Shown one piece after another: positions 1-64,000 of a DNA stretch of 64,000 bases (positions within the stretch are counted from its first letter, which is position 1; each line of letters opens with the position of its first letter). Source of the stretch: a virus; the IMG/VR virus record IMGVR_UViG_3300036780_000414, positions 1 to 64,000 of that record. One strand, written 5' to 3'. Position numbers and translations under genes: made by a program. The notes under the pieces were generated by a model. The model had not been told where the DNA came from and searched no databases. It saw only the letters and a program-made list of their open reading frames with translations.

Positions 1-390
1 GCTGACGCCCGTGACCACGGGGTGCCCGTCGCGCCGCTGCTAGCCGACACCGACAAGGTGACCCGTGCGATCCCGGCGGCCGGCCGCGTCCACTCAGGCA
101 AGGCGTGGTTCCCCGCCGTGACCGCAGGCTGCCCGTGCGGTGAGTGCAAAGACGGCAACTGGCTTGACGAGTGGTGCGACGAACTGGCAATCTTCCCGCA
201 AGGCACACACGATGACCAGGTGGACACCCTGGCGTATGCTGCCAGAGTGGCGGTCGCTGAATGGACGCCCGCACCTACGCCCGCTAGGCCAGGGCTCTCT
301 CCGCACGAGAGGGCGATAGCAGCCGCGCACGACAGTGCAACCGGCGACGGCAGGCATGGCGACCTCGACATCATGAACCTGCCGTTCTGA
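1..390 (+). CDS. terL: Terminase large subunit, C-terminal part
   Basis: The frame is open from base 1, so the gene begins outside the window; about 129 residues remain. The end contains FPQGTHDDQVDTLAYA, the typical end of the RNase H-like nuclease domain of phage terminase large subunits, where the paired Asp residues bind metal. Terminase pumps DNA into the prohead and cuts concatemers. The ATPase domain lies upstream of the window. It is followed directly by the head genes, as expected. The main uncertainty is only which packaging type (cos, pac) it belongs to. Confidence 0.9.
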   Translation, partial: ADARDHGVPVAPLLADTDKVTRAIPAAGRVHSGKAWFPAVTAGCPCGECKDGNWLDEWCDELAIFPQGTHDDQVDTLAYAARVAVAEWTPAPTPARPGLSPHERAIAAAHDSATGDGRHGDLDIMNLPF

Positions 391-407
391 GGTGACAGGC
401 GGGCGAA

Positions 408-857
408 GTGGGCGAGATGCGCCAGGTGGCACCGTACCCTGATACGCTCGCGTACCTGGTGGCCCGGCTGGAGTACCGGCCCGGCTGGGAATTCACCCTC
501 GAAGACGACGACCGTGGCCAGGGCTCAGCTGGCCTCACGCTGACCATCACGACGTGCGGCTACAACAGCTACCACCCTGAGCGCGGCGAAACGTACCGGG
601 TCAACCACCTCATGCCGGTCCCCCCGGCCGCGTTCGACATCCGCTCATGGCAACACTGGCTGTTCGAGCAGCTGCTACTCGTCGAACGGCACGAGTGCAT
701 GGAGTTCTTCACCATGCACGACTCCCCCGGCAGCGAGCACACGGTGCGGCCCTACGCTCCGCAGCACGGACCTGGGAACGACCCGTACCGGGTGTGCGAG
801 TACGCCACCGACACCGACCGGCGTACATCGTTCCGCGGCAACCTGAACCCGGCGTAG
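408..857 (+). CDS. Conserved actinophage protein between terminase and portal, function unknown
   Basis: 149 residues from a GTG start (an ATG three codons on is an alternative). The protein is acidic, rich in Trp, Tyr and His, and has the conserved-looking stretches DRGQGSAGLTL, YHPERGETYRVNH and a C-terminal DRRTSFRGNLN. I recall similar proteins in the terminase-portal interval of actinobacteriophages, but no function. No signal peptide or membrane segment. Its place in the packaging and head operon suggests a virion assembly or packaging accessory role, which is inference. Confidence 0.75.
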   Translation: MGEMRQVAPYPDTLAYLVARLEYRPGWEFTLEDDDRGQGSAGLTLTITTCGYNSYHPERGETYRVNHLMPVPPAAFDIRSWQHWLFEQLLLVERHECMEFFTMHDSPGSEHTVRPYAPQHGPGNDPYRVCEYATDTDRRTSFRGNLNPA

Positions 858-861
858 CCCG

Positions 862-3120
862 ATGCCAGCCGCCGCGCGCACCCGCCCAGGGCTGCCCACC
901 GCCGACATCGGCGTCCCCGACCTGTATTACGAGTACCAGGGGTTCACCGACTGGTGGGAGAACACCGCTGACCTGATCTGGCCAGCGTCGATGATCACGT
1001 ACGGGCGGATGCGGCATGACCCGCAGCTGAAGGCCGTCCTGATGGCGTACATGCTGCCGATCATGCGGGCCACGTGGGTGATCGACCCGGACGGCGCACG
1101 CGACGAGGTGGTGCAGGCGGTCGCGGATGACCTCGGCGTGAACATCCTCGGTGCCGATGAGCGGCCCGGCACGGCGCGGCGGCGTGGTGTCATCTGGCTG
1201 AGGCACCTGCGGCAGGCGCTTTACAACAAGCTCACCTACGGTTACATGCCGTTCGAGCGCCGTTACCGCATCGACGACACGGGGATGGCCCGCCTCGACA
1301 ACCTGGGGCCGCGGATGCCGTGGACGATCGCGATGATCGACGTGAACCGTGACGGCACCCTCAACCAGGTGTGGCAGAACACCCAGCGGGACCCGCTGCC
1401 CGCGAACCGTCTCGTCTGGTACACCAACGACCTCCAGGGCGGCGACTGGACCGGGGTGAGCGACCTGCGGGCGTGCTTCGGCGCATGGCTGCTGAAACAC
1501 GAAACCTGGCGGGTCCACGCCACGAGCATCCGCCGGTTCGGGATGGGCATCCCCAGCGTCGAGGCCCCGCCGGGGGCAACCCAGACGCAGGTCATGCAAG
1601 CGCAGCAGCTCGCCACGCAGATGCGCGCCGGCGACCACGCGGGCATCGGCCTGCCGCAGGGCTTCAAGCCGGGCCTCATGGGCATGACCGGATCGGTGCC
1701 GGACGCGCTCGGCTTCATCGAGTACCTGGACCGTGTCATGGCCAAGCAGGCACTCGCCGCGCTGATCGAACTCGGGCAGACCGAAACCGGCAGCCGCGCC
1801 CTCGGTGACACGTTCATGGACCTGTTCCTGATGTCACTTCAGGCTGTTGCCGACGACACCGCGCTGATCGCCACATCCGGCGTGCCGGGGTGCCCAGGCA
1901 TCATCACCGACCTGGTAGACCAGAACTGGGGTGAGGACGAGCCCGCCCCACGGCTGGTCTGCACTGACGTAGGCACCCAGTACGAGGCGACCGCAGCGGC
2001 AGTCCAGCAGCTCACCGCGACCGGCGCACTCCAGCCGGACGCCAGCCTGGACGAGTGGATCCGCAAGCAGTGGCACCTCCCCGTGCGTACCGCCCCGTGG
2101 ATACAGCCGCAACCTAAGAGCGCACCGCAGCCCGCCCATCCGCCGGGCGGCGGCGGTGCCAGTCCGGGCGGCGCTTCGCCGGGCTCGCCCCCGGCCAGCC
2201 CGCCCGGACAGGGCGGAACCCCGGATTCCCCCGGTCCGGGTAGCCCGTCCGCCGCTGGTACCCCCTCAGCGGCGGCCAGCCGCAGCACGGGCGCAGCCCC
2301 CCAACTGCCGCCCGTGCTGCGGCGCCAGCCGTCCGCCGTCGAAGCACGCTCCGGGTTCAACCCGGAAGACCACCAGCGGGCATGGGAAACGGCGCTGGGC
2401 ACCCTGATGTCAGCGTGGCAGCAAGTCACCGCGACCCTCAAAACGGACATCGTCGACCAGGTAGCAGCAGCGCTGGCAGGCGGCAACGTGGCGCAGCTCG
2501 CAGCTATCACGGTGGACGCCGCACCGGGTGCGGCGGTACTCGTCCAGTCGATGACAAGCGCCTGGCACGCTGCTGCGCAGGCGATGACCGCTGAGGCAGC
2601 CAGCCAGGGTGTCACGATCGACCCGGCCAAGGTGAAAATGCCGCCGCTCAGCCAGATCGCGTCCGGCCGGGCGAGCCTCGCCGCCTCCTACCTCGCGCAG
2701 CAGGCCGGGTCACGGGCCATGCGGAGCGTGCAGCCGGCGGTACCCGCCGCGAAGCAAGCCGAGGCTGCCGCCCTGGACGTGGCTGGGTTCCTCGACGACC
2801 TGTCCACCCGTAACCTCCGTGACCAGCTCGGCGGGGCACTGACCGCAGCGCAGAACGCCGGCCGTGTCGCGGTACTCGAAGCAGCGCCCGCCTCAGCCGG
2901 GCAGGCCGTCTACACGGCCAGTGAGATCCTCGACGGCAACGTCTGCGACCGTTGCCGCACGGAGGACGGCCACGAGTTCGGGTCGCTCGCTGAGGCGAAC
3001 GCCGCCTACCCGACCGGCGGCTACATCAACTGCCAGGGCGAGCTGCGATGCCGGGGGACCGTCGTCGCCGTCTGGGGCGGAACGCAGGCGGGCAGCCGCC
3101 CAAAAGCGGGGGCGTCATGA
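862..3120 (+). CDS. Portal protein fused to a MuF-type head morphogenesis domain
   Basis: 752 residues. The N-terminal ~400 residues resemble actinophage/Mu-gp29-type portals (N-terminal YYEYQGFTDWWENTADL segment followed by the repeated helical and wing regions). Residues ~417-493 are a Pro/Gly/Ser-rich linker. The C-terminus (~687-731) has CDRCRTEDGHEF and CQGELRCRG, the cysteine pattern of MuF/SPP1 gp7-like minor head domains. The portal forms the dodecameric DNA gate at one capsid vertex; MuF proteins are minor head components at that vertex. Fusion of the two into one chain is the notable feature. The 3' end overlaps the next start by ATGA. Confidence 0.88.
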   Translation: MPAAARTRPGLPTADIGVPDLYYEYQGFTDWWENTADLIWPASMITYGRMRHDPQLKAVLMAYMLPIMRATWVIDPDGARDEVVQAVADDLGVNILGADERPGTARRRGVIWLRHLRQALYNKLTYGYMPFERRYRIDDTGMARLDNLGPRMPWTIAMIDVNRDGTLNQVWQNTQRDPLPANRLVWYTNDLQGGDWTGVSDLRACFGAWLLKHETWRVHATSIRRFGMGIPSVEAPPGATQTQVMQAQQLATQMRAGDHAGIGLPQGFKPGLMGMTGSVPDALGFIEYLDRVMAKQALAALIELGQTETGSRALGDTFMDLFLMSLQAVADDTALIATSGVPGCPGIITDLVDQNWGEDEPAPRLVCTDVGTQYEATAAAVQQLTATGALQPDASLDEWIRKQWHLPVRTAPWIQPQPKSAPQPAHPPGGGGASPGGASPGSPPASPPGQGGTPDSPGPGSPSAAGTPSAAASRSTGAAPQLPPVLRRQPSAVEARSGFNPEDHQRAWETALGTLMSAWQQVTATLKTDIVDQVAAALAGGNVAQLAAITVDAAPGAAVLVQSMTSAWHAAAQAMTAEAASQGVTIDPAKVKMPPLSQIASGRASLAASYLAQQAGSRAMRSVQPAVPAAKQAEAAALDVAGFLDDLSTRNLRDQLGGALTAAQNAGRVAVLEAAPASAGQAVYTASEILDGNVCDRCRTEDGHEFGSLAEANAAYPTGGYINCQGELRCRGTVVAVWGGTQAGSRPKAGAS

Positions 3121-4463
3121 CGACGCCAACCAGCCAGCGGCCCGCCCGCGCCAAGTACAACCCTGAGCAGCCCCGTGACAAGGACGGCAAATGGGGGACC
3201 GGCGGCGGTGAAGCCGGCAAGATCGAGGACGCGGTGAAGCAGTGGACTGCGGACGGGAACACCGCGAACTACACGGGCAGCATGGGCATCAACCGGGCCG
3301 ACATGCCGCAGCTGTCCGGCACCGTCAACGGCACCTACCGGCCGTCAGCGGAGGTAACCCCGAAGTTCATCGCTCACCTCCGCGCCAAGGGCGCAACGGT
3401 AACCGCCAAGCGGGTACCCGCTGAGCAGCTGAAGCCGACGCAGGCAACCGGTGACCTCAAGGCGATCCGCGGCATCGCCGATGACCTGAAGTCAGGCAAG
3501 CTCAAGGACACCAAGACGATCATGGTGTCCAGCGACAACCACGTCCTAGACGGGCACCACAACTGGGCCGGGCGTGTCCTCGCAGACAGTGAGGGCGGCC
3601 GCAAAGACCTGCCCGCAGGGATGCCCGTGCAGCAGGTCGACATGCCGATGAGCAAGCTCCTCGGTGAGGCGTCCGCGTTCAGCAAGGACGAGGGCCTGCC
3701 GTCCCGCAAGCCCGGCGAGTTCGCGGCCCCGAAAGCGAAGCTCGGTGACCCGCAGCCGAACGACAGCATGGACCAGTACCGCAACGCGGACGGTGACTGG
3801 AAACCTGAGCGGGCCGAGCTCCACCAGAAGATCATCAAGAGTCTCGCCGGGGACGCTGAGCCGCAGGACAAGCCGATCGCGACGTTCTTCGGCGGCGGCC
3901 CCGCATCCGGGAAGTCAGCGCTGGCCGGCCCCGGCAACGCGGTGAAGATCGACCCGGATGAAATCAAGGCGCAACTGCCGGAGTACCAGCAGATGACTAC
4001 GGCCGGCGACCCGCAGGCCGCCGCGTACACCCATGAGGAGTCCAGCTTCATCAGCGCGTCTGCTGTCGCGCAGGCGCGGGCGAAGAAACTGAACTACACC
4101 CTTGACGGGACCGGGGACTCCTCCTACGCGAAGATGAAATCCAAGGTTGACGCGGCCCGCGCCGCAGGGCACGAGGTCCACGGCAAGTACGTCACCGCTG
4201 ACACCGACGAAGCCGTCAACCGGGCCATGAAACGCGCTGAGCACACCGGCCGGATGGTCCCCGAAGCGGTCATCCGGTCCACCCACGCGTCGGTGTCGCA
4301 GGTGTTCGGGCAGGCGGTCAAAGACGGGCTGTTCGACACCGTGGAACTGTGGGATAACAACGGCGCAGGCGCAGCACGGCTGATCGTCAGCGGCCACGGC
4401 AAGAACGTCACCGTCCATGACGCTAAGGCGTACCAGTCGTTCCTCGACAAGGCCAAGTCATGA
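3117..4463 (+). CDS. ParB-like domain plus zeta-toxin-type kinase, in the head operon
   Basis: 448 residues from the ATG that overlaps the portal stop (ATGA); an upstream in-frame ATG at 3048 lies inside portal coding and is less likely. The N-terminus (KYNPEQPRDKDGKWG) is like that of MuF-linked capsid proteins. Residues ~95-190 resemble a ParB/Srx-like fold with IMVSSDNHVLDGHHNW (DGHHNW near residue 145). Residues ~245-430 form a zeta/PezT-like kinase: Walker A GGGPASGKS (~260), IDPDEIK, HEES, LDGTGDS and an Arg-rich RAMKRAEHTGR segment, so the active site looks intact. Zeta kinases phosphorylate UDP-N-acetylglucosamine. It could be a virion-delivered effector, but that is inference. No obvious antitoxin was identified. 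Confidence 0.8.
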   Translation: MTTPTSQRPARAKYNPEQPRDKDGKWGTGGGEAGKIEDAVKQWTADGNTANYTGSMGINRADMPQLSGTVNGTYRPSAEVTPKFIAHLRAKGATVTAKRVPAEQLKPTQATGDLKAIRGIADDLKSGKLKDTKTIMVSSDNHVLDGHHNWAGRVLADSEGGRKDLPAGMPVQQVDMPMSKLLGEASAFSKDEGLPSRKPGEFAAPKAKLGDPQPNDSMDQYRNADGDWKPERAELHQKIIKSLAGDAEPQDKPIATFFGGGPASGKSALAGPGNAVKIDPDEIKAQLPEYQQMTTAGDPQAAAYTHEESSFISASAVAQARAKKLNYTLDGTGDSSYAKMKSKVDAARAAGHEVHGKYVTADTDEAVNRAMKRAEHTGRMVPEAVIRSTHASVSQVFGQAVKDGLFDTVELWDNNGAGAARLIVSGHGKNVTVHDAKAYQSFLDKAKS

Positions 4464-4672
4464 CCGCCCCCGACGGCGACACTGCGGTGCTGCTGCTGAA
4501 CGCGGTCCTCAACGGCCAGGACTACCCGCCTGACGGCGTACCCGACACCCCTGCGAACAAGGCCCTGTACGCGCAGATCGCCGCAGACGTGGACGCCATG
4601 CCGGGCGGGGTGCTGCCGGACGTGCCGTCCGACTGGTCGCAGATGCCCGACACGGGAGGCGACGGCCAGTGA
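4460..4672 (+). CDS. Small acidic protein in the head operon, unknown
   Basis: 70 residues, starting on an ATGA overlap with the zeta-kinase gene and ending on a GTGA overlap with the protease gene, so it is translationally coupled on both sides. Composition is acidic with many Pro and Asp. No motif is recognised. Its position immediately after a kinase-toxin-like gene would suit a small cognate inhibitor, but it lacks any resemblance to known epsilon antitoxins, so this is only a possibility. Confidence 0.65.
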   Translation: MTAPDGDTAVLLLNAVLNGQDYPPDGVPDTPANKALYAQIAADVDAMPGGVLPDVPSDWSQMPDTGGDGQ

Positions 4673-6738
4673 CCACCGCCGCCAAGCCCGGCAACAAGGG
4701 CAACGAGGAAACCCTGATCCGCTACTGGACCGAGGGTGAGGGCGCCGCGAAGATTCGCTGGGGTGAGCCGGGCGACTTCGACCGCTGCGTCACCGAAGTC
4801 ACCAAAGACGCACACGGGAAAGTCCCCGAGGTCAAGGGGTACTGCGCGAACCTCCACCACCGGGCGCTGGGCGTGTGGCCAGGGCAGGAAGACGAAGGCG
4901 GCAGCCACGGGCACAAGGCGTCCGCAGCCGCATCAACAGGCAGCATGACGCTCCCCCCGCTGGTGACCATGCCGAACGTGGAGATCGTCGCCGCCGGCAC
5001 GTGGGCGCTGTCATCCGGTGAGGCCACGTTCACCCGCGACGACCTCACAGCAGCGGTAGAAGCGGCGCAGTGCCCGGCGGTCGGCTCCCCCGTCATCAAG
5101 ATCGGCCACGTTGACCCCCGGTTCGACGGGGAGCCCGCCGTGGGGCACGTCACCAACCTTGCCCTGTCCAGCCAGGGCAACAAGCTCAGCGGCGACCTCG
5201 CGGGGATGCCCGGCTGGCTCGGCGCGATATGCAGCAGCGCGTTCCCGTCCCGCTCGATCGAAGGCTGCTATGACTTCCGCTGCCAGGTCGGCCACGTGCA
5301 CCCGTTCGTCATCACCGCGCTCGCGCTGCTCGGCGTGACCCCGCCCGGCGTCGGCGTGCTCGGCACGCTGAACGACGTGGCGGCCCTTTACGGTGTCACG
5401 GCAGCCGCCGGCACCGGAGATACCTGGACCCTGAAGGGAGCAGCGATGGCCAGTCCGGTGCAGGCCAGCGTCACCATCGAGGACGTGCGGCGGGCCTACT
5501 ACGCGCAGGCGGGCACGAGCCTCACCAACTGGATCACGGAGATGCAGCTTGACCCGCCGCAGCTGATCGTCTGCGACGACGCCACTGACAGCGTGTACCG
5601 CGTGCCGGTGACGATCGCCAAGGACGGCTCAGTCGGGTTCGGTGACCCCGTGCAAGTCAAAGTCGAGTACCAGGATGTTGCCGCGTCCCGCAAGACCGGG
5701 CAGGCGGTCGTGTTCGCCAGCCTGGAAGAGTCCCGCGCCGGCGTCACCGCCGCCAGCGGGTGGGACGCGCAGCAGCAGGTCGGCAACCTGGGCGACGACC
5801 CGAGCGCCGCGCAGCTCAAGGGCATGTTCGCGATCCCCGGTGACACCAAGAGCGATTCGAAGCTGCCGCACCATGACGCGAGCGACGGCAAGGTCGGCGC
5901 GGCTAACCCCGCCGGCTGCTCAGCTGCGATCGGCGCGATCAACGGGGCGCACGGCGGCATGACAGGCGTGTCCGCGGCCGACCAGAAAGCCGCCTACGCG
6001 CACCTGGCCAAGCACCTGACTGACGCCGGGCAGGAAGCACCTGAGTACAGCGGGCCGTCAGCGTCGGCCGGCCCGCAGGTGGACGCCGCCGGCAACCACG
6101 GCGCGTACGACGGCTCGCACGCGCACCCGCACCCGGCGTTCGGCTCGCAAGGCGGCGACGCCACCCACACTCACGAGCACACGCACGCGGGTGACGCCGG
6201 ACATGACCATCACATGGCACAAGACCCGGCAGCAGCGGGCACCGACAAGAAAGGAACCTCGAAGGTGGACCTCACCAGCGAGCACATCACCAGCCTGCGC
6301 GCAAGCCTCGGGCTGGGCGACAACGACGAGCTGACCCCCGACCTCCTGGTGAGCGCGGCGGGCAAGCTCAAGGACCGGGCGGACGCCAAGGTGACCGCCA
6401 ACGCGCGCAGCCTCCCGCCAGGTGTCATCGCCGTGGAAAGGGAAGCGTGGGACGGCCTCAACAAGCGCGTCGAAGACGGCGAAGCGTACCGCCAGCGGCA
6501 AGCGGTCAAGGAACGCGACACGATCATCGCGTCCGCGATCCGCGAAGGCAAGTTCACCGTCGCACGAGCCGACCACTGGAAGCGGCTGTGGGACGCCGAC
6601 CCGGACGGCACCCGGCAGGTACTCGCGGGGCTTCAGAAGAACGTGGTGCCGGTCGGGGACATCGGCGCTGTCGGCGGCAGCAACCCGGACGACCCGGACG
6701 ACGAGTACAAGGCCCTGTTCGGCACCCCGGCTATTTAG
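4669..6738 (+). CDS. Prohead protease (Mu gpI-like) and scaffold polyprotein
   Basis: 689 residues from a GTG overlapping the previous stop. Order of parts: residues ~10-70, a small domain (RYWTEGEGAAKIRWG...) often found at the N-terminus of actinophage capsid proteins; ~100-245, a Mu gpI-like serine protease region with IKIGHVDPRF and PSRSIEGC; ~260-360, a second globular part; ~395-460, a Lys/His/Ala-rich domain; ~480-520, a His-rich linker; ~533-689, a charged helical scaffold-like tail. In related phages such a protein supplies scaffolding and then cleaves it during prohead maturation. Two internal in-frame starts with good ribosome sites (5446 and 6265) would yield shorter products, as in Mu I/Z and lambda C/Nu3. 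Confidence 0.82.
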   Translation: MTTAAKPGNKGNEETLIRYWTEGEGAAKIRWGEPGDFDRCVTEVTKDAHGKVPEVKGYCANLHHRALGVWPGQEDEGGSHGHKASAAASTGSMTLPPLVTMPNVEIVAAGTWALSSGEATFTRDDLTAAVEAAQCPAVGSPVIKIGHVDPRFDGEPAVGHVTNLALSSQGNKLSGDLAGMPGWLGAICSSAFPSRSIEGCYDFRCQVGHVHPFVITALALLGVTPPGVGVLGTLNDVAALYGVTAAAGTGDTWTLKGAAMASPVQASVTIEDVRRAYYAQAGTSLTNWITEMQLDPPQLIVCDDATDSVYRVPVTIAKDGSVGFGDPVQVKVEYQDVAASRKTGQAVVFASLEESRAGVTAASGWDAQQQVGNLGDDPSAAQLKGMFAIPGDTKSDSKLPHHDASDGKVGAANPAGCSAAIGAINGAHGGMTGVSAADQKAAYAHLAKHLTDAGQEAPEYSGPSASAGPQVDAAGNHGAYDGSHAHPHPAFGSQGGDATHTHEHTHAGDAGHDHHMAQDPAAAGTDKKGTSKVDLTSEHITSLRASLGLGDNDELTPDLLVSAAGKLKDRADAKVTANARSLPPGVIAVEREAWDGLNKRVEDGEAYRQRQAVKERDTIIASAIREGKFTVARADHWKRLWDADPDGTRQVLAGLQKNVVPVGDIGAVGGSNPDDPDDEYKALFGTPAI
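5433..5448 (+). promoter_or_regulatory. Internal ribosome binding site and ATG within the protease gene
   Basis: GAAGGGAGCAGCGATG places a strong purine tract about five bases before an in-frame ATG (codon 260). Translation from here would give a product starting MASPVQASV, beginning exactly at the junction after the protease domain. Seen in sequence; use in vivo is inferred. Confidence 0.5.
6251..6267 (+). promoter_or_regulatory. Internal ribosome binding site and GTG, probable scaffold start
   Basis: AAGGAACCTCGAAGGTG gives an in-frame GTG (codon 533) with a purine tract nine bases upstream. The product (~157 residues) would contain only the helical C-terminal scaffold part. This matches the nested protease/scaffold arrangement of Mu gpI/gpZ and lambda C/Nu3. 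Confidence 0.55.
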
Positions 6739-6779
6739 CAGACCAGCCCCCGCACGGAGGGCCAGACAGGAGGAAAACG

Positions 6780-7139
6780 ATGGCCGATTACACACCAGTC
6801 AACGAGGACGAGCGGTACACCCTCACAGCGTCCGCAGCTGTGACGCACGGGCAGCTCGTGGCTATCTCCGGCGTCAACACCTGCGCGCCGGCAGGCTCGG
6901 GTGACTGGCCGCTCGGCGTAGCCGCCTACGACGCTGCCGTCGGGGCACGCGTCACCATCATCGACGAGGACCTGATCCACGAGACGATGACCACCGCCGG
7001 GGTTACCGCCGGGGACCTGCTCAAGGCGGGGGCCGGCGGCACCGTCGAAACAGACGGCTCCCCCGCCGCCGGGGTCACGTTCGCTGTGGCGTTCACCACC
7101 GCAGCGGCCAACTCGCTGGCCCGCTGGAAGGGCCTGTAG
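6780..7139 (+). CDS. Head decoration-like protein (DUF2190 type)
   Basis: 119 residues, preceded by AGGAGG about six bases upstream of the ATG. The sequence has the alternating beta pattern and phrases such as VTHGQLVAISGV and LGVAAYDAAVG that are typical of the small capsid-associated DUF2190 family encoded between protease/scaffold and major capsid genes. Such proteins decorate or stabilise the capsid surface. Position directly upstream of the major capsid gene supports this. No catalytic motif. Confidence 0.72.
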   Translation: MADYTPVNEDERYTLTASAAVTHGQLVAISGVNTCAPAGSGDWPLGVAAYDAAVGARVTIIDEDLIHETMTTAGVTAGDLLKAGAGGTVETDGSPAAGVTFAVAFTTAAANSLARWKGL

Positions 7140-7155
7140 GCCGCACCTGTTCCGA

Positions 7156-7173
7156 CCCCTGGCGCCCGAGGGG
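7156..7173 (+). terminator. Short hairpin before the major capsid gene
   Basis: CCCCT (7156-7160) can pair with AGGGG (7169-7173), followed by a pyrimidine-rich stretch, between the decoration and major capsid genes. It could be a weak attenuator or an mRNA processing site; the stem is short, so confidence is low. Confidence 0.3.
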
Positions 7174-7201
7174 CTTCGTCTTAGGAAGGGACGAAAGCGA
7201 C

Positions 7202-8125
7202 ATGCCGAATGTCTACCCCCCGGCACCACCGACACTGTCCGGCGACGTTCTCTCTATCAGCCGGTTCCTGAACTCGCCTACGGCGATCAGGCGGCGGCTG
7301 CGCGACTACCGGGACCTGCGGTTCGTATCCGACCAGATCCTCACCCAGCGGTTCAACAGCTCCGGTGGCGCGGTGCTGTACGAGATGAGTGAGCCGTTCC
7401 TCACTGACCGGCCCGTTGAGTCGGTCTCCCCCGGTTCCACCTACCCCAGGGCGAACCTGCCCACCGGCACGGCGGCGGTCGCGTCGGTGCAGAAGTGGGG
7501 TCAGGTCGTGGAGCTGACCGATGAGGACATCGACCGCAACACCTACGGCGGCCAGCTAGTCGACCGGAACCTGAAGAAGGTCGTTAACTCGGTTATCGCG
7601 CAGGTCGACGGCATCACCATGTCGGCTATCGCGTCGGCGGTCACCCAGACGCAGGCGGCGTCCAGCGGGCACTGGAATGTCCTCGGCACGGCGGCGATCC
7701 TGCGTGACATCCTGCTCGCCAAGAAAGTAATCACGGACCTGAAGCTCGGCTACAACCCCGACACGCTGCTGCTCGACGACCTCATGTGGGCGTACCTCAT
7801 GAGTGACGACAAGATCACGAACGCGCTGCGCCGGGAGAACACGGACAACCCCATCTACACCGGGACGATCGACGTGCTGGCGGGGCTGACGCTGATCAAC
7901 TCCCCGAACGCCCCCGCCGACCCCATGGTGCTCGACTCCACGCAGCTCGGCGGCATGGCGGACGAGGTCGGCTCAGCTCCCGGCTACGCCGTGTCTGACC
8001 TCGCCGTGCAGATCAAGAGCATCCGCGTGGACGAGGCCGACAAGTGGGACCTCCAGGGCCGCCGTCTCACCGTCCCCGTGGTGCAGGAGCCCGGCTCCGG
8101 GTGCACCATCACCGGCACGCACTAG
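7202..8125 (+). CDS. Major capsid protein (HK97 fold)
   Basis: 307 residues with a strong AGGAAGGGA ribosome site. The sequence has features of actinophage HK97-type capsid proteins: an N-terminal arm (SRFLNSPTAIRRRLRDYRD), an E-loop-like segment, TDEDIDRNTYGGQLVDR spine-helix region, a long A-domain with LDDLMWAYLMSDD, and a C-terminal LQGRRLTVPVVQEPG strand. Length is typical. It forms the icosahedral shell and is preceded by protease/scaffold and decoration genes as usual. No long delta domain is present, in line with a separate scaffold. Confidence 0.9.
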   Translation: MPNVYPPAPPTLSGDVLSISRFLNSPTAIRRRLRDYRDLRFVSDQILTQRFNSSGGAVLYEMSEPFLTDRPVESVSPGSTYPRANLPTGTAAVASVQKWGQVVELTDEDIDRNTYGGQLVDRNLKKVVNSVIAQVDGITMSAIASAVTQTQAASSGHWNVLGTAAILRDILLAKKVITDLKLGYNPDTLLLDDLMWAYLMSDDKITNALRRENTDNPIYTGTIDVLAGLTLINSPNAPADPMVLDSTQLGGMADEVGSAPGYAVSDLAVQIKSIRVDEADKWDLQGRRLTVPVVQEPGSGCTITGTH

Positions 8126-8138
8126 GAAGGGGACGGTC

Positions 8139-8555
8139 ATGCCGAAGAAGTACGTGGTCACCGGCCAGTACGTGACGTTCAAGACGAACACCACCAGCGG
8201 CCCCGCCGTGCTCGGCTTCTACCGGGGCGCACCCGTGCCGGACGACGCTGAGGAAGCCGCGATCAAGCATCACCTCATGATGGGCCTGATCGAGGAGGTA
8301 CCGGAAAAGGCCATGCCTGCCGCCGCCCCGCTTCCCGGTGACAAGCCGGGCAGCACCGGCCAGGGGGAAACGACGCTCACCGGCAAGGACGCCGAGAAGG
8401 CAGCCAAGGCCGCCGGGGACAACGGCCCGAAGGGGGCAGGCGGCGCTGCTGCCAGCCCGGCCGCGCCCGCGTCCACCACATCACCCGCAACGGCCCCGGC
8501 CAGCCAGGGCGGCAAGCCCGCCACGGGCGGCCCCGCCAAGGGGAAGGCAGGGTAG
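8139..8555 (+). CDS. Small head/neck-associated protein with low-complexity tail
   Basis: 138 residues, ribosome site AGGAAGGGGAC. The first ~55 residues are compact (KKYVVTGQYVTFKT..., GFYRGAPVPDDAEEAAIKHH), followed by an Ala/Gly/Pro/Lys-rich disordered tail of ~80 residues. It lies between capsid and head-tail connector genes, so a head completion or fibre-like role is likely but not proven. Confidence 0.65.
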   Translation: MPKKYVVTGQYVTFKTNTTSGPAVLGFYRGAPVPDDAEEAAIKHHLMMGLIEEVPEKAMPAAAPLPGDKPGSTGQGETTLTGKDAEKAAKAAGDNGPKGAGGAAASPAAPASTTSPATAPASQGGKPATGGPAKGKAG

Positions 8556-8558
8556 CCG

Positions 8559-9050
8559 GTGCCGGGTGACTCCTGGGCTCCCACGCTCGGCGACGTAGCC
8601 CGGCACATCCCCCGGCGGACGCGGGACGTGAAGACGCCCGGCAGCGACAAGCTGCTGAACACCTTCACGGCCAGCACCACACCGACAGCTGAGCAGGCGC
8701 AGGCGGTCATCGACCAGGTGGTCGCCACGCTCACGGCGGACGCAGGCACGATCCCCGGCAACGCGGACGTGCAGGTGGCTGCCCGTGCGGCGGCGGAGTG
8801 GCGGGCGGCGGCGGACATCGAGGTCGCCTACCCGAACCGGAACGCGGACGTGCAGGTGTACGCGCAGCTGGACGCGCGGGCCAACGCCGCCTACGCCGTC
8901 CTGCTGCGCGTGCTGGCGGAAGCCGGCGCCGGGCAGGTGGACGTGGTGCCGGCGTGGAACATGCCGCCGTCACCACCGTGGGGTGACCTGTCACCCGGAT
9001 CAGGGGCTGACCCGCTCGAATGGCGGCTCTGGAGGAGGGAGAACTTCTGA
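8559..9050 (+). CDS. Head-tail connector (gp6/adaptor-like)
   Basis: 163 residues from GTG, three bases after the previous stop. A predicted helical protein with PTLGDVARHIPRRT near the start and repeated helices (AEQAQAVIDQVVATLT, VAARAAAEWRAAADIE), resembling HK97 gp6-type adaptor proteins that dock under the portal. Gene order (capsid, adaptor, neck, tail terminator) supports this. It overlaps the next start by one base (TGATG). Confidence 0.68.
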   Translation: MPGDSWAPTLGDVARHIPRRTRDVKTPGSDKLLNTFTASTTPTAEQAQAVIDQVVATLTADAGTIPGNADVQVAARAAAEWRAAADIEVAYPNRNADVQVYAQLDARANAAYAVLLRVLAEAGAGQVDVVPAWNMPPSPPWGDLSPGSGADPLEWRLWRRENF

Positions 9051-9463
9051 TGGCCAACGCAGACGTGACCGTGGTGTGGGACAGCGCCGTGGTGCGGTCA
9101 CTAAGCCAGGACGCGGACGTGCGCGCGCTGATGGACCGGCTGGCGGCGTTCGCGGTGCAGGCGATGAAAAGGCACACGCCGGTTTCGCCGGTCGGGCCGC
9201 TGCACCGTTCCGGCAACTTGCGCAGCAGCGTGCACTCGGAACGGCAGCCGGACGGGACTGTGCTGGTGGGGCCGTCCGCGGATTACGGCAAGTACGTCAA
9301 CGACGGCACTCCCCCGCACCTGATCGAGTCGCACGGTGACTACCCGCTGCGGAACCGGGAGACCGGCCAGGTGTTCGGCCGCGTCGTCCACCACCCCGGC
9401 ACCAGGGCGCAGCCGTTCATCCAGCAGACCGCCGGCGACATCAACGGGATCACGATCTCATGA
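9050..9463 (+). CDS. HK97 gp10-like tail completion/neck protein
   Basis: 137 residues. The ATG at 9050 overlaps the previous stop and follows GGAGGAGGG; an earlier in-frame ATG is less likely. Features of the gp10 family: ALMDRLAAFAVQAMKRHTPV followed by PLHRSGNLRSSVHSE, KYVNDGTPPH and a GTRAQPFIQQ end. These proteins bridge connector and tail. Ends by ATGA with the tail terminator gene. Confidence 0.8.
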   Translation: MANADVTVVWDSAVVRSLSQDADVRALMDRLAAFAVQAMKRHTPVSPVGPLHRSGNLRSSVHSERQPDGTVLVGPSADYGKYVNDGTPPHLIESHGDYPLRNRETGQVFGRVVHHPGTRAQPFIQQTAGDINGITIS

Positions 9464-9879
9464 GCGCCGCTGCTGAGTCAGCTGTCTGCGCGTGGGTCAA
9501 CAGCCGCCCGATCGTGGGTGACGGGAACCCGCTGTCCCGTGGCGCGTACCTCCGCGACCAGGCGAGCCCCGCTGACGGCGCGTACGCGGTGATCGCCCGC
9601 ACCCCGGAAGGCGTCACGCCGTTCGGGGTGGCCGAGGAAGACAGCCTCACCCTGGCGCGCATCCAGGCGCAGGTGTTCGCCGGCGACGAGGACACAGCGG
9701 AACGGGCCGCCGCTGCGCTGCGCAGCGAGTTCGAGAAGCTGACCGGCAAGCCTGAGCCGTGCGGGGACACGGGCGTCACCGTCCTGGTGACCGACAACCG
9801 CAACGGCCCGTTCTTCGTGCCCGGCACAGCGGAAGCGTACTGCTTCCAGGTCGGCGCGGACTTCCTACTGACCGGATGA
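9460..9879 (+). CDS. Tail terminator-like protein
   Basis: 139 residues, ATGA overlap with the gp10-like gene. The alpha/beta pattern (ESAVCAWVNSRPIVG..., IQAQVFAGDEDTAERAAAALRSEFEKL, CFQVGADFLLTG) matches siphophage tail terminators, which cap the tail tube and join it to the head. The place in the gene order between gp10-like and tail tube genes supports the call. Family assignment is by pattern, not by search. Confidence 0.7.
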   Translation: MSAAAESAVCAWVNSRPIVGDGNPLSRGAYLRDQASPADGAYAVIARTPEGVTPFGVAEEDSLTLARIQAQVFAGDEDTAERAAAALRSEFEKLTGKPEPCGDTGVTVLVTDNRNGPFFVPGTAEAYCFQVGADFLLTG

Positions 9880-9892
9880 GGAGAGAGATGAC

Positions 9893-10258
9893 ATGGCGGC
9901 ACTGGCAATCATCGGCGCGGCTGACCGCGTAACCGGCGTTGACCTCACGGCGGCGCTGACCGCCGCGACCGGGGGTGGCGACACCATCCCGCCTGGCCCG
10001 GACGTGTACCTGCGCGTCAAGAACGGCAACGCCGCAGCGTGCGTGGTCACGGTCATGCAGGCCGGGGCGAACTCCGGGCCGAACGGAACGTTCCTCGCGC
10101 CGCTCGAACTCGGCTCAGTCCCTGCCACCACGGGTGACCGCGTATTCGGCCCGTTCCCGGCGGGCACCTTCGCGGACCCGAGCGACGGTCAGGTCCACCT
10201 GGCCTACAGCGTGTCCGCCACGGTCACGGTGGGCGTGTACCGCTTCCCGAACTCATAG
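9893..10258 (+). CDS. Small beta-rich virion-associated protein
   Basis: 121 residues, ribosome site GAGGAGAGAG. All-beta pattern with VYLRVKNGNAAACVVTV, PLELGSVPATTGDRVFGPFPAG and a C-terminal VYRFPNS, features common to small actinophage proteins encoded near the tail tube. Probably a beta-sandwich decorating head or tail. No enzymatic motif. Confidence 0.62.
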   Translation: MAALAIIGAADRVTGVDLTAALTAATGGGDTIPPGPDVYLRVKNGNAAACVVTVMQAGANSGPNGTFLAPLELGSVPATTGDRVFGPFPAGTFADPSDGQVHLAYSVSATVTVGVYRFPNS

Positions 10259-10268
10259 GGGTGTACTC

Positions 10269-10628
10269 GTGCCTACCAAGAGGACAGCAGACAGCCCCGC
10301 TCCGGATGACGCTCCCGTCCAGGGACCAGGAAACGGAGCTGGCGGGACGGACAGCCCGGAGGACACCAGCGCACCAGGGTCCGTCCCCGCAGCGCCCCCG
10401 CCGCCTGTACGCCCCGCGCCGCCCTACTACATCGCCAGGGAAGCTCTGTTCGTCGGCGGCAACGCCGGCACGATGCCCGTCCGCGCGTTCAACGCCGGCC
10501 AGAGAGTACCAGCCGACCTGGTGGCCCCCAACGGGTGGGCAAGCAAGGTCACCCGTCCCGGCGACACCGATACGCCTGCGCCCGCAGCCACACAGGAAGA
10601 GGACGCCGAACCGGCGGGACAGGAGTAA
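10269..10628 (+). CDS. Small protein with disordered Pro-rich N-terminus
   Basis: 119 residues from GTG at 10269 (AGGGGTG nearby); a longer in-frame reading upstream runs antiparallel in composition and overlaps the previous gene, so it was not used. The N-terminal ~55 residues are Pro/Asp/Ala-rich; a compact centre reads YYIAREALFVGG and PVRAFNAGQRVPADLV, followed by an acidic tail. Similar short modules occur next to tail tube genes. Function unknown. Confidence 0.6.
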   Translation: MPTKRTADSPAPDDAPVQGPGNGAGGTDSPEDTSAPGSVPAAPPPPVRPAPPYYIAREALFVGGNAGTMPVRAFNAGQRVPADLVAPNGWASKVTRPGDTDTPAPAATQEEDAEPAGQE

Positions 10629-10631
10629 GCG

Positions 10632-11192
10632 ATGACAACGCGCGGCAATCCCGCTGCCCTCGCACTGGGACCGGGCAAGCTCTACATCGGGCCGCTGGGC
10701 ACGACAGAGCCAGCCGACCTGACTACGGACTGGGCGTCGGTGTCAGCGGCATGGGTGCTGCTGGGTTACACAGACACCGGGTCAGAGTTCAAGTACGCGC
10801 TGGCGACCGACCCGGTGGAAGTAGCCGAGGAACTGGACCCGATCAGCAACCAGACCACCGGCCGCACGTCCACCGTGACGTTCGCGCTCGCGGAGATCAC
10901 CGCGACGAACCTCCAGCGGGCCATGAACGGCGGCACCATCACCAGCGGGTCCGGCATCGTCACGTTCGAGCCGCCCGACCTGGGCACCGAAGTGCGGACC
11001 ATGCTCGGCTTCGAGTCTGAGGACGCCACCGAGCGGTGGGTTTACCGGCAGTGCTACCAGACCGGCGACTCAACCATCACCAGGGCCAAGGGCGCGGCCA
11101 AGGCGACTATCTCCTGCGAGTTCACCCTGGAGAAGCCCGCCACCGGCGCGAAGCTCTACAAGGCCATCATGCAGAGCCCGCTGCGGGCCTAG
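10632..11192 (+). CDS. Major tail (tube) protein
   Basis: 186 residues, ribosome site AGGAG. Typical tail tube features: ALALGPGKLYIGPLGT near the start, WVLLGYTDTGSEFKY, a central EELDPISNQTTGRTSTVTFALAE strand pair and a C-terminal EFTLEKPATG. Placement directly upstream of the frameshifted tail chaperone genes and the tape measure gene is diagnostic. It polymerises around the tape measure protein. Confidence 0.88.
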   Translation: MTTRGNPAALALGPGKLYIGPLGTTEPADLTTDWASVSAAWVLLGYTDTGSEFKYALATDPVEVAEELDPISNQTTGRTSTVTFALAEITATNLQRAMNGGTITSGSGIVTFEPPDLGTEVRTMLGFESEDATERWVYRQCYQTGDSTITRAKGAAKATISCEFTLEKPATGAKLYKAIMQSPLRA

Positions 11193-11210
11193 CAGGAGGA
11201 GGCAAGGGAC

Positions 11211-11786
11211 ATGCGCTCGTTCACCAGCCAGCCGGATCCGGGGCAGGCAGAGGAAACCCCCGACATCACACCGGACGAATTCGAGTCGTTCACGTTCGCA
11301 CTGGACGGCGTGACGTTCACGTGCGCGCTGCGCACCGACGCTGACGCGCTGATCGAGTGGAGTGAGTTCGCGGCGGCGGTGCTCGACAGCGACATCGACA
11401 GTGAGAGCCCGGAGGGGGTGGCGCTGACAAGCAAGCTGCTGCGGCTCGCGATGCCGAACGGCGAGTACCGGCGGTTCCGGTCGCACCTGCGCCAGCAGCA
11501 CACCAAGCCGGACGTGCTGATGCAGGTGCTCCAGTGCATCAACGAGGAGATGGAGCAGGCGGTCGCCAGGCGCACCAGGCGCCCTACCGGGCAGCCGTCG
11601 CCCTCCTCCAGTGGGGCTACGGCGCCGGGCGGTCGCGTGTCGAAGGTCATCTCATTGCAGGCCGGGGACGTGACGGTGGTCCCGATGCCCGAGCCGCAGG
11701 ACCACAAGCCCAAGCAGGACGGGCGGCAGAGCAGCGCCAAGCAGGTACGCGGCGCGGGGCGCAAGAGGACCGCTTCCGCCAGCTGA
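11211..11786 (+). CDS. Tail assembly chaperone, upstream frame (gpG-like)
   Basis: 191 residues, ribosome site CAGGAGGAGG. The first ~115 residues carry the conserved chaperone core (FTFALDGVTFTCAL, LIEWSEFAAAVL, LLRLAMPNGEYRRF); the rest is a Ser/Pro/Lys-rich tail. Tail chaperones bind the tape measure protein during tail assembly. A second open frame at -1 continues past this stop to the tape measure start, so a fraction of ribosomes is expected to shift and make a longer gpGT-type product. Confidence 0.85.
   Translation: MRSFTSQPDPGQAEETPDITPDEFESFTFALDGVTFTCALRTDADALIEWSEFAAAVLDSDIDSESPEGVALTSKLLRLAMPNGEYRRFRSHLRQQHTKPDVLMQVLQCINEEMEQAVARRTRRPTGQPSPSSSGATAPGGRVSKVISLQAGDVTVVPMPEPQDHKPKQDGRQSSAKQVRGAGRKRTASAS
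11753..11764 (+). other. Candidate -1 ribosomal frameshift site
   Basis: In the upstream frame the codons read GCG GGG CGC. A tRNA on GGG can slip back one base and still read GGG because the preceding base is G (11756-11759). The A-site codon re-pairs poorly, and no classical X-XXY-YYZ heptamer is visible in the overlap, so this is the best rather than a certain site. Confidence 0.35.
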
Positions 11787-12025
11787 GCCTGCGGGACCAG
11801 TGCGACCTGGCCGAGCTGACATGGGGTGAGGAGGCAGACCGGCACGACACGCTGCGGCTCCTGGCGCTGGTCGCCAGGGGCTTGCGCATCAAGGGCCTCG
11901 AAGGGTACGAGCCGCCGTCCGAGCAGATCGCCGGCATGTTCGAGGAGGAGGACGAGCCGGACAGCGGCAGCGAGGAGCGCAGGTTGCACGTGATCAGGTT
12001 CATGAAGGCCACGGGCGGCGCCTGA
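11759..12025 (+). CDS. Tail assembly chaperone, -1 frame extension (gpT-like)
   Basis: Open reading in the frame -1 relative to the upstream chaperone, ending in a TGATG overlap with the tape measure gene. The conserved-looking part is LRDQCDLAELTWGEEADRHD followed by an acidic end (MFEEEDEPDSGSEE). No ATG or good GTG with a ribosome site is present at its start, so it is probably made only as a fusion by frameshifting. The true crossover point is uncertain; the start given is the first codon after the best slip site. Confidence 0.7.
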   Translation, partial: AQEDRFRQLSLRDQCDLAELTWGEEADRHDTLRLLALVARGLRIKGLEGYEPPSEQIAGMFEEEDEPDSGSEERRLHVIRFMKATGGA

Positions 12026-15000
12026 TGCCGTCGATGGCTGACGCGTTCCTGCGGTTGCGGGTGGACCAGTCCCAGGTGCAGAAAGACACCCAGGCCGGGC
12101 TTAACAGCGTGGACACCACCAGCGCCGGGAAGAAAGCCGGGGCGTCGTACGGCGGCAGCTTCAGCAAGCAGGTGACCAGCAGCACCAAGGGGACCGCAGG
12201 GAAGGTCATCTCCGACGCGGACGCGCGCAGCAGCGGGTCGAAGGCGGGCACGTCGTTCGGGTCGGAGCTCAGGGCGTCGATCACCAAGGCGCTGTCCGGG
12301 TTCAGCCTGTCGAAGATCCTCGGCGGCGGCGGCGAGGGCGACAACGCGGCCACTAAGACGCTGAACAGCGGCGGCATCCTCGGCGGGCTGCTGCCCGGCA
12401 TCGCGGGGCTCTCGGGGCTGAAGGCGACGATCGTCGGCATCGGCGGGGCCGCAGTCGCCGCGCTGCCTGCCGTGACGGCGCTCGGGGCCGGGTTCGTCGG
12501 CATCGGCGGGGCCGTCTCCGCTATCGCGCTCGGCGCCAAGACGCTGATCGGCACGAAGCAGGACATGGGGCCGCTGTACGCGCAGGCGCAGGCGGTCGCG
12601 AAGTCGTACGAGGCGACCATGCAGACGGCCGCCCAGTCGATGCTGGTGCCGCTGCGTAACGCGATGGGCCAGCTCCCTGCGCTGCTCAAGTCGATCCAGC
12701 CGGCTATCAGCTCCGTGTTCGCCGGGGCGGGGACGCTGATCGCGCCGCTGCTGACACAGCTCACCTACACGGCACAGGACGTGCTGCCGCTGCTCGGCGG
12801 CGCGTTCCGCGCGGTGGCACCGCTGGTGACACCGCTGCTGACCGGCATACGGACGCTAGTCGTGTCCATCCTGCCGCCGATGGTCACCCTGATCCGGGCG
12901 GCGCAGCCGGCGTTCAACGCGTTCGCGTCGATCCTGACCACCCTCGGGGGCAACCTCGGCAAGATGTTCACCAGCTTTACCCCCGTCATCGCCGCCAGCA
13001 GCACCATCCTGCGCACCCTCCTTGACGTGCTGACGGCTATCCTGCCGATCGTCGGCTCCCTGGCAGGCGTGCTGGCGTCAGCCCTCGCACCCGTATTCGG
13101 GACGTTCGCGGCGGCCGTCAAGGCGGTCCTGCCCGCGCTGACCACCGTCGGCGGGGTCATCGCGTCCCTGGCAGGCGCGGTCCTCACCGACCTGTCCGGA
13201 GTGTTCTCCTCCCTGGCAAGGTTCGTCGCGGACATCGCACCCAGCCTGAACATCCTCGGCAAAGCGCTAGCCCAGTCGTTCGCGGTACTGGAGAACAGCG
13301 GTGTCTTCGCCATCCTGGGCGACGCGGTCGAGCGGCTGGTACCTGTCATCGCGCAGCTGGTCAACACGCTGGTAACCGGGCTTGCCCCGTCGTTCCCGCA
13401 GATCATCCAGGCGGCCAGCCAGCTGTCCACCATCCTGGTGTCGCTGCTGACCGCCGGGCTGACGCAGGTACTCACCGCTGTGACACCGCTGGTAGCGGTC
13501 CTCGCGTCCTCCGCGTCGTCGCTGATCACCTGGCTGAACAACACCGGGGCGCTTGTGCCTGTGCTAGCCGCCCTGCTGGCCGTCACCAAGGGCTGGACGA
13601 TCGCTGTGGCGACGGCCAAGGGCGCAATGGTGGCGTGGGGTGCCATCATGACCGCCTTCAACATCCTGACCGATTACCAGACCATCGCGCTCAAGGCCAT
13701 GTACGGCTGGGACCTGCTGATAGCCGCCGCTACCAAGGCATGGGCCATCGCGCAGGCGGCGCTGGACCTGGTGATGGACGCCGGGATCATCGGCCTGGTA
13801 GTGGTGGCCGTGGTGGCGCTCGCCGCCGCCCTGGTAGAGGCGTGGCAGCACAGCGCCACGTTCCGCGACGTGCTTATCGACACCTGGCACGGCATACAGG
13901 CTGCCTGGTCAGCGGCAGGCGCGTTCTTCGCCCAGGTTGGCGCCGCCCTGGTGGCCGCCTGGGGCACCATCACCGCCGCATGGGGTACTGCCGTAGCGTT
14001 CTTCGCTGGCATCGTGGCCAGCGTAACCGGCGTCTTCACCGGATTCGCGGGGGCGGTGACCGGCGAGTTCGACAAGATCATGACGTTCGTGACGAGCAGC
14101 TTCGATACCTGGTGGGCGGCCAACGGGGCGGCACTGGAAAAAATCTGGTCGGCGCTGTGGGGCGCGATCAGCGCGGTGGCGACCGCCGTGTGGGGCGTGA
14201 TCACCGCCGTCGCGCAGGCGGGTTGGGCGGCACTTGTCGCCCTGTTCACCCTGGAATGGGCGGGCCTGACAACAGTGTGGAACGCCGGCTGGGCGGTGAT
14301 CTCCGCTGTCGTGACCACCGTGTGGTCGGTGATCAGCACGATTATCCGGACCGCGTGGCAGGTCATCGTCGCGCTGTTCACCGCCGATGTTCAGATCCTC
14401 CAGGCGGCCTGGTCGGTGTTCTGGGCGGTCCTGCAAGCGGCAGCGACCGTCGCATGGTCGCTGATCACCAATGCCGTCAAGGTGGCTTGGGCTGGCGTGC
14501 AGCTCGTCTTCACGACGGAGATCGCCGTCATCCAAGGGGTCTGGTCTGTGTTCTGGGCGGTCCTCAAGGCGGCGGCAGCCGTGTTCTGGGCGGCGATCCA
14601 GGCGGCAGTCAAGGTCGCCTGGGATGTCGTGGTCGGGCTGTTCACCGTGGCGATCAACCTGCTGACCGGCAACTGGCACGGTGCGTGGGTCGCGATGCAG
14701 ACCATGTTCACGCAGGTGTGGAACGCGATCGAGGCGTTCCTGCGGACGACGCTGACCGCAATCGAGTCAGTGCTGACGACCGCCTGGACAACGGTCCAGA
14801 ACACCATCCGGTCAGTGTGGGGCGGGATCCAGTCGTATCTCAGTACGGTCTGGGGTGCGATCCGGTCGGTGTTCTCAACCGCTGTCGCCGCTGTGGCGTC
14901 GGTCCTGGCGACGGCCTGGTCGGGGATCTCGAAGGCGGCCCAGGCGGCGTTCAACGGGCTGAAGTCGGCGCTGTCCACCATCTGGGGCGGCATCAAGTCG

Positions 15001-16245
15001 GTCCTCGAAGCGCCGATCACCGCCGTGGTGAACGCGGTCATCAACCCGTTTATCGGCGGGATCGACACGGTGCTGTCATGGGTCGGCATCAAGGGCATCC
15101 CGAAGATCCCCGGCTTCGCGGCGGGCGGACTGCTCAACCTCGCAGCCGGCGGGCGGCTACCCGGTTACGGCGGCGGTGACCGCAGGATGATCATGGCTGA
15201 GGACGGGGAGACGGTGGTCAGCAAGACCACCAGCAAGGCGATGGCCCCGCTGTTCGGCGCGTACGGGGTGCCCGGTTACGCGGGCGGCGGCATCGTCGGT
15301 GACATCATCAGCTCGATCCCCGGCGCGTCGGCGGTCATCGACGCCACGAAGTTCATCAGCGGTGACGTGCTCAAGGCGCTGGACGTGATCGGGAACGCAG
15401 CCGGGCAGGTCGCCGCTGCGGTCGGCTCAGGCAACGTCGGGCACATGATCGGCGACATCGCGACGAAGGTGGTCACCGCGCCGGTCGCGAAAGTTGAGTC
15501 GCTGGTCAAGAGTAAGATCCTCGGGCCGGTCACCTCATTCCTGTCGTCGCTGCTGGCTCCCGCGCCGGGCTCCCCGCAGTCGATGGCGTCGATCGCACCA
15601 GGTGTGGCGGCAGCGCAGAAGTACGCGCTCGGGCTGGTTGAGCAGATGTGGCCGAACAGCTCCACCACCAACTACTCCTCGCTGGTCGCCCTGTGGAACG
15701 GCGAGTCCGGGTGGAACTACCAGGCTGACAACCCGAGCAGCGGCGCGTACGGGATCCCGCAGGCGCTCCCGGCCGACAAGATGGCCAGCGCCGGCGCGGA
15801 CTGGAAGACGAACGCGGCCACGCAGATCCGCTGGGGCCTCGGCTACATCCAGAGCGTGTACGGCAGCCCCAATGCGGCGCTGACACTGTGGGAGTCGCGG
15901 AACCCGCACTGGTACCGGGAAGGCGGCCAGGTCGGCCCGTACGGCGGCCGGTGGCAGCCGAAGACACGCCGGTACGCCAACGGCGGCAGCATCCCCGAAC
16001 CGGTCATCGGGCTCGGGGCGCGCAGCGGCGCAGGCTACCAGTTCGACCAGGGCGAGGAAGTCGCGAGCACGGCGGCGCTCGCGGCGACCTCCTCGAAGCT
16101 GGACGCGATCGAGTCGGCCGTGAACCGGCTTAACAGCACCACGTCACGCGTGCCCGCCGGGGTCGGGAAGTCGGTCGGCGGCGCACTCGGCGGCAGCGCT
16201 TCCGACGCGGCGTTCCGCGGTCGCTACCCGCGTAAGGGATGGTAG
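12025..16245 (+). CDS. Tape measure protein with C-terminal lytic transglycosylase domain
   Basis: 1406 residues, the largest gene of the window, setting tail length. N-terminus has a typical amphipathic helix-rich region; residues ~140-600 contain many hydrophobic segments; residues ~690-1000 contain a run of Trp-spaced repeats (about every 11 and 22 residues, pattern W..I..AV...W). Residues ~1205-1300 resemble an SLT/GH23-type lytic transglycosylase: ALWNGESGWNYQADNPSSG with the catalytic Glu in GESGW, then AYGIPQAL and QIRWGLGYI. That domain would open peptidoglycan during DNA entry. It starts on a TGATG overlap with the chaperone frame. Confidence 0.92.
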   Translation: MPSMADAFLRLRVDQSQVQKDTQAGLNSVDTTSAGKKAGASYGGSFSKQVTSSTKGTAGKVISDADARSSGSKAGTSFGSELRASITKALSGFSLSKILGGGGEGDNAATKTLNSGGILGGLLPGIAGLSGLKATIVGIGGAAVAALPAVTALGAGFVGIGGAVSAIALGAKTLIGTKQDMGPLYAQAQAVAKSYEATMQTAAQSMLVPLRNAMGQLPALLKSIQPAISSVFAGAGTLIAPLLTQLTYTAQDVLPLLGGAFRAVAPLVTPLLTGIRTLVVSILPPMVTLIRAAQPAFNAFASILTTLGGNLGKMFTSFTPVIAASSTILRTLLDVLTAILPIVGSLAGVLASALAPVFGTFAAAVKAVLPALTTVGGVIASLAGAVLTDLSGVFSSLARFVADIAPSLNILGKALAQSFAVLENSGVFAILGDAVERLVPVIAQLVNTLVTGLAPSFPQIIQAASQLSTILVSLLTAGLTQVLTAVTPLVAVLASSASSLITWLNNTGALVPVLAALLAVTKGWTIAVATAKGAMVAWGAIMTAFNILTDYQTIALKAMYGWDLLIAAATKAWAIAQAALDLVMDAGIIGLVVVAVVALAAALVEAWQHSATFRDVLIDTWHGIQAAWSAAGAFFAQVGAALVAAWGTITAAWGTAVAFFAGIVASVTGVFTGFAGAVTGEFDKIMTFVTSSFDTWWAANGAALEKIWSALWGAISAVATAVWGVITAVAQAGWAALVALFTLEWAGLTTVWNAGWAVISAVVTTVWSVISTIIRTAWQVIVALFTADVQILQAAWSVFWAVLQAAATVAWSLITNAVKVAWAGVQLVFTTEIAVIQGVWSVFWAVLKAAAAVFWAAIQAAVKVAWDVVVGLFTVAINLLTGNWHGAWVAMQTMFTQVWNAIEAFLRTTLTAIESVLTTAWTTVQNTIRSVWGGIQSYLSTVWGAIRSVFSTAVAAVASVLATAWSGISKAAQAAFNGLKSALSTIWGGIKSVLEAPITAVVNAVINPFIGGIDTVLSWVGIKGIPKIPGFAAGGLLNLAAGGRLPGYGGGDRRMIMAEDGETVVSKTTSKAMAPLFGAYGVPGYAGGGIVGDIISSIPGASAVIDATKFISGDVLKALDVIGNAAGQVAAAVGSGNVGHMIGDIATKVVTAPVAKVESLVKSKILGPVTSFLSSLLAPAPGSPQSMASIAPGVAAAQKYALGLVEQMWPNSSTTNYSSLVALWNGESGWNYQADNPSSGAYGIPQALPADKMASAGADWKTNAATQIRWGLGYIQSVYGSPNAALTLWESRNPHWYREGGQVGPYGGRWQPKTRRYANGGSIPEPVIGLGARSGAGYQFDQGEEVASTAALAATSSKLDAIESAVNRLNSTTSRVPAGVGKSVGGALGGSASDAAFRGRYPRKGW

Positions 16246-19200
16246 ATGGAAAGCCTGGTCCTCGGTGACATTGAGCTGCTGGGCGGCGGCATCGAGTCCG
16301 TCAACCCGATGTGCGACGGCGCGGTCTTCCGGCTGCTGCCCGGCTTCGACCCCGGCGCCCCGGACCCGACGACCAGTGAGGTCGCGTCGCTGCTGCTGGA
16401 CGGCACCATCAACTACGGCCGCAGGGCGGACAACCGCACGGTGACATTGCCGGTGTGGATCATCGCACCGAGCCGGGACGTGCTGTCCGGTGCGCGTGAG
16501 CACATCCAGCAGGTCATCGACCAGGAGATGTGGGCGCTGACGTGGGCGCGGGAACGTGACCTGGCCGGGGAGCTGCCGGCGCTGCCGATGATCCTCGACT
16601 GCCAGCGGGCGGCGGCAACGCAGGTTGAGGCGGACCTGATCCGCGAGAAGCAGTTCTGCATGAAGCTGACCGTCAGCTTCCCGGCGCTCCCGTACGGCAG
16701 GAGTGACACCCAGCAGCGGCTCCAGTTCGCGAGCCCTGTGCCGTCCGGGCCGCCCGCCCCGCCGTCGCCGGTGCTGATCGACGACTACTCGACTATCAGC
16801 TCCCCGGTCTGCTACCAGTCCACCCGGTGCGTTGTCGGGCCGCACAGCTGCGCGTGGGACCCGGACGGGTTCGGTGACCCCGGCGGGCAGAACAGCCTGT
16901 TCGATTACAGTGCGGTCCTGGCCAACGTCGTCAACCTGGCTGGCATGTCGTCGGTGTCGGTGTACCTGGGGTTCGGGTCACGCTGGTACTGGAACCTGCC
17001 GTACCACGGGCAGCACGTCGCCCGCGTCACCCTCACCTTGACTGACACGTCAGGTAAAACGCTGTCGATGACGCGGAACGATGTCCGGCTGCCGGTCACG
17101 CCGCTGCCGCAGTCGCCGTTCTTCAGCCCGGTCACGATGCGCATCCCGACCACCGACCCGGTGTTCAACTACGGGAACGTAGCCGGGTACGAGCTGACCG
17201 TCTCGAACCATCACCCGTTCGGCCGGCATCACCTGCGGTGGGTGACGCTGTACGTGGACGACCTGACCGCTTACCCGGACTCGCAGACGGTGACACCGGT
17301 CACCAGGGGCGCGGTCTACACGCTGCGCGGCCTCAAGGGGACCGCCCGCGCGCCGATGTCGAGTTCGTTCACCCAGCCGCCGACGCCGGGTACCGCGACT
17401 ACCGTAACGGCGGCGGGCCTCGGCAGTTACACCGCCCCGGCGGGCACCGCATGGCTTGCGGTGCAGGGTGAGGGGTCCGGCGGGCCGGGCGCGTCCTTGA
17501 CGGGTGCCGGGCTGGGTGCCGGCGGCGGCGCGGCTGAGAGCGCACGCGAGGACGTGTTCCCCGCGTCGGCTGGCGATGTCATCCCGTACAACGTGGGGGC
17601 TGGCGGCACGCCCGGCAACGACGGGCAGGCGACGACGTTCGGGCCTGGCCCGGCCGGGCCGCTGGTGCTGACCGCGAACGGCGGGAAGGCGGCCAGCGGG
17701 ACCACGGGCGGCCTCGGCGGCACCGGCTCAACCAACAGCGTGCACTACGACGGCGGGAAAGGCCGGGATGCTACGGGGTCGCTCGGTGCGGGCGGCGGCT
17801 CGTCTGGTGGCACGTCGGGGCCTGGGCAGACGCCGATGGGTACCACGTCGACGAGTTTTACCAGTGCGGGCACCACCAGCTGGACTTCGCCGTTCACCGG
17901 CCTGATCTACGCGGAGGTGTGGGGCTCGGGTGCGGGCGGTGCGACCGGCTACTTCGGCGGTAACGGGCAGGCCGGGTCTGGTGGTGAGTACGCGGCTCAG
18001 TTCGTGCCGGTCACCAAGGGCAGCAACTACGCGGTTGTCGTCGCCGCACCTGGTGCGGGGGCGTCCGGCGGCAACCAGCTGCCCGGCAGCAACGGGAACA
18101 GCTCGTCGTTCACCGCTGACGGCGGCGTGCAGGTCACCGGGCACGGCGGCACCAGGGGCGTGGCCAGTAACTCCTCAGGTAACGGGCCGGCTGGCGGCAC
18201 CGGCTCAGCGAACAGCGTCCACCATGACGGCGGGCGGGGCGGCGGCGCGGAACCGTACGGCGGCGGCGGCGGGTCATCCGGGTCACCGTCAGGTAACGGG
18301 AACAACGGCGACAGTTACGGCAACCCCGGATCGGCGCCGGCTGACGGTGGCGCGGGCGGTGCCGGGTCCGGGCCGAACACCTCCACTCACGGGTCGAACG
18401 GGTCGGCTCCCGGCGGTGGCGGCGGCGGCACGTACTTCAGCACCACGGCGGGTAACGGCGCGGCGGGCAAGGTGCGGCTGTCCGTCCCCGGAGGCACCCC
18501 GGACCAGTTCGGCGCGCCCGCAGTTACGGGCGGCGGCGCGGGCGGGAACGGCGGGGCCACGGCGAACAGCGGTGGCACGGCTGGTGCTCAGCCGGGCGGC
18601 GGCGGCGGCGGCGCGAACAGCACCGGGTCGGCTGAGGTGGGCGGGGACGGCGGGGACGGGAGGCTGGTCATCACCCCCTATGCGCCGGTCGCGTTCAAGT
18701 CGCTGCTGGTGCACCGGCCGCCGAAGGGCAGCTCGAAGCTGTTCCAGCCGCTCGTGTCGGTGGGCGGCGGGGCGGACACGCCGAACGGGGCCACCTGGTA
18801 CACGCTGCCCCAGCCGGTCAGCGGCGTATCCGCCGTGTTCCTCGGCACCTACACGTTCTACCTGATCGCGTCGTCGCTGAACGGGTCCGGTACGCGGACG
18901 GTCACCCTCACGGTGCGGCAGACAGAGTACAGCGGGGGGCCGACGTACAGCATCGCGACGGTGCCGGTGACGTTCTCCCCGGCGCAGCTGACGAACGGGC
19001 TGCTGTGCGCGGGGGTGCTGACGCTGCCGGTGAAGAAAGTCCCGCCGGACAACACGCAGGCGTCATGGGCGGTGTCAGTGACTGACACGAACACGGCAGA
19101 CCGCTGGTATGACTGCATCGCGCTGGACACTCAGGGGCAGACGGCGATCATCAATGAGCCGAGCACCGGATTCCAGACGTACTTCCTCGACGCACCGGAC

Positions 19201-19413
19201 CCGAACAAGAACCTGGGAAACGTGCTCGGCACCCAGACGGACAGGTCCGCTGCGGTGTCGGTGATGGGTGAGATGACCGCGTACACGGGCGGGCCGATGG
19301 TGGTCGAGCCGACTGACGGGGAGAACATGCTGTTCGCTTACTGCCCTGGGGCTCTGGCCCCGGCGGTCGGCGTCACGTACTTCGACACGTACTACTTCGA
19401 CCGCATCGACTGA
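16246..19413 (+). CDS. Distal tail (Dit-like) minor tail protein with glycine-rich adhesin domain
   Basis: 1055 residues. Residues ~1-165 resemble Dit/siphovirus distal tail proteins (INYGRRADNRTVTLPVWI, FCMKLTVSFPALPYG). Residues ~170-370 are a beta-sandwich region. Residues ~395-805 are extremely Gly-rich with at least two copies of a unit that starts with a short beta motif (SYTAPAGTAWLAVQGEGSGG; TSWTSPFTGLIYAEVWGSG) and ends in a polyglycine mesh with NSVHYDGG / NSVHHDGG. The C-terminal ~240 residues are beta-rich. Such glycine-rich sheets are used as receptor-binding tips in other phages (T4-like gp38 type), so host recognition is a reasonable inference. Confidence 0.75.
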   Translation: MESLVLGDIELLGGGIESVNPMCDGAVFRLLPGFDPGAPDPTTSEVASLLLDGTINYGRRADNRTVTLPVWIIAPSRDVLSGAREHIQQVIDQEMWALTWARERDLAGELPALPMILDCQRAAATQVEADLIREKQFCMKLTVSFPALPYGRSDTQQRLQFASPVPSGPPAPPSPVLIDDYSTISSPVCYQSTRCVVGPHSCAWDPDGFGDPGGQNSLFDYSAVLANVVNLAGMSSVSVYLGFGSRWYWNLPYHGQHVARVTLTLTDTSGKTLSMTRNDVRLPVTPLPQSPFFSPVTMRIPTTDPVFNYGNVAGYELTVSNHHPFGRHHLRWVTLYVDDLTAYPDSQTVTPVTRGAVYTLRGLKGTARAPMSSSFTQPPTPGTATTVTAAGLGSYTAPAGTAWLAVQGEGSGGPGASLTGAGLGAGGGAAESAREDVFPASAGDVIPYNVGAGGTPGNDGQATTFGPGPAGPLVLTANGGKAASGTTGGLGGTGSTNSVHYDGGKGRDATGSLGAGGGSSGGTSGPGQTPMGTTSTSFTSAGTTSWTSPFTGLIYAEVWGSGAGGATGYFGGNGQAGSGGEYAAQFVPVTKGSNYAVVVAAPGAGASGGNQLPGSNGNSSSFTADGGVQVTGHGGTRGVASNSSGNGPAGGTGSANSVHHDGGRGGGAEPYGGGGGSSGSPSGNGNNGDSYGNPGSAPADGGAGGAGSGPNTSTHGSNGSAPGGGGGGTYFSTTAGNGAAGKVRLSVPGGTPDQFGAPAVTGGGAGGNGGATANSGGTAGAQPGGGGGGANSTGSAEVGGDGGDGRLVITPYAPVAFKSLLVHRPPKGSSKLFQPLVSVGGGADTPNGATWYTLPQPVSGVSAVFLGTYTFYLIASSLNGSGTRTVTLTVRQTEYSGGPTYSIATVPVTFSPAQLTNGLLCAGVLTLPVKKVPPDNTQASWAVSVTDTNTADRWYDCIALDTQGQTAIINEPSTGFQTYFLDAPDPNKNLGNVLGTQTDRSAAVSVMGEMTAYTGGPMVVEPTDGENMLFAYCPGALAPAVGVTYFDTYYFDRID

Positions 19414-19423
19414 GGGGCTGACC

Positions 19424-20119
19424 ATGGGCAAGTTCGGGATACTCGCGTCGGTCGCGGCGGCTGAGCTGGCAGGGCACTGGCTCGGCCTCGGGTACGGGTT
19501 CCTGGTGATGCTGGCCGCGTTCACGTTCGTAGCGCTGCGGATGAGCGCCACGATGGCCACGGGCAGCAACGCGCTGGTCAAGGCGCAGGCAGCGCACCAG
19601 CGGCTGGACCTGCTGGTGCCGAAGGTCGGCACGATCGAGACGACAGCGAACGGCGCGCAGACCACGGCGAACAACGCCCTGCCTAAGAGCGGCGGCACGG
19701 TCACCGGCAACCTGACGGTGAACGGTGACCACACCATCGCCGGCAACCTGCTCGGCAGCGGCGGCACCCTGACCACGGGCAGCAACTTCCACGTCAGCGG
19801 CGGCGGCGCCACCGTCGACCTCGGGCTGACGGTGCACGGCAACCACAGCGTGGACGGCAACGCGGCGATCGGCGGGACCCTGAGCGGAGCCAGCGGCGGC
19901 ACGGTGGAGTCAACCGCGATCCACGCGGGCGGCACGATCCTCGCTGACGGCCAGGTGAACGCCGTAGGGAACATGAGCGCAGGCAACTTCGGCGGGCCGT
20001 ACCAGGGCGGCCAGGGCGCGGTGACACCGGTACCCACCACCGGCTTCACCCTCGCGGAGACCGCCACGGCGGTTAACGGGGTCATCAACCGGCTAGACTC
20101 GTCCGGGCTGATCAGCTAG
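19424..20119 (+). CDS. Tail fibre-like protein with hydrophobic N-terminus
   Basis: 231 residues. Residues ~5-40 are hydrophobic (VAAAELAGHWLGLGYGFLVM), then a coiled-coil-like stretch (ALVKAQAAHQRLDLLVPKVG) and a fibre-like run of short beta repeats (GGTVTGNLTVNGDHTIAGN, LGLTVHGNHSVDGNAAIGG). The C-terminus is compact. This fits a trimeric fibre or tip protein; the hydrophobic start is unusual for a fibre. Located between two minor tail genes. Confidence 0.65.
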   Translation: MGKFGILASVAAAELAGHWLGLGYGFLVMLAAFTFVALRMSATMATGSNALVKAQAAHQRLDLLVPKVGTIETTANGAQTTANNALPKSGGTVTGNLTVNGDHTIAGNLLGSGGTLTTGSNFHVSGGGATVDLGLTVHGNHSVDGNAAIGGTLSGASGGTVESTAIHAGGTILADGQVNAVGNMSAGNFGGPYQGGQGAVTPVPTTGFTLAETATAVNGVINRLDSSGLIS

Positions 20120-20127
20120 GAGGGCTC

Positions 20128-21255
20128 GTGGTTGACTACCCGGATGCGGGGCTGTCACAGGTCGCGGTGATCCCGCAGGGCACCTCGCAGATGACCTGGC
20201 TGGGCAATGAGGGGCACGTCACGCCGCCGAAGTACAGCTTCACCTACTCAGGCGGCTGCGAGAAGATGAGCTGCACGCTGCCCGCCCCGGCAACGTACCG
20301 GGCTGAGTGGATGCTGGCCGGATCGGCGGTGAGCATCTTCCGCGGCGGCCACCAGGTGTGGGCCGGGCAGCTGGACGAGCCGGACCCCGGTGACGGCGGC
20401 TGGTCGATCACCGGGGCGGGAGTCGGCGTGCAGGGCGCTGACTTTGAGGCTGTGTTTACTGACACGTGGCCGACCGGTGAGCCGGACGAGTTCGTGAATA
20501 ACGCGATAAGCAGGGGACTCCCCTGGGTTAACCCTGGGATCGGGACACCCAGCGGGATCTGGCTGGGGCAGCCGCCGGATTCTGGTGCCCAGTACGTGGA
20601 CGCAGTGCTGAACACCTGCTGCACGAAAGGCGGCCTCGGCTGGTACGTGAACAGTCAGCCGGGCGGGGTGATCGGGAACAGCCTGGCGCTGGGGCCGCTG
20701 CCGACGACGGTGAACCGGATACTCGTCGCGGTCAACCCGGTCGCGCGGACGCTCGGCGGTGACGTGCGGGCGATCTTCATCCGCTACCAGGCCACCACGG
20801 ACAGCACCGACACGTCGACCGCCGCGACGTACGCGCTGACCAGCGTGACGAACACCGGGCACAGCGGGCGCGAGTACTACCTGGACTTGTCTAACGCCGG
20901 GGTGATGACGCAGGCGGCGGCGCAGGGGGTCGCGTCGGCGCTGCTGAAGATCTACCAGAACGCGAGCTTCGCCGGGTCGTTCACCGTGATGCCCGGTCAG
21001 CTGCTCACCACGGGCGGGGTGCCGGTGGACCTGGGCTGCGAGCAGGCCGGGACGGTCGTCAAGCTGATCCTGGCGGACTTCGCGTACGGCGGGGGGCTGC
21101 TGCCCGCGCAGCCGGCGCAGTTCATCACCGGGGCGTACGAGTGGGATGATGCCGCCTGCCAGGCGACGATGACGCCGTTCCAGGCGGTGGACCAGTCGCT
21201 GGCGTCGCTGCTGTCGGCGACCTCCCAGACGATGGTCCCCGTGACGAGCTCCTAG
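20128..21255 (+). CDS. Minor tail protein (baseplate hub-like)
   Basis: 375 residues from GTG with ribosome site TAGGAGGG. N-terminal beta-rich part (VAVIPQGTSQMTWL, CTLPAPATYRAEWMLAGSAV) and a later domain with RTLGGDVRAIFIRYQ resemble actinophage minor tail proteins that form the tail tip hub. No protease or lysozyme motif is visible. It is the last tail gene before the lysis region. Confidence 0.72.
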   Translation: MVDYPDAGLSQVAVIPQGTSQMTWLGNEGHVTPPKYSFTYSGGCEKMSCTLPAPATYRAEWMLAGSAVSIFRGGHQVWAGQLDEPDPGDGGWSITGAGVGVQGADFEAVFTDTWPTGEPDEFVNNAISRGLPWVNPGIGTPSGIWLGQPPDSGAQYVDAVLNTCCTKGGLGWYVNSQPGGVIGNSLALGPLPTTVNRILVAVNPVARTLGGDVRAIFIRYQATTDSTDTSTAATYALTSVTNTGHSGREYYLDLSNAGVMTQAAAQGVASALLKIYQNASFAGSFTVMPGQLLTTGGVPVDLGCEQAGTVVKLILADFAYGGGLLPAQPAQFITGAYEWDDAACQATMTPFQAVDQSLASLLSATSQTMVPVTSS

Positions 21256-21274
21256 CCGGCCGTACGGGGACCGG

Positions 21275-21325
21275 CGCACATGTGCGGGGGTGTTAGCAAC
21301 CTGTTGCCTAAGAGGCGGTTAAGCA
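21275..21325 (+). promoter_or_regulatory. Intergenic palindromes upstream of the lysis genes
   Basis: The 157-bp gap before the lysin holds a perfect 12-bp palindrome CGCACATGTGCG (21275-21286), also found at 55394, and a near-perfect dyad TTAGCAAC-CT-GTTGCCTAA just after it. A GCCGG/CCGGC hairpin lies between the tail gene stop and the palindrome. This is the only gap of its size in the structural arm, so it is a likely control point for lysis timing. No clear -35/-10 pair was found. Confidence 0.45.
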
Positions 21326-21412
21326 GCTGCTGGGACTCCCCCGGATGGAGTACCTTTTCAGCGGACACGGACGCGCCCGCGAGACCGCACCACTGACCCG
21401 CAGGAGATGCCC

Positions 21413-22465
21413 GTGACGATCTACTTCCCGGACATCAGCTCTTTCCAGGGCGGTATCAGCCTGTCCGGGGCGCTGGCTGTGGCGGTCAAGCTCTGTGAGG
21501 GCACCGGCTACGTCAACCCTTACTACGCGTCGCAGGCGCTGGAGGCGCAGCGGCGGAAGTCGTTCCAGCTGGGTTACCACTTCCTCCACCAGGGGAACGG
21601 CGCCGCTCAGGGTGACTTCGCGCACGCGCACGCGGGAGCGGTGCCGATGATGGTGGACGCTGAGCCGCTGACCGGGCTGGACGGGACACCGAACCCCCGT
21701 TCGGCGCTGGTCAGCGACCCGGAGATGATGCGCGGCGTCAAGCTGTCGTCCGCGCCGTCGATCGCGGACATCTGCGCATTCACCGATGAGTACCGGGCTA
21801 AGGGCGGGGTGCTGCACTGGGTGTACCTGCCGCGCTGGTACTGGCTGGAGATGGGCTCACCGTCGCTGGCCCCGCTCGCTGAGCGGGGGCTGCTGCTGTG
21901 GTCGAGCCAGTACACCAGCTACACCGACGCGGGCAGCGGCGCCGGCTGGCAGCCGTACGGGGGGATGACCCCGCAGTGCTGGCAGTACACGGCGTCGCTC
22001 AGCTTCGGCGGCATCGCCAACGTGGACTTCAGCGCGTTCCGCGGATCGAGGTACGCGGGCAAGCAGGACAGTGCGAGCGTTAAGGCGGCGCTCGCTGAGT
22101 TTGAGGCGCTGTCCCGCACCGGCAAGGTGGCCCCGCCTGCGGCTGTGCTGCCGCCTGTGCGGGACCTGCGGGTCGTCGCTGTCGGTAAGACGACGGTGAA
22201 GCTGCAATGGCAGTCCCCTACCGGGCAGTCACCGTTTGGGGTGAGCTGGTACGAGATCGGCGCGCAGTACGCCGAGGGTCCGAAGAAAGGGCAGGACGTG
22301 TGGCCGGGCCGGTGGGTGAACAAGAACCTCAGCAGCAGCCTGGAAGTCCACCAGTTCGGGTCCATCCCGCACGGGGTGAAAGTCAACATGATCGTCCGCG
22401 CCGCCGACCGGGACCGCCTGCACGGCTCCGAGTGGGCGACCGTGCAGATCGAGATCACCACCTGA
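21413..22465 (+). CDS. Endolysin: GH25 muramidase with C-terminal Fn3-like domain
   Basis: 350 residues. The GTG at 21413 sits six bases after AGGAG; the ATG two codons earlier touches the ribosome site and is unlikely. Residues 3-210 are a GH25-type lysozyme: FPDISSFQGG (Asp7), KLCEGTGYVNP, and MMVDAEPL with the paired catalytic Asp82 and Glu84. Residues ~250-350 form a fibronectin-III-like beta domain (PVRDLRVVAVGKTTVKLQW). GH25 enzymes cut the MurNAc-GlcNAc bond. No signal peptide, so release needs the holin encoded downstream. Confidence 0.87.
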   Translation: MTIYFPDISSFQGGISLSGALAVAVKLCEGTGYVNPYYASQALEAQRRKSFQLGYHFLHQGNGAAQGDFAHAHAGAVPMMVDAEPLTGLDGTPNPRSALVSDPEMMRGVKLSSAPSIADICAFTDEYRAKGGVLHWVYLPRWYWLEMGSPSLAPLAERGLLLWSSQYTSYTDAGSGAGWQPYGGMTPQCWQYTASLSFGGIANVDFSAFRGSRYAGKQDSASVKAALAEFEALSRTGKVAPPAAVLPPVRDLRVVAVGKTTVKLQWQSPTGQSPFGVSWYEIGAQYAEGPKKGQDVWPGRWVNKNLSSSLEVHQFGSIPHGVKVNMIVRAADRDRLHGSEWATVQIEITT

Positions 22466-22481
22466 TCAGCTAGGAGCTGGC

Positions 22482-22643
22482 TTGGCGCCGAACGACGCGC
22501 CCGCCCCTGAGATCACCGCAGCCTGGTTGCTGACACTCAACTGCGGTCATATCACCCGTATTGAGGGCGGGCCGGTACAACCCTTGGTACATTGCGCCTC
22601 ATGCGGGCAGGACAGCATGGTTTCGCTGGCCGTCCGGCAGTAG
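22482..22643 (+). CDS. Small zinc-ribbon-like protein in the lysis cassette
   Basis: 53 residues from TTG, eight bases after AGGAG that overlaps the end of the lysin gene. Contains LNCGH and VHCASCG, giving a C-x-H...C-x2-C set that could bind zinc. It ends one base into the ribosome site (TAGGAGG) of the holin-like gene. Function unknown. Confidence 0.6.
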   Translation: MAPNDAPAPEITAAWLLTLNCGHITRIEGGPVQPLVHCASCGQDSMVSLAVRQ

Positions 22644-22651
22644 GAGGAACG

Positions 22652-22960
22652 ATGAGTGACCTGGTTGTCTCGTGGATCCGAACCGGCTGCGCGGTGCTCG
22701 CCGGGGCGCTTATCACCTGGGCGGTCCGGCAGGGCCTGATCGCGGATGCTTCCGTGCAGGGGCCGCTGACGGAAGTGCTGGTGGTCGGCATCACGGCAGC
22801 CTGGTACTTCATCGTCCGGGTGCTCGAAAAGGTCAACCCGGCGTTCGGGTTCTTCCTCGGCGTCCCGAAGGCACCCACCTACACGCCGCCCCCCACCGCT
22901 GTCACGCAGCCCAGCCGCGTGCGTGGCAGCGGGGCGCAGCCGCCGACTGAGCGGTTCTGA
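22652..22960 (+). CDS. Holin-like membrane protein
   Basis: 102 residues, ATG nine bases after TAGGAGGAA; an earlier ATG in frame has no ribosome site. Two hydrophobic segments (about residues 8-26, IRTGCAVLAGALITWAV, and 38-58, VLVVGITAAWYFIVRVL) with a Pro/Thr/Arg-rich C-terminal tail. Size, topology and position after the lysin support a holin that releases the muramidase. It is the last + strand gene before the convergent terminator. Confidence 0.75.
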   Translation: MSDLVVSWIRTGCAVLAGALITWAVRQGLIADASVQGPLTEVLVVGITAAWYFIVRVLEKVNPAFGFFLGVPKAPTYTPPPTAVTQPSRVRGSGAQPPTERF

Positions 22961-22994
22961 CCGCTGCCGGGTTGAACCGGGTACCCGGCAACGC

Positions 22995-23040
22995 GAACGC
23001 CCGCCCTGGACGGCCTGTGGCCGCGCCGGGGCGGGCGTTC
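22995..23040 (+). terminator. Convergent terminator between structural and leftward arms
   Basis: A perfect 12-bp stem: GAACGCCCGCCC (22995-23006) pairs with GGGCGGGCGTTC (23029-23040) around a 22-base loop. It lies between the last + gene and the first - gene, so it can stop transcription from both sides. The T-run is weak on either strand. Confidence 0.8.
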
Positions 23041-23049
23041 CGCTTGCTG

Positions 23050-23220
23050 CTACTTCTTGCCCCTGCCGTCTTTGCCTGCGTTCTTGGCGTCCTTCGCGGC
23101 ACGCGCGTTGTGCGCGGCCATCTGCCGGTTCAGCTTGGTCGCAGCCGCGCCGTTCGCCCGGAGGCGGCTGACCCATTCCTCTTCTGACTCGCCCGGCCGG
23201 CGGTCGCCTGGCTGTGCCAT
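23050..23220 (-). CDS. Small basic protein, unknown
   Basis: 56 residues, very rich in Arg, Lys, Ala and Asn (RQMAAHNARAAKDAKN), ending GKDGRGKK. Start chosen because GAGAGAGG lies seven bases upstream of this ATG. Last gene of the leftward arm, next to the convergent terminator. The high basic charge might allow nucleic acid binding. Confidence 0.65.
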   Translation of the reverse strand: MAQPGDRRPGESEEEWVSRLRANGAAATKLNRQMAAHNARAAKDAKNAGKDGRGKK

Positions 23221-23259
23221 GGTGTTTCCTCTCTCATGGTGACGATCCCGCAGGGTAGC

Positions 23260-23276
23260 AGCATAGCGCACGTGTG
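23260..23276 (-). promoter_or_regulatory. Degenerate copy of the leftward promoter element
   Basis: On the - strand a CACGTG box is followed three bases later by TATGCT, about 40 bases before the start of the gene ending at 23050. The box differs from the CACATGTG consensus and the spacing is shorter than in the strong copies. Confidence 0.4.
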
Positions 23277-23328
23277 AGCGGTACCCTGGGTGACGGGCAC
23301 CCTGCGCGAACTGGGCGCGCTCCCCCGC

Positions 23329-23529
23329 CTACAGCCAGTCGATGTCACCGATGGTGCCGAGCGGCTGCGCGTAGCGGAACGTCTCCTCTGCCGTGACCGT
23401 GCGCGGGCAGCCCTCACCGTCGAAGCCGAGGCACTCCCAGGTGTCCATCGCGAAGTTCAGGTGCATCTGCCCGTGCACGGGGCACTCGGGTTGCGGGACG
23501 GTGAATACCTCACCAGTGTCAGCTGGCAT
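23329..23529 (-). CDS. Small Cys/His-containing protein, unknown
   Basis: 66 residues with PECPVHGQMH, ECLGFDGEGCP, a possible zinc-binding arrangement (C, H, C, C). No purine-rich ribosome site precedes the ATG; a hairpin terminator lies only 20 bases upstream, so expression may be leaderless or depend on read-through. Start is uncertain. Confidence 0.5.
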   Translation of the reverse strand: MPADTGEVFTVPQPECPVHGQMHLNFAMDTWECLGFDGEGCPRTVTAEETFRYAQPLGTIGDIDWL

Positions 23530-23548
23530 GCTGGCCAGGGTACGCGCG

Positions 23549-23582
23549 AAAGCCCGCCGCAGGCATTCTACGGCGGGCCTTC
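23549..23582 (-). terminator. Hairpin terminator
   Basis: GCCCGCCG (23552-23559) pairs with CGGCGGGC (23571-23578), extended by an A/T tract on both flanks. On the - strand the stem is followed by CTTTCGCG. It lies directly after the gene ending at 23599 and just before the start at 23529. Confidence 0.6.
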
Positions 23583-23598
23583 GTCGTTGCTCTGGGGC

Positions 23599-23739
23599 CT
23601 ACTTGCCCTCGCCCTTCGGGAGGTCCCTGACGTCCAGCTTGTCCAGGTCGTCGCGGCTGATCCGGCCGACGAACGTCAGGCCAGGGCCAACCTTGTCGCC
23701 GGGCTCTGCGTCTTCGAGGTTCCCGCTGTCCTTCGGCAT
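23599..23739 (-). CDS. Small acidic protein, unknown
   Basis: 46 residues (start MPKDSGNLEDAEPGDKVGPG), too short to stand out by length alone, but preceded by GAGAGGGG ten bases upstream of the ATG. Acidic, with a central GLTFVGRISRDDLDKLD. No motif recognised. Confidence 0.55.
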   Translation of the reverse strand: MPKDSGNLEDAEPGDKVGPGLTFVGRISRDDLDKLDVRDLPKGEGK

Positions 23740-23780
23740 CTGATGTGCCCCTCTCTCGCTGCTCACCTGCGATGGTGACT

Positions 23781-23806
23781 GCACACATGTTATGTGGGCA
23801 GGTGCG
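23781..23806 (-). promoter_or_regulatory. Degenerate copy of the leftward promoter element
   Basis: The - strand reads AACATGTGTGCAGTCACCAT, matching AACATGTGTGCGG of the strong copy at 31285 but with a poor -10. It lies upstream of the gene starting at 23739 and downstream of the micro-ORF at 23845. Confidence 0.4.
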
Positions 23807-23844
23807 GCCTCACAACCCCCGAACTTTTATGTAACGTTGTGCTA

Positions 23845-23931
23845 CTAGCGCCACGGGGGGCGGCACCACCACTCCCGGTACCAGGCCGGGCACCAGCCGA
23901 GGCACGCGAGGAAGCACAGCAGGTCATCCAC
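23845..23931 (-). CDS. Putative Trp/Cys-rich micro-protein
   Basis: 28 residues from GTG, ten bases after the stop of the preceding gene: DDLLCFLACLGWCPAWYREW followed by WCRPPWR. Unusually rich in Trp and Cys, with a hydrophobic N-terminal half. There is no clear ribosome site, so it may be translated by re-initiation or may not be real. Confidence 0.3.
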   Translation of the reverse strand: MDDLLCFLACLGWCPAWYREWWCRPPWR

Positions 23932-23940
23932 GGCGGCAGC

Positions 23941-24561
23941 TTAGATCAGCAGGTGCTCCATGGCCAGCGCTACGGGCCACTCACCGTCCGGGCCTGGGAT
24001 CCACAGCCGGCCGCGCGTGCACCCGTTGCCGGGGGGAAGCTCCTCACGGCGCACACCGGGGGCCAGGGCGCGGCCGAGCGGAACCCCGGCGTCCAGCAGC
24101 AGCTCAGCTGACGGGGGCATCCGCTGCGGCAGGTACACCGACACGATCTCAGCGACGGGCCGTTCCGACAGGGTGACCAGTGTGCCCTCCCGCCGCCAGG
24201 CGACCCCGGCGCCGGGCAGGCCCGGCATCAGGTCCGGGTAGATGCGGGCGCTGACCTGTACGCATGAGATGATGCGGGCATTCACGTCCTCGCCTGCTAC
24301 CCGTGCGGCGTAGTCGGTGAACAGGGCGGGTGAGTGTGTCCCGGCAGAGCCAGCCGTCTCACCCGCCCTGCCTTCCCCGGGGGCAGGGAAGCCCGGTGGC
24401 GGCGCGTGCTCGTCCAGCAGCCGCTCGATCGCTATCAGCTTGGCGTCGTTTTGCAGGTCCGGGTGGATGAGGATGCGGCGGCCCTCGCGGATCAGGGCGC
24501 AGAAGTTCGCGGCGAGTTCGTCGCGGGTCTGGCTGTTGATGCGGGCGTAGGAAAACACCAT
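23941..24561 (-). CDS. Conserved-looking protein of unknown function
   Basis: 206 residues from ATG at 24561; a TTG six codons upstream is an alternative and neither has a clear ribosome site. The N-terminal ~55 residues look helical (SQTRDELAANFCALIREGRR, LIAIERLLDEH), followed by a Pro/Gly/Ala linker and an alpha/beta C-terminal part with ARIYPDLMPGLPGAGVAWRR. No membrane segment or catalytic motif recognised. Confidence 0.6.
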   Translation of the reverse strand: MVFSYARINSQTRDELAANFCALIREGRRILIHPDLQNDAKLIAIERLLDEHAPPPGFPAPGEGRAGETAGSAGTHSPALFTDYAARVAGEDVNARIISCVQVSARIYPDLMPGLPGAGVAWRREGTLVTLSERPVAEIVSVYLPQRMPPSAELLLDAGVPLGRALAPGVRREELPPGNGCTRGRLWIPGPDGEWPVALAMEHLLI

Positions 24562-24684
24562 CACAGCGTAACGGGGCAACTACTGAACGTCTATGACATA
24601 CCTGTGTCTTTCCGGTCATCTCCGCCCAGCGGCTTCCGCCCCCACGCCGCCCGGACCTCATTCACCGACTCGTCAGTCGCCCGG

Positions 24685-24903
24685 TCACGGGTACTCGATG
24701 CCGTAGACCCTGGCCAGGTGCCGGGCCATCTCGTCCTGAGCTTCGCGCCACTGGTCACGCGCCGCGCACCAGCGGGCCGCCGCGTCGTCGGGGACCTGGA
24801 CCATCCGGGCGCGCTTGTAGCCACCCAGGCCGGCGTCATCCTCGAAGTCGACCGTGACCTCCGGGTACAGCTCAACGTCGGTGTCGATGTAGGCCAGTGT
24901 CAC
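24685..24903 (-). CDS. Small protein, unknown
   Basis: 72 residues from a GTG that overlaps the stop of the upstream papain-like gene (GTGA), so the two are coupled. Acidic beta-like first half (YIDTDVELYPEVTVDFEDD), helical second half rich in Trp and Arg. About 120 bases without a credible gene follow before 24561. Confidence 0.62.
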   Translation of the reverse strand: MTLAYIDTDVELYPEVTVDFEDDAGLGGYKRARMVQVPDDAAARWCAARDQWREAQDEMARHLARVYGIEYP

Positions 24904-25499
24904 GGGTGCGCCCCTTCCCACGCTGGCAGCAGCGCCCCGATGTCAGACGGCATCACGTCACCTGGCCACCGGTCATCCGAGTACAGGTGCACGCCGCCGT
25001 CCAGCTTGCAACGGTCAGCGAAGTACGCACACTGCATGTGATGCGTTGTCTCAATGTAGCTGCGCAGGCCCGGCACCGGCACATGAGCGTGGTGCGCTGC
25101 TATCGCCCCGTAGTCGAGGAACGAGTACGGCACCCCGTGGTTACCCCACGGCCCCGGCCGCGTATACCGCACGGCGGCAGCAGCGACCACCTGGCTTGTG
25201 GGCAGCACCCCCGTCGACCAGACGTGCGGCACGTTCCCGTACGACCACGGCACCTCCACCGCGCCGCCCGGTTGCGCCTCCGCAACCCAGATCACCGGGG
25301 AGTCCGCGGACAGCCCCCGGCCGGACGGCATCCGCTTCGGGTAGTCAATGCGGGTGCACACCACCACGTGGTTCCACTGGCTGAAGCTCGGGCTGGCCAG
25401 CCGCTCCATCAGCTCCACGATCGCGCTGACCGTGGTCAGCGTGTTGACTACCGCCAGGTCACCCGGCTCAGGCAGGACATCAGTCACGTGCCCCACCAT
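24900..25499 (-). CDS. Permuted papain-like (YiiX/NlpC-P60 type) hydrolase
   Basis: 199 residues. The order His44 (SQWNHVVVCTR), Glu74 (WVAEAQPGG), Tyr/Phe-rich PYSFLDY (~124-130) and Cys157 (HMQCAYFADRC) fits the circularly permuted NlpC/P60-like papain fold, in which the His comes before the Cys. Such enzymes cut peptidoglycan peptides, amide or ester bonds. There is no signal peptide, so the target may be inside the host or reached after lysis. The ATG lies only 13 bases after a strong terminator hairpin and has no purine ribosome site; GTG at codon 5 is an alternative. Confidence 0.6.
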   Translation of the reverse strand: MVGHVTDVLPEPGDLAVVNTLTTVSAIVELMERLASPSFSQWNHVVVCTRIDYPKRMPSGRGLSADSPVIWVAEAQPGGAVEVPWSYGNVPHVWSTGVLPTSQVVAAAAVRYTRPGPWGNHGVPYSFLDYGAIAAHHAHVPVPGLRSYIETTHHMQCAYFADRCKLDGGVHLYSDDRWPGDVMPSDIGALLPAWEGAHP

Positions 25500-25502
25500 G
25501 GC

Positions 25503-25546
25503 ACAAAAGGAACCGCGCCGCCCAGGTTGCCCTGGGGCGGCGCGGT
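25503..25546 (-). terminator. Strong rho-independent terminator
   Basis: On the - strand a 15-bp GC-rich stem (25546-25531 with 25526-25512, one bulged base) around a tetraloop is followed by TTCCTTTT. It would stop leftward transcription just before the papain-like gene at 25499, so that gene needs read-through or a regulated hairpin. Confidence 0.8.
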
Positions 25547-25565
25547 CGCAGCGCGCTGCCTCGCG

Positions 25566-25736
25566 CTACTTGCCGTGCTTGTTGGCCTCACCGCGCAGTT
25601 CTGCGAGGATTCCGCGGCCCCTGATGACCGCTTTGGTGTCATCTCGGTTACCGTTGTTCTCATGGGCCAGGGCCCTGCGTTCCCTGGGGGTCAGGTCAGA
25701 ATCGTCTCTTTCCGGGTGGCTGTCGAAGCCGAACAT
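25566..25736 (-). CDS. Small charged protein, paralogue of the next gene
   Basis: 56 residues, start MFGFDSHPERDDSDL, ATG eight bases after AAAAGGGG. Shares the core DLTPRERRAL..ENN with the gene at 25821-25991 (DLTPRERKAL..END) and the same length, so the pair arose by tandem duplication. Highly charged with a predicted helix after the motif. Function unknown. Confidence 0.65.
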   Translation of the reverse strand: MFGFDSHPERDDSDLTPRERRALAHENNGNRDDTKAVIRGRGILAELRGEANKHGK

Positions 25737-25820
25737 TGTTGACCCCTTTTCTGTAAGGTTGGGTTTCCCTGGGGAAACGAGCCGCGCAAGACCCGGCTTG
25801 TGCGGTGCTCCCGCCGTTTT

Positions 25821-25991
25821 CTACAACTTCCACCACGCTTCGAGGCAGCGTTCCTCGATGGCTGCTTTCACGCCCTTGCCGGTGCCCGTCTTGTCGTTCT
25901 CGTCGAACAGGGCCTTGCGCTCCCTGGGGGTCAGGTCGTCGTCTCCCCGGTCAGGGTTCGGGTCGAACCAGCCGCCCGTTAGTATGCCCAC
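25821..25991 (-). CDS. Small charged protein, paralogue of the preceding gene
   Basis: 56 residues from GTG at 25991, preceded by GAGAGGAG. Core motif DLTPRERKALFDEND, then KGVKAAIEERCLEAWWKL. Same length and motif position as the gene at 25566-25736. The ~85 bases between the two genes contain two hairpins (25765-25780 and 25783-25809) that may separate their transcripts. Confidence 0.65.
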   Translation of the reverse strand: MGILTGGWFDPNPDRGDDDLTPRERKALFDENDKTGTGKGVKAAIEERCLEAWWKL

Positions 25992-26038
25992 TGCCTGCTC
26001 CTCTCCCGGTTTCCCTCTTGTGGCGGGGGCCGCGCCGG

Positions 26039-26353
26039 CTACTTGCCCGGCGGGGGGATCAGGACCGGCAGGACGTCCTCGTCCTTGTCGTCTTCCCGGC
26101 GAAGGGCGGCCTCGTCGCAGCGCATGAGGATCGTGCCTGCCGGGTCGATGTACTCCAGGGTCAGCGCGACGCGCTCCCGTGTGGTGAGCAGCGTGTTACG
26201 CGGGTCACGCGGCGGGAGCTGGATGTGCCGGACGGCGAGTGACATGCGTGCGCTGACCACAGCTGCGCGCTGCTCCCTGGTGCCGATGTTCTCATCACCT
26301 GTTGCCATGGTGATCAGGGTCGCTGTGTCGAAGTCCTCGACGGTTCCGTTCAC
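26039..26353 (-). CDS. Small protein, unknown
   Basis: 104 residues from GTG, with GAGAGAGGGGAGGG upstream. Central VALTLEYIDPAGTILMRC and an acidic/basic C-terminus ending VLIPPPGK. No recognised motif. It has a promoter-like site directly upstream (26383-26397). Confidence 0.65.
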   Translation of the reverse strand: MNGTVEDFDTATLITMATGDENIGTREQRAAVVSARMSLAVRHIQLPPRDPRNTLLTTRERVALTLEYIDPAGTILMRCDEAALRREDDKDEDVLPVLIPPPGK

Positions 26354-26382
26354 TTGACCCTCCCCTCTCTCTGTGTAACGGC

Positions 26383-26397
26383 ATCATACACGTGGGG
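26383..26397 (-). promoter_or_regulatory. Variant leftward promoter element
   Basis: The - strand reads CCCCACGTGTATGATGCC: a CACGTG box adjoining a good -10 (TATGAT), just upstream of the GAGAGAGG site of the gene starting at 26353. Spacing differs from the main class. Confidence 0.5.
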
Positions 26398-26435
26398 AGT
26401 AAGGATGTGGCAAACGTCAAGGCCACCGCATATAG

Positions 26436-26474
26436 CAGGACCCCCGGCCCGTGGAACACCAGCCGGGGGTCCTG
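26436..26474 (-). terminator. Long GC-rich hairpin
   Basis: A perfect 13-bp stem CAGGACCCCCGGC / GCCGGGGGTCCTG around a 13-base loop, between the genes ending at 26489 and starting at 26353, and upstream of the promoter-like site at 26383. A terminator followed by a new promoter is the simplest reading. Confidence 0.75.
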
Positions 26475-26488
26475 TGCCATGCCCCTCA

Positions 26489-26890
26489 TCAGCCAGCGTA
26501 CAGCAGCCGCACCCACGTTGCCGCGTACCGGCCCATCGGCTCATCATGCTGCGCGTGCCAGCCCCGGAGGAACTCCGTGATGACGCGGGCGTCCGGGGCG
26601 AGCCCGGCTTCCTCCAGGTCCCCGTACGCGCGGGCGCGCATCGCCGCAGGGAACTCCAGGTCCGCCCGTCCGGGGCCATCAGGCGGGAAGACGGCGGCCC
26701 GCCAGGCCCGCGCAGCGGTCAGCGTCGCCGCGTACACCTCCAAGTCCGGGGCGTCAGCGGTGTGCCTGCGGTTCCGCTCAGCCTTGTCCTTGACGGAGAT
26801 GACCAGCTCCACCGCGCTTTCCGCAGCCTCCACCAGGAGGTACGGGTTGAGCTGCCACTGGCGGACGATCCGCGCTTCTGCCCGGTCCAT
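26489..26890 (-). CDS. Helical protein, unknown
   Basis: 133 residues, ATG overlapping the upstream stop by one base (TGATG). Mostly helical (EARIVRQWQLNPYLLVEAAE, LEVYAATLTAARAWRAAV) with many Ala, Arg and Glu. No recognised family. Last gene of a run of overlapping genes before the hairpin at 26436. Confidence 0.65.
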   Translation of the reverse strand: MDRAEARIVRQWQLNPYLLVEAAESAVELVISVKDKAERNRRHTADAPDLEVYAATLTAARAWRAAVFPPDGPGRADLEFPAAMRARAYGDLEEAGLAPDARVITEFLRGWHAQHDEPMGRYAATWVRLLYAG

Positions 26891-27135
26891 CAGCGTTCCC
26901 TTTCCGGTACCAGCGGTATCAGCTCACCGCCGACCTCGCTGGCGGCGGCCAGCGACACGGCCGGGTACTGGCTGAGGACTGCGCGCAGCAGCTGACCGCT
27001 TAGCGGCATGTAGGTGTCCGGCCCGACCCTAATCCACTTGTAGCCGTCCACGTCCTCGAACACGGGAAGCCCGGCCGCGAGCGCTTCAGGCTGGACTAGC
27101 AGCGTGTCGGGCAGCATCCCGTCCGCCCGGTTCAT
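26890..27135 (-). CDS. Small protein, unknown
   Basis: 81 residues; coupled to both neighbours by overlaps (TGATG downstream, 4-base overlap upstream). Contains FEDVDGYKWIRVGPDTYMPL, a beta-like segment, and a helical AVLSQYPAVSLAAASEVGG. Function unknown. Confidence 0.62.
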   Translation of the reverse strand: MNRADGMLPDTLLVQPEALAAGLPVFEDVDGYKWIRVGPDTYMPLSGQLLRAVLSQYPAVSLAAASEVGGELIPLVPERER

Positions 27136-27398
27136 GTGCCGCCCTCCCCGCCTGCCGGGTACCAGCGCTGCCCCTTCGGGTCGGGTACCGCGCGCACCTT
27201 ACCGTCCTTGGCCAGCTCACCGAGGAGCGCCAGCATGAGCGTCATCGGGACTGGCCGGTGCAGCTCACCGATCGGCGGTTCCGGCATCGGCAGGCCGGGG
27301 CTCAGCTGGTAAGCGGTGCGGCCCGGCTGCCCGGTGACGGCGGCCAGGACGAACGCCAGCTGTTCGGAGTGCCGTTCGCGGGGCAGCACGGTTGTCAT
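27132..27398 (-). CDS. Winged-helix-like small protein
   Basis: 88 residues from the ATG overlapping the upstream stop (ATGA). Pattern AFVLAAVTGQPGRTAYQL ... MLALLGELAKDGKVRAV ... GQRWYPAG looks like a winged helix with the final strand pair. A DNA-binding role is possible. The longer frame upstream runs through the neighbouring gene and was not used. Confidence 0.6.
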   Translation of the reverse strand: MTTVLPRERHSEQLAFVLAAVTGQPGRTAYQLSPGLPMPEPPIGELHRPVPMTLMLALLGELAKDGKVRAVPDPKGQRWYPAGGEGGT

Positions 27399-27772
27399 GG
27401 TGCTACCTCTACTGCGACGACGAACCGCCCGCAGGTTGCGCAGCTGACTCGGATCTTCCCGGCGTAGTAGGTTGCCGTGACCGGCTTGCCGGGGTGGCAC
27501 CTGCCGGTCACGGTGAGCGGTGAGTCGTGGGTGGTGTGGTCGCAGAACATGTTGGAGCAGCCCAGCGCGTCCAGGTACTCGCAGCTGACTACTGCGCCGG
27601 CCGGCAGCTGCTCCGGCAGCTGCTGCGGCGTGGGGGTTACGGCCAGCACTTCCCATCCGTCCACGGTGAACAGCTCGCTGCTGCGCATCGCGTCCGCCGT
27701 GGCGTCCGCTACGTCGGTGTCGCTGGTGGCGTCGGAGACTTTGACGGCCCCCGTGACCCTGATCGTCTTCAC
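27395..27772 (-). CDS. Protein with C-terminal zinc-ribbon-like cysteines
   Basis: 125 residues. Residues ~64-116 contain CEYLDALGCSNMFCDH, CHPGK and CATCG, enough ligands for one or two zinc sites. N-terminal half has beta-like KTIRVTGAVKVSD. Overlaps both neighbours by four bases, so it is part of the coupled run 26890-28624. Confidence 0.62.
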   Translation of the reverse strand: MKTIRVTGAVKVSDATSDTDVADATADAMRSSELFTVDGWEVLAVTPTPQQLPEQLPAGAVVSCEYLDALGCSNMFCDHTTHDSPLTVTGRCHPGKPVTATYYAGKIRVSCATCGRFVVAVEVAP

Positions 27773-28260
27773 GGTGCCTCCTGCGGCTGGCCGGTGCCGG
27801 AAAGCTCCGCGTACGCGGTTTTGAGTGCGGTGAGCTGCGGCGTGTCGTGGAAGGTGAGGTACTGGCTGGCGCCCATGCGGATCAGCATGGCCTCTGCGAT
27901 CCGCTGCGCGTGCGCCCAGCCCATGTTGGCGAGCGCGTCTTGCAGGTTGACCAGCTGACCGCTGGCCAGCGACGACGCGAGGCGCAGGAACCGCTTCTCA
28001 TGGCCTTCCGGGTACAGCTTCGGGTCGCGCACCAGGTTCTGCCATGACTTGATCCACGCGCCGGGCAAGCTCGCATGGTCGGCCATCGAGTAGTGGGTGT
28101 CCAGTACCACGTGCCGGGCGAATGCCCTGGTGCCGGGCAGGTGGGTGAACGTCACCAGGTGCATCGCCGCCTGGCTGGCCGTCACGCCGTCGATCCGCGC
28201 GCCTTCGGCCAGCAGCGCGCACAGCTCCTCACGGGTGCAGCCCTCAACGGGGTCAGTCAT
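27769..28260 (-). CDS. Helical protein, unknown
   Basis: 163 residues from the ATG at 28260 (earlier ATG in frame overlaps the neighbour widely). Contains TREELCALLAEGARIDG, HLVTFTHLPGTRAFARHVVL and a C-terminal ALANMGWAHAQRIAEAMLIR helix. The C-terminal helix resembles those of the small proteins at 28596 and 29457. No catalytic motif recognised. Confidence 0.65.
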   Translation of the reverse strand: MTDPVEGCTREELCALLAEGARIDGVTASQAAMHLVTFTHLPGTRAFARHVVLDTHYSMADHASLPGAWIKSWQNLVRDPKLYPEGHEKRFLRLASSLASGQLVNLQDALANMGWAHAQRIAEAMLIRMGASQYLTFHDTPQLTALKTAYAELSGTGQPQEAP

Positions 28261-28624
28261 CGGACTTGGCTCCTTCCTGGTCGTGCCAGTCTTGCCATAC
28301 CTTGCGGGCTTCGCTGGTCGCCCAGCAGCTCCGCGTCTCGATCTCCGCGCCGCACGTGCAGCCGAGCAGCAGGTCACGGTGCTTCCCGGCTGTGGCCAGG
28401 GTCAGCTGGTGCTCCCCCGGCGTTTCTTCGAGCGGCGGCCAGTGCGGCAGGGTCAGCCCGTCCTGCGTCGGCCCTTTCGCCCGTGCCGCGACCAGCATGG
28501 GGTCCGGCAGTGTCCCAGGCTGCCCGTGGCGGAGGAAGCCGAGCCCCTGGGTCAGCAGGTGCAGCATTACCTGCTTCCGCGCCAGTGCGCTCGTGTCAAC
28601 TCGCGTCCACGTCACCCGGCTCAC
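28253..28624 (-). CDS. Small protein with CTCG motif, unknown
   Basis: 123 residues from GTG, overlapping its upstream neighbour by 29 bases and downstream neighbour by 8. N-terminal helix (ALARKQVMLHLLTQGLGFLR), C-terminal LLLGCTCGAEIETRSCWATS with three cysteines. Start is uncertain (a second GTG lies three codons in). Confidence 0.58.
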   Translation of the reverse strand: MSRVTWTRVDTSALARKQVMLHLLTQGLGFLRHGQPGTLPDPMLVAARAKGPTQDGLTLPHWPPLEETPGEHQLTLATAGKHRDLLLGCTCGAEIETRSCWATSEARKVWQDWHDQEGAKSDD

Positions 28625-28805
28625 CCCCGAGCGGCGGGAGGATCAGGCCCTTGTCGATCGCGGCGAGCGTCGCGTAACCGTGGCTGATGCGGAGAAGCGC
28701 CGCCGTTTTCTCACCCTTGGTGTACGTGCTGGCCATGGTCAGCTCATGCGCTTCATGCAGCGCCCGTGCCGCGTCAGCGAGGTAGCCGCTGCCGTCGTAG
28801 CTCAC
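28596..28805 (-). CDS. Small helical protein, paralogue of 29457-29639
   Basis: 69 residues from GTG overlapping the upstream stop (GTGA). Ends with ISHGYATLAAIDKGLILPPL, matching ARVYAVLAAIDKRLPPGTLL of the gene at 29457-29639. Each copy directly follows a YraN-fold gene, so a two-gene module has been duplicated. Confidence 0.65.
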   Translation of the reverse strand: MSYDGSGYLADAARALHEAHELTMASTYTKGEKTAALLRISHGYATLAAIDKGLILPPLGGEPGDVDAS

Positions 28806-29407
28806 TGGGTCACCCCGCGCACGTGCTCGATAACCCAGCCGCCCGCCTGGTGGCCCATGCCGAGCACGTCGACGCGGGCTTGCGGGAACAGCAGGCTGCG
28901 CTCCTTGCACCACGCGGCTGCCAGCAGCAGCACTTCCATGAACGTCTTCTCGCCCAGTTCGTTCAGTGAAGAGAGGTACCGGCCGTCTGCCGCGAACTTC
29001 AGGTATACGGCCACCAGTTGGTCCCGTTCCTGCGCGACGATGCTGAGGCCGCCGTCGTCGCAGCACCAGCCCCGGTCATGCACGATCAGGCCCGCCCCGA
29101 CCAGGTACTCAGCGGCGGCGTCCACCGCGCTGGTAATCCCCGACGCCGGGAACTGCGTCACCTGCACACCGCCGGCGCCGGGCCGCCGTTCTATCACCGC
29201 GCAGGCCAGCGCCAGGATGTCAGCCTCACTGACCCACAAGCCGGTGACCGGCTTGCCCCTGGCGTTGCGGATGACAACCGGCCACGGTTCCCCGTTGTCC
29301 GGCACCGTGACGCGCAGCGACTGAAGCGGCCGCACCGCGACGCCTGGTGGCGGTGACTCGGCCAGGATGAATACTTCCTGGCCGTGCTCGTTACTCAGGT
29401 TCTCCAT
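28802..29407 (-). CDS. Degenerate YraN/UPF0102-fold protein, copy A
   Basis: 201 residues; ATG chosen because GAGAGAGGGA lies upstream. Residues ~1-90 are an extra N-terminal region. Residues ~95-201 follow the YraN (UPF0102) pattern: EYLVGAGLIVHDRGWCCDDG, LVAVYLKFA, a helical GEKTFMEVLLLAAAWCK and the closing ARVDVLGMG...WVIEHVRGVTQ. In YraN the GEID and VEVK motifs supply the nuclease active site; here they read GGLS and VYLK, so metal-dependent cleavage is probably lost. Paralogous to 29639-30100. Confidence 0.62.
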   Translation of the reverse strand: MENLSNEHGQEVFILAESPPPGVAVRPLQSLRVTVPDNGEPWPVVIRNARGKPVTGLWVSEADILALACAVIERRPGAGGVQVTQFPASGITSAVDAAAEYLVGAGLIVHDRGWCCDDGGLSIVAQERDQLVAVYLKFAADGRYLSSLNELGEKTFMEVLLLAAAWCKERSLLFPQARVDVLGMGHQAGGWVIEHVRGVTQ

Positions 29408-29456
29408 CGTTCGTTCTCCCTCTCTCAGGGTCACCGGGCGGAGGTGCCCGGTGATG

Positions 29457-29639
29457 TCATAACGGTGACTTCGGGGTAAGCAGCGTTCCGGGTGGCAGGC
29501 GCTTGTCGATCGCGGCGAGGACCGCGTAGACGCGGGCGATGTCGATGTGCGCCTGAGCTGCGCTCCCCGGCGGCAACCCGGCCGCCGCCCGGCTGGCCTC
29601 AGTCAGCGCCTGCTCGGCCATGGCCTCGTACCTGGCCAT
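29457..29639 (-). CDS. Small helical protein, paralogue of 28596-28805
   Basis: 60 residues, ATG overlapping the stop of the upstream YraN-fold gene (TGATG). Ala-rich helix then ARVYAVLAAIDKRLPPGTLL shared with 28596-28805. Probably works with its YraN-fold partner, given conserved pairing. Confidence 0.65.
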   Translation of the reverse strand: MARYEAMAEQALTEASRAAAGLPPGSAAQAHIDIARVYAVLAAIDKRLPPGTLLTPKSPL

Positions 29640-30100
29640 CAGCCCACCGCCCGAACGTGCTCGATCGTGCCGTCACCGAGGACGCCGATCACGTCCACCC
29701 GGATCCGGTCGGCCCGCCGGCCGTGCTGCTGCATCCACAGGGTGAGGAGCCGCCGCATGACCTGCTTCCTGACGTTGCTCATCCGGTCCAGCCGGCTCCC
29801 GTGGCGTTCCTTGTTGACCCGCAGGTCGACCGCGACCAGCACCCCGTGATCATCAGCGACCAGCGGCAGGCGGTAATCACCTTCTGACCAGTTGCGGTCC
29901 AGCACCGTGAACCCGCACTCGCCCAGATGCCTGACGGCCCGTGCCATCGCCGTGTCCGCGTCCCGGTGCCAGGTGACGTGCTTGATCTGGTCTGCCTGAG
30001 CCGGGTGGCAGTCGGTGCGCAGCTCACCTCGGTAACCGCACCTGGTGCACACGGCCCGGTGGAGGGTCTCCACGCTGACGGCGGTGTCCTGAATGGTCAC
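29639..30100 (-). CDS. Degenerate YraN/UPF0102-fold protein, copy B
   Basis: 153 residues from GTG (GTGA overlap with the upstream stop). Residues 1-45 carry CTRCGYRGELRTDCHP, a zinc-ribbon-like start. Residues ~48-153 match YraN closely: AVRHLGECGFTVLDRNWSEG, LVAVDLRVNKERHGS, then RIRVDVIGVLGDGTIEHVRA. The catalytic GEID is GDYR and VEVK is VDLR, so the nuclease site looks inactive. YraN proteins are restriction-endonuclease-fold proteins linked to recombination; a binding-only or decoy role is inferred. Confidence 0.68.
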   Translation of the reverse strand: MTIQDTAVSVETLHRAVCTRCGYRGELRTDCHPAQADQIKHVTWHRDADTAMARAVRHLGECGFTVLDRNWSEGDYRLPLVADDHGVLVAVDLRVNKERHGSRLDRMSNVRKQVMRRLLTLWMQQHGRRADRIRVDVIGVLGDGTIEHVRAVG

Positions 30101-30864
30101 CGCAGGCGCTCCGTGGTGATCTTCGCAGTCTGGTTGAGGCGGCGGGTCACGGCAGCGCGCACCCGCTCGTCATCCGGGTAGACGCCGAGGTCCGCGAGGA
30201 TGTAGCGGACTGTGTCCGCCAGCCGTTCCGCGCTGCGCTCCGCGGCCTCGGGCGTGTCAGGGCCTGCCCGCTCGATCACCCACTGGTCACCGGCCTCGAC
30301 CACATGGGGGGCCTGCGCCATGGTGACCAGCGTGCGGGCCAGCCACCCCTGGTCGAAACGCTGCACGTACCTGCCGCCTTCGCGGGTGCGGAGGGTGACG
30401 GTGAACTCGCCGGGATCGGCCGGGTCGGTGATGCTGTCGAGGAACGCCGCGACGCCTGCCATGAACGCGGTCTCCTCGGCTGCTGCCCGCGCCGCCTCAG
30501 CCTCCTGCTCCTCGCCGGTTAGCTCAGCCGGCGGCGGGTTCAGCGCGGCCCACTGCTCGTAAGCCAGCCGGGGGTTCCAGCTGACCGTGGCCTGCCGGTG
30601 CGGCGTGCTGTGCTGCACTGTGTACGGGGCACCCTGCTCGATCACCAGGTGGACCCCGCTGTGGGTGGTGCCGCCTACCAGTGACATGACGCTGAGGGGA
30701 ACGTCGCCTTGCGGCACCTCCCCTTCCGGCATCTTCACTGTCACGATCGCAGGGTGGCCAGTCTCGAACCGCACCACCTTCCCGTCTGCGAGTACGGCGG
30801 TGAGCCGCACCTGGAGCGCCTTGGCCAGCAGGCCACCGTCCGGGTACGCGGTCAAATCAGGCAT
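30097..30864 (-). CDS. Two-part protein of unknown function
   Basis: 255 residues, ATG with GAGAGAGGGA upstream. The first ~105 residues are beta-rich (VRLTAVLADGKVVRFETGHP, VTVKMPEGEVPQGDVPLSVM); a Glu/Ala helix follows (~115-140); the last ~100 residues again start with beta (EFTVTLRTREGGRYVQRFDQ) and end helical with ILADLGVYPDDERVRAAV. Head of a run of coupled genes. No family recognised. Confidence 0.65.
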   Translation of the reverse strand: MPDLTAYPDGGLLAKALQVRLTAVLADGKVVRFETGHPAIVTVKMPEGEVPQGDVPLSVMSLVGGTTHSGVHLVIEQGAPYTVQHSTPHRQATVSWNPRLAYEQWAALNPPPAELTGEEQEAEAARAAAEETAFMAGVAAFLDSITDPADPGEFTVTLRTREGGRYVQRFDQGWLARTLVTMAQAPHVVEAGDQWVIERAGPDTPEAAERSAERLADTVRYILADLGVYPDDERVRAAVTRRLNQTAKITTERLR

Positions 30865-31228
30865 CTTGCTTGTCCCTCTCTCTTTCCGGTTCGCATGCGC
30901 ACCAGCCCATAGTGTGGGCGAGTGACCGCAGGTGCTGCTCCCGCCACCGCTCGTCGCGGTACCGCTCCCACACCGTCCAGTCCCACAGCCCGGCGCTGAG
31001 CACGGTGCGGGTCACCTGGTACGGGCGCCTGTGGGAGTAGGGCCACTCGGCTGAGGCCCGTGCCGCCTCTGCGGTGCAGTGCTCGCAGGTCATCGTCGTG
31101 CCGACCCGGCGCAGGCACGCAGGGTCACCCATCGACGCGGGCATCTGCGGGTGAAGCATCACGACGTGCTTGCAGTCGAGGACCGCCATCCAGTCCAGCA
31201 GCTCCTCACCGAGCATGTTGAGCACCAT
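30857..31228 (-). CDS. Small zinc-binding-like protein
   Basis: 123 residues; ATG at 31228 chosen for the GAGAGAGGGAGAGG upstream; the longer frame would start inside the promoter element. Contains LDCKHVVMLHPQ, CLRRVGTTMTCEHCT and a C-terminal CACEPERERD. First gene of the transcript from the promoter at 31285. Confidence 0.65.
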   Translation of the reverse strand: MVLNMLGEELLDWMAVLDCKHVVMLHPQMPASMGDPACLRRVGTTMTCEHCTAEAARASAEWPYSHRRPYQVTRTVLSAGLWDWTVWERYRDERWREQHLRSLAHTMGWCACEPERERDKQDA

Positions 31229-31284
31229 CAGCCCTCTCCCTCTCTCGGGGTTACCAGGCTCTTTCAGCGGGGTCTCACAACCCC

Positions 31285-31311
31285 AGTATACCGCACACAT
31301 GTTAGGTGTAG
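31285..31311 (-). promoter_or_regulatory. Leftward promoter element, strong copy
   Basis: On the - strand AACATGTG-TGCGG-TATACT is followed by GGGGTTGTGAG. The -10 (TATACT) lies about 45 bases before the GAGAGAGG of the gene starting at 31228. It matches the class consensus at box, 5-base spacer and -10. Confidence 0.75.
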
Positions 31312-31727
31312 GGGGGCAACAGGTTAGCGGGTATCGCTGCCGCCGCGTACCCGGCCACGGCGAGGCGCGCGTGCACCCACGCCAGGTCGTTGAGGGTCAC
31401 CGCAGACTCGTAGCAGCTGTCCAGAATCCGGTCCAGCGTCCGGTAGTACGTGAAGGTACCCAGGTAGTCATCCGGCGGGATGGCATCGGCGGGCACGTTC
31501 CCCAGCAGCAGGACACGGTTCGGGCTGCCCTGCTGCTGCGCGTACACGTCCCCGGTGTCCTGCACGTAGGAGACCCGCCACTCAGGCCAGTGATGGTCTC
31601 GGAGCCGCCAGTGGACACCGTAAGCAGCTTCCGGGCTGAACATCCGGCGGATGTCGTCCATCCAGAAGTCATCCAGGTTCTCGAACAGCACCCGGTGCGG
31701 CCCCGGCCGGTCCAGCTCAGCGGTCAT
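31302..31727 (-). CDS. Protein of unknown function
   Basis: 141 residues from ATG at 31727, preceded by GGAGACG within the end of the upstream gene. Rich in Trp, Tyr and Asp (ENLDDFWMDDIRRMFSPEAA, RVSYVQDTGDVYAQQQ), C-terminal helix TLNDLAWVHARLAVAGYAAA. Its stop lies inside the promoter element at 31285, so it ends where the next transcript begins. Confidence 0.65.
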   Translation of the reverse strand: MTAELDRPGPHRVLFENLDDFWMDDIRRMFSPEAAYGVHWRLRDHHWPEWRVSYVQDTGDVYAQQQGSPNRVLLLGNVPADAIPPDDYLGTFTYYRTLDRILDSCYESAVTLNDLAWVHARLAVAGYAAAAIPANLLPPYT

Positions 31728-32082
31728 CGTCTTCACCGGGCCTGCGGAGGCGCGGGACCGGCTTGAACGGCTCATTCGCCATGAGGTGGTCGATGGCCTC
31801 GTTCCTGGTTCGTGAGTCATCGCCGGGCAGCACAGCTACGGTGATCTTGTCCCGTGGCAGGCCGGTCACCTGCATCGCGTAGGTGATGGTCGCTGCCGCC
31901 TGCTCCGGGGCGGGCGGCCACGTGCTCGCGTCGACATAGACGGTGGCCTCGACCAGCTGGAGCGTCCGGCTGCGGGATTGCCGGCGGTACAGCGGCTGTA
32001 TCCCCTCCACGTGCAGCAGGCCAAGGGTGATCTGTTCCACGACAGGATGTCCGATCGCCTGGGTGACGGGGTAGTCGGTCAT
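31717..32082 (-). CDS. Small protein, unknown
   Basis: 121 residues, ATG after GAGAGAGGAAAAGCT. Alpha/beta pattern: QLVEATVYVDASTWPPAP, TYAMQVTGLPRDKITVAVLP. C-terminus very acidic (PGEDDDR). Overlaps the next gene by 11 bases. Confidence 0.65.
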   Translation of the reverse strand: MTDYPVTQAIGHPVVEQITLGLLHVEGIQPLYRRQSRSRTLQLVEATVYVDASTWPPAPEQAAATITYAMQVTGLPRDKITVAVLPGDDSRTRNEAIDHLMANEPFKPVPRLRRPGEDDDR

Positions 32083-32117
32083 AGCTTTTCCTCTCTCGGT
32101 GCCGCGCAGCTGCGCGG

Positions 32118-32378
32118 CTATTCCCTGATGGCCTGGTCCACGGGCACCAGGCCCGCCAGCCGCACGATGTCCGCGGACACCTTGCCGCCGGACAGCGCGT
32201 AGTACGCCTCCACGAATGAGCTGAACGCCGCCGGGTCATGCGGCTGGGCGTCACGGAACCGCTGCGGCAGCTCCCCGCCGCACGCGGTCACCAGGCGGTT
32301 GTAGCTGTCTACCAGCTGCCGCTGCCATTCACTGGCCAGCTTGATCACGATCATGTGCTGTTCCGGGTCGGCGCTCAT
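32118..32378 (-). CDS. Small helical protein, unknown
   Basis: 86 residues from the ATG overlapping the upstream stop (ATGA). Contains MIVIKLASEWQRQLVDSYNR and a C-terminal AYYALSGGKVSADIVRLAGL. No motif recognised. Last of the coupled run 34481-32118. Confidence 0.62.
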   Translation of the reverse strand: MSADPEQHMIVIKLASEWQRQLVDSYNRLVTACGGELPQRFRDAQPHDPAAFSSFVEAYYALSGGKVSADIVRLAGLVPVDQAIRE

Positions 32379-32626
32379 CCGGCTGGCTCCCATCCGCCGT
32401 CCCAGCCTGGCGTCATCGCGGGCTCAGTCGGCACGACGTACCCGGATGACATGATGCCGGCGGCGTCGATGCTGATAATCCGGGTGTCGCTGTCATAGAG
32501 CACCAGCACGTCATCGTCGCCGGCGCTGCCCTCGAACACGTGGCAGGGGCCGGGTGAGTCAACGATCTCGTCGTCCTCCACCCGTGACCTGATGTCGTCC
32601 ACGGCTGCCTGCTGCTGCGGTGTCAT
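32375..32626 (-). CDS. Small acidic protein, unknown
   Basis: 83 residues, ATG after GAAGGAGGAACA and overlapping the upstream stop (ATGA). Acidic, beta-like centre DDDVLVLYDSDTRIISIDAA. Its 3' end contains one arm of a 22-bp direct repeat. Confidence 0.62.
   Translation of the reverse strand: MTPQQQAAVDDIRSRVEDDEIVDSPGPCHVFEGSAGDDDVLVLYDSDTRIISIDAAGIMSSGYVVPTEPAMTPGWDGGWEPAG
32379..32400. repeat. 22-bp exact direct repeat, copy 1
   Basis: The 22 bases CCGGCTGGCT...CCGCCGT recur exactly at 32788-32809, about 390 bases to the right. The two copies are read in different frames (end of the gene at 32375; middle of the gene at 32623), so protein conservation does not explain them. Confidence 0.7.
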
Positions 32627-33195
32627 CCCTGTTCCTCCTTCGGCTCATGCAGCACTACCGATGCGGTCGCGGTCGGCATCGGCACGTTCCTGCACGCGTA
32701 GCTGTTGTCGTCGTCCACCCACTCGTCCCCGTGCGGGCCTGGGCGCCAGTGCAGTCCCGCGCCGCAGTGCACGCAGGTACGGCCGTTCCGGCTGGCTCCC
32801 ATCCGCCGTCTGGCGTCTTCAGCCCGCCGCGCTGCGCACCACAGGCAGTCGGGCTCAGTACCGAAGTGCTCCTCCCCGTGGGTGAACTCGTCCCGGCCGA
32901 ACTCGCGCCCGTGTTCCCACACCTCCGCGTAGATCTCCGCGAACGTCATGCCGTCCTTATTAGCCAGCGCCTCAGTGACCGCGTGCTGCCGGGCTGCGGC
33001 CTCGATGCTCAGCTCACTGCCGCCGCTGTCACCTGCCGCATGGCTGTGGTCCTGGTCGCCGGGGAACCTCTCGTGCTTCGCGTCGTGCGCCCACACCAGG
33101 TCCTCAGCAGGCCGCCCGTCCGGGTGCGCGATGCTGGTCAGCCTGACGCCGGGGTGCCTCGCGGCCAGGTGCGCGCGCAGCTCGCCCTCGTTCAC
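32623..33195 (-). CDS. Protein with C-terminal zinc-ribbon-like part
   Basis: 190 residues from GTG, coupled to both neighbours (GTGA upstream, ATGA downstream). N-terminal half His/Asp/Gly-rich; middle helical (FAEIYAEVWEHGREFGRDEF); then CLWCAARRAEDARRR and TCVHCGAGLHW, two CxxC pairs that could bind zinc. Unknown function. Confidence 0.62.
   Translation of the reverse strand: MNEGELRAHLAARHPGVRLTSIAHPDGRPAEDLVWAHDAKHERFPGDQDHSHAAGDSGGSELSIEAAARQHAVTEALANKDGMTFAEIYAEVWEHGREFGRDEFTHGEEHFGTEPDCLWCAARRAEDARRRMGASRNGRTCVHCGAGLHWRPGPHGDEWVDDDNSYACRNVPMPTATASVVLHEPKEEQG
32788..32809. repeat. 22-bp exact direct repeat, copy 2
   Basis: Second copy of the repeat at 32379-32400. Recombination between copies would delete the 5' part of the gene at 32623 and the gene at 32375. 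Confidence 0.7.
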
Positions 33196-34481
33196 GATCC
33201 TGTTCCCTCACTGGTCGCAGCCGCTGCGACGGGAGGCGTCGCGATGGTCGCAGGTGCGACGCTGCCGGTCTCAGCCTGCGTATCCGTGCGACTCTTAGCG
33301 TCGCGGGCGCGTATGTCGTGGATACGCTGCGGCTTCAGGGCTGGGTAGCCGTGGTCGCGGAGGTGTCGCAGTGCGACCAGGTTTGAGTCCGCTGCGTCGG
33401 GGACGTTCGCGAGTACCCAGCGGATTGCGTCGGACTGAGACATCTGCGTAAGGTCCGGCGGCGCGGGTGCGTCATCCCGGTCCTCGTCGTGCGTCTCCTC
33501 GTCCTCATCCTGGTCGCGGTCAGTGTCGCGGCGGGTCGCACTGCCGCCGCCGTGTGCGTCACTATCGGTCGCAGCGGGTGCAAGCTGAGACGCGGCGAGT
33601 GCCTTCGCGAGTCGCAGCTTGATCGCCTCACGCCACGCGTCGAACGCTTCCCCTGGCTGGCCGAGGCCCGGCACGAACACCAGCAGCCCCAGCCGGGGCA
33701 GCGGCTCAACCCGCTCACGGCTCTTGATCCCGTGCTGCGCGCGGCGTGCCTCTCTGCGGGCGGCAGAGAGCACCAGGTGAACGATTGTGTACGCGGCAAG
33801 GCTCATGACGGGGAAGAACACTTCGGCCGTCACGTTGCCGCTCTGGAGCGCGTAGCGCCAGTTAATCCAGGCGCCTGTTGCCACCAGGCCAGCGGACACC
33901 ACCCGGAAGCCGAAACCGGACTCGCCCTTGTCGATCTGCATCAGGGCAAGGAGGGTGCAGGCCAGGGCGGCAACATCGAGTGCGACCGGCACCATCAGGG
34001 CGCGGACCCACAGCCAGTGCAGGTCATTCAGTGCCCACTCGTACTCGCCGGTCCAGCTCATGTACCCGACGCAGAACAGTACGGCAGCTAGCGCCGCGTA
34101 TGCGGCGATGCGGCGGCCGGTAGTCGCAAACCCGACGCGCTCATAATGGCGGCCGGTCGCATGCGACACCAGCTCGCGTGCCCGCTTACGCAGTGCGTCC
34201 CTGGCTGAGTCACGCTGGTCGCGGCGGGCGGCCTTGCGTGCGTCACGTGAGACCCTGGGCTGCGTCGCCTTGCGACCGTGGGGCGTCGCAGGTGTCGCGG
34301 GCTGAGTTGCCGGTGACTCGGGTTGCGTAGCCGGTGCGACCGGCTGCGTCTCCTCTTGAGTACCCGGTGCGCCGGTTGCGTCAGCTGGTGGTGTCGCACC
34401 TGGGGCCGGATGGTCGCTGTCTTCCTCACGGTGTCGCAGCTGCGTCCACGGTGGTCGCAGCTCCGTCGGCTTGAGTCGCAT
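33192..34481 (-). CDS. DUF2637 (SpdB-like) four-helix membrane protein
   Basis: 429 residues. Residues 1-85 are a Pro/Thr/Gln-rich cytoplasmic tail, 86-120 basic. Four hydrophobic segments at ~124-142, 161-183, 191-208 and 220-240; the second contains MVPVALDVAALACTLLALMQ, the charged-in-membrane signature of DUF2637. Residues ~265-429 are charged and mostly disordered, with a small helical unit near 365-400. DUF2637 proteins include Spd-type spread proteins of Streptomyces plasmids and occur in actinophages; their molecular role is not settled. DNA in the tail-coding parts is crowded with GTCGCA-like repeats. Confidence 0.75.
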   Translation of the reverse strand: MRLKPTELRPPWTQLRHREEDSDHPAPGATPPADATGAPGTQEETQPVAPATQPESPATQPATPATPHGRKATQPRVSRDARKAARRDQRDSARDALRKRARELVSHATGRHYERVGFATTGRRIAAYAALAAVLFCVGYMSWTGEYEWALNDLHWLWVRALMVPVALDVAALACTLLALMQIDKGESGFGFRVVSAGLVATGAWINWRYALQSGNVTAEVFFPVMSLAAYTIVHLVLSAARREARRAQHGIKSRERVEPLPRLGLLVFVPGLGQPGEAFDAWREAIKLRLAKALAASQLAPAATDSDAHGGGSATRRDTDRDQDEDEETHDEDRDDAPAPPDLTQMSQSDAIRWVLANVPDAADSNLVALRHLRDHGYPALKPQRIHDIRARDAKSRTDTQAETGSVAPATIATPPVAAAATSEGTGS

Positions 34482-34487
34482 GACTAC

Positions 34488-34865
34488 TCACCCCTCCCAG
34501 GCCACAGGCTCAGCGGTGATCGTCGTCCCCGGCCCGCGCACCCAGCGGGCCGCCGGCTTAACCTGGCGGCCGTCGATGCTCACCACGACACCGCCGGACT
34601 GGTACGCCTCGTACGCCCACAGGCCCGGCTCCTCGAACGTCACCAGGCGGGCGGTGACGAGTGCCTTGACCGGCAGGCTGTGCGGTGGGACCGCCATCCG
34701 CAGGTCACGGACGACGCTGTAGTGCGCGCCTGCCTTCTGGAGCATCGCGTCAAGGTGGTTCTTCGTCTGGGCGACCGCGACCAGGTACGCCTGGCCGATG
34801 GTCCTGTCGCGGGTCAGCCACTCGTGCGGGACGATCGTCATGCCGCGTGAGACGTACAGCTTCAT
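34488..34865 (-). CDS. Small protein, unknown
   Basis: 125 residues. Two starts are credible: ATG at 34865 after GAGAGAGGGCACC, chosen, and ATG at 34892 after GAGACAGGAGACG. Contains RTIGQAYLVAVAQTKNHLDA, LPVKALVTARLVTFEEPG, VVVSIDGRQVKPAARW. Its end carries the ribosome site for the membrane protein gene. Confidence 0.62.
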   Translation of the reverse strand: MKLYVSRGMTIVPHEWLTRDRTIGQAYLVAVAQTKNHLDAMLQKAGAHYSVVRDLRMAVPPHSLPVKALVTARLVTFEEPGLWAYEAYQSGGVVVSIDGRQVKPAARWVRGPGTTITAEPVAWEG

Positions 34866-34916
34866 CGGTGCCCTCTCTCCCTGGGTAGTCATCGGTTGGC
34901 GTCTCCTGTCTCTCGG

Positions 34917-35189
34917 TTACTCACTGGTTTCGGTCAGCTTGACCTGGAAGGCGCGGGTAGTCCCGTTGGTGAGCTGCACGCGGATCACGGTCACCGTGGC
35001 GCTGACGGCCTCACCGGTGACCTCACTGACCTCGTCCGGCTGGCCGGTCAGCTCCGGGCGGGCCTGGCCGGTGACGAGTGCGTGCTGCACGGCGGCGGCG
35101 ATCATCCGCTTCACGTCGTCGTCCAGCTCGTCCAGCTGCGGCAGGTGATTGAACCGCTTATCCGGGTTAGCCCTGTACGGTCGCGCCAT
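34917..35189 (-). CDS. Small protein, unknown
   Basis: 90 residues, ATG after AGAGGGGGGAC. Begins MARPYRANPDKRFNHLPQLD, a helical segment follows, then beta-like VSATVTVIRVQLTNGTTRAF. Overlaps its upstream neighbour by 23 bases. Confidence 0.65.
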   Translation of the reverse strand: MARPYRANPDKRFNHLPQLDELDDDVKRMIAAAVQHALVTGQARPELTGQPDEVSEVTGEAVSATVTVIRVQLTNGTTRAFQVKLTETSE

Positions 35190-35478
35190 CCGGTCCCCCC
35201 TCTTCTGCGGCCTGCGGGCTCTCGGGGAGCAGCTCAGCGCGGATCTTGCTGGTGCGCGTGAAGTAGCCGGCGGTGTCCTCGGGCGGCATGTCGGCTACCG
35301 CTGCCTCCCACTCGGAGCGCACTTGGTCAAGGTCACGCTGGAGCTGGAGGGTGCTGCGGTACAGCTCGACGGCCCTGGCCCCCTTCGCGCTCCACGTGTG
35401 CCTGGCGACGCCCCTCAGCGGGCGACCCTCAGCAGGTGCGGTTTCCTCCTGGGTTGGGGTGTCCTCGGTGCCTGTCAT
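35167..35478 (-). CDS. Small helical protein, unknown
   Basis: 103 residues, ATG after TAGGAGGATCACC. Acidic N-terminus, then long helix VELYRSTLQLQRDLDQVRSE that could form a coiled coil, acidic C-terminus. Function unknown. Confidence 0.65.
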   Translation of the reverse strand: MTGTEDTPTQEETAPAEGRPLRGVARHTWSAKGARAVELYRSTLQLQRDLDQVRSEWEAAVADMPPEDTAGYFTRTSKIRAELLPESPQAAEEGGPDGATVQG

Positions 35479-35490
35479 GCGGTGATCCTC

Positions 35491-35913
35491 CTAGTTGGCC
35501 CGCCGGATCTTCATCCGGTAGTCAGCGACGATGGCGTCCACCGTCTCGGTGGTGGTGCCATACTCGATCCCGGTCCGCGCCGGGGTCCACCCGTGCATCA
35601 GCACGGCCTCAGCGACCGCTGTCAGGTAGGTGGCGGTGTGGTTCTCCCAGCCGGGGTCTACCTTGGCGGCGACCGTGCGCAGCGGCATGCGGCGCATCCA
35701 GTCGGTGAGCTTGTTCGCGTCGTAGCCGGTGCCGTCGCCGTCGAGCACGTCACCCAGGGTGGTTAGCATCCGGTCGGCGCTGGCGGTGGCACCGCGCTCA
35801 GGCAGCTGATGCTGGGCGGCCAGTGCGCGTACCCGGCTTACCTGCTCAGCTGTCGGCCTGGTGCTGGCGTCGTAGTGGCGGGTGATCGACCCCCGCGCGC
35901 TGCGGCGCGGCAC
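35491..35913 (-). CDS. HTH-like protein of unknown role
   Basis: 140 residues from GTG at 35913, whose first base overlaps the stop of a 10-codon leader ORF (TAGTG). Contains a helical segment AVLMHGWTPARTGIEYGTTT followed by ETVDAIVADYRMKIRR, which looks like a helix-turn-helix. N-terminus basic. A DNA-binding role is plausible. No ribosome site of its own, so it likely depends on the leader. Confidence 0.6.
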   Translation of the reverse strand: MPRRSARGSITRHYDASTRPTAEQVSRVRALAAQHQLPERGATASADRMLTTLGDVLDGDGTGYDANKLTDWMRRMPLRTVAAKVDPGWENHTATYLTAVAEAVLMHGWTPARTGIEYGTTTETVDAIVADYRMKIRRAN

Positions 35914-35945
35914 TACCGGTCACCCTCACGGGTTATCGCCATCAT
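35913..35945 (-). CDS. Ten-codon leader ORF coupled to the next gene
   Basis: MMAITREGDR, starting eight to ten bases after GAGAGAGGG and ending TAG directly overlapping the GTG of the gene at 35491-35913. The leader carries the only good ribosome site, so translation of the downstream gene probably depends on re-initiation. It lies 25-50 bases after a promoter element. Confidence 0.5.
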   Translation of the reverse strand: MMAITREGDR

Positions 35946-35969
35946 GTTCGGTTCCCTCTCTCGCCCGTT

Positions 35970-35992
35970 ACGCTACCACGCACACGTGGGTT
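35970..35992 (-). promoter_or_regulatory. Leftward promoter element
   Basis: On the - strand CACGTGTG-CGTGG-TAGCGT: one mismatch in the box, correct 5-base spacer, weaker -10. It precedes the leader ORF and the gene at 35491. Confidence 0.6.
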
Positions 35993-36005
35993 TTAGCGGG
36001 CTTAC

Positions 36006-36446
36006 TCACTGTGCGGCCAGCAGGTCGTTGCTCTCGTCATGCGGCTGACATCCGCATGACAGCCGCACCCAGTAGCAGGAACCGCCTGCGAAGCCGGTGT
36101 AGCTGCCCCAGTCCATGACGTTGACCTGCCCGTGCTTCGGGCACTCGTCCTCGTCCTCGTTGTCGTCGGTCCAGTCGTGCCAGTCGGCGGCGTCCAGGCC
36201 GAGCGCGGCGGGGCTGATCACCTGGTAACCCTGGCAGCCGATCACGACTGCGCCGTTGGCGACGACGTGCCGCCTGGTGCCGGTGACCACGACGACGTAG
36301 CTATCGGTCACCGGGCTGCCGTCAGCGCGCACCAGCTCCTCGCACTCGGGGCAGGTGCTGGTGCGCCACCGGCCGATCACGGTCAGGTCTGCGCTGAGCG
36401 CGGCGTTCAGGTAGGCGGCCTGGTCGGTGGTCTTGTAAGGCTTCAT
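36006..36446 (-). CDS. Zinc-ribbon-like protein, unknown
   Basis: 146 residues, ATG after GAGAGAGGAAACC. Contains TSTCPECEELVRADG near residue 31, ECPKHGQ near 102 and SCGCQPHDE near the end, plus beta-like SYVVVVTGTRRHVVANGAVV. Could be two metal sites. Function unknown. Confidence 0.65.
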   Translation of the reverse strand: MKPYKTTDQAAYLNAALSADLTVIGRWRTSTCPECEELVRADGSPVTDSYVVVVTGTRRHVVANGAVVIGCQGYQVISPAALGLDAADWHDWTDDNEDEDECPKHGQVNVMDWGSYTGFAGGSCYWVRLSCGCQPHDESNDLLAAQ

Positions 36447-36472
36447 GGGCTGGTTTCCTCTCTCGGGCGGGG

Positions 36473-36775
36473 TCAGTTGACGCGGGGGACGTACCGGATG
36501 GGCTGGCCGTCCTGGTGGCGGGCGCCGGCGCTGGCCCAGCGGTTGTTCCGCTCGGCCGACTGGCGGGCCAGGGTCAGTTCCTGCTGCTCGGGGCTCAGCA
36601 CGTCGTGGAATACGCAGTCCAGGTAAGCCTCTTCCAGGTCTGCTACCGTGCCGCGCATCCAGTAGTTCGCTTCCACGGTCACGCGGGGGAGGTGCAGCGA
36701 TATCGCGCTTAGCAGCTCGCGCTTGGTCATCCCCATGGTGGGCTTCCTGCGTACTCGCCCTCTGGTGTCTCGCAT
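36473..36775 (-). CDS. Small helical protein, unknown
   Basis: 100 residues; ATG at 36775 follows GAGGAGACGAGC; a second ATG 13 codons later (MGMTKRELL) is possible. Contains KRELLSAISLHLPRVTVEAN and VADLEEAYLDCVFHDVLSPE. No family recognised. Confidence 0.62.
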   Translation of the reverse strand: MRDTRGRVRRKPTMGMTKRELLSAISLHLPRVTVEANYWMRGTVADLEEAYLDCVFHDVLSPEQQELTLARQSAERNNRWASAGARHQDGQPIRYVPRVN

Positions 36776-36800
36776 GCTGCTCGTCTCCTCTGCTGCCCGG

Positions 36801-37115
36801 TTACCGGGCTTGGTGGTCCGCCGCCGCCAGGCAGCGCTTGCAGGTGACCGGCTTGGCGGTCTCCCGGTAGGTGGTGCGCTTGCGGCCTGTGGTCCCGAGG
36901 CCGGTGCTGTGACCGGGCTGGCACAGGGGCCGCTTGCCGCTTGGCATCGGTGCGTGCACGGCTCCCCCGGTGACTGCGGTCAGGTTCGTCACGGGGTCAC
37001 CTCCCTTGGCGTCGCGTCGCAGGCTGGCCTGGTCTCGGCAGTCCGCGCAGTAGGCCAGGAAGTGCAGCTCGCACTGCTCACCGCTGGTCCAGGCGGTCAC
37101 GGTCATTGCGGTCAC
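36801..37115 (-). CDS. Small zinc-binding-like protein
   Basis: 104 residues from GTG placed seven bases after GAGAGAGG; the longer frame would begin inside the promoter box and is rejected. Contains CELHFLAYCADCRDQA, CQPGH and TCKRCLAAADH, a set of Cys/His pairs. First gene of the transcript from the promoter at 37142; predicted 5' leader is very short. Confidence 0.65.
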   Translation of the reverse strand: MTAMTVTAWTSGEQCELHFLAYCADCRDQASLRRDAKGGDPVTNLTAVTGGAVHAPMPSGKRPLCQPGHSTGLGTTGRKRTTYRETAKPVTCKRCLAAADHQAR

Positions 37116-37141
37116 TGGGGGCCTCTCTCTCTTACAACCCC

Positions 37142-37168
37142 AGTATACCACCCACATGTGAGGAGTAG
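37142..37168 (-). promoter_or_regulatory. Leftward promoter element, strong copy
   Basis: On the - strand CACATGTG-GGTGG-TATACT, then GGGGTTGTAAG and immediately the GAGAGAGAGG ribosome site. A reference-quality member of the class. It backs onto the + strand secreted protein gene. Confidence 0.8.
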
Positions 37169-37217
37169 GAGGGGGCGGGGAGGTAAGTTACGGCAGCTCA
37201 CACGTTGGCCCTGCTAG

Positions 37218-37250
37218 GATCTGCATCACCACGCACGTGAGGGAAAGGAA
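37218..37250 (+). promoter_or_regulatory. Possible promoter of the secreted-protein gene
   Basis: TAGGAT (37215-37220) is a good actinobacterial -10, and CACGCACGTGAGGG lies just after it; the -35 is poor. The 5' leader then carries GAGAGAGGAAGC, the same start-associated tract as in the leftward genes. Confidence 0.4.
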
Positions 37251-37292
37251 GCGCCCGCCCTGTCCCCCGCGCACAGAGAGAGGAAGCACCAG

Positions 37293-38063
37293 ATGCCTAA
37301 CAGGCGTGCCGTCATCGCACTCGCGTCAGCGGGTGCCCTCGCAGCCGCGATCCCGCTCACGCTCACCGCGTCCAGCGCCAGCGCCGTCACCGTCCAGTGC
37401 CAGAACACGCCCCGGCCCGTATCCGGTCCCGTAGGGTGCGGGACGTTCTTCCTCCCGCAGGTCGGCTACCCGCACGCCACCAGCGCCCTCGCGCTCAGCG
37501 CCGCCGGGTCCAGCTTCGGCAGCCGCGCCGAGGTCGAGCCGATGAACGGCAGCCCGATGCAGGACTGGACCGCCTACCAGGTCTGCACCGGCCTCACCCA
37601 GGACCGTTCCGCGGCCGCCCCGTGCGGCTCAGGCGGGAAGGTCGTCGCCGGGGAACTCGTGCTGCGGCTGTCTCCCGGCGGCACGCAGCCCGCCGGGGGT
37701 GTCAACAGCTTCCACTCGCTGTGCCTGGTAGACGACAACGGCCGGGTGGGGCTCGGCTGGTGCCAGTCCGGGGCGGCGTTCTACGACGAAGGGTTCCCCA
37801 ACCCGCCGGACAGCAACGGGGTCCCGCCGGTTGTCAGCCGTCCGAACCCGTCCGAGACGTGGAAGCTCGTCAAGGCGGGCAAGGCCGTCATCATGGTCAA
37901 CGTGTACTCCGGTCGCGCGCTCGACGACGCGGCGAACGGCGGCCCGTCGCACAAGCTGATCACGTACGAGCGGAACGGCCTGGCAGACCAGGACTGGGAG
38001 ACGGCCGGCTGCACGGCACCGTACACTAGCGAGCCCGGCGCGTACGGCTGCATCACCGGGTAG
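37293..38063 (+). CDS. Secreted beta-trefoil-like protein, possible moron
   Basis: 256 residues. Signal peptide: MPNRRAVIALASAG, hydrophobic core to ~27, cleavage after SASA (~residue 31). The mature part has four or more Cys (VQCQ, VGCG, QVCTG, CGSGG, SLCL, GWCQ), likely disulfides, and SGRALDDAANGGPSHKL ... LADQDWE near the end, resembling a ricin-B/beta-trefoil repeat with a Q-x-W-like motif. It is the only + strand gene in a 37-kb - strand arm, with its own regulatory region and a downstream terminator, the usual arrangement of a moron. Carbohydrate binding outside the cell is inferred. Confidence 0.75.
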   Translation: MPNRRAVIALASAGALAAAIPLTLTASSASAVTVQCQNTPRPVSGPVGCGTFFLPQVGYPHATSALALSAAGSSFGSRAEVEPMNGSPMQDWTAYQVCTGLTQDRSAAAPCGSGGKVVAGELVLRLSPGGTQPAGGVNSFHSLCLVDDNGRVGLGWCQSGAAFYDEGFPNPPDSNGVPPVVSRPNPSETWKLVKAGKAVIMVNVYSGRALDDAANGGPSHKLITYERNGLADQDWETAGCTAPYTSEPGAYGCITG

Positions 38064-38171
38064 GACCAGGGACGTGCGCGGATCACGGGAGGCTGGTGCC
38101 GGCGCCCGTGGGAGTACCAGGTACGCAGCAGAAGCACCCGGCGCGGGTGAGGTGGCCACCGGCCCCGCGCC

Positions 38172-38190
38172 TAGCCTGGGGTTGTAAAGC
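38172..38190 (+). promoter_or_regulatory. Promoter-like site for a putative RNA
   Basis: TAGCCT followed by GGGGTTGTAAAG on the + strand. The 11 bases after the -10 match the region after the -10 in the leftward promoters at 37142 and 56534, but the CACATGTG box is absent. Confidence 0.45.
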
Positions 38191-38355
38191 CTCGTGAGCC
38201 CCCGCCAACGCGCTGGTCTCCTACGGGAGGGTAAAAGGGGCGGCAGATGACCGGGGCAAGTGGCGAGGAAGGGTGACGGGCGCTCCTGCTGCGGCCTGGT
38301 GCTGACAAAAGACGCGAGACGCCCCCTGCTTTCCGCTCAGGGGGCGTCTCGTTTT
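38184..38355 (+). ncRNA. Putative structured non-coding RNA
   Basis: The 352-base gap 38064-38415 has no credible protein gene (only a 9-codon ORF from 38247). It contains a promoter-like site at 38172, a CTCC-TACG-GGAG hairpin (38218-38229) with a UNCG-type tetraloop, and a textbook terminator at 38315. A transcript of about 172 nt would result. Sequence families such as tRNA, tmRNA or 6S were considered but not recognised. The existence of the RNA is inferred from the signals only. Confidence 0.4.
38315..38355 (+). terminator. Strong rho-independent terminator
   Basis: A perfect 14-bp stem CGAGACGCCCCCTG / CAGGGGGCGTCTCG with a 9-base loop followed by TTTTA on the + strand. An A-run on the other flank makes it usable from the - strand too. 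It ends the secreted gene/ncRNA unit and separates it from the converging leftward genes. Confidence 0.9.
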
Positions 38356-38415
38356 ACCGGCTAAGACCAGCTCCCGTGCTGGGAGCGGCAGATCGAGCCT
38401 GGCTGGCCGCCGGGC

Positions 38416-38724
38416 CTACAGGTAGTCAGGGGACGGGGTGACCATCTCCTCGCGCCGCAGGGACGGTGCCGCCTCGGCTTTGCGGGTGCCGGCCAGCCGC
38501 CACGCCGCCGGGAGCGGGAAGCCGGCGGACAGCCAGTCGTCTAGCAGGTCCACGCACTGCACCAGGTCCGCGGACTCCGCTTCGGTCAGGCCGCCGTTCT
38601 CAACGTATGCGTGCAGCAGGTCACGGATCTGATCGTGCAGCATGTCCGGGTCAGGCTGGTCATCGCCGCCTTCCCAGTCGAACAGCGGCTCAGGGCCTGC
38701 GTACTGGTCACCGGGGTCAGTCAT
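38416..38724 (-). CDS. Small acidic protein, unknown
   Basis: 102 residues, ATGA overlap with the upstream gene. Acidic N-terminus (FDWEGGDDQPDPDM), helix DQIRDLLHAYVENGGLTEAE, AWRLAGTRKAEAAPS. Last gene before the + strand island. No motif recognised. Confidence 0.65.
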   Translation of the reverse strand: MTDPGDQYAGPEPLFDWEGGDDQPDPDMLHDQIRDLLHAYVENGGLTEAESADLVQCVDLLDDWLSAGFPLPAAWRLAGTRKAEAAPSLRREEMVTPSPDYL

Positions 38725-39053
38725 CCGGCTACTTCCCTGATGACGGCGATCTCAGCGACCCGGTAGCCGGTCGGGGTAGAGGTGAGGTGCCATTTCCGGC
38801 AGCCGGGGCAACGGTAACTCCAGCGCTTGACACGCTTCTGCTCCCACAGGCTGGCGACGGCCTGGAGCGCGGACCTCTCGGTGGGGTAGGTGCCCTTGGC
38901 CTGCTTGTTGCAGACGCGGGCCCAGCCGCGCCTGCGGTGCTTGTAGCGGAGCCGGCCGCAGCGCTCGGAGCAGTACAGCTTCTGGCCGCCGCCGAGTACC
39001 GTCGTGTCAGCGTCGTCCCAGCAGAACACGCCCCCGCAGTACAGGCAGACCAT
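38721..39053 (-). CDS. Zinc-finger protein
   Basis: 110 residues. Cys3/Cys6 (CLYC) with Cys28/Cys32 (CSERC) form a treble-clef-like site; Cys83/Cys86 and His90 (CPGCRKWH) form part of a second. The stretch between is strongly basic (RLRYKHRRRGWARVCNK). Likely binds DNA, RNA or protein. Stop overlaps the next start (ATGA). Confidence 0.7.
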   Translation of the reverse strand: MVCLYCGGVFCWDDADTTVLGGGQKLYCSERCGRLRYKHRRRGWARVCNKQAKGTYPTERSALQAVASLWEQKRVKRWSYRCPGCRKWHLTSTPTGYRVAEIAVIREVAG

Positions 39054-39055
39054 GG

Positions 39056-39268
39056 CTAGGCGTGCTCATGCGGGATGCCGAGCAGGTCCAGTGCCTGCTC
39101 AAGCACCAGGGCGGTGTGCATCTCGAACAGTTCCTCTGCTGAGTCGTTGTCGTCGTCCTGGTAGGCGCTGATGGTGTCGTTGTCCAGCACCAGTACCGGC
39201 AGCGGGCGGCCGAAGTCCCTGGCCCGGTCGCATTCCGCCTTGAGTTCGGCCAGCGTCTGGTAGATCAC
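39056..39268 (-). CDS. Small acidic protein, unknown
   Basis: 70 residues from GTG overlapping the upstream stop (GTGA). Contains LPVLVLDNDTISAYQDDDND and a C-terminal helix EMHTALVLEQALDLLGIPHE. Function unknown. Confidence 0.62.
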   Translation of the reverse strand: MIYQTLAELKAECDRARDFGRPLPVLVLDNDTISAYQDDDNDSAEELFEMHTALVLEQALDLLGIPHEHA

Positions 39269-39471
39269 GGTCGCTTGTACCTCCGGTCATAGAACAGGGT
39301 GTCGCCTTCGAGGCGCGGCAGCGGGCCGGCGGCCGGGTCGGACAGCTCCCAGCCTGACTCGGTGAGCCGGGGGTAGCCGGGCGGGCACTTATTACCGTCG
39401 TCGCAGACATGGCCTGCGTAGTCGAACCCGCCGGGGCACGTCCTGCGGCTGGACTCGTCGGTGTCACGCAT
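39265..39471 (-). CDS. Small Cys-containing protein, unknown
   Basis: 68 residues from ATG at 39471, which lies within the end of the upstream gene; the longer frame overlaps that gene throughout and was rejected. Contains RRTCPGGFDYAGHVCDDGNK followed by CPPGYPR, a possible metal site. Function unknown. Confidence 0.6.
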   Translation of the reverse strand: MRDTDESSRRTCPGGFDYAGHVCDDGNKCPPGYPRLTESGWELSDPAAGPLPRLEGDTLFYDRRYKRP

Positions 39472-39706
39472 CGGTGGCTGCCTCCCTGTTGGTTTCGGCC
39501 GGGACTGCGGCCCGCCTGTCGAGTGCGATCTTCGTGAACAGGCCGACCGAACCGCCCATCGTGCGGAAGTCGGTGAGCGCCACCCACTCGTCGTCGGACA
39601 GCGGCCGGGGGTTGGGTGCCTCGCAGCGGACGCATACCGGGGTGCGCAGGCCAGGTGCACCGTAGACACTGAACCAATGCCGCCGGCCGTACTTGCAGCC
39701 GCTCAT
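39464..39706 (-). CDS. Small zinc-ribbon-like protein
   Basis: 80 residues from the ATG overlapping the upstream stop (ATGA). Contains SGCKYGRRHWFSVYG and VCVRCEAPNPRPLSDDEW; the C-x2-C with the first Cys could bind zinc. C-terminal helical. Function unknown. Confidence 0.62.
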   Translation of the reverse strand: MSGCKYGRRHWFSVYGAPGLRTPVCVRCEAPNPRPLSDDEWVALTDFRTMGGSVGLFTKIALDRRAAVPAETNREAATDA

Positions 39707-40023
39707 GACTGCGGCCCGGTGTGCTCGCACGGGCACAGCGCGTCGGCCAGTGAGTTTCCGGGGAACAGCCTCGCTGAGCACCCGTGCTCTTTGTGCAGCG
39801 ACCAGAGGTGCCAGCACGCCTCGCAGTTCGTAGCGCTAGGCTGGCTGGCCCTCTCGTCAGCGCGGATCATCGGCTCGATCGCCTCGACGATCGCACGGGC
39901 GATCGCCATGCGCTCGCTCAGCGGCACGAACCACTCATCGCCGGACATCATCTCGCTGAGCTTGTTGAAAGCGACCGCGTTGACGCGGTACCCGATGCTG
40001 GCCGGGTCGACGGTGCCGCTCAC
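39703..40023 (-). CDS. Small protein with C-terminal Cys cluster
   Basis: 106 residues from GTG overlapping the upstream stop (GTGA). Helical middle (RMAIARAIVEAIEPMIRADE), then NCEACWHLWSLHKEHGCS and LCPCEHTGPQS, at least five Cys and several His, so zinc binding is likely. Function unknown. Confidence 0.65.
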   Translation of the reverse strand: MSGTVDPASIGYRVNAVAFNKLSEMMSGDEWFVPLSERMAIARAIVEAIEPMIRADERASQPSATNCEACWHLWSLHKEHGCSARLFPGNSLADALCPCEHTGPQS

Positions 40024-40319
40024 GGGTCCCACCCATGTCCTTGCTCGATCTTGATCCGGGCGAGGAGCCCGGCATCCAGCGCCTGGCCCCAGTACAGGCG
40101 GACACCCGCCTGCACGATGGTCCGGCCGGGTTGCCGGCAAGCGTCGTGGACCTCGTAAGCCCAGCGGCATGCCCCGTCCTTGTAGACCTTCAGCCGGAAC
40201 CTGCACCAGGTGCCGCCGAATGCGATCCGCACATTCGGGTCACCCGCTCGCAGCGGCACGCGCACGTTCACGGTGAACGGCATGTCCGGCAGCAGGTGCG
40301 CCAGCGGGTCGTCAGCCAT
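40020..40319 (-). CDS. Small protein, unknown
   Basis: 99 residues. Beta-rich: MPFTVNVRVPLRAGDPNVRI, WCRFRLKVYKDGACRWAYEV, then RTIVQAGVRLYWGQALDAGL. Starts inside the end of the upstream gene (8-base overlap). No motif recognised. Confidence 0.65.
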   Translation of the reverse strand: MADDPLAHLLPDMPFTVNVRVPLRAGDPNVRIAFGGTWCRFRLKVYKDGACRWAYEVHDACRQPGRTIVQAGVRLYWGQALDAGLLARIKIEQGHGWDP

Positions 40320-40521
40320 TGGTGGCCTCCGGGGTGCCGCTGAGCGTCTTGAGGTAGCCGCCCATTGTGGTCACCGCCTTGATGTCCTGGTCGCCTGGTA
40401 CGCCGGACTCGCGGGCGGCTTGCACCCATTCGGCCACGTCGTCCAGCTTCAGCCGCTGGTGCGCGTAGTCAGGAGCTGGCACCATCGTGACCGGCTCAGG
40501 CTTCGGCTTCTTGATCGGCAT
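40312..40521 (-). CDS. Small protein, unknown
   Basis: 69 residues from ATG at 40521, overlapping the upstream stop by one base. Starts MPIKKPKPEPVTMVPAPDYA, then helical DDVAEWVQAARESGVPGDQD. The longer frame is a shadow of the upstream gene. Confidence 0.62.
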   Translation of the reverse strand: MPIKKPKPEPVTMVPAPDYAHQRLKLDDVAEWVQAARESGVPGDQDIKAVTTMGGYLKTLSGTPEATNG

Positions 40522-40928
40522 CAGGGGGTCATCCCGTCTACTTCGGTCTTGATGCAGGCCGGGCAGTCCACCTTGCCGGTGCCGGGCAGCCCGTTGATCG
40601 GGTGGCCGCACCAGGTGACCGGCGGGATGACCGCGCCTTTCGCCGGGGTGACCAGCCGGTGCACCTGTCCGCCTGCCTGCCCGGTCGGGTGGTCGGTGTA
40701 CGGCACCGACATGACATGGCCGTCGTACTTGCGCCACATCTGGGTGGTCTTCTCCCACAGGCTCGACCCGCGCGGCCCTGAGCACTGGAGGAACGCGGTG
40801 AACGCTTTCAGGTGGCCCTGCTCATTGTCCGGTACGGGGATGTCAGCCATGCCCTCTACGATCGACGGGCGCAGCGGCGTATTGATGTCATCCAGGCCCA
40901 GCCAGTGCTTGATCTCAGCCTCAGTCAC
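40521..40928 (-). CDS. Small protein with zinc-site-like C-terminus
   Basis: 135 residues from GTG. Helical N-terminus (TEAEIKHWLGLDDI), middle FTAFLQCSGPRGSSLWEKTT, C-terminus TWCGHPINGLPGTGKVDCPA followed by C, giving C-x-H...C-x2-C. Overlaps the neighbour upstream by 8 bases. Function unknown. Confidence 0.65.
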   Translation of the reverse strand: MTEAEIKHWLGLDDINTPLRPSIVEGMADIPVPDNEQGHLKAFTAFLQCSGPRGSSLWEKTTQMWRKYDGHVMSVPYTDHPTGQAGGQVHRLVTPAKGAVIPPVTWCGHPINGLPGTGKVDCPACIKTEVDGMTP

Positions 40929-41115
40929 CGCTTCGCGCTCCTGCCTCGGGCGGCTCCACGGCTTCTACTGTGATGTGCAGGCTGCCGGTCTGCCGGTAGG
41001 TTTCGTACTCGGCGGCGGTCATGTAGATGCGGCCGCGCACGTCAACCGCCGTCATGCCCTCATATGGCCCCATGTCGCAGTAGAAAGCTGAGCTGTAGTC
41101 CAGCTTCGCGTTCAT
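40921..41115 (-). CDS. Small protein, paralogue of 41134-41481
   Basis: 64 residues, ATG after GAGAGAGGGAAAG. Shares the order FYCDMGPYEG, RGRIYMTAAEYETY, GSLHITVEAV with YFCDAGQHQG, RGTAYMTTDEHADA, GGLTVTVQPA of the next gene. Two adjacent copies show tandem duplication; this copy lacks the C-terminal extension. Confidence 0.68.
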   Translation of the reverse strand: MNAKLDYSSAFYCDMGPYEGMTAVDVRGRIYMTAAEYETYRQTGSLHITVEAVEPPEAGARSGD

Positions 41116-41133
41116 GATCTTTCCCTCTCTCAG

Positions 41134-41481
41134 TTAGCCGGCGGGGGCTTCCAGGTACGCGGTGAACTTGACCTGAGCGCCGGCCCGGTACTCGTCAAGC
41201 TGCGCGGGGGTTAGAAGCGCGACTACCAGCGCTGCCACGCCGTAGCTGCCGTCCTCGTAGAGGGCGGCAGGGTCAGCGGCCTCATAGCGTGCCGGCAGTT
41301 CCGTGCGCTCCCCCGGCCCGGCTGGCTGCACGGTGACGGTCAGGCCGCCGTTCCGGGTGGCGTCGGCGTGCTCGTCGGTGGTCATGTACGCGGTGCCCCG
41401 GAACTGGCGTGCCAGCTGCCCCTGGTGCTGTCCGGCGTCGCAGAAGTACGGCTCCGGCATGAACTCAAAGCTGGTATCCAC
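41134..41481 (-). CDS. Small protein, paralogue of 40921-41115, extended
   Basis: 115 residues from GTG after GAGAGAGGAGAGC. Residues 1-58 align with the paralogue downstream; residues 60-115 are an extra alpha/beta part (YGVAALVVALLTPAQLDEYR). Has its own start-associated tract, so it is translated independently. Function unknown. Confidence 0.68.
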   Translation of the reverse strand: MDTSFEFMPEPYFCDAGQHQGQLARQFRGTAYMTTDEHADATRNGGLTVTVQPAGPGERTELPARYEAADPAALYEDGSYGVAALVVALLTPAQLDEYRAGAQVKFTAYLEAPAG

Positions 41482-41494
41482 GTGCTCTCCTCTC

Positions 41495-41983
41495 TCAAGA
41501 GCCGACGGGTTCGATCTCAGCTAGGACCGACCCGTACGGCGGGGTTCCGTCCAGGCGGCCCCCCTCTTCGTCTTCTTCTCCGGGCTTGCTGGCGATGTAG
41601 TCCAGGTACAGGCGGTCGCCCGGCTGGCCGGGGACGTGCCGGTTCAGCCATTCCGCCTGCTGTACCTCGCCCTTGAACCGCTTGACCGCTGTCTCGATCA
41701 CGGCGGCGGCGGACTTGAACTGAGCCGGGCCGTCGCCCTCGAAGCTGCTGGCCGCGTACCTGTTGAACCGTTCCCTGGTCCAGTCGGCGTCCACGTTCCA
41801 TTCTGCCTGCGGGGGGATCTCGTGCCCTTCGTCGCACGTCAGCTTGCCGCGCGCCGACGGGGCGTTGTAGTGGGTGCCGCCGTGGCACGATCGCGGGTGC
41901 GGTCCTTCCACGCGGCCCTGGTAGTGGGTGGCGCCGGGCACTACCGCGCCGTAGTGCATGATCTTCAGCACGTAGTCGGTCAC
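41495..41983 (-). CDS. Protein of unknown function, Cys/His-containing
   Basis: 162 residues from GTG overlapping the upstream stop (GTGA); the longer frame is a shadow. Contains SCHGGTHYNAPSARGKLTCD, a helical FKSAAAVIETAVKRFKGEVQ and an acidic C-terminus. Two Cys and several His might bind metal. Confidence 0.63.
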   Translation of the reverse strand: MTDYVLKIMHYGAVVPGATHYQGRVEGPHPRSCHGGTHYNAPSARGKLTCDEGHEIPPQAEWNVDADWTRERFNRYAASSFEGDGPAQFKSAAAVIETAVKRFKGEVQQAEWLNRHVPGQPGDRLYLDYIASKPGEEDEEGGRLDGTPPYGSVLAEIEPVGS

Positions 41984-42231
41984 AGCAGAACCTGGTACGT
42001 GTAGTGCTCCACGGCGTTCTCGTCCCGCCAGGTCAGCTTGTCGGTGGACACGGCAATCACCGCGTAGTCGATCGGCCCGACGCCGCTGGGCAGCTTCACC
42101 CAGTTCCCGGCCTTGACCTTCCGGCGCTGCTGCTCGGTGCTGCTGCGCGTGCCCTCCATTGACAGGGTGCGGCTGAACGGCAGGCCGGACACCCTGATCG
42201 TCCCGCCGCTCGGCGTCATCATCTCGATCAT
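41980..42231 (-). CDS. Small beta-rich protein, unknown
   Basis: 83 residues; ATG after GACAGGAAAGAAGCAGC. Beta-like throughout: GGTIRVSGLPFSRTLSMEGT, KVKAGNWVKLPSGVGPIDYA. First gene of the transcript from the promoter at 42265. Confidence 0.65.
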   Translation of the reverse strand: MIEMMTPSGGTIRVSGLPFSRTLSMEGTRSSTEQQRRKVKAGNWVKLPSGVGPIDYAVIAVSTDKLTWRDENAVEHYTYQVLL

Positions 42232-42264
42232 TGCTGCTTCTTTCCTGTCGTCTCTCACACCACC

Positions 42265-42291
42265 ATTGTACCGCATACATGTGTGGAGTAC
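42265..42291 (-). promoter_or_regulatory. Leftward promoter element, strong copy
   Basis: On the - strand CACATGTA-TGCGG-TACAAT, then GGTGGTGTGAGAG. One mismatch in the box, exact spacer, good -10. It feeds the run of genes from 42231 leftward. Confidence 0.75.
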
Positions 42292-42311
42292 GGTGGGCTT
42301 CGGTGCCTGGC

Positions 42312-42542
42312 TCACCGGATGTCGTGGCGCTCGCGAACGTCAGCGGTACCGTGCTTGTAGAAGCGGTCCATGACGTCGAACAGCAGGTCGTAGACCTCAC
42401 CGCCGGGCAGGGTCATCTCCACGGTGCCCTGCTCGCGGATGCGCGGGTCGGTGCCGTTGTCGACCAGCCAGCGCTTGAGGCGGGCGTCGTTGCTGTTCCC
42501 GGCCGGGTAGTCGCGGTCGTCTTCGGGTGCTGGCGCGTTCAT
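42312..42542 (-). CDS. Small protein, unknown
   Basis: 76 residues from the ATG overlapping the upstream stop (ATGA). Contains NDARLKRWLVDNGTDPRIRE and TLPGGEVYDLLFDVMDRFYK. Its end abuts the promoter at 42265. Confidence 0.62.
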   Translation of the reverse strand: MNAPAPEDDRDYPAGNSNDARLKRWLVDNGTDPRIREQGTVEMTLPGGEVYDLLFDVMDRFYKHGTADVRERHDIR

Positions 42543-42754
42543 CCGCCGCCCCCGTTGAATACCTGCTCCTTGGGGTGGGTGCACGCCGGGTCGAGGCAGC
42601 AGTACCGGCCCGGTGCGGGCAGCGGCATGCCGGGGTAAGCAGCCCACATCATCTCCCCGTGCCGCTCAGCGCACGCCGCCCCGTCGACGCAGCGGAACAC
42701 ACCCGGCCGGATCTCCTTGACCTCGCGGATGGTGTTGCACCAATAGCACCTCAC
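42539..42754 (-). CDS. Zinc-finger-like small protein
   Basis: 71 residues from GTG with GAGG ten bases upstream, five bases after the upstream stop. Cys pairs: CYWCNT, FRCVDGAACAERH, RYCCLDPACTH. Seven or more Cys and several His point to two zinc sites. Function unknown. Confidence 0.65.
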   Translation of the reverse strand: MRCYWCNTIREVKEIRPGVFRCVDGAACAERHGEMMWAAYPGMPLPAPGRYCCLDPACTHPKEQVFNGGGG

Positions 42755-42759
42755 CGGGT

Positions 42760-43779
42760 CTACCTCGCCAGCTTGAATACGGTCTTGTCGGATGCGCGCA
42801 GCGGCAGCCCGTCCGGTCCCTTGAGGTACGCGCGGACCCAGGTGAGTTCCTGGGCGCACGCGGTGCAGTGCTTGCCCGTGCCGGATGCGATGGCATGGTG
42901 CCCGTCTGCGGGGCGTTCCTGGTGCCGGTAGTGGCCCTGGACCGGCCAGCGGCAGGAGTAGAACCTGGTGGAGGACTGCCCGTCGCCCGGCTCGGTGACC
43001 CCCGTGATGCGGCGCAGCAGCACCACGCGGACTTCCGCGTGCCTGATCGACTTCTGCGCCCGCTTCCTGGTGCCGACAGGTATACCGCGCTTCTCGCTGC
43101 TGGTGATCTCCATCCCCAGGTATATCCACAGCAGGTGGATAAGCCCGAGGAACGACGCCGTGGACTCATGATCGGCGGGGTTGCGCGGCTTCGAGAACCG
43201 CAGGCCGAACGGCATCAGGGTGGTATGCGTCAGCACCAGCGGGCCTAGCTGGCTGGTGGCCCGCTCACCAGCGGTGGTGTCGGTGTCGTGCCGCCACAGT
43301 GACATCCGCGCGCACGGCAGCAGGTGCTCGCCGCCGTCGTTGCTCCACGTTTCGGTGAATTCCCATGACAGGGCGCGGGCCAGGAACCCGCCGTCGCTGG
43401 TGCCGATCCGCCACGGGTCGTCCAGCCACGCGAACCCCGCCGGGGAGGGGATCTCCCGCTCGTCGATGTGGTCGATGTCCCTCATGGCGTTGTCGTAGGT
43501 GGCCCGCATGTCAGCGACCATGCCGGCGGTCACCTGGTACGTCACCGCCTTGGCCAGGCCCCGGCCGAGCAGCCTCGCCAGCTGGCCCCCGTGCTCAACG
43601 GTGGGGATCACGTCGGGGCCTTGCGGGATGACCGGGTAGAACGACATTGTGTAGCCGTGGTCGGACAGGTTCCGCTGCATGTGGTAGCGGATGAAGTCAG
43701 CCAGGTCCGCGGACGGGCACTGCATCCGGCTGGCCAGCTGCGCGTGGACGTTCAGCACGCCGACCGGGTTCAGGTTCAC
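42760..43779 (-). CDS. Conserved actinobacterial-type protein, function unknown
   Basis: 339 residues from GTG (GTGA overlap). Middle contains a hydrophobic, possibly membrane-peripheral helix (FLGLIHLLWIYLGMEITSSE) and RIGTSDGGFLARALSWEF. The C-terminus (RWPVQGHYRHQ ... TWVRAYLKGPDGLPLRASDK) matches a short ending I associate with many actinobacterial proteins of mobile elements, whose role is not known. Largest unknown gene of this region. Confidence 0.65.
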   Translation of the reverse strand: MNLNPVGVLNVHAQLASRMQCPSADLADFIRYHMQRNLSDHGYTMSFYPVIPQGPDVIPTVEHGGQLARLLGRGLAKAVTYQVTAGMVADMRATYDNAMRDIDHIDEREIPSPAGFAWLDDPWRIGTSDGGFLARALSWEFTETWSNDGGEHLLPCARMSLWRHDTDTTAGERATSQLGPLVLTHTTLMPFGLRFSKPRNPADHESTASFLGLIHLLWIYLGMEITSSEKRGIPVGTRKRAQKSIRHAEVRVVLLRRITGVTEPGDGQSSTRFYSCRWPVQGHYRHQERPADGHHAIASGTGKHCTACAQELTWVRAYLKGPDGLPLRASDKTVFKLAR

Positions 43780-44060
43780 AGGATCTGCCTCAGGTTGAGT
43801 ACCAGCGCCCAGATGGCTTCCGGCGGGTACCGGAGGCTGATCCAGTACTCCCTGACTTTCCGCTTGTACTCGGGGGCCTGCTTGCGGTAGCCGGTGACCT
43901 TGACTTCGATCACGTCACCGCGATGGCCGCTGTCCTCGGACAGGATCACCGTCAGGCCGGTCGCGACGACGGTTGTCACCGGCCCGCTGTAGTACTCGAT
44001 CTGCTCCGTGTCGTCCAGCTCAGCGGTGACTTTCCGGTAGCGGTGCACGCTGGTCTTCAC
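43776..44060 (-). CDS. Small beta-rich protein, unknown
   Basis: 94 residues from GTG after GAGGG. Strand-rich EYYSGPVTTVVATGLTVILS, DVIEVKVTGYRKQAPEYKRK, then REYWISLRYPPEAIWALVLN. Coupled to the next gene by GTGA. Confidence 0.63.
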   Translation of the reverse strand: MKTSVHRYRKVTAELDDTEQIEYYSGPVTTVVATGLTVILSEDSGHRGDVIEVKVTGYRKQAPEYKRKVREYWISLRYPPEAIWALVLNLRQIL

Positions 44061-44063
44061 CGC

Positions 44064-44462
44064 TCAGCCCTCCCGGCTGGTGTGCCAGCTGAGCCCGTGC
44101 GGGTGCTGCGGCTCACGGCACCCGCACAGCTGCACCTCACCGATCGCGAGGCTGGCGGGGACGCTGAACAGCGGCTGAAGCCGGTACCTTCGGGTGATCT
44201 CCCCGCCCTTGTCGGCCGGGTAGATGTCGCACCAGTTGCCGGCACCGAAGATCTCGATCACCCTGGCGCGGGCCTGCGCGGCGGTGTCCGCGAGGATCAC
44301 CGCGCAGAACTTCCCGAGTGGCAGGCCACCCAGCTCGGGGGCGGCCAGCTGCACGCGCCCGCTGCGGAGCACGTGGTCACCGCCGAACGTGACAATCCAC
44401 TGCGTCTCCGGCAGCTCGGGTTTCGCTGGCCCGCGATCGGGGCTCGGGTAGTAAGCGACCAT
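44064..44462 (-). CDS. Protein of unknown function
   Basis: 132 residues; ATG after GAGAGAGGGAGAAC. Contains QWIVTFGGDHVLRSGRVQLA, an alpha/beta part VILADTAAQARARVIEIFGA, and GEVQLCGCREPQHPHGLSWH at the end (Cys/His cluster). No family recognised. Confidence 0.65.
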   Translation of the reverse strand: MVAYYPSPDRGPAKPELPETQWIVTFGGDHVLRSGRVQLAAPELGGLPLGKFCAVILADTAAQARARVIEIFGAGNWCDIYPADKGGEITRRYRLQPLFSVPASLAIGEVQLCGCREPQHPHGLSWHTSREG

Positions 44463-44485
44463 CGTGTTCTCCCTCTCTCCAGGGT

Positions 44486-44776
44486 CTACTGCGGGCCAGG
44501 GAGCCCGGCGGCGAAGCACAGCGCCATGATGACCTGCTGCCGGCTCGGTACGGTCCCCGCCGGGAAGCGAGTCAGGGTGACAGCCTCCGTGCACTGCCAC
44601 AGTGTCTGCCCGATCGCGCTCATCTGCGGGGCCACCACGATCGACCGGGCGTCCTCCCAGGTGACCGGATCCGGGTTGCGGATGCACGCCGTCAGGCGTT
44701 TCTTGATGCCCGTCCCCAGCTCCCGGCCGGTCTCACGCTCGAACTGGGGCCAGGTGAACGGCAGCCCGTCAGACAT
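44486..44776 (-). CDS. Small helical protein, unknown
   Basis: 96 residues; ATG at 44776 after GAGAGAGGAAGACG, inside the end of the upstream gene. Contains WPQFERETGRELGTGIKKRL, VAPQMSAIGQTLWQCTEAVT. No motif recognised. Confidence 0.65.
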   Translation of the reverse strand: MSDGLPFTWPQFERETGRELGTGIKKRLTACIRNPDPVTWEDARSIVVAPQMSAIGQTLWQCTEAVTLTRFPAGTVPSRQQVIMALCFAAGLPGPQ

Positions 44777-45200
44777 CGGCGTCTTCCTCTCTCTCATCGG
44801 CCGCCCGACGCCGGGCGATGATCTTCATCAGGTACCGCGCTCTCGCGCGGGCGTCTGGGCCAGGGTCTCCCAGGTCCCGCCTGCCGTGCTCAGCTGCCTC
44901 AGCCCCGCTGGCGAACAGCGGCACCGGGGACTGGTAGTCGAATACGGCCGGGTCAATGTCACGCCCGTGCAGCCGCATCGCGAGGTTGTTATCCATGTCG
45001 TGGGTGCCGACCCATCCGGCGCACAGCAGGTCAGGGGTCGAATGGCAGTGGAACAAGCTGAATGCGCCGACGGTTGCCTGCTCGCCCGTCTCCCCGTCGT
45101 ACTGGGGTAGCTTGTCGTATTCGCTGGCCGCCCAGATGCCCGATGGCACATCCTTCCGGTACGGGCAGGACGGGCACGGGCGGGGGCGCACGGTGGTCAT
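44769..45200 (-). CDS. DUF6283 family protein
   Basis: 143 residues. The start RPRPCPSCPYRKDVPSGIWA, then EYDKLPQYDGETGEQ, FHCHST and LLCAGWVGTHD are the hallmarks of DUF6283, an actinobacterial and actinophage family with likely zinc ligands Cys9, Cys12, Cys52 and Cys60. Function unknown. C-terminal half helical and basic (RARARYLMKIIARRRAADER). Confidence 0.75.
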   Translation of the reverse strand: MTTVRPRPCPSCPYRKDVPSGIWAASEYDKLPQYDGETGEQATVGAFSLFHCHSTPDLLCAGWVGTHDMDNNLAMRLHGRDIDPAVFDYQSPVPLFASGAEAAEHGRRDLGDPGPDARARARYLMKIIARRRAADEREEDADV

Positions 45201-45204
45201 CGTG

Positions 45205-45651
45205 TCACCATCCGGCTGACCGTGAGATGCGGCGGATGACGTGCGCGGTGAACGCGTCCCGGTCAGCGCCGTTGCGCAGCTTCTTGGCGAGCTCCACCAG
45301 CGGGTCCAGCAGCTCGTCCAGCGGGTCGGTGCCCTTAGCTTTCCGCTCGGCGGCTTTACGGGCGAGGTAGGTCTCGGCTGCGATCTCCTCAGCCCGCCAT
45401 GCTTGCAGCAGCTCAGGGTCGGTCTCCCGGCCGGTGTAGGACTGCGGGCCGTAGATCCCGCTGAGCGTACCGTCAGTGTGCTCGATCTTGAACTCGTACT
45501 TGCCGCCGATCGGGTGGCTGCTACGGCCGATTAGGTAGGTGAGGGTGCCTTCGCTGTCCATCCACCCGACGACGCGCTTACCGCTGCTGCCGACCCGCGC
45601 GCCGACGCACGTCCACGTCTCAGTGACCGGCTCAGGCGTGGTCACGGCCAC
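45205..45651 (-). CDS. Protein of unknown function
   Basis: 148 residues from GTG. N-terminal beta part (TWTCVGARVGSSGKRVVGWM, GKYEFKIEHTDGTLSGIYGP), then a helical, charged part (EEIAAETYLARKAAERKAKG, LDPLVELAKKLRNGADRDAF). No family recognised. Overlaps the upstream gene by ten bases. Confidence 0.63.
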   Translation of the reverse strand: MAVTTPEPVTETWTCVGARVGSSGKRVVGWMDSEGTLTYLIGRSSHPIGGKYEFKIEHTDGTLSGIYGPQSYTGRETDPELLQAWRAEEIAAETYLARKAAERKAKGTDPLDELLDPLVELAKKLRNGADRDAFTAHVIRRISRSAGW

Positions 45652-45998
45652 TGGCTCCCCGCCTCGAACGCGGTACGCCGCCCGGCATCCTCATCGGGCA
45701 GGCTCTGCACCGCCCACTGGCCGACCCGCTGGCCGTTGTCGTCCATGATCCCGCTGCTTAGCAGCGTGCCTCTGAGCATCGGCTCCTCCACGTCCTGGCC
45801 TGCGGGCGGCGCGACGGTGACCATGCCCAGCTCATCGCGGACACCTTGGAACAAGGCGGTCAGCTCTGCGTCCTCGGCTGCCTCCGGGTGCCGTTCGATC
45901 AGCTTGGCCCGGAGTGCTTCGAGCCGCCCGATCGCCCAGGCGGGGTTCCAGTCAGCATTGGGGACCGCTGTGGTAGCTGGCTGCGGGTCAGCGCTCAT
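45642..45998 (-). CDS. Protein of unknown function
   Basis: 118 residues from ATG at 45998, inside the end of the upstream gene. Helical WAIGRLEALRAKLIERHPEA, ELTALFQGVRDELGMVTVAP; C-terminal LPDEDAGRRTAFEAGSQWP. The longer frame is a shadow. Confidence 0.63.
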   Translation of the reverse strand: MSADPQPATTAVPNADWNPAWAIGRLEALRAKLIERHPEAAEDAELTALFQGVRDELGMVTVAPPAGQDVEEPMLRGTLLSSGIMDDNGQRVGQWAVQSLPDEDAGRRTAFEAGSQWP

Positions 45999-46554
45999 CG
46001 TCGTTGTCCTCTCCCAGGTAGGGGTCTGCGCAGACCTGGTACTGGCCGAACACCAGCGTCTCGCCGCTGCGGCAGGTGGTGTCAGCGTCGAACGTGACGA
46101 CCCGGCCGAACTTGTCGAGCCAGAAGCGGTCATACTTGGCGTCGTTTGCGGTGAACAGCGCCTCGGGTACCAGGCCGATCAGCCCGGAGTCGACCAGGTA
46201 CTCACCGCCGTGCTGATCGGTGCCGTTGTCAGAGCCGAACGCGTTGAACGCGAGCACCTGCACGCTGCGGGCTACGCCGACCGGCTTGGCGTCGAACATG
46301 CCCGCGTCCTCGATCAGCAGCGGCCACTCGGATTCGGGTACCGCGTAGCAGGGGTCACCGAGGAAGTAGGTGCCGGGCGGTACCCGCACCTCCCAGTCGG
46401 TGGGCTTGTACGTCATCGGGGCGGGCAGCGCGAGCACGCCGAGCCCGGCGTTCCAGCCGCGCTGGTAGTCGTTCTCCGGGTGGCTGTAGGGGTTGGGCCG
46501 GGAGTGGCTGGCGTAGTCTCTGGCCTGCTTGACACCCGTGTCGTAGTCGTTCAC
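45988..46554 (-). CDS. Conserved-type phage protein with GDPCY motif
   Basis: 188 residues from GTG, start context GAGAGAGGGACAGCGTA, and TAGTG overlap with the upstream stop. Contains VPPGTYFLGDPCYAVPESEW, VLAFNAFGSDNGTDQHGGEY and LVDSGLIGLVPEAL, a beta-rich arrangement that I recall in other phage proteins carrying GDPCY; function is not known. Acidic C-terminus. Confidence 0.65.
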   Translation of the reverse strand: MNDYDTGVKQARDYASHSRPNPYSHPENDYQRGWNAGLGVLALPAPMTYKPTDWEVRVPPGTYFLGDPCYAVPESEWPLLIEDAGMFDAKPVGVARSVQVLAFNAFGSDNGTDQHGGEYLVDSGLIGLVPEALFTANDAKYDRFWLDKFGRVVTFDADTTCRSGETLVFGQYQVCADPYLGEDNDDER

Positions 46555-47090
46555 TACGCTGTCCCTCTCTCGGTGTCGAGCTGCTGGCCGGTGCGTGACT
46601 CGGGGCACTGGTAGCAGCGGTAGGTGGCGTCCGGGTGGTGGCCGCCGCTGCTGACCAGCTCCCAGCGGTGCGGTTCGGCGCTGGTGCCGTGGGCGGGTGT
46701 CCAGGTGCAGGTGGCGTACCGGGTCCAGTGGACGAAATGGCTGCTGGCCCCGGTGTTGTGCGCGTGCTGCATCGCGTACGGGAGGACATGATGGTGGGTG
46801 GTCATGTGGTCGAGCCACAGCGGCTCATCCCACGCTGCGGTCAGGTCGCATGCGGCCTCAGCGTCGTCGTGGTCAACCTCGATCGCGCTGTACCCCTGGC
46901 TGCGCAGGTGCGCGGTCAGCTGCCCGGCGGTGCCGGTGAACGTCTCATCGGGGCCGGCTCCCGCGTGGTTGGCGTGGCTCTCGGTGCTGACGCAGGCCAG
47001 CCCCTCGACGCCGTGCGTGACGTGCGTGTCGTAGTACCAGGTGCGCGTGCCTGCTGGCACCTGGTGCTTGAACTTGAACTGCTCGCTCAT
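46554..47090 (-). CDS. Protein of unknown function, Trp/His-rich
   Basis: 178 residues, ATG after GAGAGAGGGTGAGG. Rich in His and Trp (LDHMTTHHHVLPYAMQHAHN, FVHWTRYATCTWTPAHG), with a C-terminal YRCYQCPESRTG. Expressed from the promoter at 47114, which is embedded in the end of the HerA-like gene. Confidence 0.65.
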   Translation of the reverse strand: MSEQFKFKHQVPAGTRTWYYDTHVTHGVEGLACVSTESHANHAGAGPDETFTGTAGQLTAHLRSQGYSAIEVDHDDAEAACDLTAAWDEPLWLDHMTTHHHVLPYAMQHAHNTGASSHFVHWTRYATCTWTPAHGTSAEPHRWELVSSGGHHPDATYRCYQCPESRTGQQLDTERGTA

Positions 47091-48919
47091 CGCCTCACCC
47101 TCTCTCTAACATCAGTGTACCACACACATGTAAGCAGTAGCGGGTGGCCGGGCGGTTCCTTTGAGCACCTGGTCACCCTGCACGGCGCCGCCCGGTAGCT
47201 GAACGCCTGCCCGTGGCCCGGTAACGACCTGACGGCAGGTGCCGCCTGACTCGCGAGGAAGAACACGTCAGCGGCCCGTATCCCCGTGCCGTCCTCGGTC
47301 ACCAGGTTGTTGCTCCGCAAGGTTGACAGGTAAGAGCCGAAGGTGCTGCCCACCGGGTTGATGCCGGCGAGGGTCGCCAGGTCGGAACGGGAAACTGGTT
47401 CCGGGTAGCGTTCCAGCAGGCAATCGAGCATCCCCCGCGCCCCGGCCTTGAGGACGCTGCGCCAGCGGGCGCGGATCTCCTCGGGCCTCGGCGGCGCGGC
47501 GTCCGCTGCGGCACCTGCGGCCGCCAGCCCGTCAGCCGTGATCACCACGAACACGCCGTCCTGGACGACCAAGCCGTTCATCCGCAGCGCCGAGAGATAG
47601 GAGCCGAAGGTGCTGCCGGACCCCTTGATGCCGGCAAGGGCGGCGAGCTGGCCACGGGTCATCTTCAGCGGGTGATGCCGTGCAAGCTGTTCGAGCATGT
47701 CCCGCGCGCCTGCCTTCAGCGCCCTCGAACCGCCGGCCGGCACCGGCCGGGCCACTTCACCATGCGACGGCTCCACAGCCTGGCGCTGCGGCTGCACGGT
47801 TACCGGCGGCTTGGCGGCCCGGCTGAGCGCCAGTTCGACGCTCCCCGCAATATCCCGCAGGCCAGTGATGGCCTGCTCAAGCGCAGCGATGTCACCGGCT
47901 GTCAGGACGGGCACCTCAACGCGCTCCGGTTCGCGGTGGCTAGCCTGGGCCAGCTGCGCGCGCAGCGTAGCGACTTCCCGGCGGAGGCTAGCAGCCGGGT
48001 CGTCGGGGACGCCGCCCTGTTGCAGCAGCACCGCCATCCGCTCAAGGTCTGCGGGGTTCACCGGCGCGAACCGGCGCGGCGTGACAGCCTGCTCGCCGAC
48101 CTTCGGCGTAGCTGAGGAGTCGAACGTGCTGCGAGGGCGGACCTGGATCTTCCGCATGACTTCCAGCCAGCCCGGCGACCACACCCACGCTGTTCCTACG
48201 GGCAGCGACGGCAGGGAGTCCTTCAGCTCCCTCGCGTCCTCGTCGCTGGCGTGCAGCCGGATCCACTCGTCTATCGCGGCGACGTCGAGCTTGCCGAGCA
48301 GCCGCATCGCGATCAGTACCTCCACCTGCGAGCGGATCGCGGAGTGCAGCTGAGCAGGGCGCAGGGTGATGCTCGTTGAGCCGATGCCGGGCTTGCGGCC
48401 GCGCAGCACGATGTCCTCATAGGCGCCGAGCAGCCGGGGGTCACGCTCACCGGCCTGGCTGGCGAAGCGGTCTGCCTCGTCTATGACCAGGTGCAGCGGT
48501 TCCCGGTTCGCGCGGAACAGGCGCTCCATGAAATCGGTGGCGAACTTCCGCTGCTGCGTCTTCGACATCAGGAACATGTCCAGGACGACAGGTAGCCGCT
48601 CAGATGCCACCAGGTCCGCGACGGCTGTTCCCGACCTCGGGTCAAGTGGCAAGTCGGCGTGCTCACCGCCGAGGATCGTCACCGGCAGCCCTGGCCCCTG
48701 CCCGTCAGCGGAGGACCGCAGGCCCCACCAGGAGCCCATCGGGTCAAGCACGCACGCGGGCAGGCCCGCGCCGATCAGCTCCTCAACCAGGACTGACGCA
48801 GTAGCGGTCTTCCCGCTGCCGCGCTTGCCGAAGATCAGGAACGTCTCGGTTACCGCGTCGATCGGCAATGCGAGGTCGCCTGCGATCCGCAGGTCACTAG
48901 CTGCGGGCGCGGCTGGCAT
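47087..48919 (-). CDS. HerA/VirD4-type ATPase with two C-terminal winged-helix repeats
   Basis: 610 residues from ATG at 48919 (GGAGGAAGCAG upstream); an ATG nine codons earlier lacks this. Walker A GKRGSGKT (31-38), Walker B LHLVIDEAD (142-150), and GRKPGIGSTSITLRPAQLHS (~174-193), the HerA/FtsK-superfamily pattern. Residues ~280-390 are helical and Pro/Arg-rich. Two repeats of ~57 residues at ~398-455 (LKAGARDMLEQLARHHPLKM...) and ~488-546 (LKAGARGMLDCLLERYPEPV...) each end FGSYLS-LR-N-LV, like winged-helix DNA-binding units. HerA-family proteins are hexameric DNA translocases. The last 20 codons read through a promoter element. Coupled to an RHH and an HNH gene. Confidence 0.82.
   Translation of the reverse strand: MPAAPAASDLRIAGDLALPIDAVTETFLIFGKRGSGKTATASVLVEELIGAGLPACVLDPMGSWWGLRSSADGQGPGLPVTILGGEHADLPLDPRSGTAVADLVASERLPVVLDMFLMSKTQQRKFATDFMERLFRANREPLHLVIDEADRFASQAGERDPRLLGAYEDIVLRGRKPGIGSTSITLRPAQLHSAIRSQVEVLIAMRLLGKLDVAAIDEWIRLHASDEDARELKDSLPSLPVGTAWVWSPGWLEVMRKIQVRPRSTFDSSATPKVGEQAVTPRRFAPVNPADLERMAVLLQQGGVPDDPAASLRREVATLRAQLAQASHREPERVEVPVLTAGDIAALEQAITGLRDIAGSVELALSRAAKPPVTVQPQRQAVEPSHGEVARPVPAGGSRALKAGARDMLEQLARHHPLKMTRGQLAALAGIKGSGSTFGSYLSALRMNGLVVQDGVFVVITADGLAAAGAAADAAPPRPEEIRARWRSVLKAGARGMLDCLLERYPEPVSRSDLATLAGINPVGSTFGSYLSTLRSNNLVTEDGTGIRAADVFFLASQAAPAVRSLPGHGQAFSYRAAPCRVTRCSKEPPGHPLLLTCVWYTDVRERVRR
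47114..47140 (-). promoter_or_regulatory. Leftward promoter element embedded in coding DNA
   Basis: On the - strand TACATGTG-TGTGG-TACACT, then GATGTTA and GAGAGAGGG. The element lies within the last codons of the HerA-like gene and serves the gene starting at 47090; the predicted leader is about 15 bases. Confidence 0.7.
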
Positions 48920-49091
48920 CTGCTTCCTCCTCAACAGCCCTGGCAACGGCCTCCTGCTCGTTGCAGTACACGGTCACCAGGTCAACGGCGACTTCACTCA
49001 TGCTCTTGCCGTTCCTCGCGGTGGCGGCCTTGAACCGCCTGCGCAGGTCGTCTGGGAAGCTACTGATCTCCAGCTTGTTCGGCCTGTCCAT
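48897..49091 (-). CDS. Ribbon-helix-helix DNA-binding protein
   Basis: 64 residues, ATG after GAGAGGAGAGGG. N-terminal strand NKLEISSFPDDLRRRFKAAT followed by ARNGKSMSEVAVDLVTVYCN, the strand-helix-helix pattern of Arc/CopG proteins, which bind operators as dimers of dimers. Overlaps the HerA-like gene (23 bases) and the HNH gene (32 bases). Could autoregulate this operon. Confidence 0.75.
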   Translation of the reverse strand: MDRPNKLEISSFPDDLRRRFKAATARNGKSMSEVAVDLVTVYCNEQEAVARAVEEEADASRARS

Positions 49092-49452
49092 CTGCCCTCT
49101 CCTCTCCCGTGATCCGGTAGTCCGCCGTCAGCAGCACCATCCCGAGCCGCCAGTGCCGCACGGGGATCTCCTCCGGGGGGCGCTTGTCGTACTTGCTGAT
49201 GATCCAGCCGTTCTCGCGGGCGGTGCCGCTGCGCTGGTGCACGAAACCGTGGCACCACTCGTTGCCGTCAGCGTCGTGCAGGTTGTTGCCGAAGCCGCAT
49301 AGCGTGATCCGGTTCGGGCACGCGTTGGTGCCGTGGCCGCCGCCGAGCCGGTGGTGGCAGTTGCTCGGCACGCCGCTGGTGATGACCCGGCCGCAGCGGA
49401 AGCACCTGCCCTCGTCACGCACCAGCACCAGCTGCCCGATGCTGCTCACCAC
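49060..49452 (-). CDS. HNH endonuclease
   Basis: 130 residues from GTG. Cys17/Cys20 (CFRCG), NCHHRLGGGH (His33/His34), Asn47 in NRITLCG, and EWCHGFVHQR give the HNH/beta-beta-alpha metal fold with structural zinc. After it a helical tail (ARENGWIISKYDKRPPEEIP, WRLGMVLLTADYRITGEE). HNH enzymes make nicks or breaks; here the operon context is RHH plus HerA-type ATPase rather than terminase. Confidence 0.82.
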   Translation of the reverse strand: MVSSIGQLVLVRDEGRCFRCGRVITSGVPSNCHHRLGGGHGTNACPNRITLCGFGNNLHDADGNEWCHGFVHQRSGTARENGWIISKYDKRPPEEIPVRHWRLGMVLLTADYRITGEERADGQAEQAGDQ

Positions 49453-49477
49453 GTGTACCGCTGCGGTGCGGGCGGCG

Positions 49478-49759
49478 TCACGGCTTCACCGTCGCCCGGT
49501 CAGCTAGCGCGCCCCGGCCGTCCGGGGTCAGCTCCCACAGCCACGCGCTGGAATGACCGGGGCGTGAGGACTGGCACAGGCCGGCGAACGCGGCGTCGGT
49601 GAGCAGCCGGTAGACGAACCTGTTGTCCAGCGTGACCGTGGCCTGGCTGAGCCCGGCCGTGATCACCCTTGCGGAGAAGCGGTGCGGCGGTGTCGCGGCG
49701 ATGTAGCGCAGCACCGGCCACGTGTAGTCGCTCAGCGTCTCCAGGCTCACAGTCTCCAT
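49478..49759 (-). CDS. Winged-helix-like protein
   Basis: 93 residues. Pattern WPVLRYIAATPPHRFSARVI, LDNRFVYRLLTDAAFAGLCQ, SAWLWELTPDGRGALADRAT is a winged-helix-like arrangement (DNA binding of the MarR/PadR kind). Lies directly upstream of the HNH gene and overlaps the DUF6221 gene by 13 bases. Confidence 0.6.
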   Translation of the reverse strand: METVSLETLSDYTWPVLRYIAATPPHRFSARVITAGLSQATVTLDNRFVYRLLTDAAFAGLCQSSRPGHSSAWLWELTPDGRGALADRATVKP

Positions 49760-50244
49760 CCCTCCTGATAGCCCGGATGGTCGTCCCAGATCGCGGCGAT
49801 CCAGTGATAGAGCGTGGAAGAGGTCACCGGCCTGATTTCCCCTGCCTCCTCCATCCGGCCGATCACCTCCACCTGCATCAGCAGGGCCTCAGCCACGCGG
49901 ACCATGCGGTCAGGGTCATTGAGCAGGATGTGCCGGGCGTCTTCCGGGCGCACCGGCTCAACCGTGTCGATAACCAGGTGGGGCATCAGCGCGGTGGCGG
50001 TGGGGTATTCCTCGATGCTGCGCAGGCTTGTCCGCCAGTCATCGCAGTGGAACAGCATCCGCCCGCCAGCACCGCCGTAAACGTCCGTGTCCAGGTTGAG
50101 CGCCACGTCATCGGCGGTGCACTCCCACCGCCAGTGCTCGGGCTTGACCGTGGCCTGGTCACCGTCGCCGCTGGCCGCCATCGCCGCCTGCTTAATCTCC
50201 GCTAGGCGCGCCCTGATGAACTCGCTGACGGTCGTCACGGGCAC
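49747..50244 (-). CDS. DUF6221 family protein
   Basis: 165 residues from GTG. The N-terminal VSEFIRARLAEIKQAAMAAS, the central DARHILLNDPDRMVRVAEAL and the C-terminal WIAAIWDDHPGYQEGWRL are the marks of DUF6221, common in actinobacteria and their phages. Function unknown; overlaps the upstream gene by ten bases. Confidence 0.72.
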   Translation of the reverse strand: MPVTTVSEFIRARLAEIKQAAMAASGDGDQATVKPEHWRWECTADDVALNLDTDVYGGAGGRMLFHCDDWRTSLRSIEEYPTATALMPHLVIDTVEPVRPEDARHILLNDPDRMVRVAEALLMQVEVIGRMEEAGEIRPVTSSTLYHWIAAIWDDHPGYQEGWRL

Positions 50245-50573
50245 TCCTGAACTGGGAGTACAGGAACGGCGCCAACCCAGGTGGCCGGGTCACCGATACC
50301 TGTGGGTACCCAGTTCGGGCACCAGCCCCCATGCCCGCCGTTGCCGCTCGCACCGCAGTACCCGCACGTCAGGTCACCGCTGCCCAGGCCGCCGGCACCG
50401 CCGGCGCCGAAGGTGATCCCGACAGCCGCCAGGAGCGCCAGCTGCCGCCCGGTGGGGATGCCGTCTGCGGCGGCCTCCTCGCACCAGGTGCGGATCAGAG
50501 TCTTCATCTCAGCTGCGTGATGGCCGTTCGCGGCCCAGTCGGCCACCAGTGCGGCCAGGTCACGGGTCGTCAT
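50235..50573 (-). CDS. Small protein with Gly-rich zinc-knuckle-like part
   Basis: 112 residues, ATGA overlap with the upstream gene. Helical N-terminal half (AALVADWAANGHHAAEMKTL), then a Gly-rich stretch with LTCGYCGASGNGGHGGWCPN, a possible CCHC site. Function unknown. Confidence 0.63.
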   Translation of the reverse strand: MTTRDLAALVADWAANGHHAAEMKTLIRTWCEEAAADGIPTGRQLALLAAVGITFGAGGAGGLGSGDLTCGYCGASGNGGHGGWCPNWVPTGIGDPATWVGAVPVLPVQECP

Positions 50574-50851
50574 GGGATGTCCTCGAATTCCACGCTGTAC
50601 GCGGTCAGGGGCCGGTTCGGTTTCCCGTCGCCGCGCAGCGGCCGGGTCGCGGATACCTTCCGCCAGGTCTCGTACGCGGCGATCATCGACGGGAAGCGGA
50701 TCGCCTCCGCCCGGCTGGCCACCCAGCGGGCCATGCCGACACCGCCGGCGTACTCCAGGTTGAACTCAGCGAGGTACCGGCCAACCGGGGACCGGCCGTC
50801 CCCGCGCATGACGTTCGGGCCGGCCCCCGCGCACTTCATGACGACGCTCAC
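50570..50851 (-). CDS. Small protein, unknown
   Basis: 93 residues from GTG overlapping the RecT stop (GTGA), so it is made together with RecT. Contains GRYLAEFNLEYAGGVGMARW and RPLRGDGKPNRPLTAYSVEF. Basic centre. No family recognised. Confidence 0.63.
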   Translation of the reverse strand: MSVVMKCAGAGPNVMRGDGRSPVGRYLAEFNLEYAGGVGMARWVASRAEAIRFPSMIAAYETWRKVSATRPLRGDGKPNRPLTAYSVEFEDIP

Positions 50852-51786
50852 CGCTGCCCGCTGTCCTCTCCCGGCTGCCCGCTCGGCTCGGGTACGGCGC
50901 GGATCACCGGGGCTGTGTCGTCGTCTTCAGCAGCCCCGATCGCGGCGGCCCCGCTGCCCACGGGGATCGGGTCGGCCTGCGCGGTGGCCAGCGCGTGAGC
51001 CATCTCGTACTGGTACTCAGTCGAGTGCGGGACCTGCCCGTACAGGCGGCGGATGGAGGTCTTCCGCCACATCATGTGGGTGTCCTTGCCTTCCTGTGGC
51101 CAGTTCGGACCCCAGAACTCGAACGTCTTCGCCCTGGCCCGGTAGGACAGCACGTCGTCTACGCCCAGGACGGCCGGCTGACTGTGGCCGCCGCCGGCCA
51201 TCGCGGCGAACGACCAGACGCCGGTCAGGAACTCGCGTTCCTTCGCGCCGCCCAGGCCGACTTGCCCGTACTCGTTGGCCGGGACGACGTGCTTCGGTAG
51301 GTCCTCACCGGGTGCCCAGTTGAACTTGTCGCCCCTGCGGACCACATAGCAGCTCACGGCGGTGACCTGCCCGGTGCGGTACACCATGTCGAGCATGCCC
51401 TTGTAGCCGACGATTCCGCTGATCGAGTAGGTGCCCTTGTCCGGGTTCGGCTGCCCGCCGACCTTGTCCCGGCCGTCCTTGAACGGGACGAAGTAGAAGT
51501 GCTCGGTGCCCGGCACCAGGCCGAGGCGGGCGCACTCGCTGAGCTGGTCGAAGAACGTCTCCGGGTGCTGCCACAGCGCCATCTGAAGGTTGACGCTGCC
51601 GCGCCGGATCGCCGCGATGCCCAGCTCAACGAACCGCTCGGCGTCGACGTGGCTCGGGGCCACCTTGGCGAACCAGCCGCCGTGCTTGCGGATCTTCGCC
51701 TCGGTCAGCTCCATGGCCTTGGCCAGTTCGCCCTCACGGTGAGTCTGACGGTGAGTGGCGACTTGTCCGCGGATTGTCGGTGGCAT
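50848..51786 (-). CDS. recT: RecT-like single-strand annealing protein
   Basis: 312 residues, strong ribosome site AAGGAGGAAAGC. Typical RecT features: RRGSVNLQMALWQHPETFFD, CARLGLVPGTEHFYFVPF, YSISGIVGYKGMLDMVYRTG, and a C-terminal MMWRKTSIRRLYGQVPHSTE. RecT anneals complementary strands in phage recombination together with a 5'-3' exonuclease; the YqaJ-type gene at 53112 is the likely partner. Acidic disordered C-terminus is usual. Confidence 0.92.
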   Translation of the reverse strand: MPPTIRGQVATHRQTHREGELAKAMELTEAKIRKHGGWFAKVAPSHVDAERFVELGIAAIRRGSVNLQMALWQHPETFFDQLSECARLGLVPGTEHFYFVPFKDGRDKVGGQPNPDKGTYSISGIVGYKGMLDMVYRTGQVTAVSCYVVRRGDKFNWAPGEDLPKHVVPANEYGQVGLGGAKEREFLTGVWSFAAMAGGGHSQPAVLGVDDVLSYRARAKTFEFWGPNWPQEGKDTHMMWRKTSIRRLYGQVPHSTEYQYEMAHALATAQADPIPVGSGAAAIGAAEDDDTAPVIRAVPEPSGQPGEDSGQR

Positions 51787-52022
51787 TAGCTTTCCTCCTT
51801 GTCACCCGCGCCGCTTGCCGGCGCGGGTTGCTGCTGCGCGCGCCACGTCTTCATGCGCGCGGTGTGCGGGTGGTGGGGGACGAACGGCAGGTTGTTGTAC
51901 CTGCTGCGTCCCCGGCACCACACGCCGGGGTGGGCACCGCAGTACAGGCAGCGCACCGTCCGGGTGGCTGCCTCCTCGTCGTCGCGGCGCTGCTGCTGGC
52001 CTGGTGTCCGCTGCGGGGTCAC
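51786..52022 (-). CDS. Small zinc-finger protein
   Basis: 78 residues from GTG (GTGA overlap upstream; one-base overlap with recT downstream). Cys25/Cys28 (CLYCGAHPGVWC, third Cys36) and the His group FVPHHPHTAR resemble a small actinobacterial zinc-finger type with C-x2-C...C...H. Lies between recombination genes, so an accessory to RecT/YqaJ is possible. Confidence 0.68.
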   Translation of the reverse strand: MTPQRTPGQQQRRDDEEAATRTVRCLYCGAHPGVWCRGRSRYNNLPFVPHHPHTARMKTWRAQQQPAPASGAGDKEES

Positions 52023-52237
52023 AGTGCCGGCGTCCCGTCTTCCACGGGTACCAGCACGATGCCGTCAGCCATGAGCTTGACGGGGCTGCTCAGCAGGTAC
52101 GTGGTCATCAGCGTCTGCTCCTCGCGGCTGGCCATCGCCAGTGCCACGCCCAGTTCCTTGAGGGCCAGGTCCAGCACCGCCACCTTCTGGCTTATGGTCA
52201 GGTCATGCTCGTGCTCCAGGTCACCGAGCCGCACCAT
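52019..52237 (-). CDS. Small protein, paralogue of 52221-52490
   Basis: 72 residues. ATG at 52237 was chosen because the paralogue starts at the equivalent place (MVRLGDLEHEHDLT vs VRLDKMREEGLT); both then have LDLALKELGVALAM / LTLAINDLGIMMGL and end VLVPVEDGT / VMVPVPDGD. Tandem duplicate; function unknown. Confidence 0.65.
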   Translation of the reverse strand: MVRLGDLEHEHDLTISQKVAVLDLALKELGVALAMASREEQTLMTTYLLSSPVKLMADGIVLVPVEDGTPAL

Positions 52238-52490
52238 GCGGATCACTCGTGCTCGCCTCCTCGGCCTTGTCGGGCTCGTCACCGTCCGGCACGGGCACCA
52301 TGACGTTGCCGTCGTGGTCGAACCGGACCATGCCGCCGTGGTCGGCGTACACGCGCGGGGCGCGGCTGCCGTGGATGACCTGGAGGCCCATCATGATGCC
52401 CAGGTCGTTGATCGCCAGGGTGAGTGCGCTGAGCATCTGGTCGGTGGTCAGCCCTTCCTCGCGCATCTTGTCGAGCCGCACGTACCTCAT
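52221..52490 (-). CDS. Small protein, paralogue of 52019-52237
   Basis: 89 residues from the ATG overlapping the upstream stop (ATGA). Helical first half and a short beta hairpin with RFDHDGNVMVPVPDGD, then a disordered acidic end. See the paralogue for the alignment. The two copies overlap by 17 bases. Confidence 0.66.
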   Translation of the reverse strand: MRYVRLDKMREEGLTTDQMLSALTLAINDLGIMMGLQVIHGSRAPRVYADHGGMVRFDHDGNVMVPVPDGDEPDKAEEASTSDPHGAAR

Positions 52491-52789
52491 GCCAGCCCCT
52501 CAATCGGGTGCTGGTGGTAGAAGCTGACCTTCAGCCCGCACACGTCGCAGCCGCCGCCGTAAGACACCGTGATAAGGCCGGTGTCCGCACCCCGGATCTC
52601 GTAGTCCTCGCGGAACGTCAGCGCGCCAGGGTGCTGTGCGGCGGCCTGCCTGGATTTCTCCAGCAGGGCCAGGTACTCAGCCTGCGACACCCGGCCGTAA
52701 GCCTCAGCGGCTTCGTCCGTCGCGGCGTCTGCCTTGGCCGTGGCCAGCGCCGCGCAGCGGGGGCACTTCGCCCAGTTATTCGCGCTCAT
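52487..52789 (-). CDS. Zinc-ribbon-like protein
   Basis: 100 residues from ATG at 52789 (one-base overlap upstream). NNWAKCPRCAALATAKADAA at the start and GGGCDVCGLKVSFYHQH near the end supply two CxxC pairs for one ribbon; the middle is a long helix (AYGRVSQAEYLALLEKSRQA). Function unknown. Confidence 0.66.
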   Translation of the reverse strand: MSANNWAKCPRCAALATAKADAATDEAAEAYGRVSQAEYLALLEKSRQAAAQHPGALTFREDYEIRGADTGLITVSYGGGCDVCGLKVSFYHQHPIEGLA

Positions 52790-53115
52790 CACCACTCCTG
52801 CACGTGGGGGATCGTCATGGACGGCAGCGCGTGCGCGTACACGCTGAAGTGCCGCTTCGCGTCCTGCTGCGGCATGCCGAGCCCGACCTTGACGCTGGTG
52901 ATCCCGCCGCCGGTCTTCCACGCCACGTAGCGGGCCGCGAGTACCCGAGCGTCATCGAAGCGTGCCTCGTGCGCGCCCCCGTACCAAGACGCCTTCGCCA
53001 CGCGGCGCAGGAACTCGCGCAGGTCAGCTTCCGGGTCCGACTCGTGGAACAGGTGCACCACCGCGCACTCAAGCCCGGAGGCGTCATGGAACGCGACTGT
53101 GGCGTCCGGTGTCAT
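52789..53115 (-). CDS. Protein of unknown function
   Basis: 108 residues from the ATG overlapping the YqaJ stop (ATGA). Contains VVHLFHESDPEADLREFLRR, GAHEARFDDARVLAARYVAW and GITSVKVGLGMPQQDAKRHF. Coupled to the exonuclease gene, so a recombination accessory is possible; no family recognised. Confidence 0.63.
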   Translation of the reverse strand: MTPDATVAFHDASGLECAVVHLFHESDPEADLREFLRRVAKASWYGGAHEARFDDARVLAARYVAWKTGGGITSVKVGLGMPQQDAKRHFSVYAHALPSMTIPHVQEW

Positions 53116-54215
53116 GACCGGCCCAGGTTCATCCACCGGCGGCCGGGGGTCCACTTGTCCACCGGGGTCTTCCGCTCCAGTGACCGCGCCAGCGCCGGCT
53201 TCGTCTTGCGCAGCTGCTCCACGTCGATCGTGGACATGTCGTAGGTGCTGCGGGACATGACGGTCACGTCCTGGCCCTCACGCTCAGGGTCAGGGAAGGT
53301 GATCTTCTGCGCGCCGGCGGCCTTCGCGCCCAGCATGTTCTGGAGCTTCCCGTAGCGCTCCTCGGCGGCTTTCATCCGCAGGTACGCGGAGCGCAGGCGG
53401 GTGGCGTCGGTCTTGGTGGCCCGGTAGGTGCGGCCTTCTTCCAGCGGGTGCAGGGTGCGCAGTGCGCGGCCGGTCTCCGGGGTCCAGTCCAGGTCCGGCG
53501 GGTCATCGTTGTCGAGGCGCTCCAGGAACAGCGCGGCCTCCTTGACCATGAACTGGATGTCGGCCTCGGCGTCGTCGGTGCGGCTGACCACGTACAGCTC
53601 GGTCTTGTCCTGGCCCATGAACGTGACCGGCACGTGCACCATGTCGCCGCCCCAGATGGCCATCTGCCAGTACGCCTGGCACTTGTAGTGGTCGGGGATC
53701 TCGTCGGTGTACGGCTCACCCCAGACCTGCTCGCCGGTCGCGGGGTCGCTGTGGCTGAGCGCGGTCTTCACCTCGGCGGGCGTCATGCGGGCGCGCAGGC
53801 CGGCGATGTCATCCGCCTGCCCGTCTCCGGCCAGCGCCTTGAGGTAATCCTCCTTGTGCGGCCCGGCGACCTCGCGGCTGACGGTGAAGCGGTCGTAGGT
53901 GGCGGTCATCCACGGGCAGTGCTCATCGCGGTACAGGCCGCCGGGTAGCACCAGCAGGTCAGGGCGGAGGTCCGCGAGGTCTTCGGCTACCAGGTCTTCC
54001 CACCGCCTGCCGCGCCGCATGTGCCGGTTCTCGCCTTCGAGCCGCAGCCCGGTCTTCTTCTGGACGAACAGGCTGAACGGGTTGCCGTGGCTCTTGGGTG
54101 CGAGGCCGAGCAGCACGGCGATCTCCGACGCGCCGATGCTGGACTCCCGGTACTCGTGCCACTCGTCCGGGTTGCGGGTGATCTCGTCTGCTGTCATGAG
54201 CAGCTTGGCTGGCAT
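53112..54215 (-). CDS. YqaJ-like exonuclease, partner of RecT
   Basis: 367 residues; ATG chosen after GAGAGAGGGGCGC; two upstream in-frame ATGs lie in the operator-like region. YqaJ/lambda-Exo-like signature: SSIGASEIAVLLGLAPKSHG, MRRGRRWEDLVAEDLADLRP (Glu), WMTATYDRF (Asp), and HYKCQAYWQMAIWGGDMVHV, the usual motif III helix. Expected to make 3' single strands for RecT annealing. The canonical E-x-K reads AEVKTAL near residue 155. C-terminal ~80 residues are helical and basic. Confidence 0.85.
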   Translation of the reverse strand: MPAKLLMTADEITRNPDEWHEYRESSIGASEIAVLLGLAPKSHGNPFSLFVQKKTGLRLEGENRHMRRGRRWEDLVAEDLADLRPDLLVLPGGLYRDEHCPWMTATYDRFTVSREVAGPHKEDYLKALAGDGQADDIAGLRARMTPAEVKTALSHSDPATGEQVWGEPYTDEIPDHYKCQAYWQMAIWGGDMVHVPVTFMGQDKTELYVVSRTDDAEADIQFMVKEAALFLERLDNDDPPDLDWTPETGRALRTLHPLEEGRTYRATKTDATRLRSAYLRMKAAEERYGKLQNMLGAKAAGAQKITFPDPEREGQDVTVMSRSTYDMSTIDVEQLRKTKPALARSLERKTPVDKWTPGRRWMNLGRS

Positions 54216-54238
54216 GTGCGCCCCTCTCTCGGGTGGGG

Positions 54239-54394
54239 TCATGGTTTGCATGTAACCAGTACTTTACATGGAACCACTGACATTCGTGGTTTCCGTGGCT
54301 GGTGTGTTGCGGGGGCTGCGGGTGGCACCTGGCAGCAGGTGCGGTTATGCTTGGCGGCAGGGTTCTGCACTGGTGGTCTCGTTGCGGCGGGCAT
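54239..54394 (-). CDS. Small Pro/Cys-containing protein upstream of the exonuclease
   Basis: 51 residues, start MPAATRPPVQNPAAKHNRTC, with GAGAGAGGGAGAAGCACC directly before the ATG. Basic, Pro-rich, four Cys. Its last codons run through the CATGTAA dyad at 54249. The start signal is as good as for long genes here, but composition is low complexity, so it may be a leader rather than a protein gene. Confidence 0.45.
   Translation of the reverse strand: MPAATRPPVQNPAAKHNRTCCQVPPAAPATHQPRKPRMSVVPCKVLVTCKP
54249..54270 (-). promoter_or_regulatory. Operator-like dyad upstream of the exonuclease
   Basis: CATGTAA (54249-54255) and TTACATG (54264-54270) are exact inverted 7-mers separated by eight bases, 34 bases before the exonuclease start. 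The half-site shares CATGT with the box of the leftward promoters. Confidence 0.5.
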
Positions 54395-54417
54395 GGTGCT
54401 TCTCCCTCTCTCAAGCG

Positions 54418-54453
54418 GAAGCCCCGCCAGGGTTCACACGCCTGGCGGGGCTG
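54418..54453 (-). terminator. GC-rich hairpin terminator
   Basis: GCCCCGCCAGG (54421-54431) pairs perfectly with CCTGGCGGGGC (54441-54451). On the - strand it follows the secreted/membrane protein gene at 54469 and is followed by TTCCGCTTG. Confidence 0.75.
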
Positions 54454-54468
54454 ATGCCGTTCCGGGGG

Positions 54469-54963
54469 CTACCCGGCTGACTTGATCTGGATCATCCACG
54501 ACCCTACGGCCTGCACGTTCAGCCGGTCGGTACCGTCAGCGCCGGTCACCTCAGTGCTGCCGCTGCCGCTGCCTGCGATGTCATTCGGCAGGCCCAGGCC
54601 GATCCCGTCGCCAGCCTCGGTGATCGCGAAGTTCGACGGCTGCGAGTCGCCGAAGCTGTCATCGATGTTCCCGCTGTACGACCAGGTGACGATGTAGTCG
54701 CCGTCGTCTGGCACGTTGAACGCGGGGGTGACCTGGTTGCCCTTGTTGGTGAACGTCTTCAGGACGGTGCCCTGCTCGGGTGGCGGCGGGGCGACCGTCG
54801 TGGTGTCACCCGGCTCGGTGACGGTGACGGTGGGGCCGGGGACGGCCTGCCCGGTGACGGTGACAGCCGGGTTGCTGCTGCCTGCGCTGCCGATCGCCGC
54901 GCCGATCCCGATAAGGGCGGCGGCGCTGACTGTGCCGGTGATGATCTTGACGGTCCTGTGCAT
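54469..54963 (-). CDS. Membrane-anchored or secreted beta-domain protein
   Basis: 164 residues, ATG after GAGAGAGAAGCAGG. N-terminus MHRTVKIITGTVSAAALIGI is a signal/anchor; then a Pro/Thr-rich linker (~40-70) and an extracellular beta domain (~75-164: FNVPDDGDYIVTWSYSGN, GSWMIQIKSAG). Many actinobacterial surface proteins have this plan. Early expression and surface location would suit superinfection exclusion, which is inference. Confidence 0.7.
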   Translation of the reverse strand: MHRTVKIITGTVSAAALIGIGAAIGSAGSSNPAVTVTGQAVPGPTVTVTEPGDTTTVAPPPPEQGTVLKTFTNKGNQVTPAFNVPDDGDYIVTWSYSGNIDDSFGDSQPSNFAITEAGDGIGLGLPNDIAGSGSGSTEVTGADGTDRLNVQAVGSWMIQIKSAG

Positions 54964-55052
54964 GGTCCTGCTTCTCTCTCTCACGCGGTAACTAGTTAGC
55001 TGCTGCTCGCGCGGCCTTGCGGGGCCGCTGGCGTATACGGGGCTATAAACCG

Positions 55053-55373
55053 CTAGGCGGGCACCACCTCCAGCACGGGCATCGCCTGCCCTGGGAACCA
55101 GTGCAGCGTCTCGTCACCCTCGGGCTGATCGTCAAACCGGACCACCGGCCCTTCGCTGTCGCACAGCACCTCGTACGCGCCGTCCTTCAGCACGGGGTAC
55201 AGCTCGCGGAACATGCGGTCGGCCTCGGTGCCGCGTCCCCAGCAGACGACCGACCCGGCCCGCCCTGGGTCCACGGCGCTGTCTTCGCGCACGTGCACCC
55301 GCGCGCCGGTTGCATACGGTGCCCACACGCCGGCCGCGTCGATGTCTGCCTCGTCCATCCGGATCCATTCCAT
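55053..55373 (-). CDS. Protein of unknown function
   Basis: 106 residues; ATG after GAGAGAGGGGAG. Contains MEWIRMDEADIDAAGVWAPY, VHVREDSAVDPGRAGSVVCW and a C-terminal PGQAMPVLEVVPA. Acidic. A 12-bp palindrome lies just upstream of its ribosome site. Confidence 0.65.
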   Translation of the reverse strand: MEWIRMDEADIDAAGVWAPYATGARVHVREDSAVDPGRAGSVVCWGRGTEADRMFRELYPVLKDGAYEVLCDSEGPVVRFDDQPEGDETLHWFPGQAMPVLEVVPA

Positions 55374-55393
55374 TACTTCTCCCCTCTCTCGCC

Positions 55394-55405
55394 CGCACAT
55401 GTGCG
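55394..55405 (-). promoter_or_regulatory. Palindrome CGCACATGTGCG
   Basis: A perfect 12-bp palindrome identical to the one at 21275-21286 upstream of the lysis genes. Here it directly precedes GAGAGAGG of the gene at 55053, downstream of AT-rich TAAAACGTACC; no TANANT follows at the usual spacing, so it looks like an operator rather than a full promoter. Confidence 0.45.
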
Positions 55406-55472
55406 CGGTACGTTTTACGGTAGCGTCCGCGGCCAGCGGCTGACCCCCCGGCGGGCAGCTGGTGCGCGACGC

Positions 55473-55679
55473 TCAGGCTTCCACGTAGTACAGGTCACCG
55501 GGGTCGGCTTCCTGGGTGTAGGTGCGGCCACGGTGCTCCACCGTGATGACCAGCCGCTCACCGTCGCTGGCGTCCTCCTTGCCTGTGACCTTCCCCCGGT
55601 CGGGCAGGCCGTCTTTCCTGACGCCCGCCGTGCGCAGCACGGCCCCCGGCTGGAGCTCGTCGGCGCTGCGCAGTTCCAT
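55473..55679 (-). CDS. Small beta-rich protein, unknown
   Basis: 68 residues from ATG overlapping the upstream stop by one base. Contains LQPGAVLRTAGVRKDGLPDR and RLVITVEHRGRTYTQEADPG, an SH3-like beta pattern. The longer frame is a shadow of the neighbour. Confidence 0.62.
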   Translation of the reverse strand: MELRSADELQPGAVLRTAGVRKDGLPDRGKVTGKEDASDGERLVITVEHRGRTYTQEADPGDLYYVEA

Positions 55680-55882
55680 CAGTGCACCTCGCGCAGGCCG
55701 CGCATGTCCGGGTTGTGGGTGAAGTAACCGGGGCCGGGTGTCACGCGGGTGACCTTCGCCCCGGCCCCCGCTATGCCGGTCAGCTCCATGGCCTTGTCGT
55801 AGGCGGCGGGGCCGCTGTGGGCGCGGACGGTGATCGCGACGCGCAGGCCCCCTTCGGCGTCGGGCATGTAGACGGTGAACAT
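55679..55882 (-). CDS. Small protein, unknown
   Basis: 67 residues, ATG after GAGAGAGGAGACC. Alpha/beta pattern: MFTVYMPDAEGGLRVAITVR, AAYDKAMELTGIAGAGAKVT. Resembles a small ferredoxin-like fold; function unknown. Confidence 0.65.
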   Translation of the reverse strand: MFTVYMPDAEGGLRVAITVRAHSGPAAYDKAMELTGIAGAGAKVTRVTPGPGYFTHNPDMRGLREVH

Positions 55883-55894
55883 CGGTCTCCTCTC

Positions 55895-56089
55895 TCAGGG
55901 CGTGTCGGTCAGGTGCTCGACTCGCACTGACCACGGGTACTGCGGCTGGTCCGGCCGGCAGACGACCGCGTACCTGTCCCCCGGCCTGACCGGGTAGACC
56001 AGCTCGGTATCCGCCTGGTTGTAGCTCACGGTCACGCGCGCCCCTGCGGGACGGGCGTCGGCTTCGGTTGCGGGCACTGGTGCGGCCAC
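55895..56089 (-). CDS. Small beta-rich protein, unknown
   Basis: 64 residues from GTG at 56089, eight bases after AAAGGAG that overlaps the end of the upstream gene. Contains ARVTVSYNQADTELVYPVRP and YPWSVRVEHLTDTP. No motif recognised. Confidence 0.62.
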   Translation of the reverse strand: MAAPVPATEADARPAGARVTVSYNQADTELVYPVRPGDRYAVVCRPDQPQYPWSVRVEHLTDTP

Positions 56090-56094
56090 AGGGG

Positions 56095-56271
56095 TTACTC
56101 CTTTGGCTCGTAGGTGGCCACGCCGTCGTCGTCGTAGGTGACGGTGCAGTTGGCTTCCAGCCACCGCTGCCGTTCCCTCGCCTCCCACAGGCGCTGGTCG
56201 GCTTCGGCGTCGGCGTTGTCGCGGGCTACCTGCTGCTCGTACATTTCCTGGTCGTGCTGCTCGGGTGTCAT
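56095..56271 (-). CDS. Small helical protein, unknown
   Basis: 58 residues from ATG three bases after the upstream stop. Long charged helix (PEQHDQEMYEQQVARDNADA, LWEARERQRWLEANC), then TYDDDGVATYEPKE. Coiled-coil potential. Function unknown. Confidence 0.62.
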   Translation of the reverse strand: MTPEQHDQEMYEQQVARDNADAEADQRLWEARERQRWLEANCTVTYDDDGVATYEPKE

Positions 56272-56273
56272 CG

Positions 56274-56504
56274 TCAGTGGCCGGCTTCCCACTCAGCAAG
56301 CCGCGTCTCGGCTTGCTCGATCGCCTCAGCTGCGGACTCTCCCCAGCTTTCTCGCTGCGCACCGTTGGGAAGTTGGAAACGGCACACCCAGCTTGCACGG
56401 AACATCGGGCTGGGTTCATAGGTGGTCGTGAGGTCCACGGCCCGCTCCCCTGGGTCGTTCGCGGTGGTCTTGGTGTCATTCCCGGTCCAGATCCTGCCGG
56501 CCAT
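56274..56504 (-). CDS. Small protein, unknown
   Basis: 76 residues; ATG after GAGAGGGGACGC. The longer frame starts within the promoter box and is rejected. Contains FRASWVCRFQLPNGAQRESW and helical SAAEAIEQAETRLAEWEAGH, like a short strand-helix unit. First gene after the promoter at 56534. Confidence 0.65.
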   Translation of the reverse strand: MAGRIWTGNDTKTTANDPGERAVDLTTTYEPSPMFRASWVCRFQLPNGAQRESWGESAAEAIEQAETRLAEWEAGH

Positions 56505-56533
56505 CTTGCGTCCCCTCTCATGCTTACAACCCC

Positions 56534-56560
56534 ATTGTACCACCCACATGTGGGTGGTGG
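56534..56560 (-). promoter_or_regulatory. Leftward promoter element, strong copy
   Basis: On the - strand CACATGTG-GGTGG-TACAAT, then GGGGTTGTAAG, the same post -10 sequence as at 37142. About 25 bases upstream of the start-associated tract of the gene at 56504. Confidence 0.8.
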
Positions 56561-56605
56561 GGGATGTACGGCGAGGAGACTCAGGCATCACCCGCTGCTG
56601 CTTCG

Positions 56606-56809
56606 TCACGGCGGAAGCACCCGCACGCGCAGGTCACTGATGTGGCGGTACAGGCGGAACCGCTTGTACGCGACGACGCATGAGCCGTCCGCGCTGACCT
56701 CGCGCAGCTCACCGACGACGTACCGGGTGCCGTTCAGCTGCATCCACACCAGTTCGGTCAGGTAGCGCTTGTACTCCTCCGGGGTCATCCGGTACAGGTA
56801 GTTCGGCAT
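56606..56809 (-). CDS. Small basic protein, unknown
   Basis: 67 residues; ATG after GAGAGGGC. Contains YRMTPEEYKRYLTELVWMQL and beta-like GTRYVVGELREVSADGSCVV. Basic C-terminus. Function unknown. Confidence 0.65.
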   Translation of the reverse strand: MPNYLYRMTPEEYKRYLTELVWMQLNGTRYVVGELREVSADGSCVVAYKRFRLYRHISDLRVRVLPP

Positions 56810-56820
56810 GGTGCCCTCTC

Positions 56821-57312
56821 TCAGTTGGTGGTGCTGAACAGCAGGTCCGCCCCGGCGGGGTTGCTCGCGAGGCTCGGCCCCCACGCCATCTCCAGCGAGT
56901 GCCCCGACAGCTGGCACAGGCCGGGACCGCGCGGCCAGTCGTCGAACGTCACGCCGACGTACCGGCTGCCCGGTTCCCGCCAGGTCCGCTCGATCACCAG
57001 CCCGTATGCGTTGACCACCCACGCGTGGTGGACCCACAGGCCCAGCGGCGACAGCGCGAACCCTTCCGCGTAAGCGCACCCTTCCGGGTCGAACGCGGTC
57101 ACGCCGAGCACCGTGCGGGCGGCGTTGGTGAAGCACATGCGCGGTGTCATCAGCGGGCCGCCCCGGTACGGCCGGCCGTCCGGGTAGCGGGCCACCTCCC
57201 ACTCGTGGCCGCGCTCAGCGATCACGTCCCAGGCCCTGTACTCCGGCATCCGGCCGCGTGTGGCGTCTGCGCACCGCTGCGCGAACTCGCGGGCCTCCCT
57301 GGTGCTGGTCAT
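56821..57312 (-). CDS. Protein of unknown function
   Basis: 163 residues; ATG after GAGAGGGC. Helical start (STREAREFAQRCADATRGRM), then MTPRMCFTNAARTVLGVTAF, LGLWVHHAWVVNAYGLVIER, VGVTFDDWPRGPGLCQLSGH. Beta-rich with several aromatic residues; no family recognised. Confidence 0.65.
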   Translation of the reverse strand: MTSTREAREFAQRCADATRGRMPEYRAWDVIAERGHEWEVARYPDGRPYRGGPLMTPRMCFTNAARTVLGVTAFDPEGCAYAEGFALSPLGLWVHHAWVVNAYGLVIERTWREPGSRYVGVTFDDWPRGPGLCQLSGHSLEMAWGPSLASNPAGADLLFSTTN

Positions 57313-57323
57313 GCTGCCCTCTC

Positions 57324-57692
57324 TCAGGTTCCGGTGCTCGCGCGTGGCTCGGTAAAGTCGGTGACCGCGACGCTGACCCAGGCGTTCAGGGTGGCGTAAC
57401 CGCGCAGCTCGCGGCGCTTTCCCAGTGCCGGGGTGTAGGTGCCGCCGCCGTACCTGGTGGTCTTGCGGTGCCCGCCCTGGCCGTCCCAGGTCATGAAGCC
57501 GAAGTTGTAGCGCCCGTCGAACCACCGCCGGGCGGCGGTGACCCATACCCAGGTGCGCCCGTCGAGCATGACGCCGTCGCCGTTCGGGTAGTGCTCGGCG
57601 TCGTGGTGCTCGACGGTGACCTCAACCGTCCAGCCGGCCGCGCGCAGCTTGTCCGCGTACTTGCCGGCACGGGCCTCAGCCTGGGTGGTCAC
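57324..57692 (-). CDS. Protein of unknown function
   Basis: 122 residues from GTG overlapping the upstream stop (GTGA). Starts with a helix (QAEARAGKYADKLRAAGWTV) and continues with strands TWVWVTAARRWFDGRYNFGF, GGTYTPALGKRRELRGYATL. No motif recognised. Confidence 0.64.
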   Translation of the reverse strand: MTTQAEARAGKYADKLRAAGWTVEVTVEHHDAEHYPNGDGVMLDGRTWVWVTAARRWFDGRYNFGFMTWDGQGGHRKTTRYGGGTYTPALGKRRELRGYATLNAWVSVAVTDFTEPRASTGT

Positions 57693-57877
57693 TGCTCGTC
57701 CTTCCGGGTGACGCTGGTGACGGTGTACGCGCCGCCCATGCCGTCTGCCCGCTTGCCTGCGGTGAACGGCGGCGGCAGGGTCGCGTCGGCGGACACCTGC
57801 TCGGTGACCTCGATCCCCTCCAGCACGCCGTGCAGCTGCTTGACGACCATGTAAGTGACCAGTGCAGTGGTGATCAT
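57689..57877 (-). CDS. Small protein, unknown
   Basis: 62 residues, ATG after GAAGGAGGCC. N-terminus moderately hydrophobic (MITTALVTYMVVKQLHGVLE), remainder polar and beta-like. First gene of the transcript from the promoter at 57922. Confidence 0.63.
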   Translation of the reverse strand: MITTALVTYMVVKQLHGVLEGIEVTEQVSADATLPPPFTAGKRADGMGGAYTVTSVTRKDEQ

Positions 57878-57921
57878 CGCGGCCTCCTTCCCGACCCGGC
57901 CCTACCGGGTCTCACAGCACC

Positions 57922-57948
57922 AGTATACCACCCACATGTGAGGAGTAG
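57922..57948 (-). promoter_or_regulatory. Leftward promoter element, strong copy
   Basis: On the - strand CTCCTCACATGTG-GGTGG-TATACT; identical over 25 bases to the copy at 37142, followed by GGTGCTGTGAG. It precedes the gene at 57877. Confidence 0.8.
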
Positions 57949-57963
57949 GGGATTCGCGGTCCG

Positions 57964-58296
57964 TCAGCAGGGCCTGCCGTGGATGTCGTAGCCGCGCGCG
58001 GTCTCCTCACGGCTCAGCTCGCGCGGCTGGCCGTGCATCCTCGCGTGCTCCTCCAGGCCCAGCTGCCAGGTGACCGGGGAGACCTGGCCGGGGCGTTCGA
58101 GGGTAAACCCGTCGTAGAAGCCGGCTTCCTCCCGTTCGGCCCCGGTCATCGTGTCGAACTCCGGGTACAGCGGGGCGGGCGGGGTCGCGTGGTAGCGGTC
58201 ACGCTGCGCGTCGCGGTAGCGGTCGCGTGCGTAGCTGTCGCGCCACTCGTCCATCTGCCGGGCCAGCTCGCCCGGCTGCGGGAACCAGGTGAACAT
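57964..58296 (-). CDS. Protein of unknown function
   Basis: 110 residues; ATG after AAGGAGGCACC, one-base overlap with the upstream stop. Charged helical N-terminal half (MDEWRDSYARDRYRDAQRDR), then FDTMTGAEREEAGFYDGFTL. Function unknown. Confidence 0.64.
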   Translation of the reverse strand: MFTWFPQPGELARQMDEWRDSYARDRYRDAQRDRYHATPPAPLYPEFDTMTGAEREEAGFYDGFTLERPGQVSPVTWQLGLEEHARMHGQPRELSREETARGYDIHGRPC

Positions 58297-58595
58297 CAGG
58301 GTGCCTCCTTGCCGCTGACGTAGCTTGTCACCGCGTCGCGGGCCTCGGCGGGGACCGGCACCGGCTTGCCGCCGAAGGTCTCGGCGCGCAGGAAGCCGTC
58401 CTCGCTGCGGTGCACGTACATGATCCCGTGGACGGGCACGTTCACCACCCGGTACAGCACGCCCGCGCCGACCTGCTGGTACTCGGCCACGTACGCGGGC
58501 TGCGCCTCGGCGTTGGCCGCGTCGGTCCGGTCGTGGCAGTAGCAGCGCAGGCCGCCGTGCCACGACAGCCGGTAGACATGCCCTGGGACGGTCAT
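58296..58595 (-). CDS. Small protein, unknown
   Basis: 99 residues from the ATG overlapping the upstream stop (ATGA). Contains YRLSWHGGLRCYCHDRTDAA, VLYRVVNVPVHGIMYVHRSE. Two Cys and several His near the N-terminus might bind metal. Function unknown. Confidence 0.63.
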   Translation of the reverse strand: MTVPGHVYRLSWHGGLRCYCHDRTDAANAEAQPAYVAEYQQVGAGVLYRVVNVPVHGIMYVHRSEDGFLRAETFGGKPVPVPAEARDAVTSYVSGKEAP

Positions 58596-58864
58596 GAGGT
58601 CAGCTCCCTTTCCAGTGCGGCCACGGCCTGCCCGGCGGTGGGGTAGGTCTGCGGCTCCGTGCTGCTGGCAGACTGCCAGTCCCACACGTCTTCCGGTTGC
58701 CAGCTCACGATGTCACCGAGCCAGGCGGCCTGGAGGGCTTCCGGGCTGCTCGCGTCAACGTCGGTGCCGGCCCGGTAGACCTCCCAGCGCGTCGCGCCGT
58801 TGCGGCCTCCGGCGACCCTGCGGGCCACGACCCCATCAGGCAGGGGCACCTTGAATGCTGTCAC
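58592..58864 (-). CDS. Small protein, unknown
   Basis: 90 residues from GTG at 58864, chosen because AAAGAGAGG lies nine bases upstream; an ATG at 58885 overlapping the HNH stop is the alternative (97 residues). Contains VARRVAGGRNGATRWEVYRA and YPTAGQAVAALERELTS. No family recognised. Confidence 0.6.
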   Translation of the reverse strand: MTAFKVPLPDGVVARRVAGGRNGATRWEVYRAGTDVDASSPEALQAAWLGDIVSWQPEDVWDWQSASSTEPQTYPTAGQAVAALERELTS

Positions 58865-58881
58865 GCTGCTCAGCCTCTCTT

Positions 58882-59145
58882 TCATGCCATCGCCGGCGCG
58901 AACGCCCAGCTCACCTTGTTTGACCGGGCCAGGTTGCAGCGCCGGCACGCCGGCTGGACGTTGTCGCGCCGGTACGACCCGCCGGGGACGATCCGGTCGG
59001 CCTCGACGGTGGCGAAGGTCAGCGGGCACCCGCAGTGGACGCACGGGCAGCTGGCGCCGTTGCCCCAGGTTGCCAGCATCCACGTCTTGCGGGCTCGCCG
59101 GTCTGCTGCGTTTCCGCGTTTCTCGCCGCCTGGCCTCGCGCTCAC
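58882..59145 (-). CDS. HNH endonuclease
   Basis: 87 residues from GTG after GAGAGGGCGAGG; the longer frame starts in the promoter box. Cys35/Cys38 (CPCVHCGC), VEADRIVPGGSYRRDNVQPA (Asp50 in the metal-binding position, Asn62) and CRRCNLARSNK form a compact HNH. Small free-standing HNH proteins are frequent in phages, as homing, packaging or host-DNA nucleases. First gene from the promoter at 59177. Confidence 0.82.
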   Translation of the reverse strand: MSARPGGEKRGNAADRRARKTWMLATWGNGASCPCVHCGCPLTFATVEADRIVPGGSYRRDNVQPACRRCNLARSNKVSWAFAPAMA

Positions 59146-59176
59146 GGGTGCCTCGCCCTCTCGCTGCTCACACCTT

Positions 59177-59203
59177 ATTGTACCACACACATGTGGGTAG
59201 TAG
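59177..59203 (-). promoter_or_regulatory. Leftward promoter element, strong copy
   Basis: On the - strand CCCACATGTG-TGTGG-TACAAT, then AAGGTGTGAG. It precedes the HNH gene at 59145. Reading this copy as a leader peptide would give a stop at codon six, which argues for a DNA signal. Confidence 0.8.
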
Positions 59204-59210
59204 GGGGTGG

Positions 59211-59402
59211 TCAGGCGGTCAGGTTCTGCCGCCGCCGCAGCTCACGCTGCCTGCACGCGAGCGCGGTGTCTTCCCTGGTGTGCCGGTGCGGGCACTGCCA
59301 GCCGGGCAGCGTCGCCGCCCACGCCGGCCGCCGCCTGCGTGACCGCCATATCGTGTCGCTGAGCGTGAGCGGCCCCCAGCCCAGGTGCCAGCCGAGTCTC
59401 AT
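59211..59402 (-). CDS. Small basic protein, unknown
   Basis: 63 residues from the ATG overlapping the upstream stop (ATGA). Trp- and Arg-rich start (RLGWHLGWGPLTLSDTIWRS), then WQCPHRHTREDTALACRQRE, with C-x2-H...C that may bind zinc. Coupled to the HTH gene upstream. Confidence 0.62.
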   Translation of the reverse strand: MRLGWHLGWGPLTLSDTIWRSRRRRPAWAATLPGWQCPHRHTREDTALACRQRELRRRQNLTA

Positions 59403-59620
59403 GCCGGCTCCCCGGTGGCCGTGACCAGCAGGGTCCGGGTGGTGCCGGCGCTGGTTACCTCGCGGGTGTAGGTGACCGCGTACGTGCGGGCGGCGTGGGT
59501 ACCGTGGCTGACGGCCCTGTCGACGGCGCGCTTGGCGGTGCCGACGCTGACGCCGAAGGTGTCGCGTATGTGGCTGACGGCGGCGTTCTCCTCGCGTACC
59601 GCGTCGAATGCCCTGCTCAT
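59399..59620 (-). CDS. Helix-turn-helix-like small protein
   Basis: 73 residues from the ATG overlapping the upstream stop (ATGA). HIRDTFGVSVGTAKRAVDRA reads as a helix-turn-helix of the phage regulator type; the C-terminal half is beta-like (TYAVTYTREVTSAGTTRTLL). Candidate regulator at the head of the leftward arm. Confidence 0.65.
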   Translation of the reverse strand: MSRAFDAVREENAAVSHIRDTFGVSVGTAKRAVDRAVSHGTHAARTYAVTYTREVTSAGTTRTLLVTATGEPA

Positions 59621-59985
59621 GACTGCCCACCCTCTGACCTCACGGTGACGACCACGCTGCCGCCTGCGATGTGCCCGGCGGTCTTCCAGGTGTTGATCTC
59701 GGCGACGCGCTTCGCGTACCGCTTGATCAGGGTCTGGCCGGTTATCCTCTCGGCGCTGGCGGCGTTCATGCTGACCGCTATGTCGTTCCAGGTGTAGCCC
59801 TTGGCCCGCAGGGCGGCCATGACGCGCACCGCTGCCTGCTCCATCTCGGCGGCGAGGTCGAACATGTCGGTCATCATCCACGGGTCCTCTTCGACGGCCC
59901 GCTTCTCGGCCGACTTGACTTGCCGGCGCAGGCCGCTGACGACCTCTTCGGGTGTCTTGGGGGCTCGCTCGCGGGTGGTGGCCAT
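59617..59985 (-). CDS. Putative DNA-binding regulator, first gene of the leftward arm
   Basis: 122 residues; ATG after GGAGCGAGG. N-terminal charged helix (EEVVSGLRRQVKSAEKRAVE), then AALRAKGYTWNDIAVSMNAA and ITGQTLIKRYAKRVAEIN, a helix-turn-helix-like unit. The first gene transcribed from the promoter at 60037 and followed by another HTH-like gene, so control of the early regulon is a reasonable inference. Confidence 0.66.
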   Translation of the reverse strand: MATTRERAPKTPEEVVSGLRRQVKSAEKRAVEEDPWMMTDMFDLAAEMEQAAVRVMAALRAKGYTWNDIAVSMNAASAERITGQTLIKRYAKRVAEINTWKTAGHIAGGSVVVTVRSEGGQS

Positions 59986-60028
59986 GATCCTCGCTCCTTG
60001 GGGTCTTACTACCAACCTGTACGCTCTA

Positions 60029-60060
60029 AGTGTACCAGGATACCACCCACATGTGTGGGG
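60029..60060 (-). promoter_or_regulatory. Leftward promoter element at the head of the early arm
   Basis: On the - strand CACATGTG-GGTGG-TATCCT; a second -10-like TACACT lies eight bases further on. It starts the leftward arm, about 45-50 bases before the first gene. Adjacent AT-rich TAGTAAATATTTAGC (60065-60079) lies on the other side. Confidence 0.72.
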
Positions 60061-60069
60061 TAGGTAGTA

Positions 60070-60423
60070 AATATTTAGCACCGGGAAAGCCCAGGGAGAA
60101 CTCCGCGGAAAGGAGGCGGAAATCGACGTGGCCGGACGAAAACGCGCCAGGGGGTAAACGGTACCCGGAAGGGCTCACGGAAGGGCTCAGGCGGCCCTGG
60201 GAGACACCACGCCGGCCGGTCCCGAATACAGGGTCAAACCCGTTAGCCGGCGGTAAGGTAACCCCACAAAGTCAAAGGGCCGCGCCCGCGCCCGAAGGCG
60301 AGTGCGCGGCCCCTGTGAACCCTTAGCAGCGGACCAACGCTACTTCGGACCCTACGACCACATATGGATCCGGGTGCTCGACTACCCGGTTCCCCTACTA
60401 CCAGCCACCAGAAGGCAGGCAAC
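60070..60423. other. Divergent intergenic region between early and replication arms
   Basis: About 440 bases (59986-60423) without a credible long gene. It contains the leftward promoter, an AT-rich patch at 60065-60079, a 2x12-base tandem repeat (GGAAGGGCTCAC, 60167-60190), and a hairpin GGGCCGCGC/GCGCGGCCC (60277-60312). The rightward promoter for the replication genes must be here, but no clear -35/-10 pair stands out. Confidence 0.5.
60277..60312. terminator. GC-rich hairpin in the divergent region
   Basis: GGGCCGCGC (60277-60285) pairs with GCGCGGCCC (60304-60312). On the - strand it is followed by TTTGACTTTG. It could shield the two arms from each other or act in a 5' leader. Confidence 0.45.
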
Positions 60424-60516
60424 ATGTCCAATGTAGCAGCCCGCGCTCACATTCAGGCGTGCGACACGACCGCAGCCGGTTACATGATGCGTCAGGGGCC
60501 GGTGAGCGCAGCATGA
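60424..60516 (+). CDS. Micro-ORF coupled to the first replication gene
   Basis: 30 residues starting MSNVAARAHIQACDTTAAGY, preceded by AAGGCAGGC and ending in an ATGA overlap with the gene at 60513. The coupling suggests a leader that sets translation of the replication operon. No motif recognised. Confidence 0.55.
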   Translation: MSNVAARAHIQACDTTAAGYMMRQGPVSAA

Positions 60517-60794
60517 CGACTCTGCGCGTGCACCCGGACTACGCGGACCCTGACTACAGCCTGGAGCTTGACCGGAACCCGGGGCTTCCCCGGCAGCTGG
60601 TCTCAGACCGGGCGCTGACCCTCACCGAGTACCGGCTGGCCTACTACGTCTTCTCGCACCAGGCGACCCCGCCGCTGCCGACAGCCGCGCAGATCGCCGC
60701 GCGCTGGTGGGTGAGCGTCACCGAGGCCGAGGCGCAGGCGGCACTCGACAAGCTGGCAGCGCGCGGCTACCTGGTCGCAGGTGAGCAGCGGTGA
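60513..60794 (+). CDS. Winged-helix-like protein of the replication operon
   Basis: 93 residues; the ATG overlapping the micro-ORF stop was chosen over an upstream frame. Residues ~30-90: LTLTEYRLAYYVFSHQATPP, TAAQIAARWWVSVTEAEAQA, LDKLAARGYLVAGEQR, a winged-helix arrangement as in replication-linked DNA-binding proteins. Coupled by GTGA to the initiator gene. Confidence 0.68.
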   Translation: MTTLRVHPDYADPDYSLELDRNPGLPRQLVSDRALTLTEYRLAYYVFSHQATPPLPTAAQIAARWWVSVTEAEAQAALDKLAARGYLVAGEQR

Positions 60795-61681
60795 GCGGCG
60801 ACGGGGCCACCTACACGCGCAAGCGGTACCACCACGGCGGCGGTTTCGTGCACGCCACCAATGACTTCGCCCGCAACGTCCCCAGCACCGACGCCGTTGC
60901 CATCTGGCTACGGCTGTACTCCCACCAGGACGGCTGGGAGTTCACCGTCAAGAGCATCGCTGCCGAGTGGAACATCAGCTTCAAGCGCGCCGAGACGGCG
61001 ATCAGGCTGCTGCGCGACCTGGGCTACTGCCACTTCTGCCGCGTCAGCCTGGGGCGCGGCAAGTTCGAGAGCTGGTACGACCTGACCGACGTGCCGGTCA
61101 TGGCCTGCGGCGAGCAGCAGTGCGTGGACTGCGCGGCCCGGAGTTCATCGGTATCGGGTAGTCAAAAACAACCACCCGATACGACCTGCGACGATACCCC
61201 TGTTTCCGCAGGTCGTATCGGGTGGTCGGATTACGGGGTCCGTAAAACAACCACCCAAGTAGAAGAACATCTACTAGAAGACCAAGAAGACAAAGACCTT
61301 AAAACCTTTGCGCAAGCAGGCTCGCGCGAGCCTGAGTCTGATGCCCTGTTCCTGGTGCCTGAGCAGCCCAAGCCAGCAGCTGGCCGAGCCCGCAAGCCCG
61401 GTGACCTGACTGCGTTCGATGAGTTCTGGCGGGCGTACCCGCGCAAGAAAGGCGGGAAGGCGGGCGCCCAGAGGAAGTTCCTCGCCGCGCTGAGGCAGGC
61501 CAGCGCCGAGACGATCATCGCGGCGGCGGCGGCGTTCGCTGACCGGTGCGAGCGGGCGAGGACCGAGGAGCAGTTCATCCCGTACCCGTCAACCTGGCTG
61601 CACCAGGGGCGGTGGACGGACGAGCACGCGGAGGAGGAACCGGAGGCAGCCGCCGCCGCATTTACGTCGTTCGATATCTGA
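60791..61681 (+). CDS. Replication initiator (O/DnaD-like) carrying the putative origin
   Basis: 296 residues from GTG. Residues ~20-110 are a winged-helix DNA-binding domain (KSIAAEWNISFKRAETAIRL, LLRDLGYCHFCRVSLGRGKF). Residues ~115-200 form a low-complexity linker encoded by unusually AT-rich, repeat-containing DNA. Residues ~205-285 (AFDEFWRAYPRKKGGKAGAQ, IPYPSTWLHQGRWTDE) match the C-terminal loader-interaction part of phage initiators. By analogy with lambda O, the protein binds iterons inside its own gene and recruits the helicase encoded next. Confidence 0.8.
   Translation: MSGDGATYTRKRYHHGGGFVHATNDFARNVPSTDAVAIWLRLYSHQDGWEFTVKSIAAEWNISFKRAETAIRLLRDLGYCHFCRVSLGRGKFESWYDLTDVPVMACGEQQCVDCAARSSSVSGSQKQPPDTTCDDTPVSAGRIGWSDYGVRKTTTQVEEHLLEDQEDKDLKTFAQAGSREPESDALFLVPEQPKPAAGRARKPGDLTAFDEFWRAYPRKKGGKAGAQRKFLAALRQASAETIIAAAAAFADRCERARTEEQFIPYPSTWLHQGRWTDEHAEEEPEAAAAAFTSFDI
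61151..61310 (+). other. Putative replication origin within the initiator gene
   Basis: Contains four copies of the core GTATCGGG/CCCGATAC type (61151, 61175, 61192, 61215), a direct repeat AAAACAACCACCC (61165-61177 and 61244-61256), and then an A-rich, GC-poor stretch (~61257-61310). The arrangement of iterons followed by an easily melted region inside the initiator gene matches lambda ori in gene O. Confidence 0.65.
61171..61226. repeat. Perfect 20-bp inverted repeat
   Basis: ACCACCCGATACGACCTGCG (61171-61190) is exactly inverted at 61207-61226 around a 16-base spacer. It lies at the centre of the putative origin and within coding DNA for a linker, where protein constraint is low. Confidence 0.9.
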
Positions 61682-61697
61682 GAGAGGGAGAAAGACG

Positions 61698-63029
61698 ATG
61701 CAGGACGATTACGAGCTACCCAGCGACATCGACGCGGAACGGTACCTGCTGGCATCGATGATGCAGAGCAGGGAAGCGATAGCCGCAGCAGCGGAGTACC
61801 TGGACCCCGGTGACTTCTACCGGGCGGCGCACCAGGTGATGTTCCGGGCGATGGTGTTCATGTTCGCGGCCGACGAGCGAACCGACCCGGTGACGCTGCG
61901 CGCGTGGATCACTGGCGACGGCGACATGAAGGTGTTCGGCCAGCAGGGCGCGGTCTACATCGCGGAGCTGTACGGGCTCCCGGCCAACCCCATCTCGGCG
62001 GTGCACTACGCGCGGCTGGTGCGCGCCGCAGCGCTGCGCCGCCGTGGCATCGAGCAGGCGCTGAAGTTCCGGCAGGCGCTGATGATCGAGTCCAACGACC
62101 CGGATGAGATCCTGTCCCGCTATGACGCGCAGCTGGAGGCCGCCCGGCAGATCGCCGCGCCGCAGCAGCTCGCCGTGCTCGACTACGCCGCCGTCACCGA
62201 GCGCGTCCACAAGGAGCACGCCCCCGTCGTGCCCGGCCTGATCGGCGAGCAGGACCGCGTAGTCGTCGTGGCTGAGGAAGGCGTCGGCAAGACAACCCTC
62301 GCGCACCAGGTCGCGTTCTGCGCCGCCGCCGGCATTCACCCGTTCCAGTGGGGCACCCGGACCATCCCGAAGCGCGTGCTGATAGCCGACTTCGAGAATC
62401 CCGCGCTGGAGCTCGGCTCGCGGTTCTCGAAGCTGGGCGAGGCGGCGGCCCGCTACCCCGGCTGGGATGAGGGGAATGTCCGGTTCTACCTGCGGATGGG
62501 CGGCATCAACCTGCTGCGCGCGCAGGACGCGTTCGAGTTCATGGACGCCATCCGCCGGTTCGAGCCGCACCTGGTGGTCGCCGGGCCGATCTACAAGATG
62601 ATCACCGGGATCAAGCAGAGCGACGACGGGCTCCGCGCCCATGCGGCCGTCGCCGCGTTCTTCGACAAGGTGCGGGAACGGTACGGGTCGGCCGTCTGGC
62701 TGGAAGCGCACGCACCGTACGGGTCAGGCGGCCACCAGCGGGAGCTGCGGCCGGAAGGCTGGAACGGGTGGGCGAAGTGGCCTGAGTTCGGCCTGGCGCT
62801 CCACAAGGCGACGAAGGCGCACGGCGGCGACCAGGGCGCGGTGGAAGTCAGGCGGTTCCGCGGGGACCGGATCGCGTCCCGCCCGTGGCCGTCGTGGATG
62901 ACCCGCAACCTGATGTTCCCGAGCAGCGGGTTCCCGTGGACCGGCTGCTGGGCGAAAGGCGTACTCGATACCCCGCTGGACCTGCGTGCCGAGGACAACG
63001 GGTACGAGGACAAGCGCTATGGCGACTGA
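61698..63029 (+). CDS. Replicative helicase: DnaB N-domain fused to RecA-like ATPase
   Basis: 443 residues, ATG after GAGAGAGGGAGAAAG, the start-associated tract on the + strand. Residues ~8-110 match the DnaB N-terminal domain (DIDAERYLLASMMQSREAIA, DFYRAAHQVMFRAMVFM). Residues ~175-400 are a RepA/AAA_25-like ATPase: Walker A EEGVGKTT (193-200), KRVLIADFENPALELGSRFS, FEPHLVVAGPIYKM and a terminal-loop-like EVRRFRGDRIASRPWP. Expected to unwind DNA at the fork after loading by the initiator. Confidence 0.85.
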   Translation: MQDDYELPSDIDAERYLLASMMQSREAIAAAAEYLDPGDFYRAAHQVMFRAMVFMFAADERTDPVTLRAWITGDGDMKVFGQQGAVYIAELYGLPANPISAVHYARLVRAAALRRRGIEQALKFRQALMIESNDPDEILSRYDAQLEAARQIAAPQQLAVLDYAAVTERVHKEHAPVVPGLIGEQDRVVVVAEEGVGKTTLAHQVAFCAAAGIHPFQWGTRTIPKRVLIADFENPALELGSRFSKLGEAAARYPGWDEGNVRFYLRMGGINLLRAQDAFEFMDAIRRFEPHLVVAGPIYKMITGIKQSDDGLRAHAAVAAFFDKVRERYGSAVWLEAHAPYGSGGHQRELRPEGWNGWAKWPEFGLALHKATKAHGGDQGAVEVRRFRGDRIASRPWPSWMTRNLMFPSSGFPWTGCWAKGVLDTPLDLRAEDNGYEDKRYGD

Positions 63030-63627
63030 CCTGTTGCGGGTGCTGGGCTTCGACCAGTCGCTCACGTCGTTCGGCGTCGCCGCGATCTACGGCGCGGAAG
63101 CGGAGGCGTGGCGGCTGCGGTACCCGCCCAGGAAGCCAGCGTACGACGTGCGCGCCTACCAGCATGAGCGCCTGGCGTACCTGGAAGACGGCGTGCGCAG
63201 CGCGGCCAGCGGCGCTCACGTCGCCGCGCTGGAGGACGTGACGTACGCGGCTAAGGGTGACGCGCTGACCGACCTGGCGGGCCTGTTCTGGATGGTGCGC
63301 CACGTCCTGTGGGAGATGCACGTCCCGTACGCCGTGGTCAACAGCAGCCACCGCCGCAAGTGGATCACCGGCCGTGGCGACGCGCCCAAGGACGAGGTGC
63401 TGGCGGCGGTGATCAAGCGGTTCCCTCGCGTCAACGTGTGCGGCAACGACGAGGCTGACGCGCTGGTGCTGGCCGCCATGACCGCCGACCGCTACGGCTG
63501 CCCGATCGTGCAGATGCCCGCCGACCGGGCGGCCATCCTGAACGGCGTGCACACGACCAAGCCGAAGCGCGGCCAGCCGCTGATCGACTGGCCACAGCTG
63601 CGGGAGACGGTAAGACGGACACCATGA
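63019..63627 (+). CDS. RuvC-like Holliday junction resolvase
   Basis: 202 residues; ATG inside the end of the helicase gene (11-base overlap); a longer frame upstream is a shadow. RNase H-fold catalytic set: Asp12 (VLGFDQSLTSFGV), Glu72 (VAALEDVTYAAKG), Asp144 and Asp147 (CGNDEADALVLAAM). Resolves branched DNA before packaging. ATGA overlap with the methyltransferase gene. Confidence 0.85.
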   Translation: MATDLLRVLGFDQSLTSFGVAAIYGAEAEAWRLRYPPRKPAYDVRAYQHERLAYLEDGVRSAASGAHVAALEDVTYAAKGDALTDLAGLFWMVRHVLWEMHVPYAVVNSSHRRKWITGRGDAPKDEVLAAVIKRFPRVNVCGNDEADALVLAAMTADRYGCPIVQMPADRAAILNGVHTTKPKRGQPLIDWPQLRETVRRTP

Positions 63628-64000
63628 GTAGTCTGTTTCCCGAGCCCGTCGCGGAGCCTGGCGCCGGCCAGGCGCCCAGCAGGTTCAGTAACAGGCTGCG
63701 GTACCGCCGGGAAGATCACCCGAACCAGTGCCAGATCACCCCGGAGTACGTACTGATCCCCGTCCGGGCGGCGCTCGGCGGGATCATCGGCCTCGACCCG
63801 TGCACCACGCCAGACAACCCCGTGGGGGCTGAGCGGTTCTTCTGCCCGCCCGCTGACGGTGCCGCTCTCCCCTGGGACTCGGGCAGCATCTTCGTTAATC
63901 CGCCGTACGGCAAGGCCCGCGAGCGGTGGGTTAGGAAGTGCCTTACGGCGGGGTTCGCCGGCAGCACGGTCATCTTGCTGATCCCCGCCGCGACGGACAC
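63624..64000 (+). CDS. Phage DNA N6-adenine methyltransferase, N-terminal part
   Basis: Open to the right edge; about 125 residues are present, starting on ATGA with the resolvase stop. Contains QCQITPEYVLIPVRAALGG, GLDPCTTPDNPVGAERFF, LPWDSGSIFVNPPYGKARER: the DPPY-type NPPYG motif and surroundings of the Dam/phage N-6-adenine methyltransferase family. Would methylate adenines to protect phage DNA or tune replication. The C-terminus lies outside the window. Confidence 0.85.
   Translation, partial: MSSLFPEPVAEPGAGQAPSRFSNRLRYRREDHPNQCQITPEYVLIPVRAALGGIIGLDPCTTPDNPVGAERFFCPPADGAALPWDSGSIFVNPPYGKARERWVRKCLTAGFAGSTVILLIPAATD

What the first reader, a model, noticed from the sequence alone, without database searches (positions are those of the whole stretch)
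3117..4463. Zeta-toxin-type kinase fused to a ParB-like domain in the head operon
The kinase motifs (GGGPASGKS, IDPDEIK, LDGTGDS) are intact and the gene is coupled to the portal-MuF gene. Toxins are known to ride on MuF-type proteins, but here MuF is fused to the portal and the toxin is separate. Products may be packed into the virion and act on the host wall precursor pool on entry. The tiny gene at 4460 might be an inhibitor.
Basis: partly seen in the sequence, partly recalled or inferred. Interest (0 to 1): 0.6.

Follow-up and report, generated by a model that had tools for sequence, protein, structure and literature searches.

The report
Phage head-operon kinase with candidate antidote
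A bacterial virus carries, among the genes that build its capsid, a toxin-like kinase that is probably packed into the particle and injected into the next host; it starts with a short tag shared by many such cargo proteins, and its family is very often followed by a tiny gene that looks like its antidote.

Summary
Window 3117-4463 encodes 448 aa: an N-terminal tag (aa 13-31, KYNPEQPRDKDGKWGTGGG), a ParB/Srx-like domain and an intact Zeta_toxin kinase (Pfam E=2.7e-26; fold match to zeta toxin). It is translationally coupled (ATGA/ATGA/GTGA) between a portal-MuF gene and the 70-aa gene plus head protease. Kinases of this kind fused to MuF are already published (Iyer 2017), so the kind is known. 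Three points go beyond that. (1) In relative L012 portal, MuF, tag and kinase form one chain; the window is the split version. (2) The tag RDxxG[RK][WF] is a real protein motif: 96 copies against 0.6 expected in fetched ORFs. It precedes ART, RNase, kinase, topoisomerase, MuF and prohead-protease modules in other phages, and I found no description of it. The UDP-GlcNAc claim is not supported: zeta's contacts E100 and R120 are replaced family-wide (K, D/N) and T128 is not conserved, while an HxES motif is shared with the NAD kinase AvrRxo1. Virion packaging, toxicity and substrate remain untested.

The parts
22..390 (+). C-terminal piece of the large terminase (contig starts here)
   Evidence: phrog_38 terminase large subunit E=2.7e-9
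862..3120 (+). Portal protein with C-terminal MuF-type Cys-rich segment
   Evidence: Portal_Mu E=5.6e-41; phrog_113 portal E=2.8e-64; C-terminus aligned to L012 portal-MuF-kinase chain
3117..4463 (+). Tag + ParB-like + zeta-like kinase gene, 448 aa; starts in the ATGA overlap with the portal-MuF stop
3153..3209 (+). N-terminal cargo tag, aa 13-31 KYNPEQPRDKDGKWGTGGG
   Evidence: motif RDxxG[RK][WF]: 96 observed against 0.6 expected; 80 of 89 pattern hits in the longest frame; conserved at protein level
3264..3716 (+). ParB/Srx-like domain (aa 50-200), motif DGHHxWA
   Evidence: phrog_2859 E=7e-17; BFVD ParB/Sulfiredoxin fold matches; D96, G97, H98, H99, W101 of alignment A11 invariant in 31 sequences
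3798..4460 (+). Zeta-like P-loop kinase domain (aa 228-448)
   Evidence: Pfam PF06414 E=2.7e-26; PDB fold 1gvn_B 2e-10, AvrRxo1 4z8q 3.4e-9
3891..3917 (+). Walker A GGGPASGKS (K266)
   Evidence: invariant Lys in 42/42 sequences
3948..3968 (+). IDPDEIK with catalytic Asp281 (zeta Asp67)
   Evidence: 42/42; Asp67 as catalytic base, PMC3062530
4032..4046 (+). HEESS motif (H306, E308, S309), shared with AvrRxo1 and not zeta
   Evidence: 42/42; profile alignment to AvrRxo1 and zeta
4101..4121 (+). LDGTGDS; D334 sits where zeta has Arg120
   Evidence: D/N in 41/42 sequences
4460..4672 (+). 70-aa candidate inhibitor/partner gene
   Evidence: homologues in 64 loci, all with kinase, 35 of 37 clusters within -4 to +84 nt of the kinase end
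4669..6738 (+). Head maturation protease gene
   Evidence: phrog_3894 E=1.2e-101
7202..8125 (+). Major capsid protein
   Evidence: phrog_1650 E=4.8e-78; Phage_capsid_4

Best explanation
A head-cargo effector of the polyvalent/MuF-toxin kind. The kinase is made late with the head genes, is held silent in the producing cell by the 70-aa product of the next gene, is brought into the prohead through its N-terminal tag (in relatives, through direct fusion to portal/MuF), and is ejected with the DNA into the next host, where it phosphorylates a host nucleotide-type metabolite; the ParB-like domain acts on DNA or nucleotides. Shown: intact kinase fold and catalytic residues, operon coupling, fusion of the same kinase to portal/MuF in relatives, the tag as a protein-level motif on head-operon effectors, exclusive linkage of the small gene to the kinase. 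Inferred: packing into virions, tag function, inhibition by the small protein, toxicity, substrate. Step estimates: virion cargo 0.75; small protein binds the kinase 0.7 and inhibits it 0.55; UDP-GlcNAc as main substrate about 0.2, NAD or another adenine nucleotide about 0.4.
For: Kinase: Pfam, model and fold match. Cargo: one-chain portal-MuF-tag-kinase in L012 and portal-tag-kinase in L020; Phage_Mu_F + Zeta in L025, L030, L031, L034, L037, L041, L064, L072; 43% identity to the minor head protein of cyanophage PSS2. Tag: 96 vs 0.6; tags sampled by DNA pattern precede ADP-ribosyltransferases, Zeta, RNase A, Tox-REase-5, Colicin E5, InPase, TopoIB, M23, and head proteins MuF, Peptidase_S78, S78_2; at the extreme N-terminus of a head-operon protein between portal and capsid genes in Mycobacterium phage Predator and Nocardia phage P3.1. 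Partner: 64 loci, all kinase-positive; 15 loci with the XkdF-type protease but no kinase lack it, including L162 whose protease is nearly identical to that of L033/L039; convergent on the opposite strand yet adjacent in L037/L064, fused in frame to the kinase in L023.
Against: No proteomics, assay or cultured relative with this exact architecture. 16 of 53 kinase clusters show no detectable partner (several are kinases buried in longer chains), so the inhibitor is not universal. The partner has no sequence match to epsilon, PezA or Arc1 in the PDB, and the model of the natural fusion L023 gives only moderate confidence for the small part and no docking information. In some loci the small domain is the N-terminus of the head protease, which also fits a head-assembly role. 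The tag could be a linker that binds a head component without targeting, or a protease site.
Confidence: 0.6

Rival explanations
1. A zeta/PezT-like UDP-GlcNAc kinase delivered to stop peptidoglycan synthesis, as the first reader and Iyer et al. propose for MuF-fused zeta kinases.
For: Same fold and catalytic Lys/Asp as zeta; zeta is the best PDB match by sequence profile (4e-16) and by fold; Iyer 2017 assigns this role to MuF-fused zeta kinases.
Against: Of the UDP-GlcNAc contacts in zeta (PMC3062530), E100 is K in 34/42, R120 is D or N in 41/42, T128 is not conserved. AvrRxo1, which also lacks them, phosphorylates NAD and not UDP-GlcNAc to any significant extent (PMC5087710, PMC4938570).
Confidence: 0.2
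2. The 70-aa protein is not an antidote but an assembly adaptor: it binds the kinase and hands it to the prohead, which is why it lies between kinase and protease and is sometimes fused to the protease.
For: Fusion to the N-terminus of XkdF-type protease in L033, L039, L067, L085, L118; position between kinase and protease in the window.
Against: It is absent from otherwise matching proteases without kinase (L162), and convergent on the other strand in L037/L064. This separates adaptor and inhibitor only weakly: both require kinase binding.
Confidence: 0.3
3. The RDxxGRW segment is only an inter-domain linker spread with the modules, without a function in packaging.
For: Followed by Gly-rich stretches; lies at domain boundaries in long chains such as L100 and L035 with five copies each.
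Against: It is kept near the N-terminus of stand-alone proteins that have nothing upstream to link (window, L014, L099, Predator gp14, P3.1), and the letters, not the DNA, are conserved.
Confidence: 0.3
4. An early host-takeover or metabolic kinase that happens to lie in the head operon and acts in the producing cell only.
For: No proteomics exist for this phage; head-operon position alone does not prove packaging.
Against: Covalent fusion to portal/MuF in several relatives.
Confidence: 0.15

Closest known systems
Polyvalent proteins of phages and conjugative elements (Iyer et al. 2017, PMC5512222)
   Same: Head-operon, multi-domain effector with zeta-like kinase and ParB-like domain; the paper names zeta-like kinases fused to MuF and DdrB-like ParB domains.
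   Different: Here the kinase is a short separate protein coupled to a portal-MuF gene; the N-terminal tag and the kinase-linked small gene were not found described there.
MuF polymorphic toxins of temperate phages (Jamet et al. 2017, PMC5576092)
   Same: Toxin modules tied to MuF in the head operon and followed by a small ORF read as immunity gene.
   Different: No kinase or zeta toxin is named there; in the window MuF sits on the portal, not on the toxin.
Cyanophage PSS2 minor head protein ACT65592
   Same: 43% identity over the kinase domain, with a MuF-type segment upstream in the same chain by motif.
   Different: 1499-aa chain with a further ART-like part (by motif), no ParB-like domain, no detectable small partner.
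Zeta/PezT toxins
   Same: Fold, Walker A, catalytic Asp.
   Different: UDP-GlcNAc contacts not kept; candidate antitoxin downstream and unrelated in sequence.
AvrRxo1/Arc1
   Same: ERxxLH and HxESS motifs, kinase followed by a small gene.
   Different: Small protein lacks the Arc1 motif; whether NAD is the substrate is untested.

Membership tests
Zeta_toxin superfamily (PF06414) | Pfam match above curated cut-off and P-loop kinase fold | tested here: met
   92.7 bits against 22.3; fold match 1gvn 2e-10
Zeta/PezT UDP-GlcNAc kinase | UDP-GlcNAc contact residues Glu100, Arg120, Thr128 | tested here: not met
   A314 (family K), D334 (family D/N), S342 (variable) (residues from PMC3062530). The mapping rests on the phmmer alignment and is weakest at T128
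Zeta/PezT UDP-GlcNAc kinase | Epsilon- or PezA-type antitoxin next to the toxin | tested here: not met
   Small gene is downstream; profile A9 finds no antitoxin in PDB sequences
Polyvalent / MuF-linked virion effectors | Location in head operon and fusion to MuF/portal | tested here: met
   Location met in the window; fusion met in relatives L012, L020, L031 and others, split in the window
Polyvalent / MuF-linked virion effectors | Protein present in virions and ejected | not testable with these tools
   Needs proteomics of a cultured phage
MuF toxins (Jamet) | MuF domain at the N-terminus of the toxin chain | tested here: not met
   MuF segment ends the portal gene in the window; met in L031, L034, L041, L072
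MuF toxins (Jamet) | Small ORF directly downstream | tested here: met
   4460-4672; family-wide linkage
AvrRxo1/Arc1 | ERxxLH helix and HxESS motif of the kinase | tested here: met
   profile alignment to 4z8q; R232 and H236 in 41/42, H306/E308/S309 in 42/42
AvrRxo1/Arc1 | Arc1 motif KExFD...ExxYY in the small partner | tested here: not met
   absent from alignment A9 by inspection (motif from PMC4938570)
DdrB-like ParB | ParB/Srx fold | tested here: inconclusive
   matches only to predicted models and phrog_2859; no Pfam match in 31 members; PDB sequence search gave only spurious protein A hits

The most novel reading that the evidence does not exclude
The RDxxG[RK][WF] segment is a general capsid-targeting or prohead-processing tag that marks proteins for loading into phage heads, used by many unrelated phages to swap effector modules, and the kinase family travels with its own dedicated small inhibitor, a new toxin-antidote pair in which the toxin is exported inside virions.
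Probability: 0.4. Interest if true: 0.8.

Novelty: new variant of a known kind. Interest (0 to 1): 0.58.

Why it matters
Which proteins a phage packs into its head besides DNA is mostly unknown for uncultured phages. If the tag is a loading signal, it would let one read off packed effectors from sequence and could be tested directly in a laboratory phage host such as Mycobacterium smegmatis. A kinase-specific antidote family would explain how phages make toxic cargo without poisoning their own factory.

Tried and rejected
UDP-GlcNAc kinase as default reading: rejected as main reading on residue evidence. Small gene as an ordinary head-operon gene: rejected by the protease-matched control, 15 kinase-free protease loci without it. 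Small gene as an Arc1, epsilon or PezA homologue: no sequence support. Tag as a DNA-level repeat or recombination site: rejected, fourfold sites vary freely and mean DNA identity is 0.65. Tag literature search by peptide strings found nothing; that library holds only open-licence papers. tblastn of the F-variant tag and of the 70-aa protein against named phages gave no match. First genome-contig scan with the ParB+kinase alignment found no relative; the second, with the kinase profile, gave 8 loci, mostly MAGs and one Bacillus, too few to name hosts. Profile scan with the small-protein alignment in viral contigs was not possible, too little conservation. My first motif scan for the small protein found only three copies; the profile search replaced it. 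PADLOC: no match.

Full report
What is there. Window 3117-4463 encodes a 448-aa protein in a head operon: terminase fragment, portal-MuF, this gene, a 70-aa gene, head protease, major capsid protein. Start and stop codons of neighbouring genes overlap by four bases at 3117, 4460 and 4669, so by sequence the four genes look translationally coupled. The source is an 82,795-bp IMG/VR virus record, 68.6% G+C in the window, host unknown.

Domains. The C-terminal half is a Zeta_toxin kinase (E=2.7e-26); the AlphaFold2 model has kinase and ParB-like parts at high confidence and a low-confidence first 42 residues. Fold search gives zeta toxin 1gvn (2e-10), AvrRxo1 4z8q (3.4e-9) and PezT first. The N-terminal half is a ParB/Srx-like domain by phrog_2859 and by BFVD models, with relatives inside the giant DarB/PLxRFG proteins of phages F116, LKA5 and BcepIL02. 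No Pfam family covers it, so ParB-like is a fair but unproven label.

Head linkage in relatives. Among kinase relatives from viral contigs the kinase is fused to Phage_Mu_F in many chains (L025, L030, L031, L034, L037, L041, L064, L072), and to the portal in L012 and L020. L012 reads portal-MuF-AAFNPAEPRDPHSGKWW-kinase in one chain; in the window the same line is cut by ATGA between MuF and the tag. This makes the kinase a head-cargo module whose fusion to MuF/portal is optional.

The tag. A motif RDxxG[RK][WF], usually within [KR][FY][DN]P[DNS][QE]PRDxxGRWTxGG, occurs 96 times in 1061 non-redundant ORFs of the first 167 loci, against 0.6 in shuffled ORFs. In 102 modules that follow tags in this second set, Pfam finds Zeta (6), ADP-ribosyltransferases (ADPrib_exo_Tox 6, ART 2, ART-PolyVal 1), topoisomerase IB, inorganic pyrophosphatase, RNase A, Tox-REase-5, Colicin E5, ParB_N, M23, GNAT and RelA_SpoT, and of head proteins MuF and two prohead protease families; most modules have no match. 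Across 247 tags the protein letters are fixed while fourfold sites use all four bases. In named phages the tag opens a head-operon protein annotated as maturation protease in Mycobacterium phage Predator and relatives and in Nocardia phage P3.1. It stands near the N-terminus of stand-alone proteins and at domain boundaries in long ones. I read it as a head-loading or head-processing tag, by analogy with the T4 capsid targeting sequence (own knowledge); that is inference.

The small gene. Profile searches find relatives of the 70-aa product in 64 loci, every one with the kinase, and in none of the loci without kinase. After clustering kinases at 80% identity, 37 of 53 clusters have it, 35 of them within -4 to +84 nt of the kinase end; two distant, low-scoring hits (L087, L030) are doubtful. 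It follows kinases in different settings (portal-fused, MuF-fused, ParB-fused, ferritin-fused in L067), is fused to the kinase in L023, lies on the opposite strand in L037 and L064, and is the N-terminus of an XkdF-type protease in L033, L039, L067, L085 and L118. Control: of 34 loci with this protease type, 18 have kinase and small protein, 15 have neither, and 1 (L084) has kinase only; L162 has a protease nearly identical to that of L033/L039 with another N-terminus and no kinase. Loci are fragments of varying length and some overlap, so cluster counts are the ones to use. Linkage of this strength fits an immunity partner, as Jamet et al. argued for MuF toxins and as shown for Arc1 downstream of AvrRxo1; an assembly adaptor is not excluded.

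Substrate. In zeta, UDP-GlcNAc is held by Asp67, Arg120, Thr128 and Glu100 (PMC3062530). Asp67 is kept (D281, 42/42). The counterparts of Glu100 and Arg120 are K (34/42) and D/N (41/42), and that of Thr128 is not conserved. The family shares ERxxLH and HxESS with AvrRxo1, a 3'-NAD kinase that lacks the UDP-GlcNAc residues as well. So UDP-GlcNAc is not supported, and NAD is a fair candidate but no more.

Conclusion. A new variant of a known kind: a polyvalent/MuF-type phage effector kinase. New as far as I could search are the tag with its breadth, the kinase-exclusive small partner, and the residue argument against UDP-GlcNAc.

Noticed in passing
L002, L004, L006 (several positions): A second recurrent motif GPKGYIHGWI.V precedes modules in the same multi-domain head proteins: 14 copies against 0 in shuffles. 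It may be another tag of the same sort.
   Followed up: partly
L289:3995-4756, L288:3989-4699: The tag opens the proteins annotated as head/capsid maturation protease in Mycobacterium phage Predator and Nocardia phage P3.1; these short basic proteins may be misannotated.
   Followed up: partly
L033:3525-4307, L039, L067, L085, L118: The kinase partner domain is fused to the N-terminus of an XkdF-type prohead protease.
   Followed up: yes
L067:2807-5824: Ferritin/Dps-like domain and zeta kinase in one 1006-aa chain.
   Followed up: no
L006:202-3546 and L006:6747-12746: Neighbourhood with MuF, ART-PolyVal and, by motif, several further ART-like modules around the kinase; NUDIX in the ORF between.
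   Followed up: no
window 47090-48946 (-): A second terminase-large-like protein (phrog_2666, E=2e-16) far from the head operon, on the other strand.
   Followed up: no
BFVD A0A6J5LTH6: A phage protein labelled anti-CBASS Acb1 matches the kinase fold in its 1134-aa chain, suggesting kinase plus anti-CBASS in one protein.
   Followed up: no
BFVD hits: Zeta-domain proteins of giant viruses (Harvfovirus, Tupanvirus, Terrestrivirus, Indivirus) match the same fold.
   Followed up: no
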